Assembly (NCBI RefSeq): GCF_011045125.1
Contig: NZ_JAAKZF010000001.1
Location: forward strand, 62,001 to 126,000
Length of the DNA stretch: 64,000 nt
DNA from: Allomesorhizobium camelthorni
Lineage (GTDB): Bacteria > Pseudomonadota > Alphaproteobacteria > Rhizobiales > Rhizobiaceae
Direction of reading: 5' to 3'
The translations under genes and the position numbers were made by a program. Shown piece after piece: positions 1 to 64,000 of the stretch. The notes under the pieces were generated by a model. That model ran no database searches and had not been told where the DNA came from. It saw only the letters and a program-made list of their open reading frames with translations. The first letter of the stretch is position 1. Each line of letters starts with the position of its first letter.

Positions 1-223
1 CCTTTCCGGCCAAGACGCGTAGCGGTCGACGGGTTTGCGTTCGTGTCGGCCGCTCCACTAGGTCCTGCGACGGTATTGTAACAATCCGTGATGGAACGGC
101 GGCAGGCAACCGGCGCTTTGTTTAAAGCTGAACCAGTGGATTACGTGCACTGGTTTCGAGGTCACGATCTGGAGCCGCGTCGTTGGATATTCAATCCATT
201 CGACTGGTGGACGGAGGTGCGTC

Positions 224-526
224 ATGGCACGGAATCTACGCCTAATCGCGGCAGCCGCCGCAACTGCGATGTTGTTGCCGCTGGGTCCCGCCCTCGCCGA
301 AGTCCCATGCGCGGAACGCGGCGAAATCGTCAAGAAACTCTCGGACGAATATAAGGAGAAAGCACAGGCAGTGGGCGTCATCAATCCCGATGCCGTTGTC
401 GAGATCTTCGTTTCGGAAAACGGCACCTGGACCATCCTCGCTACCGGAACCGACGGCAAGAGCTGCGTGCTCTCGGCCGGCGAAGGCTGGGACGGCAATC
501 TGATGGCGGCACTGCCCGGCGCTTGA
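224..526 (+). CDS. Small secreted protein of unknown function
   Basis: A 100-residue protein with a clear Sec signal peptide: a basic start (MARN), a hydrophobic alanine/leucine stretch to about residue 25 and an ALA cleavage motif. The mature part is about 75 residues and has two cysteines, one near its start (PCAERGE) and one near residue 85 (KSCVLS), which could form a disulphide in the periplasm. A good ribosome binding site (GGAGG) lies 6 bases before the ATG. It stands alone, tail to tail with the GntR gene. I recognise no family; the call is limited to a probable periplasmic protein. Confidence 0.7.
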   Translation: MARNLRLIAAAAATAMLLPLGPALAEVPCAERGEIVKKLSDEYKEKAQAVGVINPDAVVEIFVSENGTWTILATGTDGKSCVLSAGEGWDGNLMAALPGA

Positions 527-614
527 CCTCGACACCCCGACAGGCCGCGCGCTGCTCGCAGCGCGGCCATCGCGCCTGCAATTCCTCTCGCCTGAAGCGC
601 TCGAATCCCTGGAT

Positions 615-1268
615 CTACCTTGAAGCGGCCTGCTCCGCGTGTTCGCGCAGCAGCGACATGAGGCGTTGCGCTTCGGCCGCGGCCGCTTGCTCGTCCTTTT
701 CCAATATTGCGCTGATCAAGCGGACATGGTGCTCGGCTGCCAGGCCGAGCCCGGTATCGGCCTGATAGCGGAACCAGAAGCGGCGGCTGTGCGTCTGCAA
801 CGGCGCCGCGACGCGGGCGGCGAAGGGATTATCAGCAGCGATCGCCATCGCCTCGTCGAGGGCTTTGTCGGCTTCCAGGAAAGCCGGAACATCTCCCGCG
901 ATCACGGCCTTGCGCATGGCGAGCGCCGCCGCGTGAAACCGGTCGGCGGCGTCGCGCGTCACGTGGCGCGCCGCCGAGCGGGCCAGCACGATCTCTATGC
1001 CGCGGCGCGCATCGAGGACCCGCATCCAGTCGGCGGCATGCAGGGGGGCAATCGCCAGTCCGGCGCGAGGACGCACCTCGACGAGCCCCTCCCAGGCCAG
1101 CCGCTGGATCGCCTCGCGGACCGGCGTTCTGCCGAGGCCGAGCCTCTCGATCATCGAGCCCTCGGTCGCAACGCTTCCGGGCGCCAGTTCGAGCGTTACG
1201 ATCATGCGCTCGAGAACCCGGTAGGCCTTGGCGCTTGCCGAGCCGGAATTTTCGGCGGAAAAGGGCAA
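615..1268 (-). CDS. GntR-family regulator, FCD type
   Basis: A transcription factor with an N-terminal winged helix (about residues 10-75; recognition region GRTPVREAIQRLAWEGLVEV) and an all-helical FCD ligand domain (about 85-215), 217 residues in total. I chose a TTG start at 1268 because a strong GGAGGA site lies 6 bases upstream. The longer frame from a GTG at 1304 would run through the palindrome at 1281-1305. It is divergent to hypD, with two palindromes between them, so it very probably represses the hydroxyproline genes. GntR/FCD regulators (HypR) control such clusters in rhizobia. The ligand is inferred, not shown. Confidence 0.88.
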   Translation of the reverse strand: MPFSAENSGSASAKAYRVLERMIVTLELAPGSVATEGSMIERLGLGRTPVREAIQRLAWEGLVEVRPRAGLAIAPLHAADWMRVLDARRGIEIVLARSAARHVTRDAADRFHAAALAMRKAVIAGDVPAFLEADKALDEAMAIAADNPFAARVAAPLQTHSRRFWFRYQADTGLGLAAEHHVRLISAILEKDEQAAAAEAQRLMSLLREHAEQAASR

Positions 1269-1280
1269 GGAAAATCCTCC

Positions 1281-1305
1281 AGTGATATATTTCCGATATA
1301 TCACT
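1281..1305. promoter_or_regulatory. Palindromic operator 1 of the GntR/hyp locus
   Basis: A perfect inverted repeat: AGTGATATAT, 5-base spacer, ATATATCACT. It sits just upstream of the GntR ribosome binding site and so is placed for autoregulation. The half-site TGATATAT is shared with the second palindrome at 1339-1359. Binding is inferred. Confidence 0.8.
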
Positions 1306-1338
1306 GCTCAATTCCGTTTGACAGGGTCTCCTGCCAAG

Positions 1339-1359
1339 AGATATATCAGTGATATATCT
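1339..1359. promoter_or_regulatory. Palindromic operator 2 of the GntR/hyp locus
   Basis: A perfect 21-base palindrome: AGATATATCA, one central base, TGATATATCT. It lies 15 bases before the hypD ATG, overlapping the 5' leader, where a bound repressor would block hypD expression. It shares the half-site TGATATAT with operator 1; the two centres are about 56 bases apart. Confidence 0.8.
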
Positions 1360-1374
1360 GATGGAGAAAGCGCT

Positions 1375-2268
1375 ATGTGGACCGGGGTATTCCCAGCAGT
1401 CACCACCAAATTCACCGAGGACGACCGCCTCGACCACGCCGAGATGGAGCGCTGCTTCGCGCTGCAGATGGAGGCCGGCTGCGACGGCATCATCGTCGCG
1501 GGCTCGCTCGGCGAGGGCCCGATGCTTTCGCATGACGAGAAGCTCGAGGTGATGGCGACGGCGCAGAAAGTCGCCGCCGGAAAGCCGGTACTGATGACCG
1601 TCAACGAACCGGCCACCCGCGACGGCGCGGCGCTTGCAAGGCGCGCGGCCAAGTCGGGCGCGGACGGCCTGATGGTGGTGCCGAGCCCGATCTACCACAC
1701 AAATCCGCAGGAGACGGTGGCGACGCTGAAGGCGGTGGCCGCGGCGGGCGGTCTGCCGGTGATGATCTACTCCAACCGCCTCGCCTACCGCGTCGACGTG
1801 ACCGTCGATGTGATGGAAGAACTGGCGCCCGATCCGCTGTTCGTGGCGGTCAAGGAATCGTCCGACGACATCCGCCGCTCGACCGAGATCATCAACCGCT
1901 TCGGCGACCGCTTCGATCTCTTCACCGGGGTCGACAATCTGGCTTTCGAGGCGCTGTCGGTCGGGGCCATCGGCTGGGTCGCCGGCCTGGTCACTGCTTT
2001 TCCGCGCGAAACGGTGGCTATTTATCAATTGATGAAGCAGGGCCGGCGCGAAGAGGCGCTGTCGATCTACCGCTGGTTCCGGCCGCTGCTCGACCTCGAC
2101 GTCTCGACCTATCTGGTCCAGAACATCAAGCTAGCCGAGGTGCATGCGATCGGCACCAACGACCGCGTGCGCATGCCGCGCCTTCCGCTCGCCGGCGAGC
2201 GCCGCGCGACAGTGGAGAAGATCGTCAAGGACGCGCTCGCCGTCCGGCCGGCGCTGCCGAGGTTTTGA
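1375..2268 (+). CDS. hypD: Dihydrodipicolinate-synthase-family lyase, probable pyrroline-4-hydroxy-2-carboxylate deaminase
   Basis: A 297-residue (beta/alpha)8 aldolase of the DapA/NAL superfamily. The Schiff-base lysine is K160 (FVAVKESSDD), the conserved tyrosine is Y132 (MIYSNR), and the carboxylate-binding loop is GSLGEG at 43-48. The ATG at 1375 follows a GGAG site; upstream extensions would cross the operator. With a D-amino-acid dehydrogenase and a hydroxyproline epimerase downstream, the likely reaction is deamination and dehydration of 1-pyrroline-4-hydroxy-2-carboxylate to alpha-ketoglutarate semialdehyde in trans-4-hydroxy-L-proline breakdown. The family assignment is firm; the substrate is inferred from context. 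Confidence 0.85.
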   Translation: MWTGVFPAVTTKFTEDDRLDHAEMERCFALQMEAGCDGIIVAGSLGEGPMLSHDEKLEVMATAQKVAAGKPVLMTVNEPATRDGAALARRAAKSGADGLMVVPSPIYHTNPQETVATLKAVAAAGGLPVMIYSNRLAYRVDVTVDVMEELAPDPLFVAVKESSDDIRRSTEIINRFGDRFDLFTGVDNLAFEALSVGAIGWVAGLVTAFPRETVAIYQLMKQGRREEALSIYRWFRPLLDLDVSTYLVQNIKLAEVHAIGTNDRVRMPRLPLAGERRATVEKIVKDALAVRPALPRF

Positions 2269-2337
2269 GAAGGCAGGTACTTTGTCGAACGGCATGGTCT
2301 TTGGTCGAGGCGAGGCAGCTTCACTAGATTGGCGCTG

Positions 2338-2452
2338 CCCCTCATCCGCCTGCCGGCACCTTCTCCCCGCAAGGGACGGGGAGAAGGGAGAAGCTCCAGC
2401 GCTGACGCTCCCCTCTCCCCGTTCTTCACGGGGAGAGGGTAAGGGTGAGGGG
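2338..2452. repeat. RIME-like palindromic intergenic repeat
   Basis: Fills most of the hypD-hypO gap. It holds two back-to-back hairpins: CTTCTCCCCG/CGGGGAGAAG at about 2360-2386, and CCTCTCCCCGT/ACGGGGAGAGG at about 2412-2438. The whole unit is bounded by CCCCTCA and TGAGGGG. This is the typical look of mobile palindromic elements scattered in rhizobial genomes. Inside an operon it could modulate mRNA stability. Confidence 0.75.
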
Positions 2453-2484
2453 CGGCGGCTACATTTCTTCAGATCGCTCCAAGC

Positions 2485-3744
2485 ATGATGGCTGAGCCCG
2501 TAACGAAATCAGACACCATCGCCATCATCGGCGGCGGCATTATCGGCGTCTGCATTGCCGCCTATCTCGCGGAGGCCGGAAGAAACGTCACAATCTACGA
2601 CCGCACCGGCATTTGCGAAGAGACTAGCTCGGGCAATGCGGCCGCACTCGCTTTCTCCGACGTGCTGCCGCTGGCCCATAAGGGCATGCTCAGGCAGGTG
2701 CCGAAATGGCTGATGGATCCGCTCGGGCCGCTTTCCATTCCGCCCGCCTATCTGCCGAAACTTCTGCCGTGGCTGGTGCGCTTCTGGCGGGCTGGCGCGG
2801 CGGACAAATACGAAGGCGGCCTCAAGGCGCAGGCGGCCATGATGAAGCTCGCCGAAGCCGAATGGGACGGGCTGATGGCGCGGTCAGCGACAAAAGACAT
2901 GCTGCGCGAGGACGGCTCGCTCGAGCTTTATGAGAGCGAAGCCGAGTTCGAAGCCTCGCTGCCCGGTTGGGCGGCGCGCGACCGCTTCGGCATCGAATAT
3001 CTGCATGTCGAGCGTGACGGACTGGCGGCGTTGCAGCCGGGCCTTTCGCCGCGCTTCGTAAAGGGCACGTTCGTCCCGGGCTGGAAGACGGTGTCAGACC
3101 CCAAGCTTCTCGGCAAGGCGATCTGGCGCTATGCCGAGGAGAAGGGCGCGACTTTCGTCAAGGGAGATGTCGGGCTCGTCATGCCGTCGAAAGGCGGAAT
3201 CGTCGTCCAGCTTCGCGACGGCCGCACCGTGAAGGCCAGACATCTGGTGCTCGCGGGCGGCGCCTGGTCGCATTTGCTGGCCCGGCAGCTTGGCGACCGC
3301 ATTCCGCTGGAAACCGAGCGCGGCTACAACACCACCCTGCCGGCCGGCGCTTTCGATGTGAAGCGCCAGCTCATCTTTTCCGGCCACGGCTTCGTCATCA
3401 CGCCGCTTGAGACCGGCCTGCGCATCGGCGGTGCGGTCGAACTCGGCGGCCTTCGCCGCCCGCCCAACTACGCCCGCTCGAAGGCGATGCTCGACAAGGC
3501 CAAGGCGTTCCTGCCTGGCCTCGACACGCGCGCTGGTCGCGAATGGATGGGGTTCCGGCCGTCGCTGCCGGATTCATTGCCGGCGATCGGCGGAGCCAGA
3601 CACCACCGCAACGTTCACTATGCCTTCGGCCACGGCCATCTCGGCCTGACCCAGGCCGCCGCGACTGCCCGCTTGATCCGCGATCTGTTTTCGGGGCAGG
3701 CTCCGGCAATCGATCTTTCGCCGTTTTCCGTACAGAGGTTCTGA
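2485..3744 (+). CDS. hypO: FAD-dependent D-amino-acid dehydrogenase (DadA-like), probable D-hydroxyproline dehydrogenase
   Basis: A 419-residue DAO-family flavoprotein. The N-terminus has the Rossmann motif IIGGGIIG (about residues 14-21) followed by an acidic strand end (VTIYDR), and the C-terminus carries the family motif around GHGHLGLTQA. The middle holds the substrate domain. It would oxidise cis-4-hydroxy-D-proline, made by the epimerase encoded next, to the pyrroline used by HypD, probably passing electrons to the respiratory chain. Two ATGs are available (2485 and 2488), and the ribosome binding site is weak. A general D-amino-acid or sarcosine-type substrate cannot be excluded. Confidence 0.82.
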   Translation: MMAEPVTKSDTIAIIGGGIIGVCIAAYLAEAGRNVTIYDRTGICEETSSGNAAALAFSDVLPLAHKGMLRQVPKWLMDPLGPLSIPPAYLPKLLPWLVRFWRAGAADKYEGGLKAQAAMMKLAEAEWDGLMARSATKDMLREDGSLELYESEAEFEASLPGWAARDRFGIEYLHVERDGLAALQPGLSPRFVKGTFVPGWKTVSDPKLLGKAIWRYAEEKGATFVKGDVGLVMPSKGGIVVQLRDGRTVKARHLVLAGGAWSHLLARQLGDRIPLETERGYNTTLPAGAFDVKRQLIFSGHGFVITPLETGLRIGGAVELGGLRRPPNYARSKAMLDKAKAFLPGLDTRAGREWMGFRPSLPDSLPAIGGARHHRNVHYAFGHGHLGLTQAAATARLIRDLFSGQAPAIDLSPFSVQRF

Positions 3745-3752
3745 AACATCCA

Positions 3753-4754
3753 ATGGCCCGCCACACCTTCTTCTGCATAGACGGGCATACATGCGGCAAT
3801 CCGGTACGGCTGGTCGCAGGCGGCGGGCCGCTCCTGAACGGCGCGACCATGATGGAGCGGCGGGCGCATTTTCTTGCCGAATACGACTGGATCCGCACCG
3901 GCCTGATGTTCGAGCCGCGCGGCCATGACGTGATGTCCGGCTCGATCCTCTATCCGCCGACGCGCGACGACTGCGACATCGCCATCCTGTTCATCGAGAC
4001 TTCAGGCTGCCTACCAATGTGCGGCCACGGCACCATCGGCACGGTCACCATGGCGATCGAGCACGGCCTCGTGCGTCCGCGCAAGCCCGGCATGCTGCGC
4101 CTCGATACGCCCGCCGGCCTGGTGGTGGCCGAATACAGGCAGGTCGGCGAATATGTCGAGGAGGTGCGCATCACCAACGTGCCATCCTTCCTTTACGCGG
4201 AGGGGCTCGCCGTCGAATGTCCGGTGCTCGGGCCGCTCAAGGTCGACGTCGCCTATGGCGGCAACTTTTACGCCATCGTCGAGCCGCAGGAGAATTATCG
4301 CGACATGGAGGACCACTCGGCCGGCGACCTGATCGCCTGGAGTCCGGTGCTCCGTCAGCGCCTGAACGAACAATATTCCTTCGTGCATCCCGAAAATCCG
4401 GGCATCAACAGGCTGTCGCACATTCTGTGGACCGGCGCGCCGAAGCATCCGGACGCGCATGCGCGCAACGCCGTGTTCTACGGCGACAAGGCCATTGACC
4501 GCAGCCCTTGCGGCACGGGCACCTCTGCGCGCATGGCGCAGCTCCACGCCAAGGGCAGGCTGAAGGCCGGCGACGATTTCATCCATGAATCGATCATCGG
4601 GTCTCTGTTCAAGGGACGGGTGGAGAGCGAGACGGAACTAGGCGGGAAAAGCGCGATCATTCCGTCGATCGGAGGCTGGGCGCGCATGACGGGACTGAAC
4701 ACCATCTTCATCGACGACCGCGACCCGTTCGCGCATGGATTTATCGTCAAGTGA
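3753..4754 (+). CDS. hypRE: 4-hydroxyproline 2-epimerase (proline racemase family)
   Basis: A 333-residue cofactor-independent epimerase. Both catalytic cysteines are present: C90 in the MCGHGT motif and C253 in DRSPCGTGTS. This argues against trans-3-hydroxyproline dehydratase, where the second is replaced. The N-terminal DGHTCGNP motif is typical of hydroxyproline epimerases. It converts trans-4-hydroxy-L-proline to cis-4-hydroxy-D-proline. The ATG at 3753 follows hypO by 8 bases, so the two are cotranscribed; the long upstream frame from 3543 overlaps hypO and is not real. Confidence 0.9.
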   Translation: MARHTFFCIDGHTCGNPVRLVAGGGPLLNGATMMERRAHFLAEYDWIRTGLMFEPRGHDVMSGSILYPPTRDDCDIAILFIETSGCLPMCGHGTIGTVTMAIEHGLVRPRKPGMLRLDTPAGLVVAEYRQVGEYVEEVRITNVPSFLYAEGLAVECPVLGPLKVDVAYGGNFYAIVEPQENYRDMEDHSAGDLIAWSPVLRQRLNEQYSFVHPENPGINRLSHILWTGAPKHPDAHARNAVFYGDKAIDRSPCGTGTSARMAQLHAKGRLKAGDDFIHESIIGSLFKGRVESETELGGKSAIIPSIGGWARMTGLNTIFIDDRDPFAHGFIVK

Positions 4755-5087
4755 GCGGCGGAAATGCGCCGCGCGTGCTTCTTCGGCTAAACGAGACCGA
4801 TACGCCGGACGCAACAAATCCGTGCATCGACGACACACCACGCTGGATTCTTCGGTTTGAGGCAAAAGAATCTCTGGATTCGTCAAAGACATTGCGTTGG
4901 GCCAATGATAGCTTGCCGCCTAGTCCAGCGGACCTCATATGGAAAAGTGCAGGCAATCTGGGCAGGACGCTGAAGGGCGACCCGGCTGCAAAAGGACATT
5001 GCAATCCGGGCTCGAAACTTTAGGACTAGGGGAAATCAAGAAAAGGAACGCGTCCACCGGGCGACGTTCCAGGGGAGCCGCTTGAAT
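4755..5087. other. Intergenic region without a supported gene
   Basis: Separates the hyp genes from the liv operon. A 90-codon open frame (4751-5023) overlaps the hypRE stop, lacks a ribosome binding site and resembles no protein I know. The region presumably holds the liv promoter and the 5' leader ending in AGGGGAG at 5071. I see no clear terminator. Confidence 0.5.
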
Positions 5088-5990
5088 ATGGAATATTTCG
5101 TCCAGCAGCTTGTCAATGGGCTGACGCTGGGATCGATCTACGGACTGATCGCGATCGGCTACACGATGGTCTACGGCATCATCGGCATGATCAATTTCGC
5201 CCATGGCGACATCTTCATGATCGGGTCGTTCGTCGCCCTGATCGTCTTCCTGGTCCTGACCGCCGTCTTCTATTCGCTGCCGGTGGTGCTGTTCCTGCTG
5301 ATCATGATGATCGTGGCGATGCTGACCACCAGCCTCTACAACTGGACGATCGAAAAAGTCGCCTACCGGCCGCTGCGCGGCTCGTTCCGGCTGGCGCCGC
5401 TGATCACCGCCATCGGCATGTCGATCGTGCTGTCGAACTTCGTGCAGGTCACGCAGGGCCCGCGCAACAAGCCGATCCCGCCGATGATCTCCAAGGTCTA
5501 CGACATTTTCGGCATCTCGATCTCGCAGAAGCAGATCGTCATCGTCGTCGTCACTGTCGCACTGCTCGCCATCTTCTGGTACCTCGTCAACAAGACGGCT
5601 CTCGGCCGCGCCCAGAGAGCCTGCGAGCAGGACCGCAAGATGGCCGCGCTGCTCGGCATCGACGTCGACCGCACCATCTCGATCACCTTTATCATGGGCG
5701 CTTCGCTGGCGGCCGTCGCGGGCACGCTCTACCTCATGTATTACGGCGTCGTTGTGTTCTCGGACGGCTTCGTTCCAGGCGTCAAGGCGTTCACGGCGGC
5801 GGTGCTCGGCGGCATCGGCTCGATCCCAGGCGCAGTGCTTGGCGGGTTGATGATCGGCTTCATCGAATCGATGTGGTCGGCCTATTTCTCCATCGACTAC
5901 AAGGATGTGGCGGCTTTCTCGATCCTCGCCATCGTGCTGATCTTCCTGCCGTCCGGCATTCTCGGCCGGCCCGAAGTGGAAAAGGTCTGA
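5088..5990 (+). CDS. livH: Branched-chain amino-acid ABC transporter, permease LivH
   Basis: A 300-residue inner-membrane permease of the LivH/BraD family. The N-terminal signature NGLTLGSIYGLIAIGYTMVY is followed by a loop with NFAHGD, and the EAA-like region lies near GRAQRACEQD. About eight hydrophobic segments are visible. I chose ATG 5088, 10 bases after AGGGGAG; a TTG at 5082 would add two residues. It forms the membrane pore with LivM and imports branched-chain or broader polar amino acids. It is the first gene of livH-livM-livG-livF-small membrane gene-binding protein, the order seen in rhizobial Bra systems. Confidence 0.93.
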   Translation: MEYFVQQLVNGLTLGSIYGLIAIGYTMVYGIIGMINFAHGDIFMIGSFVALIVFLVLTAVFYSLPVVLFLLIMMIVAMLTTSLYNWTIEKVAYRPLRGSFRLAPLITAIGMSIVLSNFVQVTQGPRNKPIPPMISKVYDIFGISISQKQIVIVVVTVALLAIFWYLVNKTALGRAQRACEQDRKMAALLGIDVDRTISITFIMGASLAAVAGTLYLMYYGVVVFSDGFVPGVKAFTAAVLGGIGSIPGAVLGGLMIGFIESMWSAYFSIDYKDVAAFSILAIVLIFLPSGILGRPEVEKV

Positions 5991-5994
5991 CATC

Positions 5995-7389
5995 ATGGTG
6001 CAAGCCGTTTCCACAAACCGCGTCGAGGCGGGTAGCCCCTTTCCTCGGGCAATTCGCGAAGCGCTCTATGCCGGCGCCATCTCCTTCGGCCTGTTCGTCC
6101 TTCTGGTCGGGCTGAAGACCGACCAGAATATCCGCAACGAGCTGATCATCGTCCAGCGCTGGGGCTTGCTGGCCATCTTCGTCGTGCTGACGATGATCGG
6201 GCGTTTCATCCATGTCGCCTTCGTCGGCCCCGCGCTCGAAGAGCGCAAGAGGATGAAGGGCAAGGCCGTGCCCGTCATCGCCGCCGAGCCCAGCTACCTG
6301 CGCAAGAATCTCATCAATCTCTCGATCGTCGGGCTGTTCCTCTATCCCGTGGCGATCGTCCTGCTCTTCGGCTTCCAGGGCTCGCTGAAATGGGTCGACA
6401 ATTTCGGCATCCAGATCCTTATCTATGTGATGCTCGCCTGGGGCCTGAACATCGTCGTCGGGCTCGCGGGCCTGCTCGATCTCGGCTACGTCGCCTTTTA
6501 CGCCGTCGGCGCCTATTCCTACGCGTTGCTCGGAACGGAATTCGGCTGGTCGTTCTGGATCCTGCTGCCGGCCGCCGGCGCCATGGCCGCTTTCTGGGGC
6601 GTCATTCTAGGCTTTCCCGTGCTGCGCCTGCGCGGCGACTATCTCGCTATCGTGACGCTCGCCTTCGGCGAGATCATCCGCCTCGTGCTGATCAACTGGC
6701 GCGAGGTGACCAACGGCTCGGCCGGCATTTCCGGCATCCCGAAGGTTTCGTTCTTCGGCCTGATCTCGTTCAACGTCTCCGACGACAATTACATCGCCAA
6801 GGTCTTCGACATCGCCCAGTCGGGCGCCTACTACAAGATCTTCCTCTACTATCTCATCCTGCTGCTGGCGCTGCTCACCGCCTTCGTCACCATCAGGCTG
6901 CGCCGCATGCCGGTCGGCCGGGCGTGGGAAGCCTTGCGCGAGGACGAGATCGCCTGCCGCTCACTAGGCATCAACACGACCACCACCAAGCTTACCGCCT
7001 TCGCCACCGGCGCTATGTTCGGCGGCTTCGCCGGCTCGTTCTTCGCCGCGCGGCAGGGCTTCGTCAGCCCCGAATCCTTCATCTTCCTGGAATCGGCGAT
7101 CATCCTGGCAATCGTCGTTCTCGGCGGCATGGGCTCGCTGCCCGGCATCGCCGTAGCGGCGTTGGTGATGATCGGCGGCACCGAGATCCTGCGCGAGATG
7201 CAATTCCTCAAGATGATCTTCGGTCCTGATTTCACGCCCGAACTTTACCGCATGCTGCTCTTTGGAATGGCGATGGTCATCGTCATGATATGGAAGCCGC
7301 GCGGCTTCGTCGGCAGCCGCGAACCCACTGCCTTCCTGCATAAACGCAAAGCCGTGGCCGGTTCCTTCACCAAGGAAGGGCACGGCTGA
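5995..7389 (+). CDS. livM: Branched-chain amino-acid ABC transporter, permease LivM
   Basis: A 464-residue permease, partner of LivH. The LivM core begins near residue 135 (LIYVMLAWGLNIVVGLAGLLDLGYVAFYAVGA region) and includes the coupling segment GRAWEALREDEIACRSLGIN. The first 130 residues add a cytosolic start and three extra membrane segments, as in the long rhizobial LivM/BraE proteins. The start is 4 bases after the livH stop, and the stop overlaps the livG ATG (ATGA type), so translation is probably coupled. Confidence 0.93.
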   Translation: MVQAVSTNRVEAGSPFPRAIREALYAGAISFGLFVLLVGLKTDQNIRNELIIVQRWGLLAIFVVLTMIGRFIHVAFVGPALEERKRMKGKAVPVIAAEPSYLRKNLINLSIVGLFLYPVAIVLLFGFQGSLKWVDNFGIQILIYVMLAWGLNIVVGLAGLLDLGYVAFYAVGAYSYALLGTEFGWSFWILLPAAGAMAAFWGVILGFPVLRLRGDYLAIVTLAFGEIIRLVLINWREVTNGSAGISGIPKVSFFGLISFNVSDDNYIAKVFDIAQSGAYYKIFLYYLILLLALLTAFVTIRLRRMPVGRAWEALREDEIACRSLGINTTTTKLTAFATGAMFGGFAGSFFAARQGFVSPESFIFLESAIILAIVVLGGMGSLPGIAVAALVMIGGTEILREMQFLKMIFGPDFTPELYRMLLFGMAMVIVMIWKPRGFVGSREPTAFLHKRKAVAGSFTKEGHG

Positions 7390-8789
7390 TGAATTCGGGA
7401 CCTTCCATGAACACTCCGATCCTCGCGGTCGAGCATCTGTCGATGAAGTTCGGCGGACTGGTCGCGATCGGCGACCTGTCCTTCGAAGCCAAGCGCGGCG
7501 ACATCACCGCGCTGATCGGCCCCAACGGCGCGGGCAAGACCACGGTGTTCAACTGCATCACCGGCTTCTACAAGCCGACCGAAGGCATGATCCGGCTGGG
7601 CGGCAGGAGCGGGCAGCAATTCCTGCTCGAGCGCATGCCCGGCCATGAAATAACGGCAAAGGCCAAGGTGGCGCGCACCTTCCAGAACATCCGCCTGTTT
7701 TCGGGCATGACGCTTCTGGAGAACCTTCTGGTGGCGCAGCACAACAAGCTGATGCTGGCGTCGGGCTATACGGTGCTCGGCCTGTTGGGCTTCAGCGGCT
7801 ACCGCCGGGCCTCGGCCGAATCCATCGAACTGGCCAAGTTCTGGCTGGAGAAGGCCAATCTCATCGACCGCGCCGACGATCCCGCCGGCGACCTGCCCTA
7901 CGGCGCGCAGCGTCGTCTCGAGATCGCCCGCGCAATGTGCACCGGCCCGGAGCTTCTATGCCTGGACGAGCCGGCCGCCGGCCTCAACCCGAGGGAATCG
8001 AACGCGCTCAACGCGCTCCTGATGGACATCAAGCACAATACCGGCACGTCGATCCTTCTGATCGAGCACGACATGTCGGTGGTCATGCAGATTTCCGACC
8101 ACGTGGTCGTGCTCGAATACGGCCGCAAGATTTCCGACGGGAATCCCGATTTCGTGAAGAGCGACCCGCGGGTCGTCGCCGCCTATCTCGGTGTCGAGGA
8201 TGAAGAAGTCGAGGAGGTGCTGATCGAGGTCGGCGACGAGCAGGTCATCGAGCAGTTCGATGCCGAGCCGGACAGGGAACACGGCCCTGGCGCGTCGTCT
8301 TCGATGATGGCGGGCGCGGTATCGGACACGATCGGCCACAGCGACGATCGCGGCGAACGCATCACAGTCTCCAAACGCGCGTCCAAGGCGCAGCAGGTGG
8401 ACGACCGCGAGGCGCGCGCCAAGGCAAAGGCCGCAGCCGCAAAAGCCGCTGCCAAGCCGGTCGCCGCCAGGGCGCCGAAATCCGCGGCCCCCAAGGCCAG
8501 GACTGTCGCCAACACGCTTCCCGCGCCGCGCGGCGGCGTTGCAGACAGGCTGGTGCTGATCAAAGGCATCGGCCCCGTGAACGAGAAGAAGCTCAACGAG
8601 CATGGCATCTTCCACTTCGACCAGATCGCAGCATGGAAGAAGGCCGACATAGAGGCCGTCGAAGCCTATCTGGCCTTTGACGGGCGCATCGCCCGCGAGG
8701 ATTGGGTCGGCCAGGCCAGGAAGCTCGCCAGGACCGCCGCCAAGCCTGCAACCAAGCCTGCAACCGGAAAGCGCGAAGGAAGTCGATAA
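7389..8789 (+). CDS. livG: Branched-chain amino-acid ABC transporter ATPase LivG with extra C-terminal HhH-like domain
   Basis: Residues 10-270 are a complete LivG ATPase: Walker A GPNGAGKTT (44-52), a signature region read as PYGAQRRLEIARAM (170-183) in place of the usual LSYG form, Walker B LLCLDEPAAGLNP (189-201) and H-loop IEHDMS. The usual family length is about 250-300, but this protein runs to 466. After an acidic stretch (270-300) comes an alanine/lysine-rich linker (about 330-380), then a compact domain at 387-446 with LIKGIGPVNEKKLNEHGI and IAREDWVGQA. That domain resembles the helix-hairpin-helix-like tails of rhizobial NuoE and ribosomal protein L21. The start overlaps the livM stop. 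Confidence 0.92.
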   Translation: MNSGPSMNTPILAVEHLSMKFGGLVAIGDLSFEAKRGDITALIGPNGAGKTTVFNCITGFYKPTEGMIRLGGRSGQQFLLERMPGHEITAKAKVARTFQNIRLFSGMTLLENLLVAQHNKLMLASGYTVLGLLGFSGYRRASAESIELAKFWLEKANLIDRADDPAGDLPYGAQRRLEIARAMCTGPELLCLDEPAAGLNPRESNALNALLMDIKHNTGTSILLIEHDMSVVMQISDHVVVLEYGRKISDGNPDFVKSDPRVVAAYLGVEDEEVEEVLIEVGDEQVIEQFDAEPDREHGPGASSSMMAGAVSDTIGHSDDRGERITVSKRASKAQQVDDREARAKAKAAAAKAAAKPVAARAPKSAAPKARTVANTLPAPRGGVADRLVLIKGIGPVNEKKLNEHGIFHFDQIAAWKKADIEAVEAYLAFDGRIAREDWVGQARKLARTAAKPATKPATGKREGSR

Positions 8790-9517
8790 TGGCCGCTAAG
8801 GCGCTGCTGCAGGTCGAGGGCGTGCAGACTTATTATGGAAATATCCGCGCTCTGAACGGCGTCAACGTGTCGGTCAACGAGGGCGAGATCGTCGCCTTGA
8901 TCGGCGCCAACGGCGCGGGCAAGTCGACGCTGATGATGACGATCTTCGGCAGCCCGCGGGCGCGTGCCGGCAAGATCACCTTCTCTGGAACCGACATCAC
9001 CGAGATGCCGACCCACGAGATCGCCCGCATGCGCATTGCGCAATCGCCGGAAGGGCGGCGCATCTTTCCGCGCATGACAGTCATGGAAAACCTCCAGATG
9101 GGCGCAAGCCTGGACAATATGAGGCATTTCGACGAGGACGCCGAAAAGGTGTTCACGCTGTTTCCGCGCCTCAAGGAGCGCATCGCCCAGCGCGGCGGCA
9201 CGCTTTCCGGCGGCGAGCAGCAGATGCTGTCGATCGGCCGCGCCCTGATGGCCAGGCCCAAGCTGTTGCTGCTCGACGAGCCTTCGCTCGGGTTGGCGCC
9301 GCTGATCGTGAAGCAGATTTTCGACGCGATCCGCGAACTCAACAAGACCGACGGACTGACCGTGTTCTTGGTCGAGCAGAACGCGTTCGGCGCCTTGAAG
9401 CTCGCCAATCGCGGTTATGTCATGGTCAACGGCAATGTGACGCTCAGCGGTTCCGGCGCGGAGCTGCTCGCAAATCCCGACGTGCGGGCCGCCTATCTCG
9501 AGGGCGGGCGGCACTAG
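8789..9517 (+). CDS. livF: Branched-chain amino-acid ABC transporter ATPase LivF
   Basis: A 242-residue ATPase of normal length: Walker A GANGAGKST (39-47), signature LSGGEQQM, Walker B LLLLDEPSLGLAP and H-loop VEQNA, where the final residue of the usual His switch region reads as in other LivF proteins. It pairs with LivG to power LivHM. The ATG at 8789 overlaps the livG TAA by one base and follows GAAGGA; the longer frame upstream lies inside livG. Confidence 0.95.
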   Translation: MAAKALLQVEGVQTYYGNIRALNGVNVSVNEGEIVALIGANGAGKSTLMMTIFGSPRARAGKITFSGTDITEMPTHEIARMRIAQSPEGRRIFPRMTVMENLQMGASLDNMRHFDEDAEKVFTLFPRLKERIAQRGGTLSGGEQQMLSIGRALMARPKLLLLDEPSLGLAPLIVKQIFDAIRELNKTDGLTVFLVEQNAFGALKLANRGYVMVNGNVTLSGSGAELLANPDVRAAYLEGGRH

Positions 9518-9603
9518 AGTAAATCGCGGGCGCGGCTACCGTTCCCGGGGGATTGAAACCAGAATGATAGACAGCGCCCAGGCCTGTCTGGAGGTTGACG
9601 AAA

Positions 9604-9951
9604 ATGCAGGGAATTCTCTACGAGGAACCTTCGATCTGGCAGTTCTTCTTCGTCACCTGCCTGCTCGGCGGCTGGGCGGCGTGGATGACCGGCAGGGCCT
9701 GCGCCCAGACCTGGCGGCCGATGCTCGCCCTCGTCTTCTATCTCCTGCTGCTCGGCATCGCGGTGCGCTTCATCCATCATGCGCTGTTCAACGGCACGAT
9801 GTTCAGCCTACACTACTACATCGTCGATACAATCGTTCTGCTGATTATCGGCATCTTCGGCTACCAGTATACGCGCACCAACCAGATGGTAACGCAGTAT
9901 CACTGGCTCTACGAACGGGCCTCGCTACTGAGCTGGAGGCCGAAAGGTTAA
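9604..9951 (+). CDS. Small membrane protein of the liv operon (DUF6867-like)
   Basis: A 115-residue protein with three or four hydrophobic segments (near 12-30, 40-58 and 68-88), aromatic-rich and ending in a short polar tail. I place it by memory in the DUF6867 group of rhizobial liv loci; that is recall, not a search. GGAGG at 9590 sets ATG 9604 as the start (9-base spacing), not the TTG at 9595, which abuts the site. It lies between livF and the binding-protein gene on the same strand, suggesting an accessory role in this transporter. No enzymatic motif is visible. Confidence 0.72.
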   Translation: MQGILYEEPSIWQFFFVTCLLGGWAAWMTGRACAQTWRPMLALVFYLLLLGIAVRFIHHALFNGTMFSLHYYIVDTIVLLIIGIFGYQYTRTNQMVTQYHWLYERASLLSWRPKG

Positions 9952-10097
9952 GCTTAATCATGAACGAGACGTAACTCTCTGCCGAGGTGAATCGGCGTGA
10001 CAAGCGCCGGAAAATCGGCAAAGTAGCGCTTTCTGCGATATGGGTGGGCATCGCATGAAAGCTTCATCCAGCCCGCTCAGTTAATGGGAGTCTTTCA

Positions 10098-11213
10098 ATG
10101 AAAAAGTCACTTTTGTCCGCAGTTGCACTGACCGCCCTGGTGGCGTTCAGCGGCAGCGCCTGGGCGGACATCGTCATCGGCGTGGCTGGCCCGATCACCG
10201 GCCCTAACGCCGCTTTCGGCGCGCAGCTCCAGAAGGGCGCCGAGCAGGCGGCCGCCGACATCAATGCCGCGGGCGGCATTAACGGCGAGCAGGTCAAGAT
10301 CGTCGTCGGCGACGACGTTTCCGATCCGAAGCAGGGCATTTCGGTCGCCAACAAGTTCGTCGCCGACGGCGTCAAGTTCGTTGTGGGCCACTTCAACTCC
10401 GGCGTGTCGATCCCGGCGTCGGAAGTCTATGCCGAAAACGGCATCATGCAGATCACGCCGGCTTCGACCAACCCGCAATTCACCGAGCGCGGCTTGTGGA
10501 ACACCTTCCGCACCTGCGGCCGCGACGATCAGCAGGGGGGCGTAGCAGGCGCCTATCTCGCCGCCAACTTCAAGGACGCCAAGGTCGCCATCCTCCACGA
10601 CAAGACGCCTTACGGCCAGGGTCTCGCTGACGAGACCAAGAAGGCCGCCAACACCGCCGGCGTTACTGAAGCCATGTACGAAGGCGTCAATGTAGGCGAC
10701 AAGGACTTCTCGGCCCTGATCGCCAAGATGAAGGATGCTGGGGTCACCGTCGTTTACTGGGGTGGCCTGCACACCGAAGCCGGCCTGATCCTGCGTCAGC
10801 TGGCCGATCAAGGTCTCGACGCGACCTTCATGTCGGGCGACGGCATTGTGTCCAACGAACTCGCCTCGATCGCCGGCGACGCCGTTGAGGGCACGCTGAT
10901 GACCTTCTCGCCGGATCCGCGCAATGATCCTAACAATAAGGCGCTGATCGAGACGTTCCGCGCTGCTGGCTTCGAACCGGAGGCGTACACACTCTACTCC
11001 TACGCGGCCACGCAGGTGATCGCTGCCGCAGCGGCTGCCGCTGGGTCGAATGATCCACAGGCCGTCGCAGAAGCCGCCAAGGCCAAGGGCCCGTTCAAGA
11101 CCGCTCTCGGCGACATCGGCTTTGACGAGAAGGGCGATCCGAAGCTCCCCGGCTACGTCATCTACGAGTGGAAGAAGGGCGACGACGGTAAATACACTTA
11201 CTTCCAGATGTAA
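10098..11213 (+). CDS. Branched-chain amino-acid ABC transporter, periplasmic binding protein
   Basis: A 371-residue LivJ/BraC-type solute-binding protein. The signal peptide has its hydrophobic core in residues 4-20 and is cut after SAWA. The mature start is [15 protein letters not shown], a Leu/Ile/Val-binding fold signature. The ligand loop regions around [13 protein letters not shown] and [12 protein letters not shown] include a cysteine expected to pair within the first lobe. It captures amino acids for LivHMGF. A 146-base gap and its own ribosome binding site (GGGAGT) allow separate expression, and a strong terminator follows. Confidence 0.93.
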
Positions 11214-11239
11214 GCTGACGATCTCCGCCTACAAAAGGA

Positions 11240-11268
11240 TGCCCGGCGCTTGCGCCGGGCATTTTTTA
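11240..11268 (+). terminator. Rho-independent terminator of the liv operon
   Basis: A perfect 9-base stem GCCCGGCGC/GCGCCGGGC with a two-base formal loop (11241-11260), followed by a run of six T. It lies 27 bases after the binding-protein stop and ends the liv transcript before pyc. Confidence 0.92.
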
Positions 11269-11360
11269 TTGCGCCGTCGACTGTTTGCCCGAAACAAAAG
11301 TTTGCAGTGCAGCATTTTGGCGGTAAGCAGGAAACGTGCTTTCCCCTTCGGAGTGCGTCC

Positions 11361-14300
11361 GTGCCCATAGCCAAGATCCTCGTCGCCAACCGTTCCGAAA
11401 TCGCCATCCGGGTTTTCCGGGCCGCAAATGAGCTTGGCTTGAAAACCGTGGCCATCTGGGCGGAAGAGGACAAATATTCGCTACACCGGTTCAAGGCGGA
11501 CGAATCCTATCAGGTCGGGCGCGGCCCGCATCGGGCGAAGGATATGGGGCCGATCGAAAGTTACCTTTCGATCGAGGAGGTAATCCGGGTCGCTAAGCTT
11601 TCTGGTGCGGACGCCGTCCACCCCGGCTACGGCCTGCTTTCGGAAAGCCCGGAATTCGCCGAGGCCTGCGCCGAAAACGGGCTGGTATTCATCGGCCCGA
11701 AGCCCGAGACCATGCGCCGGCTGGGCAACAAGGTGGCGGCGCGCAACCTCGCCATCGAAGTCGGCGTGCCGGTCGTGCCGGCGACCGAACCGCTGCCCGA
11801 CGACATGGCGGAGGTGAAGAAGCTCGCCGGAAAGATCGGCTACCCTGTGATGCTGAAAGCTTCATGGGGCGGCGGCGGACGCGGCATGCGCGCCATCCGC
11901 TCGGAGGCCGACCTCGCGCGCGAGGTGACGGAAGGCAAGCGCGAGGCGAGAGCCGCCTTCGGCAAGGATGAAGTCTATCTCGAAAAGCTGATCGAGCGCG
12001 CCCGCCATGTCGAGGTCCAGATCCTCGGCGACACCCATGGCAACGCCGTCCATCTTTTCGAGCGCGACTGCTCCATCCAGCGCCGCAACCAGAAGGTCGT
12101 CGAGCGCGCGCCGGCCCCCTACCTCGATGCGGCCCGGCGCAAGGAACTCTGCGACCACGCGCTGAAGATCGCGCGCGAGACCGACTATATCGGCGCCGGC
12201 ACGGTCGAGTTCCTGATGGATGCCGATACCGGCAAATTCTACTTCATCGAGGTCAATCCGCGCATTCAGGTCGAGCACACCGTCACCGAGCAGGTGACCG
12301 GTATCGACATCGTCAAGGCGCAGATCCACATCCTCGACGGCTTTGCCATCGGAACGCCGGAATCGGGCGTGCCGCCGCAGGACGAGATCAGGCTGAACGG
12401 CCACGCGCTGCAGTGCCGCATCACCACCGAAGACCCCGAACAGAACTTCATCCCCGACTACGGCCGCATCACCGCCTATCGCGGCGCCACCGGCTTCGGC
12501 ATCCGCCTCGACGGCGGCACCGCCTATTCCGGCGCGGTCATCACCCGCTTCTACGATCCGCTGCTGGAAAAGATAACCGCCTGGGCGCCGACGCCGCAGG
12601 AGGCGATCGCCCGCATGCACCGCGCTTTGCGCGAGTTCCGCATCCGCGGCGTGGCGACCAACCTCACCTTCCTCGAAGCGATCATCACGCATCCGAGTTT
12701 TCACGACAACAGCTACACGACCCGGTTCATCGACACGACGCCTGAACTGTTCGCGCAGGTGAAGCGGCAGGACCGGGCGACGAAGCTGCTCAACTATCTG
12801 GCCGACGTGACGGTCAACGGCCACCCCGAAACGCGCGGCCGGCCGATGCCGAAGGCGGACGCCGCCGCTCCGATCGTTCCCTATCTGAACGGCGCCATTC
12901 CGGGCGGGACCAAGCAGCGCTTCGACACGCTCGGCCCGGAAAAATTCGCGGCCTGGATGCGCGAGCGGAAGGAGGTGCTGGTCACCGACACGACCATGCG
13001 CGACGGCCATCAGTCGCTGCTCGCCACCCGGGTGCGCACCTACGATATTGCCCGCATCGCCGGAACCTATGCCCGTGCGCTGCCCCGCCTGCTGTCGCTC
13101 GAATGTTGGGGCGGCGCGACCTTCGACGTCTCCATGCGCTTCCTGACGGAGGATCCGTGGGAGCGGTTGGCGCTGGTGCGCGAGGGCGCGCCCAACCTGC
13201 TGCTGCAGATGCTGCTGCGCGGCGCCAATGGCGTCGGCTACACCAATTATCCCGACAATGTCGTGCAGCACTTCGTCAAGCAGGCGGCCAGGGGCGGCAT
13301 CGACCTGTTCCGTGTTTTCGATTGCCTGAACTGGGTCGAGAACATGCGGGTCTCGATGGACGCGGTGCTGAGCGAAGGGAAGCTCTGCGAGGCGGCGATC
13401 TGCTACACCGGCGACCTTCTCGACCCGAACCGGGCCAAATACGACCTGAAATACTATGTCGGGCTGACCAAGGAACTCGAAGCGGCCGGCGCCAACATCA
13501 TCTCGATCAAGGACATGGCGGGCCTCCTGAAACCCGCCGCCGCGAAAGTGCTGTTCAAGACGCTGCGCGAAGCGACGGACCTGCCGCTGCATTTCCACAC
13601 CCACGACACGTCCGGCCTTTCAGCCGCAACCGTGCTTGCCGCGGTCGAGGCCGGCGTCGACGCCATTGATGCGGCAATGGATTCCTTCTCCGGCAACACT
13701 TCCCAGCCCTGCCTGGGCTCCATCGTCGAGGCGCTGCGAGGCGATGAACGCGATCCGGGCCTCGACCCGGAATGGATCCGCCGCATCTCCTTCTACTGGG
13801 AAGCCGTGCGCAACCAGTATACGGCCTTCGAGAGCGACCTGAAGGGCCCTGCCTCGGAGGTCTATCTGCACGAAATGCCGGGCGGCCAATTCACCAATCT
13901 CAAGGAGCAGGCGCGTTCGCTCGGGCTGGAAACCCGCTGGCACGAAGTCGCTCAGACCTATCACGACGTCAACCGCATGTTCGGCGACATCGTCAAGGTG
14001 ACGCCGTCGTCCAAGGTCGTCGGCGACATGGCGCTGATGATGGTCAGCCAGGACCTGACCGTCGCCGATGTCGAGAATCCGGCCAGGGACATCGCCTTTC
14101 CGGATTCGGTCATTTCCATGCTGCGCGGCGATCTCGGCCAGTCGCCCGGCGGCTGGCCCGCCGCCCTGCAGAAGAAGGCGCTGAAAGGGGAGAAGCCGAT
14201 CACCGTGCGGCCGGGCTCGCTGCTCAAACCCGCCGACCTGAAGGCCAGCCGCAAGGAGATCGAGGACAGGGTGGAGCGCAAGGTCAGCGAATACGAATTC

Positions 14301-14819
14301 GCCTCCTGGCTGATGTATCCGAAAGTGTTCTCCGACTTCTGCGGTGTGCAGGAGACCTACGGCCCCGTCAGCGTTCTGCCGACGCCGGTCTATTTCTACG
14401 GCATGAAGCCGCAGGACGAGATCTTCGTCGACATAGAGAAGGGCAAGACGCTGGTCATCCGCTGCTTCGCCATCGGCGAGGTCGACGACAAGGGCATGGT
14501 GACGGTGTTCTTCGAGCTCAACGGCCAGCCGCGGCGCATCAAGGTGCCGGACCGCGCCCATGGCGCGTCGGCATCCAGAGCACGGCGCAAGGCCGAGCCG
14601 GGCAACGAGGCGCATGTCGGCGCGCCTATGCCCGGCGTCGTCTCGGCTCTCGCGGTGGCGGCGGGACAGGCGGTGAAAGCCGGCGACGTGCTCCTGTCCA
14701 TCGAGGCGATGAAGATGGAAACCGCGCTCCACGCCGAGCGCGACGGCGCCATCGCCGAAGTGCTAGTCAAGGCCGGCGACCAGATCGACGCGAAGGACCT
14801 GCTGGTGGTTTTTGGGTAG
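11361..14819 (+). CDS. pyc: Pyruvate carboxylase
   Basis: A 1152-residue multifunctional biotin enzyme that carboxylates pyruvate to oxaloacetate, refilling the TCA cycle. Domain order: ATP-grasp biotin carboxylase (about 1-450; KASWGGGGRGM loop, FIEVNPRIQVEH), carboxyltransferase TIM barrel (about 530-830; VTDTTMRDGHQS, carboxylated-lysine region near IKDMAGL), PYC/OADA domain, and C-terminal biotinyl domain with biotin lysine K1118 in AMKMET. The GTG at 11361 follows GGAG by 7 bases and gives the family's usual N-terminus. It ends 2 bases from hicB, which is convergent. Confidence 0.96.
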   Translation: MPIAKILVANRSEIAIRVFRAANELGLKTVAIWAEEDKYSLHRFKADESYQVGRGPHRAKDMGPIESYLSIEEVIRVAKLSGADAVHPGYGLLSESPEFAEACAENGLVFIGPKPETMRRLGNKVAARNLAIEVGVPVVPATEPLPDDMAEVKKLAGKIGYPVMLKASWGGGGRGMRAIRSEADLAREVTEGKREARAAFGKDEVYLEKLIERARHVEVQILGDTHGNAVHLFERDCSIQRRNQKVVERAPAPYLDAARRKELCDHALKIARETDYIGAGTVEFLMDADTGKFYFIEVNPRIQVEHTVTEQVTGIDIVKAQIHILDGFAIGTPESGVPPQDEIRLNGHALQCRITTEDPEQNFIPDYGRITAYRGATGFGIRLDGGTAYSGAVITRFYDPLLEKITAWAPTPQEAIARMHRALREFRIRGVATNLTFLEAIITHPSFHDNSYTTRFIDTTPELFAQVKRQDRATKLLNYLADVTVNGHPETRGRPMPKADAAAPIVPYLNGAIPGGTKQRFDTLGPEKFAAWMRERKEVLVTDTTMRDGHQSLLATRVRTYDIARIAGTYARALPRLLSLECWGGATFDVSMRFLTEDPWERLALVREGAPNLLLQMLLRGANGVGYTNYPDNVVQHFVKQAARGGIDLFRVFDCLNWVENMRVSMDAVLSEGKLCEAAICYTGDLLDPNRAKYDLKYYVGLTKELEAAGANIISIKDMAGLLKPAAAKVLFKTLREATDLPLHFHTHDTSGLSAATVLAAVEAGVDAIDAAMDSFSGNTSQPCLGSIVEALRGDERDPGLDPEWIRRISFYWEAVRNQYTAFESDLKGPASEVYLHEMPGGQFTNLKEQARSLGLETRWHEVAQTYHDVNRMFGDIVKVTPSSKVVGDMALMMVSQDLTVADVENPARDIAFPDSVISMLRGDLGQSPGGWPAALQKKALKGEKPITVRPGSLLKPADLKASRKEIEDRVERKVSEYEFASWLMYPKVFSDFCGVQETYGPVSVLPTPVYFYGMKPQDEIFVDIEKGKTLVIRCFAIGEVDDKGMVTVFFELNGQPRRIKVPDRAHGASASRARRKAEPGNEAHVGAPMPGVVSALAVAAGQAVKAGDVLLSIEAMKMETALHAERDGAIAEVLVKAGDQIDAKDLLVVFG

Positions 14820-14821
14820 AA

Positions 14822-15100
14822 TCAAGCGGCGTGGGCCATTTCGCCTGCCGGAGCCACTGCTGCCACTACGGCAGCAGACGACAGTTGTAGAAACTCGGGG
14901 TCGTCGCGGAGATCGTCGAGCGAACGGCGGGTGGGCAGCTCGCCTTGCCAATCCTCGAAGGCGAAGCCGAGCGCGACGGAAGCTTCGTGCAGGGCCGAAT
15001 CCAGCGTATCGGCGACCACAGTGACGCCCGGAACGTCGGGGAAAGACACGCCATAGCCGCTTTCGGCGTCCTTGTGGATCAAGGCGATGTAGTGGGTCAT
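14822..15100 (-). CDS. hicB: HicB-type antitoxin
   Basis: A 92-residue protein with the HicB partial RNase-H-like fold (GYGVSFPDVPGVTVVADTLD) followed by a helical tail. It neutralises HicA and probably represses its own operon. It starts 7 bases after the hicA stop, with GAAGGA at about 15113 as ribosome binding site. It is convergent with pyc. The C-terminus shows no obvious ribbon-helix-helix, so DNA binding is unproven. Confidence 0.85.
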   Translation of the reverse strand: MTHYIALIHKDAESGYGVSFPDVPGVTVVADTLDSALHEASVALGFAFEDWQGELPTRRSLDDLRDDPEFLQLSSAAVVAAVAPAGEMAHAA

Positions 15101-15107
15101 GAACGTC

Positions 15108-15302
15108 TCAGTCCTTCAGCCACCCGGCCTGCACATAAATGGAGCGAACCGTTCCGGCGGGAATGTCCTTGCGCGGATGGGTAACGATTACGATCCTGCC
15201 GCTCACCAAATGCCTGAACTTGTGATGCGAGCCGCGGATCGACACAAGCTCGAACCCGTCGGATTTCAACCTCTTGATAATATCGCGGCTGTCTTTGAGC
15301 AT
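15108..15302 (-). CDS. hicA: HicA-type mRNA interferase toxin
   Basis: A 64-residue double-stranded-RNA-binding-like toxin. The catalytic histidine is expected at H26 in the motif RGSHHKF. The N-terminus KDSRDIIKRLKSDGFELV and the basic C-terminus fit HicA. It is expected to cleave mRNA when HicB is lost. ATG 15302 is preferred over a TTG three bases upstream. It precedes hicB, the common hicAB order. Confidence 0.88.
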   Translation of the reverse strand: MLKDSRDIIKRLKSDGFELVSIRGSHHKFRHLVSGRIVIVTHPRKDIPAGTVRSIYVQAGWLKD

Positions 15303-15305
15303 CAA

Positions 15306-15624
15306 ACTTTCATTTTCGACAGCTCGTGACCTCGCCGGGAGGCTTCGGCGCTGCGCCTACGACCCTGCGAGATAGATCGCAGCGCCGGCTCGCGCCGAAA
15401 TGGCCGTCCTGTTCACATGGATTTCCCCCACCATGCATAAAAGCTCCCACGCGTAATGCCCGTCAAGGTAGAAGTTAACGCGAGATGAGCCGATTGGTTT
15501 TGGCTGAAAGTCTGTGTGCGAAGGCTTGCCGCCTTCCCTGGCCCAAGCTTTCTCCACTCCCCGCCCTTGACTCGCTCCTAAACCGATTTAGGTTCCGCCG
15601 CGCCCTCCAACGCCGGAATTCGCC
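15306..15624. other. Intergenic region without a supported gene
   Basis: Between divergent hicA and the MFS gene. A 66-codon minus-strand frame (15357-15557) has no ribosome binding site or recognisable motif and is not called. The stretch should hold the two divergent promoters; I see no clear hairpin. Confidence 0.5.
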
Positions 15625-16803
15625 ATGGACGCCACCAACATCATCGCGACCGCAATCCGGGCCCGCTGGGCGGTCGGCGCGGTCTTCTTCGTCAACGGCT
15701 TCCTCACCGGAAGCTGGGCGCCGCAGATTCCGGTGTTCCTGACCCGCCTCGGCATCAGCGAATTCACGCTCGGCCTGCTCATACTGCTGTTCGGAGCGGG
15801 CGCGATCACGGCGATGACCTGGTGCGGGCATCTCATCTCGCATTATGGCTCGCGGCCGGTGGTGCGCTGGTTTGGCGCCATCGGCGCCTTCGGCCTGCTG
15901 GTCGTTGCCGCCGCGCCCAATCTGCCGCTCGCCGCCCTTGCGATGTTCCTTTTCGGCGGCCTGATCGGCGGCATGGACGTCGCCATGAACGCCAATGCGG
16001 TCGAGGTCGAGAAGCGGCTCGGCCGCGCCATCATGTCGTCCTCGCACGGCTTCTGGAGCCTTGGCGGCTTTGCCGGCGGCGGCCTCGGCGGCATCGCCAT
16101 CCAGACATACGGCCATCTCGCCCATGCCGCCGCTGTGACAGCCGTTGCGCTCGCCGTCATGGCGTGGGCGCTTCCAAGGCTCATCGCCGAGCCGAAGGCC
16201 CTGGCGCACCAGCATCACAAATTCACGCTGCCGAAAAACCCGCTGATCTATCTTGTCGGCCTGGTGGCGCTGTTCTCGATGGTGCCGGAAGGCGCAGTGC
16301 TCGACTGGGCGGCGCTCTACCTGAAGCAGGAATTGGGCGCCGACCTAGCCACCGCCGGCTTCGCCTTCGCTTTCTTCGCCGGCACCATGGCGGTTGTCCG
16401 CTTCCTCGGCGACGCGGTCCGGAATCGTTTCGGCGCCGTGACGACGCTGCGCGTATCCAGCCTGATCGCGGCAGCGGGCATGCTGGTGGCGGGGCTGTCG
16501 CCCTGGCCGTGGCTGGCCATCGCCGCCTTCGCCTTTTGCGGTCTCGGCGTCGCCAATATGGTGCCGATCGCGTTCTCGGCCGCCGGCAACCAGCCCGGCA
16601 CGTCTCCGGGGGCAGGCATGAGCGTGGTGACGACGATGGGCTATTCCGGCCTGCTCGTCGCGCCCTCGGCCATCGGTTTCGTCGGCGAGCGCACCGGCTT
16701 CGGCCCGGTGTTCATCGCTTTGTCGGGCCTTCTGGTCGTCGTCTGCCTCATGGCGGGACTGGCGCGCACCGCCGATTTCGCGCCGGCGCAGCCAGCCGAA
16801 TAA
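15625..16803 (+). CDS. Major facilitator superfamily transporter (YbjJ-like)
   Basis: A 392-residue, twelve-segment carrier. The N-terminus (VFFVNGFLTGSWAPQIPVFL) and the loop SSSHGFWSLGG between helices resemble the YbjJ/FucP-related group of MFS proteins. The central cytosolic loop is short (PKALAHQHHKF). The substrate cannot be read from sequence. It is monocistronic, convergent with glmM, with hairpins in the gap that could end both transcripts. Confidence 0.85.
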   Translation: MDATNIIATAIRARWAVGAVFFVNGFLTGSWAPQIPVFLTRLGISEFTLGLLILLFGAGAITAMTWCGHLISHYGSRPVVRWFGAIGAFGLLVVAAAPNLPLAALAMFLFGGLIGGMDVAMNANAVEVEKRLGRAIMSSSHGFWSLGGFAGGGLGGIAIQTYGHLAHAAAVTAVALAVMAWALPRLIAEPKALAHQHHKFTLPKNPLIYLVGLVALFSMVPEGAVLDWAALYLKQELGADLATAGFAFAFFAGTMAVVRFLGDAVRNRFGAVTTLRVSSLIAAAGMLVAGLSPWPWLAIAAFAFCGLGVANMVPIAFSAAGNQPGTSPGAGMSVVTTMGYSGLLVAPSAIGFVGERTGFGPVFIALSGLLVVVCLMAGLARTADFAPAQPAE

Positions 16804-16827
16804 GTTTCAGCGAACGACAAATGAAAA

Positions 16828-16911
16828 CAGGCGCCGCAGCGGCGCCTGCTGGCCTCCTTCCAGCCAGCAATGAACCGCCTTTAAAAGGCCTGCCGGGGCT
16901 GGCAGGCCTTT
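16828..16911. terminator. Paired hairpins between convergent MFS and glmM genes
   Basis: The first hairpin is a 10-base stem CAGGCGCCGC/GCGGCGCCTG (16828-16848), without a T-run. The second has stem AAAGGCCTGCC/GGCAGGCCTTT (16884-16911); read on the minus strand it is followed by TTTTAAAGG, a plausible terminator for glmM. Confidence 0.65.
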
Positions 16912-16927
16912 CAGCAATACGTTGATT

Positions 16928-18280
16928 TCAGGCAGCGGTCTTGATGTCGGCGATAACGTCGACGATGTCGTTCACTACCGTCTCGACCAGCTTCTGGTCG
17001 TCGCCCTCGGCCATGACCCGAATCAGCGGCTCGGTGCCGGAAGGCCGGATCACCAGGCGGCCGGACTTGCCGAGCCGGTTGCGGGCGTCCTCGATCGCGG
17101 CCTTGACGGGGGCCGTCTCCAGGGGCTTGCCGCCGGCGAAGCGCACATTCTTCAAGAGCTGCGGCACCGGCTCGAACTTCTTGCAGATCTCGCTGACCGG
17201 CTTGTTCTGGCGCTTTATGCAGGCCAGCACCTGCAGCGCCGAGACCAGCCCGTCGCCGGTGGTGGAGAAATCAGACAGCACGATATGGCCGGACTGCTCG
17301 CCGCCGACATTCAGCCCATGCGCGCGCATGTGCTCGACCACGTAACGGTCGCCGACCTGGGTGCGGTGCAGTTGCAGGCCGGCGTCGCCGAGGAAGCGTT
17401 CGAGGCCGAGATTGGACATGACGGTTGCGACGACGCCGCCGCCGGCCAGACGGCCGCTCTGATGCCAGGATTCGGCGATCAGCGCCATGATCTGGTCGCC
17501 GTCGACGACAGCGCCGTTCTCGTCGACGATGACCATACGGTCGGCGTCGCCGTCGAGCGCTATGCCGATGTCGGCGCGCACTTCATGAACTTTCTTGGAA
17601 AGGCCGACCGGGTGCGTCGAGCCGCATTCTTCGTTGATGTTGAAGCCGTTCGGCTCGTTGTTGATGGTGATGACCTCGGCGCCGAGTTCCCAAAGCGCTG
17701 CCGGCGCGACCTTGTAGGCGGCGCCATTGGCGCAATCGACCACGATGCGCAGGCCCGCGAGCGACATGGAACGCGGCAGAGTGCGCTTGGCGAATTCGAT
17801 ATAGCGGTCGTGCACGCCGTCGACGCGCTTGGCGCGCCCGAGCCCGTCCGCGTCGGCCAGCGAAATGTCGACATCCTGGTCGAGCAGCGCCTCGATGCGC
17901 ATTTCGATCTCGTCCGACAGCTTGTAGCCGTCAGGGCCGAACAGCTTGATGCCGTTATCGTAATAGGGATTGTGCGAGGCCGAGATCATCACGCCGATAT
18001 CGGCGCGCAGCGACCGCGACAGCATGGCGACGGCCGGCGTCGGAATCGGCCCCAGCAGGAACACATCCATGCCGGCGGCACAGAAGCCGGCTACCAGCGC
18101 GTTCTCGATCATATAGCCTGACAGCCGCGTGTCCTTGCCGAGCACGACGCGATGGCGATGGTTGCCGCGCTGGAATGACAGGCCGGCAGCCATGCCGACC
18201 TTCATCGCAACCTCGGCTGTCATCGGAAATTTGTTGGCCCGTCCCCGGATCCCATCCGTTCCGAAATATCGTCTCGTCAT
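16928..18280 (-). CDS. glmM: Phosphoglucosamine mutase
   Basis: A 450-residue alpha-D-phosphohexomutase that turns glucosamine-6-phosphate into glucosamine-1-phosphate for UDP-GlcNAc, peptidoglycan and LPS. The phosphoserine is S102 in [13 protein letters not shown], the metal-binding loop is DGDADR, and the phosphate-binding end is [12 protein letters not shown]. The start at ATG 18280 matches the family and follows GGGGAAG; a TTG at 18289 is too close to that site. In many relatives glmM directly follows ftsH; here ftsH is 23 kb away. Confidence 0.96.
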
Positions 18281-18430
18281 TCTACGCAACTTCCCCGCGC
18301 GTGATTCACGCAGTCATCCATTTGACACAATAACGCGTCGTTCCGACATCACTTTCTGTGAGTATCTGTTACGAATGCTTAGAAATGGTTTCGCTTTCCC
18401 GGTGTCTAGCCTGGCAGACAAGCCCGATGC

Positions 18431-18994
18431 TCACCGCGCCATCTTGTGGTATTCCGTGTTGGGCCGCATGTCGATGGCCGCTGCGAGGCGGTTCGACATA
18501 TTGAAGAATGCGGCAGTGGAGGCGATATCCCAGATGTCGCGGTCGGAAAAGCCGGCCGCGCGCAAGTCGGCGCGGTCGCTCTCCTCGATTTTTGCCGGGT
18601 GTTCCGTTAGTTTGGCGGAAAAATCCAGCATCGCCTTTTGGCGCAGCGAAAGTTCTGCCGCGCGATAATTCATCACCATCATCTCGCCCAGCGCCGGGTC
18701 GCCGGACAGTTGGCGCACCGCCGCGCCATGAGCGGTCAGGCAGTAATAGCAATGGTTGATTGAAGAGACGACGACCGCGATCATCTCGCGCTCGAGCTTG
18801 GACAGGCCGGAATCGCCTAGCATCAAATCATTGTAGGTGTCGGTGAAGGCGCGCAGCTTCTTCTCGTCGAAGGCATAGGAAAGGAGCACGTTGGGAACCA
18901 GTCCGAGCTTCTCCTCGCATTTTGCGAAATAGGCTTTTGTCGCTTCGCTCAATTCGGCGGCGGGCAGGTCCAGTGCATGGATGCGCTCGTTCAT
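18431..18994 (-). CDS. AhpD-like / carboxymuconolactone-decarboxylase family peroxidase-related protein
   Basis: A 187-residue helical protein with the AhpD active-site pattern: E70, C82 and C85 (HCYYC) and H89. This cysteine pair is used for alkylhydroperoxidase-type redox chemistry. The start ATG 18994 lies 9 bases after AGGGAG; an ATG nine bases upstream touches that site. It is divergent to the glutamate dehydrogenase gene. The exact reductant and substrate are unknown. Confidence 0.85.
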   Translation of the reverse strand: MNERIHALDLPAAELSEATKAYFAKCEEKLGLVPNVLLSYAFDEKKLRAFTDTYNDLMLGDSGLSKLEREMIAVVVSSINHCYYCLTAHGAAVRQLSGDPALGEMMVMNYRAAELSLRQKAMLDFSAKLTEHPAKIEESDRADLRAAGFSDRDIWDIASTAAFFNMSNRLAAAIDMRPNTEYHKMAR

Positions 18995-19110
18995 GGCCGT
19001 CATCTCCCTTTCATGCGAAGTTTGCATTTTGCATCTATGCCCGTGTCGCCAAATGCGGTTCATCTGCTACGATAGCCGCAAAAGCATGGGCCGGGGGAGG
19101 TTTAAGCATC

Positions 19111-22100
19111 ATGGCATCCAGCGCCAAGGCCAAAGCGGCTGCAACGAAAATCCCCACACCGAATGCGATCGACGGGCCGGCGCGGCTGGCGGAATTCCTG
19201 CATGCGCGCACGCCTGCGGAAGATGTCGCCGCCTATGAACCCGCGGTGCTGGCCAAGGCCGCCGAGCTTGCCTATCGCGCGGTTGCGAAGCACCACAAGG
19301 GCGAGAGCGTCATCGCAATCGACAGCGCCGCCGGCATGGTGCGCGACGGGCGGCTGGTGACGGTCATCACCGTCGTCAACGACAACATGCCCTTCCTGTT
19401 TGATTCGGTGCTGGGCGAGATCACCGAGACCGCCGGCGAACCGGTGCTGGTAACCCATCCGGTGATCGTGGTCAGGCACGGCAAGCACGGCGTCGAGGAG
19501 ATCGTCGGCGACGGCGGCCTGGCCAAGGATCATGGCGCCGATCGGCTGAGCGTCATCCATGTGCATATCGGCCGGCTCTCCGCGGAAGAGGCAGCAGGGC
19601 TGCACGACAGGCTGGCGGGCGTGCTCGGGCAGGTCCGCCACGCGGTCGGCGACTGGAAGCCGATGTTGGCGCGGCTCGATCAGGCGATCCTGGAATTCCG
19701 CTACTCTCCGGTCCCACTCGACAAGGATGCAGTGACGGAGGCGATCGCGTTCCTGGAATGGCTGCGCGACGACAATTTCACTTTCCTCGGCATGCGCGAG
19801 TTTGCCTACAAGGGCGGCGAGAAGAGCGGCACGCTGGAGCGCGCCGCCAGCCCCGGCCTCGGCATACTGCACGATCCCAACGTGATGGTGCTGCGGCGCG
19901 AGATCGAAGGCGCCACGACGACGCCGGAAATCCGTGCCTTCCTGCACGGACCCGATCCGCTGATCGTGACCAAGGCCAACGCCAAGTCGGTCGTCCACCG
20001 CCGCATCTATCTCGACTACATCGGGGTCAAGACCTACGACAAGAAGGGCGCGCTCTCGGGCGAGCTGCGCATCGTCGGCCTGTTCACCTCGACCGCCTAT
20101 ACACGCTCGGTGATGAAGATCCCCTATCTGCGGTCCAAGGCGCAGAAGGTTATCGCCAAATCCGGCTTCGACCCGGGCGACCACTCGGGCAAGGCGCTGA
20201 TCAACGTGCTCGAATCCTATCCGCGCGACGAACTGTTCCAGATAACGGTGCCGACGCTGCGCAAGCATGCCGAGGCGATCCTGGGACTGGTGGAGCGGCC
20301 GCGCGTGCGCGCTCTGGTGCGGGTCGACCAGTTCGACCGCTTCGTATCGATCCTGGTGTTCGTGCCGCGCGACCGCTACGACAGCCGGGCGCGCGTTCGC
20401 ATAGGCGATTATCTGAAGAACGCGTTTGAGGGGCGGCTCTCAGCCTACTACCCGGCCTTCCCGGAAGGTGGCCTGGCGCGAGTGCATTTCATCATCGGCC
20501 GCTCCGGAGGCAAGACCCCGAAGGTCGATCCCAGGACGATCGAGGCGGCGATCCGCGACATCGTGCGAACTTGGGAGGACGCGCTACGCGAGGCGACGGC
20601 CGCATCGAGCGCGGAGCCGGGGCTGGCTGGCATTGCCGCGAAATTCCCGGAAAGCTATCGCGGCAGCTTCTCGGCGGCCGAGGCGCTGGTCGACGCCGGC
20701 CGCATCGCCGCGCTCGACGCCACCAACCCGATCGCCATCGACTATTACCGCCATGCCGACCAGCGGCCGGAGCAGGCAGCTCTGAAGATCTACCATTTCG
20801 GCGCCCCGGTGGCGCTGTCGCGGCGCGTGCCGGTGCTGGAGAATATCGGCTTCCGGGTGATCAGCGAGCGCACCTTCGAGGTCGGTGATCGCGAAACCGG
20901 GCTGGTGTTCGTGCACGACATGGAACTGGAGAATGTCTTCGGACAGCCGATCGACCTCTCCGGCGGCGGCAAGCTGTTCGAGGATGTGTTCCTGTCGGTA
21001 TGGCGCGGCGATGCCGACAATGATGGCTATAACGCCCTCGCCCAGACCGCCGGCCTGTGGTCGAACGAAATCATCATCCTGCGCGCCTATGGCCGCTATC
21101 TGCATCAGGCGGGGATTCCGCAGAGCCAGGGTTTCATCGCTGCCGTGCTCAACCGATATCCCGAGATTACCCGCGGGCTCTACCAGATGTTCGTCGCGCT
21201 GTTCGATCCGGCAGCGCAAAAAGACGGCGCAGTGACGGCGAAACACCTCAAGGCTAAGATCAAAGACGCGCTGGAGGATGTGCCGAACATCGATGACGAT
21301 ACGATCATCAGGCGCTATTTGAACCTGGTCGAATCCTCGCTGCGCACCAACCATTTCGTATCCGGAACGAAGGAGAGAGGTCAGTCGCTGGCGATCAAGC
21401 TCGATTCCCGCGCGGTGGACGGGCTGCCGGAGCCGCGGCCATGGCGCGAGATCTTCGTCTACGGGTCAGAAGTCGACGGCGTGCATCTACGCTTCGGTCC
21501 TGTGGCGCGCGGCGGCCTGCGCTGGTCGGACCGGGCGCAGGACTACCGCACCGAGGTGCTCGGCCTAGTCAAAGCGCAGCAGGTCAAGAATGCGGTGATC
21601 GTGCCGGTCGGCGCCAAGGGCGGTTTCTTCCCGAAGTGCTTGCCCGTCGGCGGAACCCGCGAGGCGGTGTTCGAGGCCGGCAAGAAGGCCTACATCAACT
21701 TCGTCTCCAGCCTGCTTTCGATCACCGACAATCTCGACGGCGACAAGGTGGTCCCGCCGGCCGGCGTGGTCCGTCGCGATGAGGACGATCCGTATTTCGT
21801 CGTGGCCGCCGACAAGGGCACCGCGACCTTCTCCGACACCGCCAACGGGATCAGCCAGGCGCACGGTTTCTGGCTCGACGACGCCTTTGCCTCGGGCGGC
21901 TCGGCGGGCTACGACCACAAGAAGATGGGCATCACCGCCAAGGGCGCCTGGGAGGCCGTGAAGCGGCATTTCCGGGAGATGAACCGGGACATCCAGACGC
22001 AGCCTTTCACCACGGTGGGCATCGGCGACATGTCGGGCGACGTGTTCGGCAACGGCATGCTGCTTTCCGATCAGACGCGGCTGATCGCGGCATTCGACCA

Positions 22101-23895
22101 CCGCGACATTTTCATCGACCCGGATCCCGATACGGCCATATCGATGACGGAGCGCAGGCGCATGTTCGACCTGCCGCGCTCGAGCTGGCAGGATTACGAC
22201 AAGTCGAAGCTCTCGGCCGGCGGCATCATCGTTTCGCGGGCGCAAAAGTCGGTGACGCTCTCGCCTCAGGCCGCAGCGGCGATCGGCCTTTCCAGGCACG
22301 TCGTCTCGCCTGTCGAGATCATGAACGCCATCCTGAAGGCGGATGTCGACCTGCTCTGGTTCGGCGGCATCGGCACCTATGTGAAGGCGACAGGCGAAAG
22401 CAACCAGGAGGTCGGCGACCGCGCCAACGACGCCATTCGCGTGACGGCCGCGGAAGTGCGCGCCAAGGTGATCGGCGAAGGTGCCAATCTCGGCGTGACG
22501 CAGCGCGGGCGAATCGAATTCGGCCTCGCCGGCGGGGCCTGCAATTCGGATGCGATCGACAATTCGGGCGGCGTCAACTCGTCGGACGTCGAAGTCAACA
22601 TCAAGATCGCGCTGGCCGCGGCCATGCGCAAGGGAACGCTGGCGAGGCCGACGCGCAACAAGCTGCTCGCCGAGATGACGGAGGAAGTCGGCCGGCTGGT
22701 GCTGGCCAACAACTACCAGCAGACGCTGGCGCTTTCGCTGCAGCGCAGGCGCGGGCTGGCCGACTTCGCGCACCAGGCCCGCTTCATGATCGCGTTGGAA
22801 GCGCGCGGGCTGCTCGACCGGTCAGTCGAGACGCTGCCTTCGCCCGCGGCCCTTGCCGAGCGCGAGGCGCGCGGCGAGCCGCTGACCCGGGCCGAACTCG
22901 GCGTGCTGCTCGCCTATGCCAAGATCGTGCTGTTTTCCGACATAGTGGCGAGTTCAGTGCCGGACGACCCGCATTTCGAACGCGACCTGATGGCGTATTT
23001 CCCCGACCGGATGGAGAAGAAATATTCGGGCGAGATCCGCAGCCACAGGCTGCGCCGCGAGATCATCGCGCGTGTCGTCGCCAACGATCTGATCAACCGC
23101 GGCGGACCGTCATTCGTCAGCCGGCTGCAGGACATGACTGGACGCGCGGCCGACGATGTGGTGCGAGCCTTCGCGGTGGTACGCGACGGGTTTTCGCTGT
23201 CGGCGCTCTACGCCGAAATCGACGCGCTGGACAACAAGATCGACGGGCAGGTGCAGCTCGACCTCTACCAGTCGGTTGGCTGGCTGATCTACAACTCAAG
23301 CGCCTGGCTGCTGAAGAACGACACGGGAACCGCACCGCTCGGCCAGCGCATCGGTGAATTGCAGGACGCGCGCAAGGCGCTGGAGCCCAAATTCGATGCG
23401 CTGATGCCGACCTTCACGGCGGCAAAACTCGCGGAGCGCCGCCAAGGCTTCATCTCGGCCGGTGCGCCGGAAAAGCTCGCCGACCGGCTGGCGCGGACCG
23501 ATGTGGCGGCGCTGATCCCCGACATCGCGCTGGTTTCCAGGACGGCCAAGGCCGACATAGTGGCCGCCGCGCGGGCGTTCTTCGCAGTCAGCGAAGCGTT
23601 CCGCATACCCCGCGTCGAAGAGGCGGCGCGCTCGATATTGCCGCCGGATTATTATGACGGGTTGGCGCTGACGCGCGCGACCGACATGATCGGCGCAGCA
23701 CGGCGCGGCATCGCGGTGGCGGCGCTGACGGCGTTCGGCAAGGCCGACGACCCAGTGGCGAGCTGGCTCGAGGCCGGCGGCGAGCGGATCGCGCGCACTC
23801 GCGAAAGGCTGCAGGCGCTGACCGAGGGCGGCGAGATCACGGTGTCGCGCCTGTCGGTGGCGTCTGGGCTCATGAGCGACCTCACCGGGATGTAA
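19111..23895 (+). CDS. NAD-specific glutamate dehydrogenase, large (about 180 kDa) type
   Basis: A 1594-residue GDH of the family found in Alphaproteobacteria and Pseudomonas, which deaminates glutamate to 2-oxoglutarate. A long N-terminal regulatory region (ACT-like segments, about 1-700) precedes the catalytic core. The core shows VHLRFGPVARGGLRWSDRAQ, the lysine-containing VKNAVIVPVGAKGG, GIGDMSGDVFGNG and the dinucleotide region VIGEGANLGVTQRGRIE. The start ATG 19111 follows GGGGGAGG. It is the longest gene in the window and is followed, 28 bases on, by an MFS gene. Confidence 0.95.
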   Translation: MASSAKAKAAATKIPTPNAIDGPARLAEFLHARTPAEDVAAYEPAVLAKAAELAYRAVAKHHKGESVIAIDSAAGMVRDGRLVTVITVVNDNMPFLFDSVLGEITETAGEPVLVTHPVIVVRHGKHGVEEIVGDGGLAKDHGADRLSVIHVHIGRLSAEEAAGLHDRLAGVLGQVRHAVGDWKPMLARLDQAILEFRYSPVPLDKDAVTEAIAFLEWLRDDNFTFLGMREFAYKGGEKSGTLERAASPGLGILHDPNVMVLRREIEGATTTPEIRAFLHGPDPLIVTKANAKSVVHRRIYLDYIGVKTYDKKGALSGELRIVGLFTSTAYTRSVMKIPYLRSKAQKVIAKSGFDPGDHSGKALINVLESYPRDELFQITVPTLRKHAEAILGLVERPRVRALVRVDQFDRFVSILVFVPRDRYDSRARVRIGDYLKNAFEGRLSAYYPAFPEGGLARVHFIIGRSGGKTPKVDPRTIEAAIRDIVRTWEDALREATAASSAEPGLAGIAAKFPESYRGSFSAAEALVDAGRIAALDATNPIAIDYYRHADQRPEQAALKIYHFGAPVALSRRVPVLENIGFRVISERTFEVGDRETGLVFVHDMELENVFGQPIDLSGGGKLFEDVFLSVWRGDADNDGYNALAQTAGLWSNEIIILRAYGRYLHQAGIPQSQGFIAAVLNRYPEITRGLYQMFVALFDPAAQKDGAVTAKHLKAKIKDALEDVPNIDDDTIIRRYLNLVESSLRTNHFVSGTKERGQSLAIKLDSRAVDGLPEPRPWREIFVYGSEVDGVHLRFGPVARGGLRWSDRAQDYRTEVLGLVKAQQVKNAVIVPVGAKGGFFPKCLPVGGTREAVFEAGKKAYINFVSSLLSITDNLDGDKVVPPAGVVRRDEDDPYFVVAADKGTATFSDTANGISQAHGFWLDDAFASGGSAGYDHKKMGITAKGAWEAVKRHFREMNRDIQTQPFTTVGIGDMSGDVFGNGMLLSDQTRLIAAFDHRDIFIDPDPDTAISMTERRRMFDLPRSSWQDYDKSKLSAGGIIVSRAQKSVTLSPQAAAAIGLSRHVVSPVEIMNAILKADVDLLWFGGIGTYVKATGESNQEVGDRANDAIRVTAAEVRAKVIGEGANLGVTQRGRIEFGLAGGACNSDAIDNSGGVNSSDVEVNIKIALAAAMRKGTLARPTRNKLLAEMTEEVGRLVLANNYQQTLALSLQRRRGLADFAHQARFMIALEARGLLDRSVETLPSPAALAEREARGEPLTRAELGVLLAYAKIVLFSDIVASSVPDDPHFERDLMAYFPDRMEKKYSGEIRSHRLRREIIARVVANDLINRGGPSFVSRLQDMTGRAADDVVRAFAVVRDGFSLSALYAEIDALDNKIDGQVQLDLYQSVGWLIYNSSAWLLKNDTGTAPLGQRIGELQDARKALEPKFDALMPTFTAAKLAERRQGFISAGAPEKLADRLARTDVAALIPDIALVSRTAKADIVAAARAFFAVSEAFRIPRVEEAARSILPPDYYDGLALTRATDMIGAARRGIAVAALTAFGKADDPVASWLEAGGERIARTRERLQALTEGGEITVSRLSVASGLMSDLTGM

Positions 23896-23923
23896 CCGGG
23901 CGGTCCGGAGGGAAAAAGCTGAA

Positions 23924-25327
23924 ATGGTCGAGGTAAAGCGGGACGCCGCGACGCGGCGTGGCATATGGGGTTGGATGCTGTTCGACTGGGCGCAGCAGCC
24001 TTTCCATACGCTGATCATAACCTTCGTGTTCGCGCCCTATTTCGCTTCGGCGGTCGCCTCCAACGCGGCGCGCGGCCAGGAACTCTGGGGCTATGCCGCC
24101 GGCATCGGCGGGATGCTGATCGCGTTCTCGTCGCCGGTGCTCGGCGCCATCGCCGACGCGTCCGGGCCGCGCAAGCCATGGGTGTTCGGCTTCTCCGTCA
24201 TCGGCGTCATTGGCTGCTGGCTGCTGTGGTACGCGGTGCCGGGCATGGAGAGCGTCGCCTTCATCATGGTCGCCATCGTGCTGGCCCTTGTCGGGATGGA
24301 ATTCGCGGCGGTGTTCAACAACGGCATGATGGCCGATCTGGTGCCGCGCGCCGAACTCGGCCGTCTGTCGGGGTCGGCCTGGGCGCTTGGCTATCTCGGC
24401 GGGCTGGTTTCGCTGGTGATCGTGCTCGGCTTCCTTGCCGGACAGCCCTCCACCGGCAAGACGCTGATCGGGCTGGAGCCACTGTTCGGGCTGGACGCCG
24501 CAACCCGCGAGGGCGACCGCGCGTCGGGCCCGCTGACCGCAATCTGGTATGTCATCTTCGTCATGCCGATGTTCTTGTGGACGCCGGACGTCAAGCGCAA
24601 GCCGGCGGCAGACGGCGCGGTCGCGCGCGGGCTTGCGGAACTCGGCAAGACGCTGCGCCGCCTGCCTTCGGAGCGCAGCTATTTCAGCTTCCTGATGTCG
24701 TCGATGTTCTACCGCGACGCTCTCAACGCGCTCTATTCGTTTGGCGGCATCTATGCGGCGGGCGTGCTCGGCTGGTCTATCGTGCAGATCGGCATATTCG
24801 GCATCCTCGCCAACCTGACCGGCGCGATCGGCGCTTGGCTCGGCGGCCGCGCCGACCAGGCGTTCGGACCGAAAGTGGTCGTCAGCGGTTCGATCGTGAT
24901 CCTGACGATCTGCTGCATCCTGGTGATCTCGACTACACGCACAGACGTGCTGTTCATGACAATCGCCGCCGAGGGCAGCCAGACCAACGTGCCCGACATC
25001 ATGTTTTATGTCGCCGGCGGCTTCATCGGGGCTGCCGGCGGCTCGATCCAGGCCGCGTCGCGAACCTTGCTGGTCGACCAGGTCGACAGGGACAAGGTCA
25101 CCGAGGCGTTCGGCCTCTATGCCTTGTCCGGCCGCGCGACGAGCTTCATCGGCCCGTTGGCGATAGCATTCGCGACCGCCTTCTTCGCATCGGAAGCGCT
25201 CGGCCTCTCGAACCAGGACGCGCAGCGCCTCGGCGTCACGCCGATCATCGCGCTTTTCATGGTCGGACTGGTCCTGCTGCCATGGGTGAAGAGCAGGCAG
25301 TATGAGGTGGCGCGGGCACAGCGTTGA
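23924..25327 (+). CDS. MFS transporter, UMF1 / Atg22-like
   Basis: A 467-residue carrier of the UMF1 family related to yeast vacuolar Atg22. The N-terminal WGWMLFDWAQQPFHTLIITF is the group's hallmark, and about twelve membrane segments follow. The homologous yeast protein exports amino acids, which would fit its place after glutamate dehydrogenase, but the bacterial substrate is not established. GGAGGG sits 11 bases before the ATG. Convergent with purH, 32 bases apart. Confidence 0.85.
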   Translation: MVEVKRDAATRRGIWGWMLFDWAQQPFHTLIITFVFAPYFASAVASNAARGQELWGYAAGIGGMLIAFSSPVLGAIADASGPRKPWVFGFSVIGVIGCWLLWYAVPGMESVAFIMVAIVLALVGMEFAAVFNNGMMADLVPRAELGRLSGSAWALGYLGGLVSLVIVLGFLAGQPSTGKTLIGLEPLFGLDAATREGDRASGPLTAIWYVIFVMPMFLWTPDVKRKPAADGAVARGLAELGKTLRRLPSERSYFSFLMSSMFYRDALNALYSFGGIYAAGVLGWSIVQIGIFGILANLTGAIGAWLGGRADQAFGPKVVVSGSIVILTICCILVISTTRTDVLFMTIAAEGSQTNVPDIMFYVAGGFIGAAGGSIQAASRTLLVDQVDRDKVTEAFGLYALSGRATSFIGPLAIAFATAFFASEALGLSNQDAQRLGVTPIIALFMVGLVLLPWVKSRQYEVARAQR

Positions 25328-25359
25328 GCACCTTCCCACATGGGAGGGTAGGCGCAACT

Positions 25360-26976
25360 TCAATGCCTGAAATGCCGGACCCCGGTGAACACCATGGCGA
25401 TGCCGTGCTCGTCGGCGGCGGCGATAACCTCGTCGTCGCGCATCGAGCCGCCCGGCTGGATGACTGCGGTGGCGCCCGCCTCGATTGCCGACAAGAGCCC
25501 ATCGGAGAAGGGGAAGAACGCGTCGGAAGCGACGACGGAGCCTTTGGTCAGCGGCTCGGTGAGATCCGCCGCTTCGGCGGCGTCGAGCGCCTTGCGCGCC
25601 GCGATGCGTGAAGAATCCACCCGGCTCATCTGACCGGCGCCGATGCCGACTGTAGCGCCGTCTTTGGCGTAGACGATGGCGTTCGACTTGACGTGCTTGG
25701 CGACACGGAAGGCGAATTGCAGATCGGCGATTTCCTGCGGCGTCGGCGTGCGTTTGGTGACGACTTTCAGGTCGCGCGCTGCGACCACCGCATTGTCCCT
25801 GCCCTGGACGAGCATGCCACCGGCGACGGACTTGACTGAAAGGCCGGGCGAATGCGGATCGGGCAGGTCGCCGGCCACCAGCAGCCGCAAATTCTTCTTC
25901 GCCGCGACGATCGCCTGCGCGTCATGGCTGGCGTCCGGCGCGATGATCACCTCGGTGAAGGTCTTGACGATCTCCTCGGCGGCCTCGGCGTCGAGCGTCC
26001 GGTTCATGGCGACGATGCCGCCGAAAGCCGAGACGGGATCGCAGGCCAGCGCCTTCATATAAGCTTCCTTCAGCGACTTTCCTTCCGCAACGCCGCAGGG
26101 ATTGGCGTGCTTGATGATGGCGACAGCGGCCGAGCGCGAGGGGTCGAACTCGCCCACCAGTTCGAAGGCGGCGTCGGTGTCGTTGATGTTGTTGTAGGAG
26201 AGCTGCTTGCCCTGGAGCTGGCGCGCAGTGGCGACACCCGGCCGGCGGTCGCCGGTCAAATAGAAGCCGGCCTGCTGGTGCGGGTTCTCGCCATAACGCA
26301 TGACGCTTTCGAGCCTGCCGCCGAAGGCGCGCCAGGCCGGGTTTTCGATCTCCAGCGTCTCTGCGAACCAGGCGGAGATCGCCGCGTCGTAGGCTGCCGT
26401 GCGGGCAAAGGCCTTGGCCGCGAGCTTCTGGCGGAATTCCAGTGACAGGCTGCCGATGTTCATTTCCAGCGCGTTGAGCAGCGGCGCGTAGTCCTCCGGA
26501 TCGGTGACAATGGCGACATAGGCGTGGTTCTTGGCCGAGGCGCGCACCATTGCCGGGCCGCCAATGTCGATGTTCTCGACAATCGAGGCATAGTCCGCGC
26601 CGGAACGGCGGACATCCTCGAACGGGTAGAGGTTGACGACGACAAGATCGATAGGCTCGATGCCGTGTTCGCGCATTGCGTCCTGATGCTCGGGGTCGTC
26701 GCGAATGCCGAGCAGCGCGCCGTGCACGGCCGGATGCAGCGTTTTCACGCGCCCGTCCATGATTTCCGGGAAGCCGGTGAGATCGGAAACGTCGCGCACC
26801 GCAATGCCGGCGGCGGCGATCGCCTTGGCGGTGCCGCCAGTGGAGACCAGCTCGACGCCGGAATGCGCCAGGGCGGCGGCGAAATCGACCAGCCCGGTCT
26901 TGTCCGAAACCGAGAGCAGCGCGCGCCGGACCGGCACGAGATCGGGAGCGGGAATTTTCTTCGAGGCGACGGCCAT
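25360..26976 (-). CDS. purH: Bifunctional AICAR formyltransferase / IMP cyclohydrolase
   Basis: A 538-residue enzyme for the last two steps of IMP synthesis. The N-terminal MGS-like cyclohydrolase domain begins [17 protein letters not shown] and has the phosphate site STGGTAKAI. The C-terminal transformylase has [22 protein letters not shown] and a [10 protein letters not shown] end. The start ATG 26976 gives the family length; the longer frame upstream has no homology. It is divergent to an FAD dehydrogenase. Confidence 0.96.
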
Positions 26977-27118
26977 GGCGGAAGTCCTTTCGGATCGAAA
27001 GCGCTGTGGCGGGGGCCGTAGCACCACAAGCCTGCCGGGACAAGAAGACCGACATTTTCCTTGATCGCCAACCTGCCCTCGGCCAACACTGCAACCAAAT
27101 CGGGAGAACGGGGGCACC

Positions 27119-28771
27119 ATGGCCGAACATGCCGACGCGATCATCGTGGGCGGAGGTCTCGCGGGGCTGGTCGCCGCCGCAGAACTGGCCGATGCCGGCA
27201 AGCGTGTCGTTATCCTCGAACAAGAGGGAGAGAACTCGCTCGGCGGCCAGGCGTTCTGGTCGCTTGGCGGGCTGTTCTTCGTCGACAGCCCGGAACAGCG
27301 GCGGCTGCGCATAAGGGACGGCCGGGATCTCGCGATGCAGGATTGGCTCGGCTCGGCGCAATTCGACCGAGCCGAGGATTTTTGGCCGCGGAAGGTGGCG
27401 GAAGCCTATATCGATTTCGCCGCCGGAGAGATGCGGCCCTGGCTGCATCAGCAGGGCATGCGCTGGTTTCCGGTGGTCGGCTGGGCCGAGCGCGGCGGCG
27501 GCCATGCGCATGGCCACGGCAATTCGGTGCCGCGCTTCCACATCACCTGGGGCACGGGACCGGGCGTGCTCGAGCCGTTCGTCCGGCGCGTGCGCGAGCA
27601 CGTTTCGAAGGGCACGATCAAACTGAAATTCCGCCACCGGGCGAGCCAACTGATCAAGACCAACGGCAGGGTCACAGGCGTATCGGGCGAGGTGCTCGAG
27701 CCATCGACCGTCGAGCGCGGCCAGCAATCCGGGCGCGAGGCGATCGGCGATTTCGAGTTTTATGCCGGCGCGGTCATCGTGACCTCCGGCGGCATAGGCG
27801 GCGATTTCGACCTGGTCAGAAAGAACTGGCCGACTAATCGGCTGGGGCCGCCGCCAAAAAGCATGGTCGCCGGCGTGCCGCACCATGTCGACGGCCGCAT
27901 GGTGGCGATCACGCAGGCAGCCGGCGGCGCGGTGATCAATTCCGACCGCATGTGGCACTACACCGAAGGCGTCAGGAATTTTGCGCCGATCTGGCCCAAT
28001 CACGGCATCCGCATCCTGCCCGGACCATCGCCGCTGTGGTTCGATGCGACCGGCAACCGGCTGCCCGCGCCGTGCATGCCCGGCTTCGACACGCTGTCGA
28101 CGCTGAAACACATCTTGTCGACCGGCTACGACTACTCCTGGTTCGTGCTGACGCAGAAGATCATAAAGAAGGAATTCGCGCTTTCCGGCTCGGAGCAGAA
28201 CCCGGATTTCACCTCCAAGTCGTGGCGTGCGGTGCTGAAGAGCCGGCGCGGGACGGGCGCTCCTCCGCCGGTCGAGGCGTTCAAGGAAAAGGGCGAGGAT
28301 TTCGTCGTCAAAGGCAATCTTCGCGAACTCGTCGCCGGCATGAATACACTCACTGGTGAGAACCTGATCGACCACGACCGGCTTCTGCAGCAGATCGAGG
28401 CGCGCGATCGTGAAGTGGAAAATCCGTTCTCCAAGGACGCGCAGGTCACCGCCATTCACGGTGCGCGCAACTATCTCGGCGACAAGCTGATCCGCACGGC
28501 AAAGCCGCACCGCATCCTCGACCCCGAGAACGGCCCGCTGATCGCGGTTCGCCTGCACATCCTGACCCGCAAGACGCTGGGCGGGCTGCACACCAATCTG
28601 GATTCGCAGGTGCTGGATGCGGCAGGCGAGCCAATCCGCGGCCTCTATGCAGCGGGCGAAGTGGCCGGCTTCGGCGGCGGCGGCTACCACGGCTACAACG
28701 CGCTCGAAGGCACGTTCCTCGGCGGCTGCATCTTTTCCGGACGCTCGGCGGGCAGGCATGCGGCAGCTTAG
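27119..28771 (+). CDS. FAD-binding dehydrogenase (3-ketosteroid dehydrogenase / fumarate reductase flavoprotein family)
   Basis: A 550-residue flavoprotein. Its N-terminal dinucleotide motif is [20 protein letters not shown], with the acidic strand end VVILEQ. A second FAD-contact region lies at the C-terminus ([18 protein letters not shown]). The middle is the mobile substrate domain. The family includes annotated 'FAD-binding dehydrogenases' related to KstD. The substrate is unknown; nothing in the neighbourhood points to steroid metabolism. Confidence 0.85.
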
Positions 28772-28807
28772 CCGGTGACGGATTGGAGCCGTCCACTTGC
28801 CCCCGGC

Positions 28808-29128
28808 TTAGCGGGCCTGCTCCACGAGCTTCTCCAGCCGCGCAGCGAGTTCCCTTGCTTCGCCGGCGATTCGCACGGTCTTCAGGCGCGAAGTCGCGCC
28901 CGAAACAACCGATACGCTGCTCGCCGGAACGCCCATGAACGAAGCCACCAGCTTCTCCAGCGCCGCATTGGCCGCGCCCTTCTCAGGGACGGCGCGGACA
29001 CGCGCATTGAGATGCGGGCGTCCGTCGATCTTTTCCTCGACGCCTTCGATGACGTCTTTCGAAGCACGCGGCGTCAGCCGGACGTAGATGTCGATCCCGT
29101 CGTCGCGCACACGCCAGAAGCGGGCCAC
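28808..29128 (-). CDS. DUF167 (YggU) family protein
   Basis: A 106-residue alpha/beta protein with the family landmarks VRLTPRASKD near the start, LNARVRAVPEKGAANAALEKLVA in the middle and VVSGATSRLKTVRI. The GTG start at 29128 lies 9 bases after the yggT stop. YggU and YggT neighbours are a widespread pair near cell-division or recombination genes; the molecular role is not established. Confidence 0.88.
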   Translation of the reverse strand: MARFWRVRDDGIDIYVRLTPRASKDVIEGVEEKIDGRPHLNARVRAVPEKGAANAALEKLVASFMGVPASSVSVVSGATSRLKTVRIAGEARELAARLEKLVEQAR

Positions 29129-29137
29129 AGGGCAAAC

Positions 29138-29428
29138 TCAGATGACGAGCGGCGCGACCGTGGTCAGCAGGAACTGGCGGATGAAGAAGATGATCAAGAG
29201 TACGACGATCGGTGAAATGTCGATGCCGCCGAGATCGGGCAGAAAGCGGCGGACCGGCGCCAGCACCGGTTCTGTGATGCGGAACAGGAAATTGCCGATC
29301 GTGCCGACGAACTGGTTGCGGGAATTGACGACGTTGAAAGCGTAGAGCCATGAGAAAATCGCCGAAGCGATGAGGAGCCACCAGTAAATGTCCAGCGCCA
29401 GAACCACAGTCTGAATAAGGGCGATCAT
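29138..29428 (-). CDS. YggT family membrane protein
   Basis: A 96-residue protein with two hydrophobic segments (about 1-25 and 68-90) and the family signature [29 protein letters not shown] region between them. YggT proteins are implicated in osmotic or chloroplast-type (YlmG/CCB3) membrane functions. ATG 29428 follows GGGAGAA; an ATG nine codons upstream is less likely. Cotranscribed with the DUF167 gene. Confidence 0.88.
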
Positions 29429-29568
29429 GCCGTTCTCCCATTGAATTGGCGACATGTAGCCACTGGCCGGCGACGCGGCAAGTGCTGGTTGCCGGAGCGT
29501 CGAATGACGGCCGCTCTTTGCTTGACAGTGTGGGGGCGCCGCACATAAATACGCCCCATCCGCTGGAC

Positions 29569-29644
<76 letters not shown>

Positions 29645-29700
29645 GCGGATCGAATTTTCCCATGGTTTCAAGCACTGCGCGACGCGGATCGCCCTGCGAT

Positions 29701-29916
29701 TCAATGGAGTTCCGCCCGGCGATCACGCTTGGGGCCGTCGCGATCGATCGGTTGGAGTCGCAGGGCCTCGAAAAGCGCCAACTGACTTTCCAGGACGAGC
29801 AACTCGCCGCAGGTATGTACGATCAGGGTGCGGTCTCCATGATCCTGGATCGAAACCAGATAGTCGGTGTTGACCGTGATAGGATTCCCGTCAGCGCGCG
29901 TCAGCCGAATCCACAT
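29701..29916 (-). CDS. Small conserved-looking protein, FlbD-like N-terminus
   Basis: 71 residues starting MWIRLTRADGNPITVNTDYL, a beta-rich pattern like the flagellar FlbD family (short hydrophobic-basic strand, a turn at DGN, then a TLIVHTCGELLVLES strand). The last 20 residues are basic and probably disordered. No flagellar gene is near. It lies in a sparse region after the tRNA. Coding status is likely but function is unknown. Confidence 0.5.
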   Translation of the reverse strand: MWIRLTRADGNPITVNTDYLVSIQDHGDRTLIVHTCGELLVLESQLALFEALRLQPIDRDGPKRDRRAELH

Positions 29917-30195
29917 GGTTTACCCCCTTTGACCCGATTGCCATTTGTGCAACGGCGCCTACAACGAGTATGTGAAATTATTCACACGGGCGGCCTTCGA
30001 TGTGATTCAGCGGCGCCCGGGAGCATTGAATCTTATTTTAGCTCCCACTCGCGGCCGACGCCATCGTTTATCGCTGTGCCGCCTGCGTGCTTATAACTGG
30101 GATGGGCGCGAATGGCCGCGTCGAGTTCGGTGCACGGCGCCTCGGGCACGGGCCGATCCGATCTCCATGCAGTCTGCTTTATCTTCTCCTTGAAC

Positions 30196-30434
30196 GTCAC
30201 CTTGCCCAGCTCTGGACGCCCGACGAGGTGCGCGGCCGCGTCAATGCCGTCAACATGGTATTCGTCGGCGCATCCAACGAGCTCGGCGAATTCCGCGCCG
30301 GCACGATGGCGGAGTTGATCGGCACGGCGTCGGCGGTGGTGTCCGGCGGGATCGGCGCGGTCGCAGTGGCGGGCCTGTGGGCTTTCCTGTTTCCGGAGCT
30401 GCGCAAAGTGCGCCATCTCGACGGACGGGATTGA
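30196..30434 (+). pseudogene. 3' remnant of an MFS transporter gene
   Basis: The frame from about 30196 to 30434 encodes QLWTPDEVRGRVNAVNMVF, then two hydrophobic segments and a closing FPELRKVRHLD. This is the typical last fifth of an MFS exporter of the EntS/enterobactin type. Nothing upstream in any frame supplies the missing ten or so membrane segments. Upstream sequence (29945-30195) is unrelated. It is a truncated relic, probably left by a deletion or rearrangement beside the tRNA. Confidence 0.75.
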
Positions 30435-30453
30435 CGCCGCAGCCGGAAACGGC

Positions 30454-31173
30454 TCAGCGCTCGGGTTTGCCGAAGATCACCTCCAGGAATTCTGTGAGCC
30501 AGCGCTTCAGATGCATGTCCCAGATCAGCCTGCCGCCGAGATGGTCGCGGCCCGGCTGGGCACCGGGCAGTACGAAGCGATGCGCCCCGCGCACCACCCA
30601 GCGGTGCATCATCACCCGCGTCAGTTCGGCGTGGAACTGGATGGCCCAGGCATTGTCGCCATAGCGGAAGGCCTGGTTCGGATAGGTCTCTGCCGTCGCC
30701 AGCAGCTTCGCGCCCGACGGCAGCGAAAAGCCTTCGCGATGGAACTGGTAGACCATTTCGGGCCAGTGCATTAGCTGCCTGCCTTCCTCAGTCGGCTCAA
30801 GCGGATACCAGCCGATCTCGACCAGCCCTTCGCCATGGCCCTCGACCTTGCCGCCGAGATGATTGACCAGCATCTGCGCGCCAAGGCAGATGCCGAGGAA
30901 CGGGCGATTCTCCTTCAACGGGACGGCGAGCCATTCGGTCTCGCGCTTGACGAAGTCGTCGTGGTCGTTGGCGCTCATCGGTCCGCCGAACACGACAGCG
31001 CCAGCGTGATGGTCGAGCGTCTCGGGCAATTCGTCGCCGAGCGGCGGCCGCCTGATGTCGAGATCGAAGCCGTTTTCCAGAAGCAGATGACCGACGCGGC
31101 CGGGGCTCGACGTTTCCTGGTGCAGTATGATCAGAATTTTCGGCCTGACGGCCCGCGTCGCCACTCGCGGCAT
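30454..31173 (-). CDS. Class I glutamine amidotransferase domain protein (GMP-synthase-like)
   Basis: A 239-residue stand-alone GATase. The nucleophile is C96 in FLGICLGAQML and the catalytic His-Glu lie in IQFHAE. The oxyanion region is VFGGPMSAND. Such proteins are often labelled GMP synthase but lack the synthase domain; the partner or substrate is unknown (gamma-glutamyl hydrolase-type activity is possible). It is followed on the strand 5 bases earlier by the TerB gene, likely one transcript. Confidence 0.85.
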   Translation of the reverse strand: MPRVATRAVRPKILIILHQETSSPGRVGHLLLENGFDLDIRRPPLGDELPETLDHHAGAVVFGGPMSANDHDDFVKRETEWLAVPLKENRPFLGICLGAQMLVNHLGGKVEGHGEGLVEIGWYPLEPTEEGRQLMHWPEMVYQFHREGFSLPSGAKLLATAETYPNQAFRYGDNAWAIQFHAELTRVMMHRWVVRGAHRFVLPGAQPGRDHLGGRLIWDMHLKRWLTEFLEVIFGKPER

Positions 31174-31178
31174 GAATG

Positions 31179-31664
31179 CTACTCGTCCGCCGATTCGCCG
31201 ATCGCGCCGGGCGCGTTACGCGCGGCCTCCTGGCGCGCCAGCACCCTTTCGCGCCGGTCGACGCCGATCAGTTCGGCGACGCGCCACAATGTGTTGTCTT
31301 CGAGTTCGTGCAGCACGCCGTCGGCATAGACGACCTCCCACATCGCCCGGATGAACTCGATGCGGGCTTCCTCGTCGAGATGCCGCTTCAAGACGCTGGT
31401 GAAGGCATAGAGGTCGATCGCTTCATTGTCGGCTTTCTCGCCAGCCGCGATCAGGGTCTCGAGCTCGTCGCCGCTCACGCCGTAGCTCTGCGAGAGCACT
31501 TCCTTGAGCCGCTCCCACTCGACATCGTGGCGCACGCCATCAGCGTTCATCACATGGAACATCAGCGCCGCTGCCGCCACGCGCGGGTCGTCCTCGCGCT
31601 CGAGCCGCGATCCCGGCGCTCCGGGCGGTAGCCCCTTCAGGAAGGAAACCAGGCGTTCAAACAT
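31179..31664 (-). CDS. TerB family protein
   Basis: A 161-residue all-helical protein with the TerB pattern: paired acidic metal-binding segments MNADGVRHDVEWERL and VYADGVLHELEDNTL, about 70 residues apart, as in tellurite-resistance TerB domains. In Alphaproteobacteria such single-domain proteins sit near hem genes without other ter genes, so tellurite resistance is not implied. It lies 24 bases downstream of hemY. Confidence 0.85.
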   Translation of the reverse strand: MFERLVSFLKGLPPGAPGSRLEREDDPRVAAAALMFHVMNADGVRHDVEWERLKEVLSQSYGVSGDELETLIAAGEKADNEAIDLYAFTSVLKRHLDEEARIEFIRAMWEVVYADGVLHELEDNTLWRVAELIGVDRRERVLARQEAARNAPGAIGESADE

Positions 31665-31688
31665 GGGTCTGCCTCAGCAAGTCGGAAT

Positions 31689-33347
31689 TCAAAACAGCCG
31701 AAACCTGCGCCGTTCGGTTTCGGCGGCTTCATCAGGATCGACGCCCGGGTCGTCCGGCCGAGGGGGCGCCGGCGGCGGCATCTCATCTGAAGCGTCAGCG
31801 TCGGCAACCGCGGCAAGCGCCGGGCGCTTGTGCTCGCGGGAAACATCCGCCGCCGGCGCAGGCGGCGGAGCTGCTATGGGCGCCGGCGCTTTCGCTTCTT
31901 CGGCTGCAGCCGGTTCGATCGGCGCAGCCGGCTCCACTACAGGAGCCACCTCCTCGACATGAGCGGGCTTTTGCGCCGGGCTTTCGACCGGCGCGACAAG
32001 CGCTGGTTTCTCCACCTGCAGCGACGGGTGCTCCTCGCCCTGCTCTATCAGCTGGCCGAGCCGCTCCATCGGTGCGCGCCACTCGAAGGCATCGAGCCTG
32101 CCGGTCACGGGCGAGGCAGGCGCCCAGCGCTCGGAAACATAGCCATCGGCAACCCAGGCCGGGTCGCGCGGCGCGCGCACGGCCTTCGACAGGAGCTGCC
32201 GCACCTTGCCCTGGTCGCCGGTCTCCGACTCCTCGATATCAACCAAAAGCAGGTAGGCGCCCTCGCGCGGCTGCATGCGGATCGCGGCCTCCGCCTCTTC
32301 CCGCGCAACCCGGTATTCGCCGGCATCGAGGGCGGCGCGTGCAACGGCCAGCGAGGATTCGGGGTGGTTCTGCTTCAGAGATTGGAGCTTGCGCGCCCGC
32401 GTCAGCCGGTCATGGGTGGCGTCGCCCGGACGGGCATGCACATAGAGGTCGGCGATTTCAGGATGCGGCTCGGCCTTCCAGGCAGCCTCCAGGATCTTGG
32501 CGCCCTTGCGGATGTCGTTCTGCCTGAACAGCGTCTTGGCGGCTATCACCGCGGCAGGCGCGAATTCGGGACGCAGCCGATTGGCTTCGACGGCGGCGCT
32601 GCGGGCGGCCGGCAGATCGGTATCGAGAAGCGCCATGGCCTTGGCCGTCAGCAGTACCGAACGGCGGCGATTGGCGGCGTCGCGCTCGATCTGGCGGCTG
32701 GATTTCTGGGCGTCGACCAGCTTGAGCGCGCCATCCCAATCGCCTCGCTCGACCTTCTCCTCCATTGTCGATTCGGCTGCCCATCCAAGCTGCGGCGCCA
32801 GGTCGGCAGCGCGCCCGGCATAGTGCCGCGCCGCGGATTTTTCGCCGAGCCGTTCGGCTTCGAGATAGAGCCCGCGCAGGCCGAGCAGCCGCATTTCGGG
32901 ATCGTCGAGCATCGCCTCGAATTTCTGTCGCGCGCCATCATGGTCGCCTTCGAGCAGCGAGGACTGGGCGTCGAGCAACTGGATGAGCGGCTCCTGGTCG
33001 GAGCGAATCAGCTTCGCCGCCTGCTTGTTCATCTTGCGCGCCAGTCCGGCGTCGCCGGCACCGGCCGCGATCATGCCGGTCGACAGCGCCTGGTAGCCGC
33101 GGTCGCGACGGCGCACACGGAAATAGCGCGCCACCGTGTAGGGGCTGTTCCAGATCGCTTTGGTGAGCCACCAGACGATCATCACGGCTGCAACGACGGC
33201 AGTGACGGCAACCGCCGCCACCATCAGGCTTACCTGGTATTGATAGCCGCTGAAGGTAACCACCATATCGCCGGGCCGGTCGGCAAGCCAGGCAAAGCCG
33301 AGGCCGAGCGCGAAAACGATGAGGAGGAAGAAAAGGATGCGTATCAT
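31689..33347 (-). CDS. hemY: HemY-like TPR membrane protein
   Basis: A 552-residue protein with two N-terminal membrane helices (about 2-20 and 40-62), a HemY_N region, TPR-like helices from about 90 to 400 and a long proline/alanine/glutamate-rich tail (from about 430) ending RRRFRLF. It belongs to the hemCDXY cluster and is thought to act at the membrane in late porphyrin handling; this is not the oxygen-dependent PPO enzyme also called HemY. Starts 13 bases after the mitofilin-like gene. Confidence 0.88.
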   Translation of the reverse strand: MIRILFFLLIVFALGLGFAWLADRPGDMVVTFSGYQYQVSLMVAAVAVTAVVAAVMIVWWLTKAIWNSPYTVARYFRVRRRDRGYQALSTGMIAAGAGDAGLARKMNKQAAKLIRSDQEPLIQLLDAQSSLLEGDHDGARQKFEAMLDDPEMRLLGLRGLYLEAERLGEKSAARHYAGRAADLAPQLGWAAESTMEEKVERGDWDGALKLVDAQKSSRQIERDAANRRRSVLLTAKAMALLDTDLPAARSAAVEANRLRPEFAPAAVIAAKTLFRQNDIRKGAKILEAAWKAEPHPEIADLYVHARPGDATHDRLTRARKLQSLKQNHPESSLAVARAALDAGEYRVAREEAEAAIRMQPREGAYLLLVDIEESETGDQGKVRQLLSKAVRAPRDPAWVADGYVSERWAPASPVTGRLDAFEWRAPMERLGQLIEQGEEHPSLQVEKPALVAPVESPAQKPAHVEEVAPVVEPAAPIEPAAAEEAKAPAPIAAPPPAPAADVSREHKRPALAAVADADASDEMPPPAPPRPDDPGVDPDEAAETERRRFRLF

Positions 33348-33360
33348 CTGGAGGTCCTAC

Positions 33361-34797
33361 TCACGCCTTCATCGCGCCGGCGACTGCCTGATCCAGCAGT
33401 CGCTCGACGGCGAGGCGGTTGCGGACCTTCTCGATGAACACGCCCGCCGCCGCCTGAACGTTTTCGGGCAGCTTCTCATATTCGGCGATGGCCGCGGCAT
33501 AGTCGCCGGCATTCAGCGCCACCTCCATGCGGGCGACGGTTTCCGGCACACCCTCGCCCTCGACCGCTCCAATGGGGCGAACCGTGACCAGCGATTCGGC
33601 GCTGTGGAGCAGCCGCTCGAAGAAGCCGGCATTGGTATCGACGGTGCGTTCGGCGGCGATCATCGCTTTGGCCGCTTCATCGGTCTCGGCAAGAATTTCT
33701 TCCCGCGAGGCAACACCCCTTTCGGCATGGACGCGCAGCTCCGGAATTTCCGGCGCATTAGGCGCGATGGCCGCAAAGGTCTCCAGCTCGGCCAGGAAAG
33801 GCGCGCCGCGATCCACCGCGGCCTTCAGCGCCGAAGTTGCGATCGCCATGGCGATCTTGGGCTGTGCCGCCTGGGCGTCGATCTTCCCCGAAAGCGCCGC
33901 CAGGTTCTCTTCCAGCGCGGCAATCCGCCCTTCATCGGCCGTTGCTTTCTCTCCCGCCGATTTGACCAGCGCTTCGAGGCCGGCGATGCGGTCGCCGATG
34001 GCTGCGATCTCGGCGGCCGGCGCCCCGGTCTGGCCTAGGCCGGCGATCGCCGTTTCGATCTCCTTGACCCGGCTGTCCAGCGCCTGCAGCCCGGCATTGT
34101 CGCCGCCACCGCCGGAACTGACGGCCTGCTGCAGGGCCGCAACATCCGCCTTGACCTGATCCAGCGAAGTCGAGAGGCCGTCGACCTGTCCGGCAATGTC
34201 GGTATCCGGAGCGGCTGCTGCGGCCTCCTTCAGTGCCGCGATCTCCTGTTGCAGCGACGCGATTTCCGACTGGATGCCATCAAGCGCAGGAGCGCCGCCT
34301 GCCGCTCCTGGGCTGCCAAGTACGCCGGCATATTGCAGCCCGCCCGCGCCGATCAGCGCCAGAACCGCGCCGATCAGTCCGGCAGCCACAGGCGTCAATC
34401 CATTTCGTTTCGGAGACGATCCGACAGTTGGCTGCTCAGGCGCCGCAGTCGCGCCGGTATCCAGCGCTTCCGCCCGTTCGCGCCGCGGCGCTTCCTCGGC
34501 CTCGAAGCCGTAGCCATAGGGCCGGTGCGGCGCATCCGAATCAGGATCGGTAGCAATCGCAGGCTCGGCGGCGGCTTCACCGGGTTCTCTGGCCGTTTCA
34601 GCCGGCTCAGCGGCGGGCTCGCTCACACCATCCTTCTCGGCCTCGACGAATTCAGCCGCCGGCTGCGGCTCCGCCGGCTGGCCGCCGTCAATGCCTTCGC
34701 CGGTCTCTTCGACGCGCGAAACCGCGTCCGGTTCCAGCTCTATCGTCACCGGCTCGCGCTGCGGCTTGGAATGCCGCGTCTTCGGCGTCTTGACCAT
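33361..34797 (-). CDS. Mitofilin-like membrane protein (COG4223) of the hem cluster
   Basis: A 478-residue protein with an acidic, low-complexity cytosolic N-terminus (about 1-125), one membrane helix (VAAGLIGAVLALIGAGGLQY region), a long periplasmic coiled coil (about 170-310) and a helical C-terminal domain rich in conserved ERTVDTNAGFFERLLHSAESLVTVRPIG-type sequence. Alphaproteobacterial COG4223 proteins are homologues of mitofilin/Mic60, which bends inner membranes. It sits between hemD and hemY, where other bacteria have hemX. Start ATG 34797 follows GGAGGG. Confidence 0.85.
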   Translation of the reverse strand: MVKTPKTRHSKPQREPVTIELEPDAVSRVEETGEGIDGGQPAEPQPAAEFVEAEKDGVSEPAAEPAETAREPGEAAAEPAIATDPDSDAPHRPYGYGFEAEEAPRRERAEALDTGATAAPEQPTVGSSPKRNGLTPVAAGLIGAVLALIGAGGLQYAGVLGSPGAAGGAPALDGIQSEIASLQQEIAALKEAAAAAPDTDIAGQVDGLSTSLDQVKADVAALQQAVSSGGGGDNAGLQALDSRVKEIETAIAGLGQTGAPAAEIAAIGDRIAGLEALVKSAGEKATADEGRIAALEENLAALSGKIDAQAAQPKIAMAIATSALKAAVDRGAPFLAELETFAAIAPNAPEIPELRVHAERGVASREEILAETDEAAKAMIAAERTVDTNAGFFERLLHSAESLVTVRPIGAVEGEGVPETVARMEVALNAGDYAAAIAEYEKLPENVQAAAGVFIEKVRNRLAVERLLDQAVAGAMKA

Positions 34798-34909
34798 GGC
34801 GGCCCTCCGCAATTCTTGTAATTTCGATCCCGGGAATGCGGGCACGGTGTATCGGACAACTAACTATCACACCAGCATCGGCTGAAAAGGGGCGGCGTGA
34901 TGGCGGGGG

Positions 34910-35626
34910 TCAGCGGGTCTTTTCGAGAAGCAGAAGCAGCGCCTCCTCATTCGGTTCCGCCGCAACATGGATTTGCGCGCCTTGAAGTACGGCAAGCGTC
35001 GAGGCGACGCGTGGCGAAAGGCAGTAAAGGCCGGCCGCCTTGAACAGGGAAGCGAGTTCGGGGCGGCTCGCAACACTTACAAAGGCCTCTGCGGCTCTGG
35101 CGGAATACAGGAGCACTGCATCGACCGTCCGTTCGTGAAGCAGGCGGCGAATAAAGCCGCTTTCGTGGTCTATCCCGACCGTGTCGTAGGCTTCCATCGG
35201 GCGCACATCGATGCCGGCGGTGCCGAGCCTTTCCTCGAATGCCGACAGGCGGACGCGTCCGCAGAGATAAAGGATCGTGGCTCCGGGTTTCTCGGCTGAA
35301 ACAATGGCGTCCGCCAGGGCTTCGGCTCCGCCGGGCCCGGTCACGATGTCGGCGAGCCCGGCCTGGCGCGCCGCCGCCGCGGTCTTTTGCCCCACCGCAT
35401 AGCAGCGGCTGCCGGCAAGCCGGTCGAGAAGCGCGCGCGATGCGTGGCGGATGGCGTTGGCGCTCGTCACCGCGACGGCGTCGAACGTCTGGGGAATCGA
35501 ATCGACCGGCAGGGCGCGAGTTTGCGACAGCGGCAGCACCAGCGGCGAAAATCCGGCAGCTTGCAGCCGTTTTGCAGTTTGCGACGCGCCGGGTTCCGGC
35601 CGTGTCACCAGAACGCGGCGGCTCAT
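34910..35626 (-). CDS. hemD: Uroporphyrinogen-III synthase
   Basis: A 238-residue two-lobed enzyme that closes and flips ring D of hydroxymethylbilane. Recognisable HemD segments are VLVTRPEPGASQTAKRLQ at the start, FDAVAVTSANAIRHA, CYAVGQKTAAAARQAG and DAVLLYSARAAEAF. It starts immediately after the hemC stop, so the pair is cotranscribed and probably coupled. Confidence 0.92.
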   Translation of the reverse strand: MSRRVLVTRPEPGASQTAKRLQAAGFSPLVLPLSQTRALPVDSIPQTFDAVAVTSANAIRHASRALLDRLAGSRCYAVGQKTAAAARQAGLADIVTGPGGAEALADAIVSAEKPGATILYLCGRVRLSAFEERLGTAGIDVRPMEAYDTVGIDHESGFIRRLLHERTVDAVLLYSARAAEAFVSVASRPELASLFKAAGLYCLSPRVASTLAVLQGAQIHVAAEPNEEALLLLLEKTR

Positions 35627-36556
35627 TCAGGCCCAGCCTTCGAAAAACCGCGTTCCGGCCTTTGCCCTGACCTCCTGCCCGGCGGCGCGGCCGATTGCGG
35701 CGGCGTCCTCGGCGCGGCCGGAGCCGGAAACCTCGTGCGCTTCGCGCCCGTCCGGCGTCAGGATCAGGCCGGTGAAGGAGATGTTGTCGCCTTCCACCAC
35801 CGCGTGGCCGGCTATCGGCGTGCGGCACGAGCCGTCGAGGACCGCCAGGAATGCCCGCTCGCAAGCCAGCGCCTGTGCGGTTGGCTGGTGATTGATCGCA
35901 GCGATGAGCGAAGCCGCGCGTCCGTCGGCGATGCGGCTTTCAATGCAGATGGCGCCTTGCCCGGGCGCCGGCGGAAAAGTGGCGAGCGGCATAAGATGGG
36001 TTGCGACATGCTCAAGCCCGAGCCGACGCAGGCCGGCATTGGCCAGGATGGTTCCGTCGGCGACCCCCTCTTCGAGCTTGCGCAGGCGCGTCTGCACATT
36101 GCCGCGGAACATCACTACCTTCAGGTCGGGCCGCATGCGCAGGATCAACGCCTGCCGGCGCAGCGACGACGAGCCCACGGTCGCGCCATGCGGCAGTTCG
36201 GTTATGGACGGCGCGGTCTTGCCTATGAAGGCGTCGCGCGGATCTTCGCGCGGCAGGAAGGCCGAAAGCTCCAGCCCGTCCGGCAATACCGTCGCCATGT
36301 CCTTCGAAGAATGGACGGCGATGTCGATTCGGCCGGAAAGCAGCGCCTCCTCGATTTCCTTGGTGAAAAGCCCCTTGCCGCCGACCTCCGACAGCGGCCG
36401 GTCCTGGATGCGGTCCCCGCTGGTCGAGATCACCTCGATGGCGAACGCGTCCTCGGGCAGGCCATGCGCCGCCCTCAGCCGGTCGCGCGTTTCCAGCGCC
36501 TGCGCGAGCGCAAGCGGGCTGCCGCGTGTCCCGATTTTGAAGGCTGTTGTTTGCAT
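35627..36556 (-). CDS. hemC: Hydroxymethylbilane synthase (porphobilinogen deaminase)
   Basis: A 309-residue enzyme polymerising four porphobilinogens. The dipyrromethane cofactor attaches to C244 ([10 protein letters not shown]). Other landmarks are [11 protein letters not shown] at the start, VHSSKDMAT with the catalytic aspartate at D86, and [16 protein letters not shown] arginines that hold the chain. First gene of hemC-hemD-mitofilin-like-hemY, divergent from tsaD; the 83-base gap must hold both promoters. Confidence 0.96.
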
Positions 36557-36639
36557 GGCGCGCGGTCCGTGATACCCACCCCGCGAACAGGGTTATCTGC
36601 CCAATGATCTCCTATCGGGGAAAGGGCGCTCCGGCAACA

Positions 36640-37746
36640 ATGGTACAGCGCGACAAATCATTCCGGGTATTGGGCATCGAGACGAGCTGCGACGAAACCG
36701 CGGCCAGCGTCGTTGCGCTGAAGGCTGGCGGCGTGCCAGAGATTCTGTCCAACATCGTGCTCAGCCAGATCGAGGAACACGCGGCCTTCGGCGGCGTGGT
36801 GCCCGAAATTGCGGCGCGCGCCCACGTCGAGGCGCTGGACGGCATCATCGAGGCGGCGCTGGCCGATTCTGGGACCGATCTCTCCGGGATAGACGCCATC
36901 GCGGCCACAGCCGGCCCGGGCCTCGTCGGCGGGCTGATCGTCGGCCTGATGACGGCCAAGGCGATGGCCATGTCGGCAGGCAAACCGCTGATCGCGATCA
37001 ACCATCTCGAAGGCCATGCGCTGACCGCCCGGCTGACCGACGGCCTCGCCTTCCCCTATCTGCTGCTGCTAGTCTCCGGCGGCCACACCCAGATCGTGCT
37101 GGTCCGCGGCGTCGGCGACTACCAGCGCTGGGCGACGACCATCGACGATGCGCTGGGCGAGGCGTTCGACAAGACCGCGAAGATGCTCGGCCTGCCCTAT
37201 CCCGGCGGCCCGAATGTCGAGATCGCCGCGTCGCGCGGCGATCCGTCCCGCTTCGCCTTTCCACGCCCCATGAAAGGTGAACAGCGTCCCGACTTTTCCT
37301 TCTCGGGACTGAAAACGGCGGTGCGCCAGGCAGCGACCGAAATCTCGCCGCTGTCCGACAAGGATGTCGCCGACATCTGCGCCTCGTTCCAGCTTGCGGT
37401 TTCCGACGCGCTCGGCGACCGCGTTTCGCGCGCGCTGTCCCGCTTCCGCGGCGAATTTCCCGACATCGCCGCCCCGGCGCTGGTCGTGGCGGGCGGCGTT
37501 GCGGCCAATCGCCAGATCAAGGCGACGCTGGAAGCGCTCTGCGGCGAATATGGCTTCCTCTTCGTCGCACCGCCGCACATACTGTGCACCGATAACGCGG
37601 CCATGATCGCCTGGGCCGGCATAGAGCGCATGCGGGCAGGCATGACCGATCCGCAAGCCATGGATTTCGTGCCGCGCTCGCGCTGGCCGCTCGACAGCAT
37701 TTCGGCCCCTGTCGTCGGATCCGGCAGGCGGGGAGCCAAGGCATGA
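36640..37746 (+). CDS. tsaD: tRNA N6-adenosine threonylcarbamoyltransferase
   Basis: A 368-residue ASKHA-fold enzyme that, with TsaB and TsaE, puts threonylcarbamoyl on A37 of ANN-decoding tRNAs. Metal ligands H122 and H126 lie in NHLEGH, and [13 protein letters not shown] is the family start. Nucleotide loops include [13 protein letters not shown] and the end [15 protein letters not shown] 36640 is preferred; an ATG at 36604 would add 12 residues. Its stop overlaps the gpsA start by 4 bases. Confidence 0.96.
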
Positions 37747-38726
37747 GCTTCTGTTCGGTCACCGTGCTCGGCGGCGGGGCCTGGGGCACCGCCCTTGCGC
37801 TTTCAATGCTGCGCGCCGGGCACAAGGCCCGGCTGTGGGCCCGCGACGCCGAAGACGCGGCCGCGATTTCGGCAGGCGAAAACCCGCTCTATCTGCCCGG
37901 CATCGAGTTCGGCAAAGGCATCGAAGCGACAACGGACATGGACGCGGCCTTGGATCGCGCCGACTGCGTGCTGGCCGTCACGCCGGCGCAGTCCCTGCGC
38001 GAGGTGTTGAGCCTCGCCCAAGGCCGTATGCCCGCAAACATCCCCCTCGTCCTCTGCGCCAAGGGCATCGAGCGCGAAACCGGCACGCTGCTGTCCGCCA
38101 TCGCCGGCGAAATCCTGCCGAACAATCCGGTGGCGGCGCTTTCCGGGCCGAGCTTCGCCTCGGACGTCGCAAAGGGGCTGCCAACGGCCGTAGTTGTGGC
38201 GGCCCGCGAAGAGGCGCTGGCGGCGACGCTCGCGCTGCGCTTCTCGGCAGCCAATCTGCGCTGCTATTCGACCGACGATCTGATCGGCGTCGAAATCGGC
38301 GGCGCGCTGAAGAACGTCTTCGCGATTGCCGCCGGCGCGATCACCGGCGCCGGCCTCGGCGCCAGCGCGCAGGCGGCGATGGTGACGCGCGGCTTTGTCG
38401 AGTTGCGCCGCGTCGGCGCAGCCTTCGGGGCACGCCCCGAAACGCTGATGGGACTCTCCGGTCTCGGCGACCTGCTCTTGACCTGCTCTTCGGCGCAGTC
38501 GCGCAATTTTGCCTATGGGCTGGCGCTGGGCCGCGGCGAGGATCTTGCCGGCCGGCCGCTCGCCGAGGGTGTACCCACGGCCGCGATTGCCGCCCGCATC
38601 GCCCGCGAGCGCGGCATCGACGCGCCGATCATCGGCGCGACAGCCCAGATATTGGAGCGCGCCATCACAATCAGGGAAGCAGTCGCGGCGCTGATGTCGC
38701 GGCCGTTGCGAACCGAGGCCGAATAG
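37743..38726 (+). CDS. gpsA: Glycerol-3-phosphate dehydrogenase [NAD(P)+]
   Basis: A 327-residue cytosolic enzyme making sn-glycerol-3-phosphate for phospholipids. The NAD(P)-binding loop is [12 protein letters not shown] (8-19), the catalytic lysine lies in [18 protein letters not shown], and [12 protein letters not shown] is a family signature. ATGA overlap with tsaD indicates translational coupling, a common rhizobial pairing. Confidence 0.96.
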
Positions 38727-38743
38727 GAACTCGAGGAGAAACA

Positions 38744-39040
38744 ATGCTGTTTGCTTTCATCTGCCGTGACAAGCCCGGCCATCTGCAGGTCAGGCTCGAC
38801 AATCGCCCGGACCATGTCGCCTTCCTGAACGGGCTCAACGCCGAAGGCACGCTGAAATTCGCCGGGCCGTTCCTGGATGACGACGGCAAGCCCTGCGGCA
38901 GCCTGGTGGTGGTCGAGGCGGCGGACAAGGATGCGGCGCGCGCCGTTTCCGCTGCCGACCCATACGCCAGGGCCGGGCTGTTTGCGACGGTCGACATCCA
39001 GCCCTGGAACTGGGTCTTCAACAATCCGGCAAATGCGTAG
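38744..39040 (+). CDS. YciI-like protein
   Basis: A 98-residue ferredoxin-like-fold protein. The YciI pattern is seen in LDNRPDHVAFLNGLNAEGTLKFAGPF and the active-site-like aspartate pair around DDDGKPCGS; the C-terminus VDIQPWNWVFNN is typical. GAGGAG precedes the ATG by 5 bases. Reaction unknown in most YciI proteins (a chloromuconolactone dehalogenase-type relative exists). Confidence 0.9.
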   Translation: MLFAFICRDKPGHLQVRLDNRPDHVAFLNGLNAEGTLKFAGPFLDDDGKPCGSLVVVEAADKDAARAVSAADPYARAGLFATVDIQPWNWVFNNPANA

Positions 39041-39073
39041 TACGCAAATGATGCGAGAAGAGGGATCGCGGAC

Positions 39074-39499
39074 ATGAATTACTGGCTTTTCAAATCGGAA
39101 CCTTCGACCTTTTCCTTCGAGATGCTGAAGGCCAAGGGCAAGGCCGGCACGCAGTGGGACGGCGTGCGCAACTACCAGGCCCGCAACAATATGCGCGCCA
39201 TGCAGATCGGCGACCTCGGCTTCTTCTACCACTCCAACGAAGGGTTGGATGTGGTCGGCATCGTCGAGGTCTGCGGGCTGGCGCATCACGACAGCACTAC
39301 CGATGATCCTCGCTGGGAATGCGTCGACGTGCGGGCGGTGAGGGATGTTCCGAACCCGCCGACGCTCGATGAGATCAAGGCCAACGAAAAACTGTCCAAG
39401 ATGGTGCTGGTGGTGAATTCCCGCCTGTCGGTCCAGCCGGTCAGGCCGGATGAGTGGAAGGAAGTCTGCCGGATGGGCGGCCTTGTTCCGGCGCCGTGA
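39074..39499 (+). CDS. EVE domain protein
   Basis: A 141-residue single EVE domain of the PUA-like superfamily, which binds modified bases in RNA or DNA. Landmarks: YWLFKSEPSTFSFEML at the start, WDGVRNYQARNNMRAMQIGDLGFFYHS, and the C-terminal LVVNSRLSVQPV strand. The stop shares 4 bases (GTGA) with the following methyltransferase start, so the two are coupled. Confidence 0.93.
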   Translation: MNYWLFKSEPSTFSFEMLKAKGKAGTQWDGVRNYQARNNMRAMQIGDLGFFYHSNEGLDVVGIVEVCGLAHHDSTTDDPRWECVDVRAVRDVPNPPTLDEIKANEKLSKMVLVVNSRLSVQPVRPDEWKEVCRMGGLVPAP

Positions 39500-40152
39500 A
39501 CAGCCTGGCGCCGGCGGAAGCCGAGAGCTTCATTCTCGCCAACACTTCGCTTAAGGCGCCGCCGCATGTTCCCGAAATCCGGCTGCACCTCGCCGACGAG
39601 GCTCACGACCTCTGGCTGAAGACCGAGGACGAGCTGGCGGCTATCGGCCTGCCGCCGCCCTTCTGGGCTTTTGCCTGGGCGGGCGGGCAGGGGCTGGCCC
39701 GGTACATCCTCGACCATCCCGAAATTGTGCGCGGCAGACGCGTGCTGGACTTCGCCTCCGGCTCGGGTCTGGTGGCGATCGCCGCGCATATGACTGGTGC
39801 GCGCGACATCGTCGCGGCCGACATCGACCCGTTCTGCGAGGCAGCGGTCGGCCTCAACGCATGCGCCAATGGCGTCTCCATTGAGTTTACCGGCTCGGAT
39901 GTCATCGGCACTGACGGCGGCTGGGATATCGTCCTGGCCGGCGACGTGTTCTACGATCGGCCGTTCGCCGAACGGCTTGTTCCCTGGTTCTCCAGCCTGC
40001 ACGAACGCGGCGCCGATATCCTGGTCGGCGATCCCGGCCGCTCGTATTTGCCGAAGGACAGGATGCAGGCGCTCGCAGTCTATCACGTTCCGGTCACGCG
40101 GGAGCTGGAGGATGCGGACGTGAAGAAGACCACGGTCTGGCGCTTCGCTTGA
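39496..40152 (+). CDS. Class I SAM methyltransferase, ETF-beta lysine methyltransferase-like
   Basis: A 218-residue methyltransferase. SAM-binding motif I is VLDFASGSGLVAIAA, the acidic end of strand 2 is AADIDPFC, and the post-motif is IVLAGDVFYDRPFAER. Human ETFBKMT and an Agrobacterium homologue, which methylate the electron-transfer flavoprotein beta subunit, have this architecture; older databases call it nicotinamide N-methylase-like (COG3897). The GTG start at 39496 overlaps the EVE gene. The protein substrate is inferred. Confidence 0.82.
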   Translation: MNSLAPAEAESFILANTSLKAPPHVPEIRLHLADEAHDLWLKTEDELAAIGLPPPFWAFAWAGGQGLARYILDHPEIVRGRRVLDFASGSGLVAIAAHMTGARDIVAADIDPFCEAAVGLNACANGVSIEFTGSDVIGTDGGWDIVLAGDVFYDRPFAERLVPWFSSLHERGADILVGDPGRSYLPKDRMQALAVYHVPVTRELEDADVKKTTVWRFA

Positions 40153-40199
40153 CGGGTGCTCTGCACGGGCGTTGAATCCGGGCGAACAGGGGAGTCGCC

Positions 40200-40613
40200 A
40201 TGAATTTCGCCGGCATGAACTATCTTGCAATCGTCGTTGCCGCCATCGCAGCATTTGCCTTTGGGGCGGCATGGTACGGCGCACTGTCGAAGCCCTGGAT
40301 CAGGGCGGCGCGCCTCGATCCCTCTTCGAAATCGGCGCCGCCGCTGGCGCCGCTGCTGGCTACGAGCTTCGTCTGCGAACTGGTGATGGCCTGAATAATG
40401 GCCGGCGTCATCGGCCATCTCGGTACGGGTCAGGTCACCTTGTGGAACGGCGTTGTGTCCGGTTTCTTCCTCTGGCTCGGCTTTCTCGCGACCTCGACCG
40501 CCGTCAATCAGCGTTACGAGGGTTACGGCTGGGACCTGACCGTCATTGACGCCGGCCATTGGCTTGGCGTCGCCCTGATCATGGGCGGCGTGATCGGCTG
40601 GTTCGGCGTCTGA
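40200..40613 (+). pseudogene. DUF1761 membrane protein gene interrupted by one in-frame TGA
   Basis: Two halves lie in the same frame. The first is 40200-40394 (MNFAGMNYLAIVVAAIAAFAF... to CELVMA); a TGA at 40392-40394 follows, then 40398-40613 (MAGVIGHLGTGQV... to VIGWFGV). Joined, they give a 137-codon, four-helix DUF1761 protein of normal length. Intact relatives have tryptophan at this place (VMAW), so TGG to TGA is the simplest cause. No frameshift is needed. The second half could restart at ATG 40398, but no ribosome binding site is seen. Confidence 0.82.
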
Positions 40614-40627
40614 TTTGCTGTCCAGCC

Positions 40628-40664
40628 GCATGACCCCGAAAAGCTGCGCTTCTCAGGATCATGC
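40628..40664. repeat. Short palindromic intergenic element
   Basis: An imperfect inverted repeat: GCATGACCCCGAAAAG pairs with CTTCTCAGGATCATGC (13 of 16 positions). This matches the general look of the GCATGATCC...GAAAAG elements common in rhizobial intergenic DNA. Assigned by pattern memory. Confidence 0.55.
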
Positions 40665-40766
40665 CAAGATGCGGACCAAATCCCATGCGAGTTGTGGCCG
40701 CGGGCTTGCGCGGCTTTGCGGTTGCAATATGCTGCCGCGTCGACCGCCGCCTGGGAGGGGATTGCC

Positions 40767-41378
40767 ATGGAACCGACATCATTGCTGATCTTCGCAGGCG
40801 CGCTGTTCGTCGCCGCCGGATCGCCGGGGCCGAGCATAGCCGCGCTGGTCGCGCGGGTGATTTCCAAGGGATTTCGCGATGTGCTGCCGTTCCTGGCCGC
40901 GATGTGGATCGGCGAGGCGATCTGGCTGTCGCTGGCGGTGTTCGGCCTCGCCTTCGTGGCGCAGACCTTCCATCTGGCCTTCGTGATCGTGAAATATCTC
41001 GGCGTCGCCTATCTCGTCTATCTCGCCTGGAAGATGTGGACGGCGCCGGTCGATGTCCGCGACGGCTCGATGCCGCGCGAGGATTCGCCGGCAAAGCTGT
41101 TCCTGGCCGGCATGGCCGTGACGCTCGGCAACCCCAAGATCATGATGTTCTACCTGGCGCTGCTGCCGACAATCATCGACCTCGCCTCGGTAACGCTGGT
41201 CGGCTGGCTGGAACTGACGCTGACCATGGCTGTCGTGCTGATCGCCATCGACGTCGGCTGGGTGATCGCCGCTGCGCAGGCGCGCAAGCTGTTGAAGAGC
41301 CGGCGCGCCATGAAGATCGCCAACCGGATCAGCGCGACGACAATGGCGGGCGCCGCCGCGGCTATCGCGGCGCGCTGA
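40767..41378 (+). CDS. LysE/RhtB family amino-acid exporter
   Basis: A 203-residue six-helix exporter. The N-terminal signature AAGSPGPSIAALVARVISKGF corresponds to the conserved PGP motif, and GMAVTLGNPKIMMFYLALLP holds the conserved NPK. GGGAGGGG precedes ATG 40767 by 6 bases. The exported compound (often threonine, homoserine or leucine) cannot be told. Convergent with ftsH, with a shared terminator between. Confidence 0.92.
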   Translation: MEPTSLLIFAGALFVAAGSPGPSIAALVARVISKGFRDVLPFLAAMWIGEAIWLSLAVFGLAFVAQTFHLAFVIVKYLGVAYLVYLAWKMWTAPVDVRDGSMPREDSPAKLFLAGMAVTLGNPKIMMFYLALLPTIIDLASVTLVGWLELTLTMAVVLIAIDVGWVIAAAQARKLLKSRRAMKIANRISATTMAGAAAAIAAR

Positions 41379-41447
41379 GGGCCGCAAAGCGGTCTTTTCG
41401 TACGCGTCGCGGACCGCTCGCCAGCCGGCATCCCGTCACTGCGCAAA

Positions 41448-41479
41448 ATAAAAACGCCGCAGCAAAGCGGCGTTTTTAT
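41448..41479. terminator. Bidirectional terminator between lysE-type gene and ftsH
   Basis: A symmetric hairpin: ATAAAAACGCCGC, loop AGCAAA, GCGGCGTTTTTAT. A GC stem flanked by A-run and T-run serves both directions, ending the LysE gene and the ftsH operon. Confidence 0.92.
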
Positions 41480-41497
41480 TGTCAAGCTTCAGAAGCC

Positions 41498-43444
<1,947 letters not shown>

Positions 43445-43549
43445 CGATTGTCCCGTTTGCGACCGAAAACGGGCGCAAGTCCTGTGTGAGTGTGTACCCC
43501 TAACATAGGGAGGGCACGGTGCATTGCCAAGCGGAACCGCTCGTCTCGG

Positions 43550-44857
43550 TTAAGCTCCGGTCACATTGTGTTTTGCGTATGGCGAGGCCGGCGGCGGCGC
43601 GGCGCCCAGCAGTTCGGCCACGGCCCGCGCCGGCTCCAGATCGAAGGAAGGCAGGAATCGCACCCAGGGCGCGACGAGCGGAATTGCAACGGGCACAGCG
43701 GGTTCGCTCCCGCCCCAAAACATCGGCTCGGCGGAAAGTGCTGCGCGAACAAGGCTTGGCGGAATATCCGCGGGGAGCGTTTCGGCGTCAGGCTCGATTG
43801 CTGGGTCATGCGGGCCGACAAGAACACCTTCGGCCTCGCCTGAAATCCGGTAGCGGCCGTCCCAGATCATACCGTCGCGAACCGGCTCCGGTTCGGGCAA
43901 ACCCCGTGTTTCACGCAGCAGGAAGACGCCGCCCCGTCGCGCATCGACCAGCGTCCGCGACAATGTGGCGCAAAACGGCTTTACCGAGAGCCGGTCGAAA
44001 AGCCGGGCCCCGCGCGCCTCGTCAGGCAGATGCGGCGTGCCGCCGATCGCGGCCAGCAGGATGCGCAGCGCATAGACCGCGCCGTCGCGAGGCTCGGCCG
44101 CGGCGAAGGCCGGATCAAGCCTGAACAGGCCGGGCGCGACGTGACGCGCATGCGCCCAAATGAGGCCGGCCGCCTCGCGCCCGAGATATTCGCGCAGCAG
44201 CGCGGCGTCGCGGGCAGCGGCCAGCAATTTCGAAACATCGGCTTCGTCGCGCAAACGAGCGCGTGCGCGCGGACGCTCGAACGTCTGATTGACGTTGGTC
44301 GGATCTTCCAGCCACCCAACACTATTGGCGCGCAGATAATCGCGCAGCGTCTCGCGGCGGGTTTCGAGCAGCGGCCTGACGATCCAGGCCTTTCCGTCGA
44401 ACAGGGTCGCAGGCGCCATGCCGGCAAGGCCGCGGCCGTCGCTGCGGGCCTGGCGCATCGCAACGGTTTCCGCCTGGTCGTCTGCGGTGTGGCCGGTGAC
44501 GATCAGGTCCGTGCCTTCTTCGGCTGCGGCTTCAGCCAGCAATGCGTAGCGCGCCTCGCGCGCGGCCGCCGGCAGGCCGGTCGCAGGCTTCGGTCCCTCC
44601 CAGGCGAAAATGCGGTGGGCAATGCCGTGGCTTTGCGCAAAATGTCCGACGGCTTGCGCCTCCGCCGCCGAATCCGGCCTCAGGCCGTGGTCGACCGTCA
44701 CCGCCGCCAGCCGCACCGCTGGCGCTTTCTCGTCGAGATAGGCCTTCAGCAGCAGGAGCAGGGCGGTGGAATCGCTGCCGCCTGACACGGCGGCGATAAC
44801 CGCGTCGCGCGCGGCGAAGTCGAAATTCGAAAATGGCTGGAAAAGATCGCTGTCCAC
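43550..44857 (-). CDS. tilS: tRNA(Ile)-lysidine synthase
   Basis: A 435-residue N-type ATP pyrophosphatase that converts C34 of tRNA-Ile(CAU) to lysidine so that it reads AUA. The PP-loop is [14 protein letters not shown]; other landmarks are [27 protein letters not shown] and the [18 protein letters not shown] segment. The GTG at 44857 begins 17 bases after the cpoB stop; the long upstream frame lies inside cpoB. Confidence 0.92.
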
Positions 44858-44873
44858 CCTGGAGCGCTTCAGG

Positions 44874-45896
44874 TCAGCACGCGGCCAGCGCCTGTTCCTG
44901 CTTGACGCGGCCCTTGAGCGCACCGGAAATGTCGGGGTAGCGCTTGCCGATTTCGGCGAAGGTCGCGCAGGCGACGTCGCGCTGGTTGAGGCCGACCAGC
45001 GATACGCCGAGCTTGAGCAGCATGTCGGGGGCCTTCTTGGAATCCGGGTAGTTCTTGTTGGCGGCGAGGAAAACCTCGGCCGCGTCGCGGTATTTCTGCT
45101 GGCCGAGCAGCGATTCGCCGAGCCAGAAATGCGAGTCCGCAGTCTTGGGGTCGGAGGGGAAGCGCGCAATGTGGTCGCGAAAGCCGGCTTCCGCCGTGCT
45201 GTAGTCGCCCGACAGGATGAATTCGTAGGAATTGCGGTACAGCTCTTCCGGATCGTCGGTCGCGGGCAGCGCCGCCACCACTTCGCCGCCGGGGGCGGGA
45301 GTGGTTCCGTTCGCCGGTGGCGGCGTGATCACGCCCTGCGTCGTCTGGTCGCCGGCGCCCTTGACGTTGCCGTTCTCATCGAAGGTGATGGTGCCGAAGG
45401 TCTTCGGCGGCGCGCCGGGCGCGGAGGGAGCCTGGCCGGCGTCGCCGGTGATGACCTCCTCGACGCTGCTGGGCGCCTGCGCCGCGCCCCCGCCGGCAGG
45501 CGGCTGCGGCTGCGCGGCCGCCGGGGCTTCGGCGACGCTGCGGTTGGATTTGCCCTTCGCGTCCGAGCGCTTTTCCAGCTCCTGGAAGCGGAACTCGTTG
45601 TCTTCCTGCATCTTGCGCATCTGCTCCTGCATCTGCAGGATCTGGAAGTTGAGCTCCTCGATCGTGCCCGACAGCGAGCGGATCTGCTCTTCGAGCGCGA
45701 CCAATCGCGGATCGCCGGCCTGAGCGTAGCGCACGGTCTCGTCGGCTTTTTTTGCGCCGAACACGCCGGGAAGTCCGAATTTGGGCAGCAGGTCGATGAT
45801 GCCGGGGCGGTCTTGCTCGCTCGGCTGGGCGAACGCGGCCGTCCCGGAAAGAAGGATTGCGGCGAGTGTGCCGCTCAGGATCGCTCGAAAATACAT
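44874..45896 (-). CDS. cpoB: Tol-Pal system coordinator CpoB (YbgF)
   Basis: A 340-residue periplasmic protein: signal peptide (about 1-23, cut after AFA), a coiled coil at about 68-110 ([20 protein letters not shown]) that drives trimerisation, a low-complexity Pro/Ala/Gly linker, and C-terminal TPR repeats ([36 protein letters not shown]). It links Tol-Pal with peptidoglycan synthesis during constriction. It lies between pal and tilS. Confidence 0.93.
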
Positions 45897-46003
45897 ATGC
45901 CTCTCGCGGAAGGTGGATATTGCGTCGCGCGGAACCGCGCTTTTTCGCTTTTATCAGGACGCGAGACTTCGGCCAAATTTTGTTTGCAGGCCGTAGGAAC
46001 GAA

Positions 46004-46028
46004 AAAGGCGGCCGCTGGGGCCGCCTTT
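46004..46028 (-). terminator. Terminator after pal
   Basis: Stem AAAGGCGGCC/GGCCGCCTTT with a 5-base loop. On the minus strand it is followed by a short run of T (TTTTTCG). It lies 23 bases after the pal stop, so cpoB-tilS-ftsH may need readthrough or their own promoter. Confidence 0.8.
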
Positions 46029-46050
46029 GAACGCAACTGTGTCAGTTGGA

Positions 46051-46554
46051 TCAGCTTCCGACGCCGCTCAGCGCGGTCACCGCGCGGCGGTTCTGCGACC
46101 AGCAGGAAATGTCGTCGCAGACCGCGACCGGCTTTTCCTTGCCGAAGGAGATGGTGCGCATCCGGTTGGCGGCGACGCCCTGGGCGGCGAGATAGTCGCG
46201 GGTCGCGGCGGCGCGGCGCGCGCCGAGCGCCAGATTATATTCGCGCGTGCCGCGCTCGTCGGCATGGCCTTCGATCTGGATGGCGTAGTTGGGATACTTG
46301 TTCAGCCACTGCGCCTGGCGGGCGAGGATGCCCTGCGCGTCGGCGCGAATCGCCGAGGAGTCCGTATCGAAGAAGATGCGGTCGCCGACATTGACGGTGA
46401 AGTCCTGCGTCGATCCTGGCGTCGCCGCGCCTGCGCCGAGGCCGAGATCGGCGGCGCTGTTGGGCGTCTTCTTGGAGGCGCAGCCGGCGATCGCCAGCGC
46501 CGCCACCATGGCGATGATTACGGGATTCGTGGTTAGTTTCGCGATGCGGCGCAT
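46051..46554 (-). CDS. pal: Peptidoglycan-associated lipoprotein Pal
   Basis: A 167-residue outer-membrane lipoprotein. The lipobox is LAIAGC with the acylated cysteine at C25. The OmpA-like domain holds the peptidoglycan-binding segment EGHADERGTREYNLALGARRA. It binds TolB and helps draw the outer membrane inward at division. Start ATG 46554; an upstream frame to 46605 is not needed. A C-terminal cysteine pair (VCDDISCW) is typical of alphaproteobacterial Pal. Confidence 0.96.
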   Translation of the reverse strand: MRRIAKLTTNPVIIAMVAALAIAGCASKKTPNSAADLGLGAGAATPGSTQDFTVNVGDRIFFDTDSSAIRADAQGILARQAQWLNKYPNYAIQIEGHADERGTREYNLALGARRAAATRDYLAAQGVAANRMRTISFGKEKPVAVCDDISCWSQNRRAVTALSGVGS

Positions 46555-46760
46555 CCCCGCCTCTCCTTCGCATTTGAGTGAAATCATTGAATTTCCAGTA
46601 ACCACGTTGCGGTTAACCGGGGTTCAAGGAACATGGTTAATTTTCGGTCACCGCCATTGCCGTCCGCAATGCCGGGCCGTTCTGTGTTCCAGTTTGCGCG
46701 CACCCTAGGCGGAATTGCGGCGCAAACGCGGCGATACGGTGAGCCGCCGCATTTGTCGGA

Positions 46761-48074
46761 TTATTCGAGCAGCGGCGACCAGGCCGGGTCCGAGGCGAAA
46801 TTCGCCGTCGGGATCGGCTGTTCGTTGCGGCCGGTCAGGTCGATCGAGTGCAGGCGCGGACCACCCGAGCCGGCTTCCTCCTTGAAGAACATGAGGACAC
46901 GGCCATTGGGCGCCCAGGTCGGACCTTCCTGCTGGAAGCCGGTCGAGAGGATGCGCTCGCCGGAACCGTCGGTCTTCATCACGCCGATCGAGAACTGCCC
47001 GCCCGACTGCTTGGTGAAGGCGATGAGGTCGCCGCGCGGCGACCACACCGGCGTCGAATAGACGCCATCACCGAAGGAGATGCGGGTCTGGCCGGAGCCG
47101 TCGGCGCCCATCACGTAGATTTGCGCGCGTCCGCCGCGGTCGGAGGTGAAGACCACCTTGCTGCCGTCCGGCGAATAGGAGGGCGAAGTGTCGATCGCGT
47201 TGGAATTGGTCAGCCGCGTCGTCGTGCGGCTGCGCAGATCCATGGAAAAAATGTTGGAATTGCCGTCTTCGCGCAGCAGGCTCATGATCACCTTCTGGCC
47301 GTCGGGCGAAAAACGCGGCGCAAAGGTCATGCCCGGGAAATTGCCAACCAGTTCACGCTGTCCGGTCTCGATCTGCAAGAGATAGACCCGCGGCTCGCCG
47401 CTCTCATAGGACATGTAGGTGATTTCCTGGCGGGTCGGCGAGAAGCGCGGCGTCAGCGCGATCGCCTTGCCGTCCGACAGATAGCGCACGCCGGCGCCGT
47501 CCTGGTCCATGATCGCCAGGCGCTTGCGGCGCTGGTTCTTGGAGCCGGATTCGTCGATGAAAACCACGCGGGTGTCGAAATAGCCCTTCTCGCCTGTCAG
47601 CCGCTCGTAGATGGCGTCGGCGATGATGTGGGCGACGCGACGCGAATTGGCCTTGGAGGAGAAGAACTGCTCGCCGGTGAGCTGCTGGCCGGCAAAGGTG
47701 TCCCACAGCCGGAACTCGGCGCGCAGCCTGCCGTCGGCCTCCTCGCTGACGCGGCCGGTGACCAGCGCCTGCGCATTGATGACTTTCCAGTCCTCGAAGC
47801 GGGGGGCCGCGTCGGGGTTGGAGATCTTTTCGATGAAAGCGCCCTTGTCGATCGGCGCGAACAGGCCGGATCGCTTGAGGTCGGCGGCGACGATGCCGGC
47901 GATTTCCGCGCCCAGCGCATCGGCCGACAGGAAGTCGGTGATGGCGATCGGCAGCGGTTCGACATTGCCCTTGTTGACGTCGATCTCGACCAGCGCCCGC
48001 GCCGGCAGGACAGCCGCGCTCATTCCGGCCGCGAGAGCGCCCATCATCAGGAGTGTCGTCAGGAAGTGCTTCAT
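46761..48074 (-). CDS. tolB: Tol-Pal system translocation protein TolB
   Basis: A 437-residue periplasmic protein with signal peptide (cut near residue 27 after ARA), an N-terminal alpha/beta domain and a six-bladed beta-propeller whose blades repeat patterns such as [23 protein letters not shown] and [11 protein letters not shown]. It connects TolA with Pal. It follows tolA by 41 bases on the same strand. Confidence 0.95.
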
Positions 48075-48115
48075 GTAGTTCAGCCTCTTTGGTCCGTATC
48101 GGGCATGCGGATGCC

Positions 48116-49183
48116 TCAGAACATCTCACTCGGATCGAAGTTGACGATGACGTCGGCCCACGCGTCATACTTTTCGGCGGGAAGATTGTAGGGAGCGCAG
48201 CGCGACACGGCGCGGCGGGCGGCCTCTGCGGCCGCGCGTTCGACACCGGAAGAGCCGCCGCCCGCGATGATCTCGGGCGTGCCTTCGAGCGCGCCGCTGG
48301 GGTCGAGCCTGAACTGGACCGAGACCTTCAGCGCCTCGCCGTCAAGCGCGCCGGCAGGAACGTTCCAGCAGCGCTGGACCTGACCGCGCAGCGCGTCCAT
48401 CTCGCTCTGCGACAGTTTCGAGCCGCTGGTGGTCTTTTCGCCACCAAGCGCGGCCTGCTGCGTCGAGCGCTTGGCGCCGCCGCCCGACGCTTTCTCCTTG
48501 TTGAGAAGCGCTGCGACCTCATCGGCGTTGAATTCCTTTTCCGTGGATTTCGGCCTGGCCGCGGCTTCCTGCGTCGGCTTGTCGGCTTCCTTGCGGTCAG
48601 GCGTCTTGGCGGTCTGCGCCTGCGGCGGCTTCGGCCGCGCCTCGGGCGACGGAGCATTTTCGGGGAGTTTCACCGCCTCGGCCTCGGCCGTTTCGGCGAC
48701 GATCGTTTCGGCGACCGGGTCGGGCGTCACCTCCTGCTTCGGCTCGGCGGTCGGAGCCACTTCCGTGGCGGGTGCCGCTTCCTGCTTCGGCTCGGGCTGC
48801 TTCACCGGCTCTGGCTTGGGCTGTTCGACCGGCTCGGGCCGCGGCGCGGGCTCGGGGGACGGTGGAGGCGCTGCCGCCGTCTCGACTGGCTTCGGCTTCG
48901 CCTCAGGCGTCACCGGCTTATCGGTGTCGACGGTGTTTTCGCCGGCCTTCTGCGCTTCGGGCACGATGTCCGGCTTCTTGGTCGGCAGCGGCGCAGGCGT
49001 CTCGTTCACCGTCGCGGTCTTGTCGCCCTGCTGGATCTGGGTGATCTCCTCGACCGGCACGATGTCGACCGGCAGCGCCTCGACGTCGGCGACCTCGAGC
49101 GCGCTCGGCGCCGACAGCGTGAACAGGCCGAAGCCGAGCAGCGCCGCGTGCATTAAAACCGAGGTGGTGAGACCCGCTTTCAT
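48116..49183 (-). CDS. tolA: TolA-type energy transducer
   Basis: A 355-residue protein: one N-terminal membrane anchor (about 5-24, [19 protein letters not shown]), a long Pro/Glu/Lys/Ala-rich periplasmic span (about 55-220) and a C-terminal TonB/TolA-like domain (about 260-345) with [19 protein letters not shown]. It carries proton-motive force from TolQR to TolB-Pal. Six bases separate it from tolR. Confidence 0.92.
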
Positions 49184-49189
49184 CTGGGC

Positions 49190-49648
49190 TTACTGGCCGT
49201 CCTGTTCCTGTAGCGTCACAAGGCCGAGATTGCGGTATCCGGCCGCCGAGATGCGCGCCATCACCTTCATCACCGTGCCGTAGTCGGCGGTCCTGTCGCC
49301 GCGCACATAGATGCGTTCCTCATACCCCGCCTGGGCGATCGCCTCGAGTTTCGGCACCACTTCCTCGAGCGGGATCTCCGTCTCTTGAAGATAGATCTGG
49401 CCGCCCTGGTTGACCGAGACGGTGATCGGCTGCGTATCGGAGTTCAGCGCCTTGGCCTGCGTCTCCGGCAGGTCGATCGGCACGCCGACCGTCAACAGGG
49501 GTGCGGCCACCATGAAGATGATGAGCAGCACCAGCATCACGTCGACGAAAGGCGTGACGTTTATTTCCGATATCAGGCCGTGATGGCGGCCGCGCCGCCT
49601 GTGGCCGCGCGACCCGCGCCCGCCCGTTTGTCCCGCTGACATTCCCAT
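49190..49648 (-). CDS. tolR: Tol-Pal stator protein TolR
   Basis: A 152-residue ExbD/TolR protein. The single membrane helix contains the essential proton-path aspartate in INVTPFVDVMLVLLIIFMVA; the periplasmic domain follows. The N-terminus is unusually rich in Gly, Arg and His (residues 8-25). It lies 11 bases after tolQ. Confidence 0.95.
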   Translation of the reverse strand: MGMSAGQTGGRGSRGHRRRGRHHGLISEINVTPFVDVMLVLLIIFMVAAPLLTVGVPIDLPETQAKALNSDTQPITVSVNQGGQIYLQETEIPLEEVVPKLEAIAQAGYEERIYVRGDRTADYGTVMKVMARISAAGYRNLGLVTLQEQDGQ

Positions 49649-49659
49649 GCTTGTTGTCC

Positions 49660-50370
<711 letters not shown>

Positions 50371-50464
50371 AAAGACAATTCCTTAGATATCCGGGGCTTG
50401 GCTCGCGGCTTAGCCCAATGCGCATCATCCCGTTCGGTCCGTTCGCGCGAAGCTTTCGGAATGC

Positions 50465-50498
50465 CCCTGAAAATGCGCCTTCGCGGGCCTTTTCAGGG
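50465..50498. repeat. Inverted repeat in the ybgC-tolQ gap
   Basis: Perfect 9-base arms CCCTGAAAA (50465-50473) and TTTTCAGGG (50490-50498) with a 16-base GC-rich loop. No T-run follows on the minus strand, so it is not a standard terminator; it may act as a leader hairpin for tolQ. Confidence 0.6.
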
Positions 50499-50620
50499 CA
50501 AAGTTTGGTGAAACGAAGGCGCGCCGAATCCACCCGATTTCACCGGAGCAAGCCACAGTTTGCTCCGATCTCTTCATGGACCGTTAAGGTTAAGGATGGG
50601 TTAGTGGCCGGCGCTCTGAA

Positions 50621-51091
50621 TCACGCCCTGCCCGGTATGAAAGCCGCGAGCCATTCGCGCGGAAAGCGCCTCGGCCGGCCGTTTTCGCCGATGATAGCGG
50701 CCTCCACTTTCGCTTCGACCAGCACTTCCTCGCCGCGCTTCAATTGCTGCGCCATGAAGATGCGCGCGCCGGAAATCTCCTCGGTGCGTGTCTCCACCGT
50801 CAGTATGTCGTCGATGCGGGCGGAGCCGCGAAAGTCGATCTCCATGCGCCGCACTACCCAGACGATCCTCTCGCCGTGCTTGCCGCCGGCGAGTTCGGTA
50901 TGGTGCACGCCGGCCAGCCTCAGGAAATCGGAGCGGCCGCGCTCGAAGAATTCGAGATAGCGGGCATGATAGACGACGCCGGAAAAATCGGTGTCGGCAT
51001 AGTAGACCCGCGCCATCAGGCGGTGGCCGGCGGGCGTGAGTTCGCCGGAAAGGCCGGCCATCAGCCTTTCGCGTTCACCATGATCTCCCAT
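50621..51091 (-). CDS. ybgC: Tol-Pal associated acyl-CoA thioesterase YbgC
   Basis: A 156-residue hot-dog-fold thioesterase. The catalytic aspartate lies in the signature VYYADTDFSGVVYHARYLEFFERGR. YbgC acts on acyl-CoA or acyl-ACP and is genetically tied to tolQRA. ATG 51091 is chosen, since the upstream frame overlaps ruvB. It follows ruvB by 31 bases. Confidence 0.94.
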   Translation of the reverse strand: MGDHGERERLMAGLSGELTPAGHRLMARVYYADTDFSGVVYHARYLEFFERGRSDFLRLAGVHHTELAGGKHGERIVWVVRRMEIDFRGSARIDDILTVETRTEEISGARIFMAQQLKRGEEVLVEAKVEAAIIGENGRPRRFPREWLAAFIPGRA

Positions 51092-51122
51092 CGCACTTTC
51101 CTTTTCGCCCGCGCTGCTTCGT

Positions 51123-52163
51123 TCACTCCTCATCCTCAAACAGGCTGATCTGCTGGATGGCGAGGTCGCGCGGCGCTTCGAGCCCGAGATGCTTCCAGGC
51201 GTTCGCCGTCAGCACGCGGCCGCGCGGGGTGCGCTGGATAAAACCCTGCTGGATCAGATAGGGCTCGATGATGTCCTCTATGGCGTCGCGCGGCTCGGAA
51301 AGCCCCGCCGCGATCGTCTCGATGCCGACCGGCCCGCCGCCGAAATTTTGCGCGATCATCGTGAGATAGCGCCGGTCGAGCTGGTCGAGCCCGAGCGCGT
51401 CGACTTCCAGACGGGTCAGCGCCTCGTCGGCGACCTTGCGGGAAACGTGGTCGGCGCCGGCGACGCTTGCGAAATCGCGCACCCGGCGCAGGAGCCGCCC
51501 TGCAATGCGCGGCGTGCCGCGGGCGCGCCTTGCGATCTCCAGCGCTCCGTCGTCGCCGAGCGGCATGGCCAGAATGCGCGCGCCGCGCCGCACGATCATC
51601 TCCAGTTCCTCGACCGAGTAGAAATTCAGCCGCACCGGAATGCCGAAACGGTCGCGCAGCGGATTGGTGAGCAGGCCGAGCCGGGTGGTTGCCGCTACCA
51701 GCGTGAACTTCGCCAGGTCGATCTTGACCGAGCGCGCAGCAGGACCTTCACCGATGATCAGGTCGAGCTGATAGTCCTCCATCGCCGGATAGAGGATCTC
51801 CTCGACCGCTGGCGACAGCCGGTGGATCTCGTCGATGAAGAGAACGTCGCGGTCCTCGAGATTGGTGAGCAGGGCGGCGAGATCGCCGGCCTTGGCGATG
51901 ACCGGGCCGGAGGTCGAGCGGAAATTGACGCCGAGCTCGCGCGCCATGATCTGCGCCAGCGTGGTCTTGCCGAGGCCGGGCGGACCGACGAACAGCACAT
52001 GGTCGAGCGCCTCGCCCCGGCCCTTCGCGGCCTCCACGAATACCTTCAGATTGGCCCGCGCAGCCGCCTGCCCGACGAATTCGTCGAGGCTCTGCGGCCG
52101 CAGCGTCGTATCGGCGTCCTCGCCGCGCGGGTCGGGAGAGATCAGGCGCGGCGCGGTGTTCAT
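51123..52163 (-). CDS. ruvB: Holliday junction helicase RuvB
   Basis: A 346-residue AAA+ motor that drives branch migration with RuvA. Walker A is [11 protein letters not shown], Walker [10 protein letters not shown], sensor and arginine finger follow in [18 protein letters not shown], and a winged helix ends the protein ([13 protein letters not shown]). ATG 52163 matches the family start ([11 protein letters not shown]) and overlaps the vapC stop by 4 bases (ATGA). RuvB is therefore coupled to the toxin gene rather than to ruvA. Confidence 0.96.
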
Positions 52164-52558
52164 GCGAGGAGTTCCATGCCTGAAACCGCAGCAACGGCGT
52201 CGCGGTCGAAAGTAAGTGTTTGCGCGCAACCGGCTTTGGCTGCGGCGTGAACTATCAAGTGGTCGGCCAATTCATCTTTCAGCGCCACGCCGCTGCCTAC
52301 GAGCATCGAAACGAAGTATTCGTCCTCGACGACGAGGCCGGCCGTCTCGACAATCAATAGTAGTACGGCATGGACTTGAGCACGGGGGTACCGATAGAGG
52401 CGTCTAAGAACCCAGGTCAGTTCGACAAGCACGATCAAACTGACGAAGGCAGGGTCATCTGCCGTGCGAGCTTTCAGGAAAGCCTCTGCTTTCGCATACT
52501 GCTCCGCATCGTCTTTGACGATGTATCGAAGGAGGATATTGGTATCGACACCAATCAT
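52160..52558 (-). CDS. vapC: PIN-domain ribonuclease toxin (VapC type)
   Basis: A 132-residue PIN protein with the full acidic site: D5 (GVDTN), E46 (VLVELTW), D99 (ADHLI) and D118 (TFDRD). VapC toxins cleave tRNA or other RNA when released from VapB. Its ATG overlaps the vapB stop and its stop overlaps the ruvB start, each by 4 bases, so it is embedded in the ruv transcript with no sign of decay. Confidence 0.9.
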
Positions 52559-52839
52559 TCGCGGCCCTCACGCCATTGCCGGCGAATGCGCTCGTCGTCT
52601 TCGGCGAGATAGTCGCCGATTGCCTTGTCGAAGTCCTCAAGTGTCGCACCTGCTCCCTTAGGCGGCTTACCCAGAAACCCGGCAAGATCAGCGATATTGC
52701 GATTCTTCGGGATCAGCCGAACTAGACCGTTGTCGAGGACATAGTTGATCCGATCACCTGGCTTCAAATTCAGATATTCGCGCACTTCTTGCGGGATTGT
52801 CGTCTGGCCTTTTGAAGTGACTTTGGACTGATACCCCAT
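52555..52839 (-). CDS. vapB: AbrB/VapB-type antitoxin
   Basis: A 94-residue protein with an N-terminal SpoVT/AbrB swapped-hairpin DNA-binding domain (VTSKGQTTIPQEVREYLNL, about 5-45) and a C-terminal toxin-binding tail rich in charged residues (about 55-94). ATG 52839 lies 5 bases after GGAGG. It is expected to bind the VapC next door and its own promoter. It begins 62 bases after the ruvA stop. Confidence 0.9.
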   Translation of the reverse strand: MGYQSKVTSKGQTTIPQEVREYLNLKPGDRINYVLDNGLVRLIPKNRNIADLAGFLGKPPKGAGATLEDFDKAIGDYLAEDDERIRRQWREGRE

Positions 52840-52900
52840 CGAAACCTCCATCCTTACATCACTATATAGGTAAGGAAATTTCACTAACGCAAGCCACAAT

Positions 52901-53521
52901 TTACCGCGCCAGTTCCTTCAACCCCAGCCTTATCAGCCTGGCCGAATCCGCGCCGTCCCCCGCGCTTTTCATCGCAGCCGCCACGGCATTCGCCGCGATG
53001 TCGCGCGAATAGCCAAGGTTGGTGAGCGCCGAGACCGCGTCGGCGACGGGCGCGGGCGCAACGCCTTCGCCGAGTTCCTGCTTCAGCCCGATCGTGCCGG
53101 ACGCGGTCCCGGCAAAGGCCGGCGCCTTGTTCTTCAATTCGGTCACAATGCGCTCGGCGACCTTTTTTCCGACGCCCGGCGCGCGGGAAACCGTGGCGAT
53201 GTCCCTCAACGCAATCGCGTTCGCCAGGTCGGAAGGGGCCAGGGTGGAAAGGATCGCCAGCGCCACCTTGGCGCCGACGCCCTGCACATTGTTCATCAGC
53301 ATGCGGAACCACTCACGCTCCAGCGCCGTCCGGAAGCCGTAGAGCCGGATCATGTCCTCGCGCACATAGGTCTCGATGAACAGCGTCATCGCCTCGCCCG
53401 GCGCGGGCAGGGCGGCGAGCGTGCGCGATGAGCAGTAAGCGACGTAACCGACGCCGTGAACGTCGACGATGCAGTGATCCTCGTCGACCTCGTCGAGCGT
53501 GCCCTTGAGCTTGCCGATCAT
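52901..53521 (-). CDS. ruvA: Holliday junction binding protein RuvA
   Basis: A 206-residue tetrameric junction-binding protein. OB-fold start [21 protein letters not shown], two HhH motifs ([18 protein letters not shown] and [18 protein letters not shown]), then a linker and the C-terminal RuvB-binding domain ([18 protein letters not shown]). It lies between ruvC and ruvB but is separated from each by toxin-antitoxin type sequence. Confidence 0.96.
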
Positions 53522-53566
53522 GGATGGGTGTCCGGGGCTATGATTTCAACGGCGGCGCCATCGGGA

Positions 53567-53872
53567 TCAATCAGGGTCGATATCGTCACGTGGTCCCCGC
53601 AGCCAATCGACATATTCCTTGCCATCCATTCCCATCGTGTCGCAGGTGCCGGACATGCTCGCAACCCGTTCTTCGAATGTCTGGCTGGGCGATGGCGGCG
53701 GGTCTTCTCGCTTCCGGAGAACGATGCCGCCGGCCCCTTCCACGAATTCCACTTCCGATCCCGGCCCAATGCCAAGCCGATCTCGAACTTCCTTCGGTAT
53801 CGTAACCCGGCCTTTGGTCGTAACCCGCTTGGTAGCGCCCCGAAACCTACCTATCCCGCCTGCGCGGAACAA
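53567..53872 (-). pseudogene. Orphan AbrB/MazE-type antitoxin, probably a remnant
   Basis: The frame carries a clean AbrB swapped-hairpin core (VTTKGRVTIPKEVRDRLGIGPGSEVEFVEG) and a tail resembling VapB-type antitoxins (FEERVASMSGTCDTMGMDGKEYVDWLRG). No ATG exists between the ruvC stop and the domain; a TTG at 53872 is the only plausible start, without a good ribosome binding site. No PIN or MazF-type toxin follows before ruvA. I read it as the leftover of a second toxin-antitoxin unit, though a TTG-started protein cannot be excluded. Confidence 0.65.
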
Positions 53873-53882
53873 GTCAAGAACA

Positions 53883-54395
53883 TCACCCCGCAAGCGCCGC
53901 CAGCCTCGCCACCGCGCTTTGCCGATGATGCGCATGGCAAATGGCGATCGCCAGCGCGTCGGCGGCATCCTCGCTGTCGAAGACAGCCTTCGGCATCAGC
54001 ACCTTGACCATCATGGCGATCTGCTTCTTGTCGCCATGGCCGACGCCGATCACTGCCTTCTTGACGGCGTTCGGCGCATATTCAGCGACTAGGAGCCCGG
54101 CAAGTGCGGGGACCAGCATGGCGACGCCGCGCGCCTGGCCGAGCTTCAGCGTGGCGGCCGCATCCCGGTTGACGAAGGTTGCCTCGACCGCCGCCTCGTG
54201 CGGCAGCTGGGCGCGCAATATCTCGGAGAGGCCGTCATGCAGCTGGCAAAGCCGCGCGGCAAGCGACGCCTTGTCGTCGGATCGCACGGTACCGGAAGCG
54301 ACGAAACGCAGCGAATTGCCGAGCGTATCGACGATGCCCCAGCCGGTGCGCCGAAGCCCTGGGTCGATGCCGATGATGCGAATCGCGCTGTTCAT
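53883..54395 (-). CDS. ruvC: Holliday junction resolvase RuvC
   Basis: A 170-residue RNase-H-fold endonuclease. Catalytic acids lie in [14 protein letters not shown] (first Asp), VEATFVN (Glu) and [17 protein letters not shown] (Asp pair). ATG 54395 gives the family length; the longer frame upstream is not conserved. First gene of the minus-strand block, with the RuvA and RuvB genes downstream. Confidence 0.95.
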
Positions 54396-54662
54396 GCGGA
54401 CGAATCTACCCGCGCCGAAGGCGCTTGTCAGGAAAAGCCTGTCGATCGCTCGGAACAGGGAACCGATTAAGCGCCGCCACGTTTGCGATGGCTGCCCCTT
54501 TGCCTCTGGCGGGTTGCAGTTGAACCGGCGGAATGCCCCCTGTCCCTGTCGACATCTCCGCCGGTTCATCCGCCATTCGTCTAAAACAGTATTTACGCAA
54601 CTGAATAGCCCCCTATATCCGCGGTTTCGACTTGGTATGGGCGCGAGGCCAAGGGGAGAATC

Positions 54663-54929
54663 GTGACTCGCGATAAGCGCGAAGACTACATTTACAGCCG
54701 GGCCTACGAGCTTGCGGCGAGCGGGCTGCATCTCGAGCCGATCACCATCATTGCCGCGCTCATCAAGGAGGGCTACCCCGAAGCGGCCGAAATTCTGGAC
54801 AGCCCGCTCATACGCAACGATCTGCGGCAGGTCTGTGCCCGCAACTGGCCGGGCGTGAATCCCGAAAGGCCGGCAGGCGCCATCGGGGCCCCTGCGCCGC
54901 GAAAGCCGCCGTCCAACGGCTTCACCTGA
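54663..54929 (+). CDS. Small hypothetical protein
   Basis: 88 residues, with a helical N-terminal half ([20 protein letters not shown]) and a proline-rich tail. GTG 54663 follows GGGGAGAA by 2-3 bases. One cysteine (VCARNW). It is divergent to ruvC, and short proteins of this kind occur here in related rhizobia as far as I recall. Function unknown. Confidence 0.62.
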
Positions 54930-54982
54930 GGAGTGAGGCAGCCGGTGACGGAAGCCCGCTGTTTTTTACGGTGGCGAACCGG

Positions 54983-55519
54983 TCAGCCGCGGGCGAACGC
55001 CGTGTTCAAAAGCGTGATCTGGTCCGAGACCGGATTGGTGCGTCTTGCGGCCGGCGTCGCCGCGGCGTTGCCGGCGCGGCCATAGATCTCCTCGTCCATC
55101 CGGCGCACCAGCGCCTGAAGCCTCAGCGAACGGTTCACCAGATCGACGAAAGCTTCCGGCAGTTCGTTCCAGCCGGCCGCGTCGTCGTGAGCCGAAGCCG
55201 TGTCGAGCCGCACCTTGGATTTCTCCGAAGCCACCTGGTCGCGCGTCATCTCGCCGGAATTGGCGGCCCGCTGCAGGAGCAACCATGATGCAACCTGCAT
55301 CAGGCGGGTAGTGAGTCGCATGGATTCTGCGGCGTAGAGCGTGGCCGCCAGCCGCGACAGCTTCTTGGCTTCGGTGCGGCCGGGGCCGTCGAGATACTCG
55401 GCAGCCTGTTCGACCAGCCCCATCCCCTCATTGTAGAGGGGCTTGAAGGACTGGGAAAAGATCCGGCGTTCCGCCAGCCTGACCGTCTTTCCGCCGCCCT
55501 TCAAAGCCTCGATCATCAT
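54983..55519 (-). CDS. rcdA: RcdA-like protein (DUF1465), regulator of CtrA degradation
   Basis: A 178-residue helical protein of the DUF1465 family that includes Caulobacter RcdA, an adaptor helping ClpXP destroy the cell-cycle regulator CtrA. Family segments are AERRIFSQSFKPLYNEGMGLVEQAAEYLDGPGR and the TTRLMQVASWLLLQRAAN helix. The start is ATG 55519 (55516 is also ATG) after an AGGGG site. An exact CtrA box lies 123 bases upstream, implying feedback of CtrA on its own degradation pathway. Confidence 0.85.
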   Translation of the reverse strand: MMIEALKGGGKTVRLAERRIFSQSFKPLYNEGMGLVEQAAEYLDGPGRTEAKKLSRLAATLYAAESMRLTTRLMQVASWLLLQRAANSGEMTRDQVASEKSKVRLDTASAHDDAAGWNELPEAFVDLVNRSLRLQALVRRMDEEIYGRAGNAAATPAARRTNPVSDQITLLNTAFARG

Positions 55520-55641
55520 GTCGCCCCTGCACTCCTGAAACCGCCGCATGCCACATGTTGGCTGCCCGCCGGCGCGTTCCGAACCTATACGATACCGTTT
55601 CGGGAAAATGCGCCCGTGCATGATTGAAGGCAAGCACATGT

Positions 55642-55657
55642 TTAACAGAAGGTTAAC
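55642..55657. promoter_or_regulatory. CtrA box upstream of rcdA
   Basis: TTAA, seven bases (CAGAAGG), TTAAC: an exact match to the alphaproteobacterial CtrA consensus TTAA-N7-TTAAC. It lies upstream of rcdA and downstream of the small-RNA terminator at 55703. Confidence 0.8.
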
Positions 55658-55702
55658 GCGCCCAGGCGAGGCCGGGTTGTCCACAGAAGGACCGCTGCGG
55701 CC

Positions 55703-55731
55703 AAAAAAAAGAGCCGCTGAAAAGCGGCTCT
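55703..55731 (-). terminator. Strong terminator of the candidate small RNA
   Basis: Perfect 9-base stem AGAGCCGCT/AGCGGCTCT with a 4-base loop, followed on the minus strand by eight T. It could also serve the membrane-protein gene at 55861-56280, 130 bases upstream. Confidence 0.92.
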
Positions 55732-55829
55732 CAGGAGTTTAACAGGGAGGCGTCAAACGAAGTGGCTCCAAACCACTCGGTAAGAATCCAGATCACTGGA
55801 TGCGCTTAGTAAACGCCCGTAAAGCTTAA
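55703..55829 (-). ncRNA. Candidate small RNA with CtrA-type promoter
   Basis: No protein frame fits, but the minus strand shows all parts of a small-RNA gene. There is a TTGACG at 55864-55859, 17 bases, then GTTAAC; a hairpin ATCCAG/CTGGAT with a 4-base loop; a hairpin AGTGG/CCACT; an outer pairing GGCGT/ACGCC; an unpaired stretch with CCTCCC and CTCCT (anti-Shine-Dalgarno-like); and a terminator. The length is about 125 bases. It may belong to one of the rhizobial alpha-r or suhB-type RNA families; that needs a search. The 5' end is estimated. Confidence 0.65.
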
Positions 55830-55841
55830 CGATGGGTTAAC
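55826..55841. promoter_or_regulatory. CtrA box at the small-RNA promoter
   Basis: TTAA, seven bases (CGATGGG), TTAAC: an exact CtrA consensus. It overlaps the presumed -10 of the minus-strand small-RNA promoter, so CtrA would repress from that position, or activate if transcription starts further downstream. Confidence 0.78.
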
Positions 55842-55860
55842 GGCCGTGAAAAAATTGTCG

Positions 55861-56280
55861 TCAACCGGCCGTCGCGTCCCGTGTTGGCACAGCCGCCCGA
55901 TCGTCGGCCTTCCACAGCACCGGCAGCGCTATCCAGGCGAAAAGCAGTAGCGAGGCGAAGAAGCCGATCGAGCTGACGGCCACAACGGGCTCGATTCCCG
56001 GATTGCCGCCAAGCAGGAAGAACAGCCCGATAACGAGTCCGACGCCGCTCACCGCGGTCAGCCAGAAATGCGCAGGCGCCAGTCGCGAAGCGCGGGCCGC
56101 CGGAACCAGCTGATAGAAGAACGCGAACACCGCCGACATCAGCCAGCCCGCCACCATGATGTGGGCGTGGGTAGGCATCTGGGCATGGTCATGGCTGATC
56201 GACATGGCAAGGCCGAGTATCATTCCGGCGATGGCGTAGCCTATCGCCAGCGTGAAGAAGTTGCGTGCTATCCCGTGCAT
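55861..56280 (-). CDS. Small four-helix membrane protein, oxidase-subunit-I-like
   Basis: A 139-residue protein with four hydrophobic segments (about 8-27, 40-62, 72-90 and 98-122). The motif MPTHAHIMVAGWLMSAVFAFFYQLVPA resembles a helix pair of haem-copper oxidase subunit I (CcoN-like), including two histidines, but the protein is far too short to be an oxidase. Function unknown. It may bind haem or be an assembly factor. Confidence 0.7.
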   Translation of the reverse strand: MHGIARNFFTLAIGYAIAGMILGLAMSISHDHAQMPTHAHIMVAGWLMSAVFAFFYQLVPAARASRLAPAHFWLTAVSGVGLVIGLFFLLGGNPGIEPVVAVSSIGFFASLLLFAWIALPVLWKADDRAAVPTRDATAG

Positions 56281-56413
56281 TGTGCACCCCTTGCTGAGCC
56301 GCCCCCGCGGCCGTGCATCCTTATTCTACCGCGTCGCCGGCCTTTTGCAGCAGCATTGTTTCGGCGCCATGTCGCCTGAGCGCGAGCCGCGTCTATGCAC
56401 GGTTACATAGCCG

Positions 56414-58054
56414 CTACAGAGCCTTGGCCAGTTCCCGCAGCCGGAATTTCTGGATCTTGCCGGTCGAGGTTTTGGGAATCTCGGCGAAGATCACCGTCCG
56501 CGGACATTTGAAGCGCGCCAGGAGCGTGCGGCAATGCTCTATGATCTCGCTCTCCGTTGCAGCCTTTCCGGGCTTCAGCTCGACATAGGCGACCGGCGTC
56601 TCGCCCCACTTTTCGTCGGGCCGCGCAACCACGCCGCAGGAGGCGACGGCCGGATGCTTGTAGAGAGCGTCCTCGACTTCGATGGAAGAAATGTTCTCGC
56701 CGCCCGAGATGATGATGTCCTTCGACCGGTCCTTGAGCTGGATGTAACCGTCGGGGTGCATCACGCCGAGGTCGCCGGAATGGAACCAGCCTCCTGCGAA
56801 GGCTTCATCGGTCGCCGGCCGGTTCTTCAGATAACCCTTCATGACGATATTGCCGCGGAACATGACCTCGCCGATGGTCTCGCTGTCGGCGGGCGTCGGC
56901 TCCATCGTTTCGGGGTCGAGCACCGTCAGCGCCTCCAGCGCGGCGTAGCGCACGCCCTGGCGAGCTTTCTTCGCCGTGCGCAGGCCCTTGTCGAGTGCGT
57001 CCCAATCGGCATGCCACTCATTGACGACGGCCGGCCCATAGGTCTCGGTCAGCCCATAGAGATGCGTCACCGCAAAGCCGGCATCGGCCATGCCGGAAAG
57101 CACAGCCTCCGGCGGCGGGGCGGCCGCGGTGTTGAAGGTCACGGTCTGCGGAAATTCCCGCTTCTCGGCATCGGGCGCGTTGATCAGCGTCGACATCACG
57201 ATGGGCGCGCCGCAGAGATGGGTGACGCCATGGTCGGCGATGGCATCATACATGGCCTTCGCCCGCACCCAGCGCAGGCAGACATGCGTGCCCGCCTGCA
57301 CCGCCAGCGTCCACGGAAAGCACCAGCCATTGCAGTGGAACATCGGCAGCGTCCACAGATAGACCGGGTGCTTGCCCATGCCGGCATGGATGGTGTTGGC
57401 GTAAGCCATCAGCGCGGCGCCGCGATGGTGATAGACCACGCCCTTGGGATTGCCGGTGGTGCCGGACGTGTAGTTCAGCGAAATCGCGTCCCACTCGTCG
57501 TCGGGCATCGACCAGGAAAATTCCGGGTCCCCGCTCCGGATAAAATCCTCGTAATCGAGCGAGCCGATGCGCTCGCCCTTGGGATAGGGGGCGTCGGCGG
57601 CGTATTCCGGATCGTCATAGTCGATGACCAGGGGCCGGACCTTGGCGAGCGCCAGCGCCTCCTTCATGACTGCGGAGAACTCGCGGTCGACGATCAGAAC
57701 CTTGGTCTCGGCGTGATCGAGCTGGAATGCGACGACGGCCGCGTCGAGCCTTGTATTCAGCGAATGCAGCACCGCCTTGACCATAGGCACGCCGAAATGC
57801 GCTTCCAGCATGGCCGGCGTGTTGGACAACATCACCGTCACCGTATCGCCCTTGCCGATGCCTTTTTGCGCCAGCGCCGAGGCGAGCTGCAGCGACCGGC
57901 GCCAGAAATCGCGGTAGGAGAGCCGCACGCTACCATGGATGATGGCGGTCTGGTCGGGATAGGTCTTGGCCGCACGCTCGAGATAAGTGAGCGGCGTCAG
58001 CGGCTGGAAATTGGCTTTATTCCGGTCCAGTCCGCCGTCGTAGATGCTCGCCAC
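56414..58054 (-). CDS. Acyl-CoA synthetase (AMP-forming)
   Basis: A 546-residue ANL-family ligase. The AMP-binding P-loop is YTSGTTGNPKGVVYHHRG, the A5 motif is YGLTETYGP, the A7/A8 hinge is HSGDLGVMHPDGYIQLKDRSKDIIISGG, and the adenylating lysine is in TSTGKIQKF near the end. The overall type is the medium/short-chain or aryl acyl-CoA ligase group that includes plant AAE and bacterial DmdB-like enzymes. The acid substrate cannot be told. GTG start at 58054 follows GGGGAG. Confidence 0.9.
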   Translation of the reverse strand: MASIYDGGLDRNKANFQPLTPLTYLERAAKTYPDQTAIIHGSVRLSYRDFWRRSLQLASALAQKGIGKGDTVTVMLSNTPAMLEAHFGVPMVKAVLHSLNTRLDAAVVAFQLDHAETKVLIVDREFSAVMKEALALAKVRPLVIDYDDPEYAADAPYPKGERIGSLDYEDFIRSGDPEFSWSMPDDEWDAISLNYTSGTTGNPKGVVYHHRGAALMAYANTIHAGMGKHPVYLWTLPMFHCNGWCFPWTLAVQAGTHVCLRWVRAKAMYDAIADHGVTHLCGAPIVMSTLINAPDAEKREFPQTVTFNTAAAPPPEAVLSGMADAGFAVTHLYGLTETYGPAVVNEWHADWDALDKGLRTAKKARQGVRYAALEALTVLDPETMEPTPADSETIGEVMFRGNIVMKGYLKNRPATDEAFAGGWFHSGDLGVMHPDGYIQLKDRSKDIIISGGENISSIEVEDALYKHPAVASCGVVARPDEKWGETPVAYVELKPGKAATESEIIEHCRTLLARFKCPRTVIFAEIPKTSTGKIQKFRLRELAKAL

Positions 58055-58142
58055 TGAAGTCTCCCCACCGGATGATTTTGGCGAAGCTTAGCGGCAACGA
58101 TCGGCGTCGTCATCTGGTGATGGTGCATGCAGCGGCCGGCGG

Positions 58143-58454
58143 TCACGACCTGTCGTCCTCGTAATAGGCAACGATGTCGCGGTGACCCTCGAGGATGTTG
58201 ATGACCTCGAGCCGGTCTTCGTCATACCGAAAGAAAATCACATAGCTCCCGAACGCGAAGCTGCGGATGTCCGGGCGCAGTTCGGGCCGCGCCCGGCCCA
58301 ATGTTCCGGGCAGCGCCGCCAGTTTCGCGCACTGCCCGCGCAATTCTTCGATAAAGCGGCGGCCGATGGCCAGACTGCCGCTCTCTCGCGTGATGTAATC
58401 AAGAATTGCAAGCAGATCCCGCCGAGCCGACGCCAGATAGACGAGGCGCGGCAC
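58143..58454 (-). CDS. parE: ParE/RelE-family toxin
   Basis: A 103-residue RelE-superfamily toxin: LVYLASARRDLLAILDYITRESGS and the C-terminal FRYDEDRLEVINILEGHRD are typical of ParE. ParE proteins poison DNA gyrase. It starts with GTG directly after the parD stop. The HRD in place of other basic residues is common in this group. Confidence 0.88.
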   Translation of the reverse strand: MPRLVYLASARRDLLAILDYITRESGSLAIGRRFIEELRGQCAKLAALPGTLGRARPELRPDIRSFAFGSYVIFFRYDEDRLEVINILEGHRDIVAYYEDDRS

Positions 58455-58700
58455 TCAAAAGCCTTCGTCAGCAAGCGCTGCAGCTCTTGCCGCGATAGCC
58501 TCCTCTACCTCGTCATCGCTATGGGCTCCGCCTTCCGCGATCGACGCATCCAGTGTCGCGCGAAGCGCCTGCAATTTTGCCTCCCGCTCTTCGACGAGCC
58601 GCAGGCCTTCACGCACGACTTCGCTTGCCGAACCGTAGCGGCCCTGCCTTACAATTCGGGTGACAAAGCCTTCCCAGCGCTCTCCAATGGAAACGTTCAT
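58455..58700 (-). CDS. parD: ParD-type antitoxin
   Basis: An 81-residue protein with an N-terminal ribbon-helix-helix (MNVSIGERWEGFVTRIVRQG, SEVVREGLRLVEERE) and a C-terminal helix that wraps the toxin. It directly precedes parE on the minus strand and probably autoregulates the pair. Confidence 0.88.
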   Translation of the reverse strand: MNVSIGERWEGFVTRIVRQGRYGSASEVVREGLRLVEEREAKLQALRATLDASIAEGGAHSDDEVEEAIAARAAALADEGF

Positions 58701-58784
58701 GACGATGCCTCCTGCAGAGCGTCAGTATAGCCGATAGCAAGAATAGCGCAATCTTTGTTATTGGCCGAGACTTAGTCAGCGTGA

Positions 58785-59975
58785 TCAGAAGAGCGCGCCG
58801 GCCCTTTCACCGATGGACGCCGCCGGCGATTGCGCGGATCCGGTCGCCGCCATGTCAGCGGGCCGGCGTCCGCCCCAGCCGATCTTCGGCAGCCATTCGA
58901 GGTAGTAGGCGAAGGCGAATTGCAGCGCGATGCCGGTCGAGATCAGCACCGTGTCGTAGACAAAGCCTCCGGGGCTGATGATCTTCATCACCTGGCAGAG
59001 CATCGCCAGCATGGTGCCGGCGATGAAGACGGGCAGCGAATGCCTGCCGAGAACCGCGAGCGGATTGCGGGGGCTCGTCCGCGCCAGGTTCGACAGGCTG
59101 GGCGCCACTGCGATCAGATAAGCGAGCGAGAGAATGTGCAGAAGCCGCGACAGCGAAAGGAATGTCTTGTCGAAGCCGGCCAGCACCGCGGGCAGCGCCA
59201 GCGATGTCTCCGCGCCCCATAGCGAAAACCGCACCCAGACCAGCGCAAAGACGAGGTAGGCTACGGCCAGCAAGACCAGACACCAGTTGAAGCGGAGCTC
59301 GCCGCCGCGCCGGACATGCATCGTCGAAGCGACGCCGATGATGAAGAGAAACTGCCAGGACAGCGGATTGAGGAACCAGAAGCCGTCGGCCGGGTAGTTG
59401 GCCGGAGCGATCTGCCAGATCCCGGCAAGCAGCCAGACGAGGCCCGAGACCGTGACCATCAGGCCGAGATTGAGGCTGCCCAGCAGCAGGAAGAACGGCA
59501 TCATCAAAAGCACGGCCGCATACATGGACAATATGTTGTTGTAGCCGATCTGATGGCCGAGCGTGGCAATGCCGATCAGCGCCTCCGGCGTGTCCTCGAT
59601 GATCATCTGGATGTTGATCAGCTTCAGGAGATCGGGCCGGGCAAAGTAAAGCGCAGCGGCCGAGAATATGGCCAGCGTCGCCACCGTCGTCATGACGTGA
59701 GCGACATAGAGCACGCCCGCCCGCTTCCACGCCTTGAGCGCGATCAGCAGCCTGTTGCCTGGCTGGAATTTCAGTCCGTAGGCCAGGCCGACGGCGACGC
59801 CGGAGATCAGGACGAAGGCTTCGGCCGAATCGGAAAAGCCGAAATTCTTGTGGGTGAGGTGCTCGAACAGGGTGCCGGGAACGTGGTTGACGAAGATCGT
59901 CAGCAGGGCCAGCGCCCGGAAAACGTCGATGCGGGTGTCCCGCCTGGGTTGGGGACTGACGGTCATCGCGGTCAT
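58785..59975 (-). CDS. opgC: OpgC-like membrane acyltransferase
   Basis: A 396-residue protein with about ten membrane helices. The start TRIDVFRALALLTIFVNHVPGTLFEHLTHKNFGFSD carries the OpgC signature histidine, and SAEAFVLISGVAVGLAYG follows. OpgC proteins add succinyl groups to periplasmic glucans. ATG 59975 follows GGAAG; the 718-codon frame beyond it overlaps the TauE gene and is spurious. Another modification target is possible. Confidence 0.87.
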   Translation of the reverse strand: MTAMTVSPQPRRDTRIDVFRALALLTIFVNHVPGTLFEHLTHKNFGFSDSAEAFVLISGVAVGLAYGLKFQPGNRLLIALKAWKRAGVLYVAHVMTTVATLAIFSAAALYFARPDLLKLINIQMIIEDTPEALIGIATLGHQIGYNNILSMYAAVLLMMPFFLLLGSLNLGLMVTVSGLVWLLAGIWQIAPANYPADGFWFLNPLSWQFLFIIGVASTMHVRRGGELRFNWCLVLLAVAYLVFALVWVRFSLWGAETSLALPAVLAGFDKTFLSLSRLLHILSLAYLIAVAPSLSNLARTSPRNPLAVLGRHSLPVFIAGTMLAMLCQVMKIISPGGFVYDTVLISTGIALQFAFAYYLEWLPKIGWGGRRPADMAATGSAQSPAASIGERAGALF

Positions 59976-60100
59976 GACTTCTTCCGTGACATTCACTCGG
60001 GCGCCACGCGGTCCGAGTCGGCGGCGCGGCGAATCCGCCACGCAGAAGCTGTCCGAAAGAGGCGAATTTGTGCGCCTCCCCGTCACAAAATAATTCACCT

Positions 60101-60871
60101 TCAAAACATTTGGATGACGCCGTCCCAGATCAGCTTGAGCCCGATGATCGCCACCGTGGCGTAGGTGAACGGATAAAACACTTCCGGCCGCATGCGGCGC
60201 ACGAGCCACGCGCCGGCAAGCGTTGCGAGCGGCGCCATCGGCATCAGCACGGCCGAGGCCGTGAGGTTGGTCGTGTCGAACTGGCCGAGCGCGAAATAGG
60301 GAACCAGCTTGACCGCATTGGTGACCGCGAAAAAGATCGCGCCGGTGCCGGTCAGCACTTTCGGGTCCATCCGCAGCGGCAGCGCATAGACCTGGAAGGG
60401 CGGCCCGCCGACATGGGCGACGAAGCTGGTGAAGCCGGCCACGGCGCCCCAGAAAGCCGCGGCGATGCGGTTCGGCTGGGCGGCATAGACGGAACCATGC
60501 CTGAACTGCTGGTACACCCAGCGCGTGACGAAAACGATCGCTACCGCACCGACGATGAAACGCACCATGTCGGCTGTGACCAGCGCCGCCGTCAGCCAGC
60601 CAAGGCCGATGCCGGCCAGCGCGCCTGGCAGCATCGTTGCAAGCGTCAGGCGGTCGAACACGCCGCGCCAGGTCCACAGCGAAACCATGTCCATCAGCAC
60701 CAGTATCGGCAGCAGGATCGCGGCCGCCTGCACCGGCGGCATCACCAGCGCCATCAAAGGCACGCCGACAAAGCCGACCGCGCCGCCGAAGCCGCCCTTG
60801 GACAGGCCGACGAGTATGACGGCCGGAATGGCGGCCGCGTAGAACCACGGATCGGTGAGCAGTGCGTTCAT
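60101..60871 (-). CDS. TauE/SafE (TSUP) family permease
   Basis: A 256-residue seven- or eight-helix permease of the sulfite-exporter family. Two repeats show the family pattern: ILVGLSKGGFGGAVGFVGVPLMAL at the start and AFWGAVAGFTSFVAHVGGPPFQVY in the second half. It is thought to move sulfite, sulfonates or organosulfur compounds; the substrate is unknown here. It lies upstream of opgC, 126 bases apart. Confidence 0.9.
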   Translation of the reverse strand: MNALLTDPWFYAAAIPAVILVGLSKGGFGGAVGFVGVPLMALVMPPVQAAAILLPILVLMDMVSLWTWRGVFDRLTLATMLPGALAGIGLGWLTAALVTADMVRFIVGAVAIVFVTRWVYQQFRHGSVYAAQPNRIAAAFWGAVAGFTSFVAHVGGPPFQVYALPLRMDPKVLTGTGAIFFAVTNAVKLVPYFALGQFDTTNLTASAVLMPMAPLATLAGAWLVRRMRPEVFYPFTYATVAIIGLKLIWDGVIQMF

Positions 60872-61012
60872 GGAAGGGCCTTTCGCGATCCCGCAATATC
60901 GCGACAGCGGCGATTCGGCGAGAGGCGCAAACCCTGTTCAAGCGACCTGCCTTCGTCTATGCCCAAATCCAACCACGATCCCGCTGCATGGGAACCGACA
61001 GAAAGCTCAGCA

Positions 61013-61669
61013 ATGCCCGTCACACCGCCAAACCGCTGCCGAATCGTGCTGATAGCTCCGCCGGGCGAAGACGCCGCGGCGTTCGAGCAACGCCTGCGCG
61101 CCGCGATCTCGGGCGGCGATATCGCCTCGATCATCCTTCCCGCCTACGGGCTCGACGAAGCCTCGTTCCAGGCCTTCGCAGAGCGGATCGTGCCGGTGGC
61201 GCAGGCGGCTAATATTGCCGCCATCATCGCGGAGGATACGCGGATTGCCGGCCGGGTCGGGGCCGACGGCCTGCATCTCGAAACGGGACGGGCAGCACTC
61301 GAGGAGGCGATCGATCGCTTCCAGGGCCGGATGACTGTCGGCGCGGGCGGGGCCAAGACCCGCGACGATGCGCTCGATCTTGGCGAGGCGCGTCCCGACT
61401 ACATATTCTTCGGTCGCTTCGGCTACGACAACAAGCCCGAGCCGCACAACCGTAACCTGGCGCTTGGGCAATGGTGGGCCGAAATGATCGAAATCCCGTG
61501 CATCGTCATGGCCGGTTCGGACATCGCCTCGGTCGAAACGGTGGCGGAAACCGGATGCGAGTTCGTGGCGCTGTCCAGCGCTGTCTTTGGCGAGGGCGTC
61601 GATCCCGCACAGGCGGTCGCGCGCGCCAACGCCATTCTCGACGAGACGGCGCCACGGTTCGAGGAGTAG
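61013..61669 (+). CDS. ThiE-like TIM-barrel protein, probably divergent thiamine phosphate synthase
   Basis: A 218-residue TIM barrel with ThiE hallmarks in the second half: GADGLHLETG, then AGGAKTRDDALDLGEARPDYIFFGRFG and IPCIVMAG. The N-terminal strand reads IASIILPAYGLDE, where true ThiE has a QLR-x-K motif for the pyrimidine phosphate, so catalytic ability is doubtful. ATG 61013 is the start giving the usual length; an ATG at 60959 adds 18 residues. It lies 3 bases from the next gene, likely one transcript. Confidence 0.72.
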   Translation: MPVTPPNRCRIVLIAPPGEDAAAFEQRLRAAISGGDIASIILPAYGLDEASFQAFAERIVPVAQAANIAAIIAEDTRIAGRVGADGLHLETGRAALEEAIDRFQGRMTVGAGGAKTRDDALDLGEARPDYIFFGRFGYDNKPEPHNRNLALGQWWAEMIEIPCIVMAGSDIASVETVAETGCEFVALSSAVFGEGVDPAQAVARANAILDETAPRFEE

Positions 61670-61672
61670 GTC

Positions 61673-62818
61673 TTGACTGTACTGCAATTGTCCGTCCGGG
61701 CATGGTTCACGGCGCTGGCGCTGGTTTCAGCGGCGACGCCCGGCGTCTTTGCGCAAGCCGCTGCGCCGGCTGATCAGAGGGCCGCGCCGGAAACGAAATT
61801 GCCTCCTAAGGCCACTGCCGCCGAGCCGACGCAGAAAGCGCCCGCCATCGAGCCGTTGGCAAAAACTCCCGACACGCCACCGGCGTCCGGTCCCTTGCCC
61901 GCAGGGGCAAAACCGCTAGGCGTCGACCCCACGCGGTTCGGCGGCCCCCGCACCGTCGACGGCAAACCCGACCCGGCGCGTTTCGGGACCAAGCCCGCCG
62001 ATCCGGCCTATGGCGCGTTCCAGCGCGGGCTCTACAAGACAGCCTACAATCTGGCGCTGGTGCGCGCCGAAAACGGCGACCCGGCCGCGCAGACGCTGGT
62101 CGCCGAAATCCTGTCGCGCGGGCTCGGCATGGCCCGCAACGAGGCCGAGGCCGCCAAATGGTACGCGCGCGCTTCCGAGCAGGGCGTGCCGGAGGCGCAG
62201 TTCCAGTATGGGCTGATGCTCCTCGATGGGCGTTTCGTGAAGAAGGACCCTCAGGGCGCCTATGCGCTCATGCAGGCGGCCGCCGAAGCCGGAAACCGCC
62301 TGGCCCAGTTCAATTTCGCGCAGATGCTGGTCGACCGCGAGGGTGGGGCGAAAGGGCTGGAAAAGGCGGTCTCCTATTACGAGCGCGCCGCAAAGTCCGG
62401 CCTCGCCGACGCGCAATATGCCATGGCCCAAATCCACGCCAACGGCGTCGGCGGCAAGGCCAGGGACGAGAAGGAAGCGCGGCGCTGGCTGGTGCTGGCA
62501 GCGCGGCAGAATTTCGACACCGCACAGCTCGATCTCGCCACTTGGCTGGTCGACGGGCGCGGCGGCGAGCGCAATCTGAAGGAAGGGTTCGGCTGGATGC
62601 GGCGGGCGGCTGCAGGCGGCAATGTCGCGGCGCAGAACCGCCTCGCCAAGCTCTACATGAAAGGACTCGGCGTTGAGCCGGATTCGATCGCGGCGGCGGC
62701 CTGGTACATCCTCGCCCGGCGCGCCGGGCTCACCGATGCCGAGATGGAGGATTTCTTCGACGGTCTGACTGACGAAGAGCTCAAGAAGGCCCTGGAGCGC
62801 GCCAACCGGCTGCGTTAG
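61673..62818 (+). CDS. Secreted Sel1-like repeat protein
   Basis: A 381-residue protein with a signal peptide (about 1-29, cut after FAQA), a proline/alanine-rich stretch to about residue 110, and five or six Sel1 repeats of about 36 residues (AKWYARASEQGVPEAQFQYG, SYYERAAKSGLADAQYAMA, RRAAAGGNVAAQNRLAKLYM). Such repeats are protein-protein scaffolds; periplasmic Sel1 proteins such as ExoR regulate two-component sensors. TTG start at 61673 lies just after GAGGAG. Partner unknown. Confidence 0.85.
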   Translation: MTVLQLSVRAWFTALALVSAATPGVFAQAAAPADQRAAPETKLPPKATAAEPTQKAPAIEPLAKTPDTPPASGPLPAGAKPLGVDPTRFGGPRTVDGKPDPARFGTKPADPAYGAFQRGLYKTAYNLALVRAENGDPAAQTLVAEILSRGLGMARNEAEAAKWYARASEQGVPEAQFQYGLMLLDGRFVKKDPQGAYALMQAAAEAGNRLAQFNFAQMLVDREGGAKGLEKAVSYYERAAKSGLADAQYAMAQIHANGVGGKARDEKEARRWLVLAARQNFDTAQLDLATWLVDGRGGERNLKEGFGWMRRAAAGGNVAAQNRLAKLYMKGLGVEPDSIAAAAWYILARRAGLTDAEMEDFFDGLTDEELKKALERANRLR

Positions 62819-62819
62819 C

Positions 62820-62935
62820 GAAGACCTTCGAGGCTCGCTGCGCTCGTACCTCAGGATGAGGAAGGTTGGCGCTGGAGGTCCTCATGGTGAGGTGCGACCC
62901 TGAGCTTGCCGAAGGGGAGCCTCGAACCACGAGGG
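62820..62935. repeat. Intergenic repeat element, rhizobial type
   Basis: Between the Sel1 gene and efp. It includes CCTTCGAGGCTCGC near its left end, the core CCTCAGGATGAGG and the inverted GCCTCGAACC near its right end. Such CCTTCGAGGC...CTCAGGATGAGG units recur in rhizobial intergenic DNA. Assigned by pattern memory. Confidence 0.6.
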
Positions 62936-63033
62936 CGGCGCCGCGAGTTCGATCCCTTGCCTCTTTTGCCGATTTGTGGTCTTGGAGGCGCCGAAACCGC
63001 CTGTCGGCGTACAAACCTCCGGAATTGCGAAAT

Positions 63034-63600
63034 ATGGCCAAGATCAACGGCAACGAAATCCGTCCCGGCAACGTCATCGAGCACGATGGCGGCCTCTGGG
63101 TGGCGGTCAGGACCAACCATGTGAAGCCCGGCAAGGGCGGCGCCTACAACCAGGTCGAATTGAAGAACCTGATCAACGGCACCAAGCTCAACGAGCGTTT
63201 CCGCTCCGCCGAGACAGTGGAAAAGATCCGTCTCGAGCAGAAGGATTTTTCCTACCTCTACGAGCAGGGCGACGCGCTTGTGTTTATGGACACCGAGAGC
63301 TACGAGCAGCTCGAACTGCAGAAGGATTTCGTCGGCGATCGCGCCGCCTTTCTGCAGGACGGCATGATGGTGACGGTCGAACTTTACGACGAGCGCCCGA
63401 TCGGCATCTCGCTGCCCGACCAGGTGACGCTGACCATCACCGAGGCCGACCCGGTCGTGAAGGGGCAGACGGCGGCTTCCTCCTACAAGCCGGCGCTGCT
63501 CGAAAACGGCATCCGCGTGCTTGTGCCGCCCTTCATCTCGTCGGGCGAGAGGATCATCGTCGACACCAATGAGATCACCTACGTCCGCCGGGCGGACTGA
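63034..63600 (+). CDS. efp: Elongation factor P
   Basis: A 188-residue three-barrel factor that rescues ribosomes stalled at polyproline. The modifiable residue in the first barrel tip is K34 in [13 protein letters not shown]; the family ending is [11 protein letters not shown] 63034 is the family start ([15 protein letters not shown]); the frame upstream runs through the repeat. The EpmA-type lysylation pathway is not seen in this window. Confidence 0.96.
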
Positions 63601-63608
63601 GTAATTGA

Positions 63609-63690
63609 GGCAGTAGGCAGTGGGCAATCGGCAGTAGGGGCACATTGCGACTAGACATTCCTGCTGCCTACCGCCTATTGCCCACTGCCC
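63609..63690. repeat. Imperfect inverted repeat with tandem GGCAGTGGGCAAT-like units
   Basis: Left arm holds GGCAGTAGGCAGTGGGCAATC (about 63609-63629) and right arm CTATTGCCCACTGCC (63676-63690), so transcripts could form a long hairpin. The units GCAGTAGG/GCAGTGGG also repeat in tandem. This type of low-complexity palindromic repeat is common between rhizobial genes. Confidence 0.65.
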
Positions 63691-63716
63691 ATTTCCAACG
63701 AACAAGCGACCCCGCC

Positions 63717-64000
63717 ATGCCCCGTTCAGCGATCCTCAACGTCATGGTCCAGGCCGCCATGAAGGCCGGCCGCTCGCTGGCCCGCGATTTCGGCGAGGTG
63801 CAGAACCTGCAGGTGTCGCTGAAGGGCCCGGGCGACTTCGTCAGCCAGGCCGACCACAAGGCCGAGGAGATCATCCACGCCGAGCTGTCCCGCGCCCGCC
63901 CGGGCTATGCCTTCCTGATGGAGGAACGCGGCGAGGTTTCGGGCGAGGACGACCAGCACCGCTGGATCGTCGATCCGCTCGACGGCACCACCAATTTCCT
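63717..64000 (+). CDS. suhB: Inositol-1-monophosphatase family protein (partial)
   Basis: The first 94 codons of a SuhB/IMPase-family phosphatase, cut by the window end. ATG 63717 starts MPRSAILNVMVQAAMKAGRS. The metal site is visible: E69-E70 in FLMEERGE and D87-P-L-D90 in WIVDPLDGTTNF, the family signature. In Alphaproteobacteria suhB follows efp; besides inositol phosphatase activity it takes part in rRNA transcription. Confidence 0.93.
   Translation, partial: MPRSAILNVMVQAAMKAGRSLARDFGEVQNLQVSLKGPGDFVSQADHKAEEIIHAELSRARPGYAFLMEERGEVSGEDDQHRWIVDPLDGTTNF

Follow-up and report, generated by a model that had tools for sequence, protein, structure and literature searches.

Upstream of a likely rcdA gene, the minus strand of an Allomesorhizobium camelthorni DNA stretch of 64,000 nucleotides (the window, meaning the whole stretch analysed) carries a short interval that looks gene-free, and a sequence-only reading placed there an unannotated small RNA (sRNA) gene wired to CtrA, the master cell-cycle regulator of alphaproteobacteria. 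Does this interval encode an RNA in its own right, what drives it and what might the RNA do? That the neighbour is rcdA, as proposed, is confirmed for the product of 54983-55519 (minus strand, likely start at 55519), which matches the NCBIfam equivalog NF051867 with 207.6 bits against 170, Pfam PF07323 and the RcdA structure in PDB 3ctw (E 7.7e-29).

A scan of the window with the whole of Rfam at curated cut-offs returned two matches only, one tRNA and, on the minus strand from 55849 to 55704, the family RF02356 (BjrC1505), which aligned over model positions 1-140 with 71.3 bits against a cut-off of 50. The minus-strand stretch is a genuine sRNA gene of this known family, present as a single copy in the genome of A. 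camelthorni; the gene announced as unannotated is therefore real, although its family was already on record. The two other identities put forward for checking fared worse: suhB/MmgR (RF00519) is the second best model at the locus and was rejected because its 29.6 bits fall short of the cut-off of 41, and the Rfam listing for the locus, which extends to an E value of 10, contains no alpha-r family. The family reportedly originates from the work of Madhugiri in 2012 on Bradyrhizobium. The literature searched gave no function for BjrC1505, be it in connection with rcdA or otherwise; we met the name in one table only, and it is not used in the main text of a paper on Bradyrhizobium transcription start sites (PMC4842269).

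For comparison we gathered 149 loci, namely the 118 listed matches to an exact 19-base core of the RNA (a search that retrieved at least 118 loci with named records), the 30 top RF02356 matches and the window itself. Six loci truncated at a contig end and one that lacks the core pattern (L026) were removed, which left 142 loci for alignment. The 80 titles listed for core matches belong mostly to Hyphomicrobiales, including Bradyrhizobium, Mesorhizobium, Phyllobacterium, Devosia, Stappia and Roseibium. Since the search itself fixes the 19-mer, its invariance in the loci so retrieved (L032-L149) is no evidence in itself.

The sRNA proper, as delimited by the RF02356 match, the point at which conservation restarts and the fold, has about 99 nt (55704-55802), and the window RNA from 55802 to 55704 folds with -38.5 kcal/mol (z -4.93), a stability reached by none of 200 shuffles. 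Where at least two stable hairpins had been predicted, we find four helices, each with compensatory changes, so that conservation of the stems extends beyond the terminator. Stem-loop 1 (AUCCAG-UGAU-CUGGAU, 55786-55801) shows them in all five modelled pairs, with 98.1% of cells paired; stem-loop 2 (GAGUGG...CCACUU, 55760-55778) in three of six, and stem-loop 3 (55737-55758) in two of five, both with 98.6% paired. The loop of the latter is an anti-Shine-Dalgarno element, CCUCCC, at 55750-55745, and a CTCCT motif lies in the linker, both as the sequence-only reading had noticed. The intrinsic terminator (55704-55732), a ten-pair stem followed by a T run, has compensatory changes in seven of eight modelled pairs; it was correctly recognised, but taken alone it is no rarer than expected from shuffled versions of the region, which contain a mean of 0.8. 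In all, changes on both sides occur in 17 of 24 pairs and 97.0% of cells are paired, values that none of 500 shuffles reached, in an alignment of 91 matches (89 of them distinct) drawn from 90 chosen sources that is model-based and leans towards the given structure. When RNAalifold was run on a MAFFT alignment, misaligned columns hid stem 1, and the structure was therefore set by hand and the pairs re-counted on the model-based alignment.

The three hairpins and the terminator that make up the 3' part of RF02356 are thus present, with the paired fraction just given in an alignment fitted to the model, whereas the paired 5' domain of the family is not: its 14 pairs hold as standard pairs in 42.3% of the cells of the 142 listed loci, against 97.3% for stem 1 in the same MAFFT alignment. 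For this reason we read the 5' domain (window positions 55849-55802, about 48 nt) as promoter DNA. The failure runs across the loci and is not confined to the window, which points to the boundaries of the model and not to non-membership. Hence the present gene resembles BjrC1505 in its match to the whole model above cut-off, in its hairpins and in its core, and differs in that the model's 5' domain is here read as promoter rather than RNA.

Within that domain lies a CtrA box, TTAACCCATCGTTAA (55826-55840, minus strand), spanning roughly -38 to -24 relative to the inferred start. It is one of only two exact TTAA-N7-TTAA sites in the 64 kb, where 0.01 are expected and where none of 100 shuffles contained two; the other, at 55642-55656, precedes rcdA. 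Both the exact site and the separate box of rcdA had been pointed out from the letters alone. The promoter thus carries the TTAA-N7-TTAA box typical of the CtrA regulon, and the part of PMC3616915 that deals with binding sites gives TAA-N7-TTAAC as the CtrA consensus of S. meliloti, and describes C. crescentus sites of other spacing as weakly bound. Across the listed loci the box keeps its place: 126 of 142 have TTWA-N7-TTWA in the 100 nt before the core, invariably at -85 to -75, as compared with about 0.05% of 7761 background windows from the same loci. A half-site spacing of 7 yields these 126 loci, and spacings of 3-6 and 8-12 yield 3-38. Between the sRNA and rcdA, the motif is found in only 31 of 135 listed loci (a count limited to loci with a fixed rcdA start and an sRNA-rcdA distance of 60-500 nt), from which it follows that the box conserved across loci is that of the sRNA.

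The 142-locus alignment shows three conserved upstream blocks: the box with its 3' flank (55840-55821), a putative -10-like element with the consensus TATNAC (GTTTAC in the window, 55809-55814) and, past variable columns, stem 1 from 55801. Conservation resumes at 55801-55800 according to column scores, and a start seven bases past TATNAC falls on 55802, where stem 1 begins. We thus infer a promoter in the order CtrA box, TATNAC and start near 55802 (5' end at 55802-55800), which would give an RNA of about 99 nt; the earlier figure of about 125 bases misplaced the boundaries. The promoter first proposed, TTGACG-N17-GTTAAC, was discarded on column conservation, because the TTGACG columns (55863-55858) score only 0.02-0.38 bits and the supposed -10 coincides with the first half-site of the CtrA box. 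A sigma-70 scan of 55600-56000 found no site, which says little because its shuffles also average zero.

The position of the box over the -35 region is compatible with either sign of control, and CtrA could also block polymerase there, in which case the RNA would be made at low CtrA. The alignment of the 142 loci, however, contains no conserved separate -35 hexamer beside the box, a situation that fits dependence on an activator better; we thus consider repression by CtrA unlikely and CtrA activation of the predicted sRNA promoter quite likely.

Two other readings take the interval as part of something else. Inspection by eye shows in the window RNA a frame of about 21 codons that begins with GTG, so that the RNA could encode a small protein; among the 142 related RNAs listed, however, 113 have no start-to-stop frame of at least 15 codons and 107 have no ATG, and the stems change in a compensatory manner, so that we reject a coding RNA as barely conceivable. 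The sequence-only reading had itself offered as a fallback that the interval is a leader or terminator of the gene upstream (55861-56280, minus strand), a short protein with weak similarity to COX1 (Pfam, 26.1 bits, below the cut-off of 34.8). This gene lies on the same strand and the box starts about 20 nt past its end, as would suit its 3' end or terminator, but only 12 of 108 loci, one of them that of the window, have a relative of it upstream, and the promoter and the stems are conserved. We therefore also dismissed this origin, which is very improbable.

The RNA is common in the order. RF02356 was detected in 245 of 297 sampled genomes at E 1e-3, and above cut-off in 212, and in none of 14 control genomes; Caulobacter vibrioides was among the 14 controls of the search for rcdA locations, presumably the same control set. 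The gene is also tied to its neighbour, since rcdA lies on the same strand about 170-400 nt downstream of the core in 141 of the 149 listed loci, of which 122 were read directly and 19 were stored in reverse (18 assigned by core strand and L026 by match strand). Of the remainder, L076 has rcdA upstream and on the opposite strand, and seven show no rcdA in the sequence at hand, which ends within about 220 nt in L051, L072, L079 and L117 and after 1.1 kb in L075, and continues for more than 5 kb in L056 and L120. Likewise, rcdA stands beside 27 of the 30 best matches of the family sample, that of the window included; in the other three (L164, L167 and L168) it is elsewhere in the genome. Related loci are not independent in these counts. 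Conservation, synteny and covariation together give good support to the main idea of a CtrA-linked regulatory RNA gene beside rcdA.

This very synteny could also mean that the RNA is a terminated leader of rcdA, an attenuator whose transcripts would usually stop at the terminator and sometimes read into the gene. The constant strand and distance agree with it, and so do the several transcription start sites assigned to rcdA in agrobacteria in the relevant part of PMC10469942. However, the gene persists together with its CtrA box where no rcdA is beside the RNA, in L056/L167, L164 and L168 (in genomes G324, G419 and G410 rcdA lies elsewhere); the box stays with the RNA in all four of these unlinked loci inside the order, which amount to three cases because L056 and L167 are identical. 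Outside the order, six loci (L183-L185, L191, L193 and L196) show no rcdA in flanks of at most about 1.5 kb per side, and a CtrA-like box is still found upstream of the RNA. Of 11 loci parsed there, some of one genus, 7 have a CtrA-type box upstream; seven of the 23 loci listed for this comparison (L120, L180, L181, L186, L187, L197 and L198) do not enter the counts. The conserved terminator stem also speaks against a leader, as does the box that rcdA has for itself in the window and in 15 of 15 loci of the second form described below, though in only the 31 of 135 others mentioned above. A leader of rcdA is thus slightly less probable still than repression by CtrA, and we retain an sRNA gene with its own promoter.

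The second form came to light in a diverged branch. A model of the RNA only (R1) matched 127 of 151 genomes of the family and 49 of 289 of the class, 18 of the latter 49 lying outside the order with at least 44 bits each. In 15 of the 127 family genomes the match was below 35 bits; because four genomes outside the class scored 29.3-33.2 bits, such weak matches were trusted only where their place upstream of rcdA was seen, as in six of the 15 (G023, G187, G299, G340, G386 and G409). Multiple R1 matches occur in G649 (three) and G442 (two). For 23 family genomes, selected because the match was absent or weak or because the link was broken, we located rcdA and read the region upstream of it. Sixteen (L199-L214) carry there a form with a different second hairpin and the core UCUCCCUGUUUUACC, which we call Rhizobium-type, this and Bradyrhizobium-type being our own labels. 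Two others (L218 and L219) have a form nearer to the window's RNA, L220 has hairpins without such a core, and no recognisable form was seen upstream of rcdA in L215-L217 and L221. RF02356 matched 17 of the 18 loci compared with it, at 27.6-47.3 bits, all below the cut-off of 50. Among second-form loci, the full first box precedes the RNA in 10 of 15 and the second box precedes rcdA in 15 of 15; leader counts for this type are without L202, which also carries the second form. These results suggest that the 5' end of RF02356 should be shortened and that the Rhizobium-type branch escapes its curated cut-off. Within the reach of the searches made, four things are new: the promoter with its CtrA box, the linkage to rcdA, the revised gene boundaries and the diverged branch.

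Published data on rcdA can be set beside this arrangement. In the sections of PMC4433202 concerned with rcdA, ChIP-seq places CtrA in the rcdA promoter region of S. meliloti, CtrA depletion leaves rcdA expression unaffected, rcdA is essential and RcdA depletion raises CtrA; the corresponding part of PMC10469942 reports multiple rcdA start sites in three agrobacterial lineages and possible CtrA sites further upstream of rcdA than in Caulobacter. As far as these sections go, the ChIP and start-site data fit what an unannotated CtrA-driven sRNA upstream of rcdA would produce, although the second box, that of rcdA itself, may be the source of the ChIP peak, given the box counts in Rhizobium-type loci.

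Taken as a whole, the locus is probably best explained by an anti-Shine-Dalgarno, trans-acting sRNA activated by CtrA; its family membership, structure, conserved box with a -10-like element and synteny are shown by computation. A single-copy gene would produce a BjrC1505-family sRNA of about 99 nt, with CtrA bound to the box at -35, where it would most likely activate transcription during the phase of the cell cycle in which its level is high. This RNA would fold into four hairpins, and its CCUCCC loop and flanks would pair with ribosome-binding sites and lower translation of the targets. Because the core is an anti-Shine-Dalgarno loop, repression at these sites is the likely mode, and from its sequence we judge base-pairing repression of mRNAs by this sRNA to be likely.

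Comparable RNAs exist in related bacteria. CcnA of Caulobacter, in the description that PMC8959179 gives of it, is likewise a cell-cycle non-coding RNA, probably activated by CtrA and with a C-rich loop proposed to act on ribosome-binding sites; it differs in being encoded at the replication origin, in its CCCC loop and in its targets, ctrA and gcrA, and its authors state in the same account that a homolog was not clearly detected in S. meliloti. Place and loop as described set it apart from the present RNA, for which gcrA leaders are not enriched in pairing (see below). EcpR1 of S. meliloti also is an sRNA that is widespread in Rhizobiales and acts on the cell cycle (PMC4414408), but, as far as the pertinent sections of that paper and of PMC7143759 tell, it lies downstream of divK-pleD, has a GC-rich loop, UCCGCCGCAUCU, targets dnaA and gcrA and depends on ppGpp. 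Inspection of the window RNA did not find this conserved loop, and identity with EcpR1 was rejected on the different place and loop. Anti-Shine-Dalgarno motifs in unpaired regions or loops are further shared with suhB/MmgR, AbcR and NfeR1, repression at ribosome-binding sites being reported for the last two in the part of PMC7143759 devoted to them; suhB/MmgR differs by its score, as seen above, and AbcR and NfeR1 were compared by sequence through Rfam only.

Which mRNAs might be repressed? Synteny gave rcdA in advance as the target to test, and its mRNA, whose product helps degrade CtrA, would be the most plausible single one. The rcdA ribosome-binding region, UUUCAGGAGUGCAGGGGCGAC (55520-55540, minus strand), is complementary to the sRNA core and linker, which is suggestive only. 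We compared core plus linker with the gene starts of 400 kb from each of three genomes, with duplex energies that ignore accessibility and a crude gene calling. The window duplex reaches -25.9 kcal/mol, fourth of 332 starts; starts pairing at least as well as rcdA number 4 of 332 (1.2%, rcdA included) in A. camelthorni, 4 of 329 (1.2%) in a Rhizobium-type and 49 of 325 (15%) in a Bradyrhizobium-type genome, and against controls allowed the best of three starts rcdA stands at 0.018, 0.024 and 0.234, respectively. A first test with automatic starts gave medians of -16.7 kcal/mol for 57 rcdA leaders and -14.3 for 706 controls; it had misplaced many rcdA starts, and was repeated with fixed ones. 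Over 106 named listed loci, the median percentile of rcdA was then 0.137, or 0.246 against best-of-three-start controls, and the fifteen Rhizobium-type leaders ranged from 0.012 to 0.787 with a median of 0.155.

Flanks shuffled around an unchanged CCUCCC paired equally well in 24.5% of shuffles for rcdA and in 58% for 300 control genes (medians). The two sRNA types favour rcdA leaders of their own type more than is seen for control genes: the values are -5.58 (136 leaders) and -1.60 kcal/mol (15 leaders) for rcdA, with -3.25, -3.18 and -2.87 for controls, and the gap between the types amounts to 4.0 kcal/mol for rcdA, versus 0.3-0.4 for control genes. Since 34% and 23% of control genes reach the value of the median rcdA, its lineage preference is not exceptional. 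Among 16 gene families, some of them possibly spurious frames, rcdA ranked third with automatic starts (mean percentile 0.332) and fourth on the best-of-three measure, and its fixed-start mean of 0.246 would rank second; another cluster of 17 held two rcdA. Two further candidates were discarded for lack of enrichment: gcrA (PF07750) scored 0.699, 0.505 and 0.782, and sciP (PF06627, which we take to be SciP) 0.723, 0.866 and 0.68, in the own, Rhizobium-type and Bradyrhizobium-type genomes. Of 20 gcrA and sciP leaders in 10 genomes, seven of which were scored against a borrowed background, 18 lay above 0.2, the exceptions being one sciP (0.196) and one gcrA with an odd start (0.045). Predicted pairing thus makes rcdA a plausible but tentative member of the target set.

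The adjacency of rcdA and the likely CtrA site mean that the sRNA may feed back on the cell cycle. More speculatively, and with somewhat less confidence than for rcdA as a target, CtrA might drive, throughout the order, an sRNA that represses the translation of rcdA next to it, whose product is the adaptor promoting CtrA proteolysis. If true, the resulting double-negative loop would keep CtrA at a high level until the amount of RNA drops, and would account for the binding of CtrA at rcdA of S. meliloti without a change in its expression. With an sRNA present in the majority of genomes sampled from a large order, linked to rcdA and following a CtrA box at a constant distance, the CtrA circuit would gain a post-transcriptional connection, and the published puzzle of CtrA at S. 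meliloti rcdA without an expression change on CtrA depletion would become testable.
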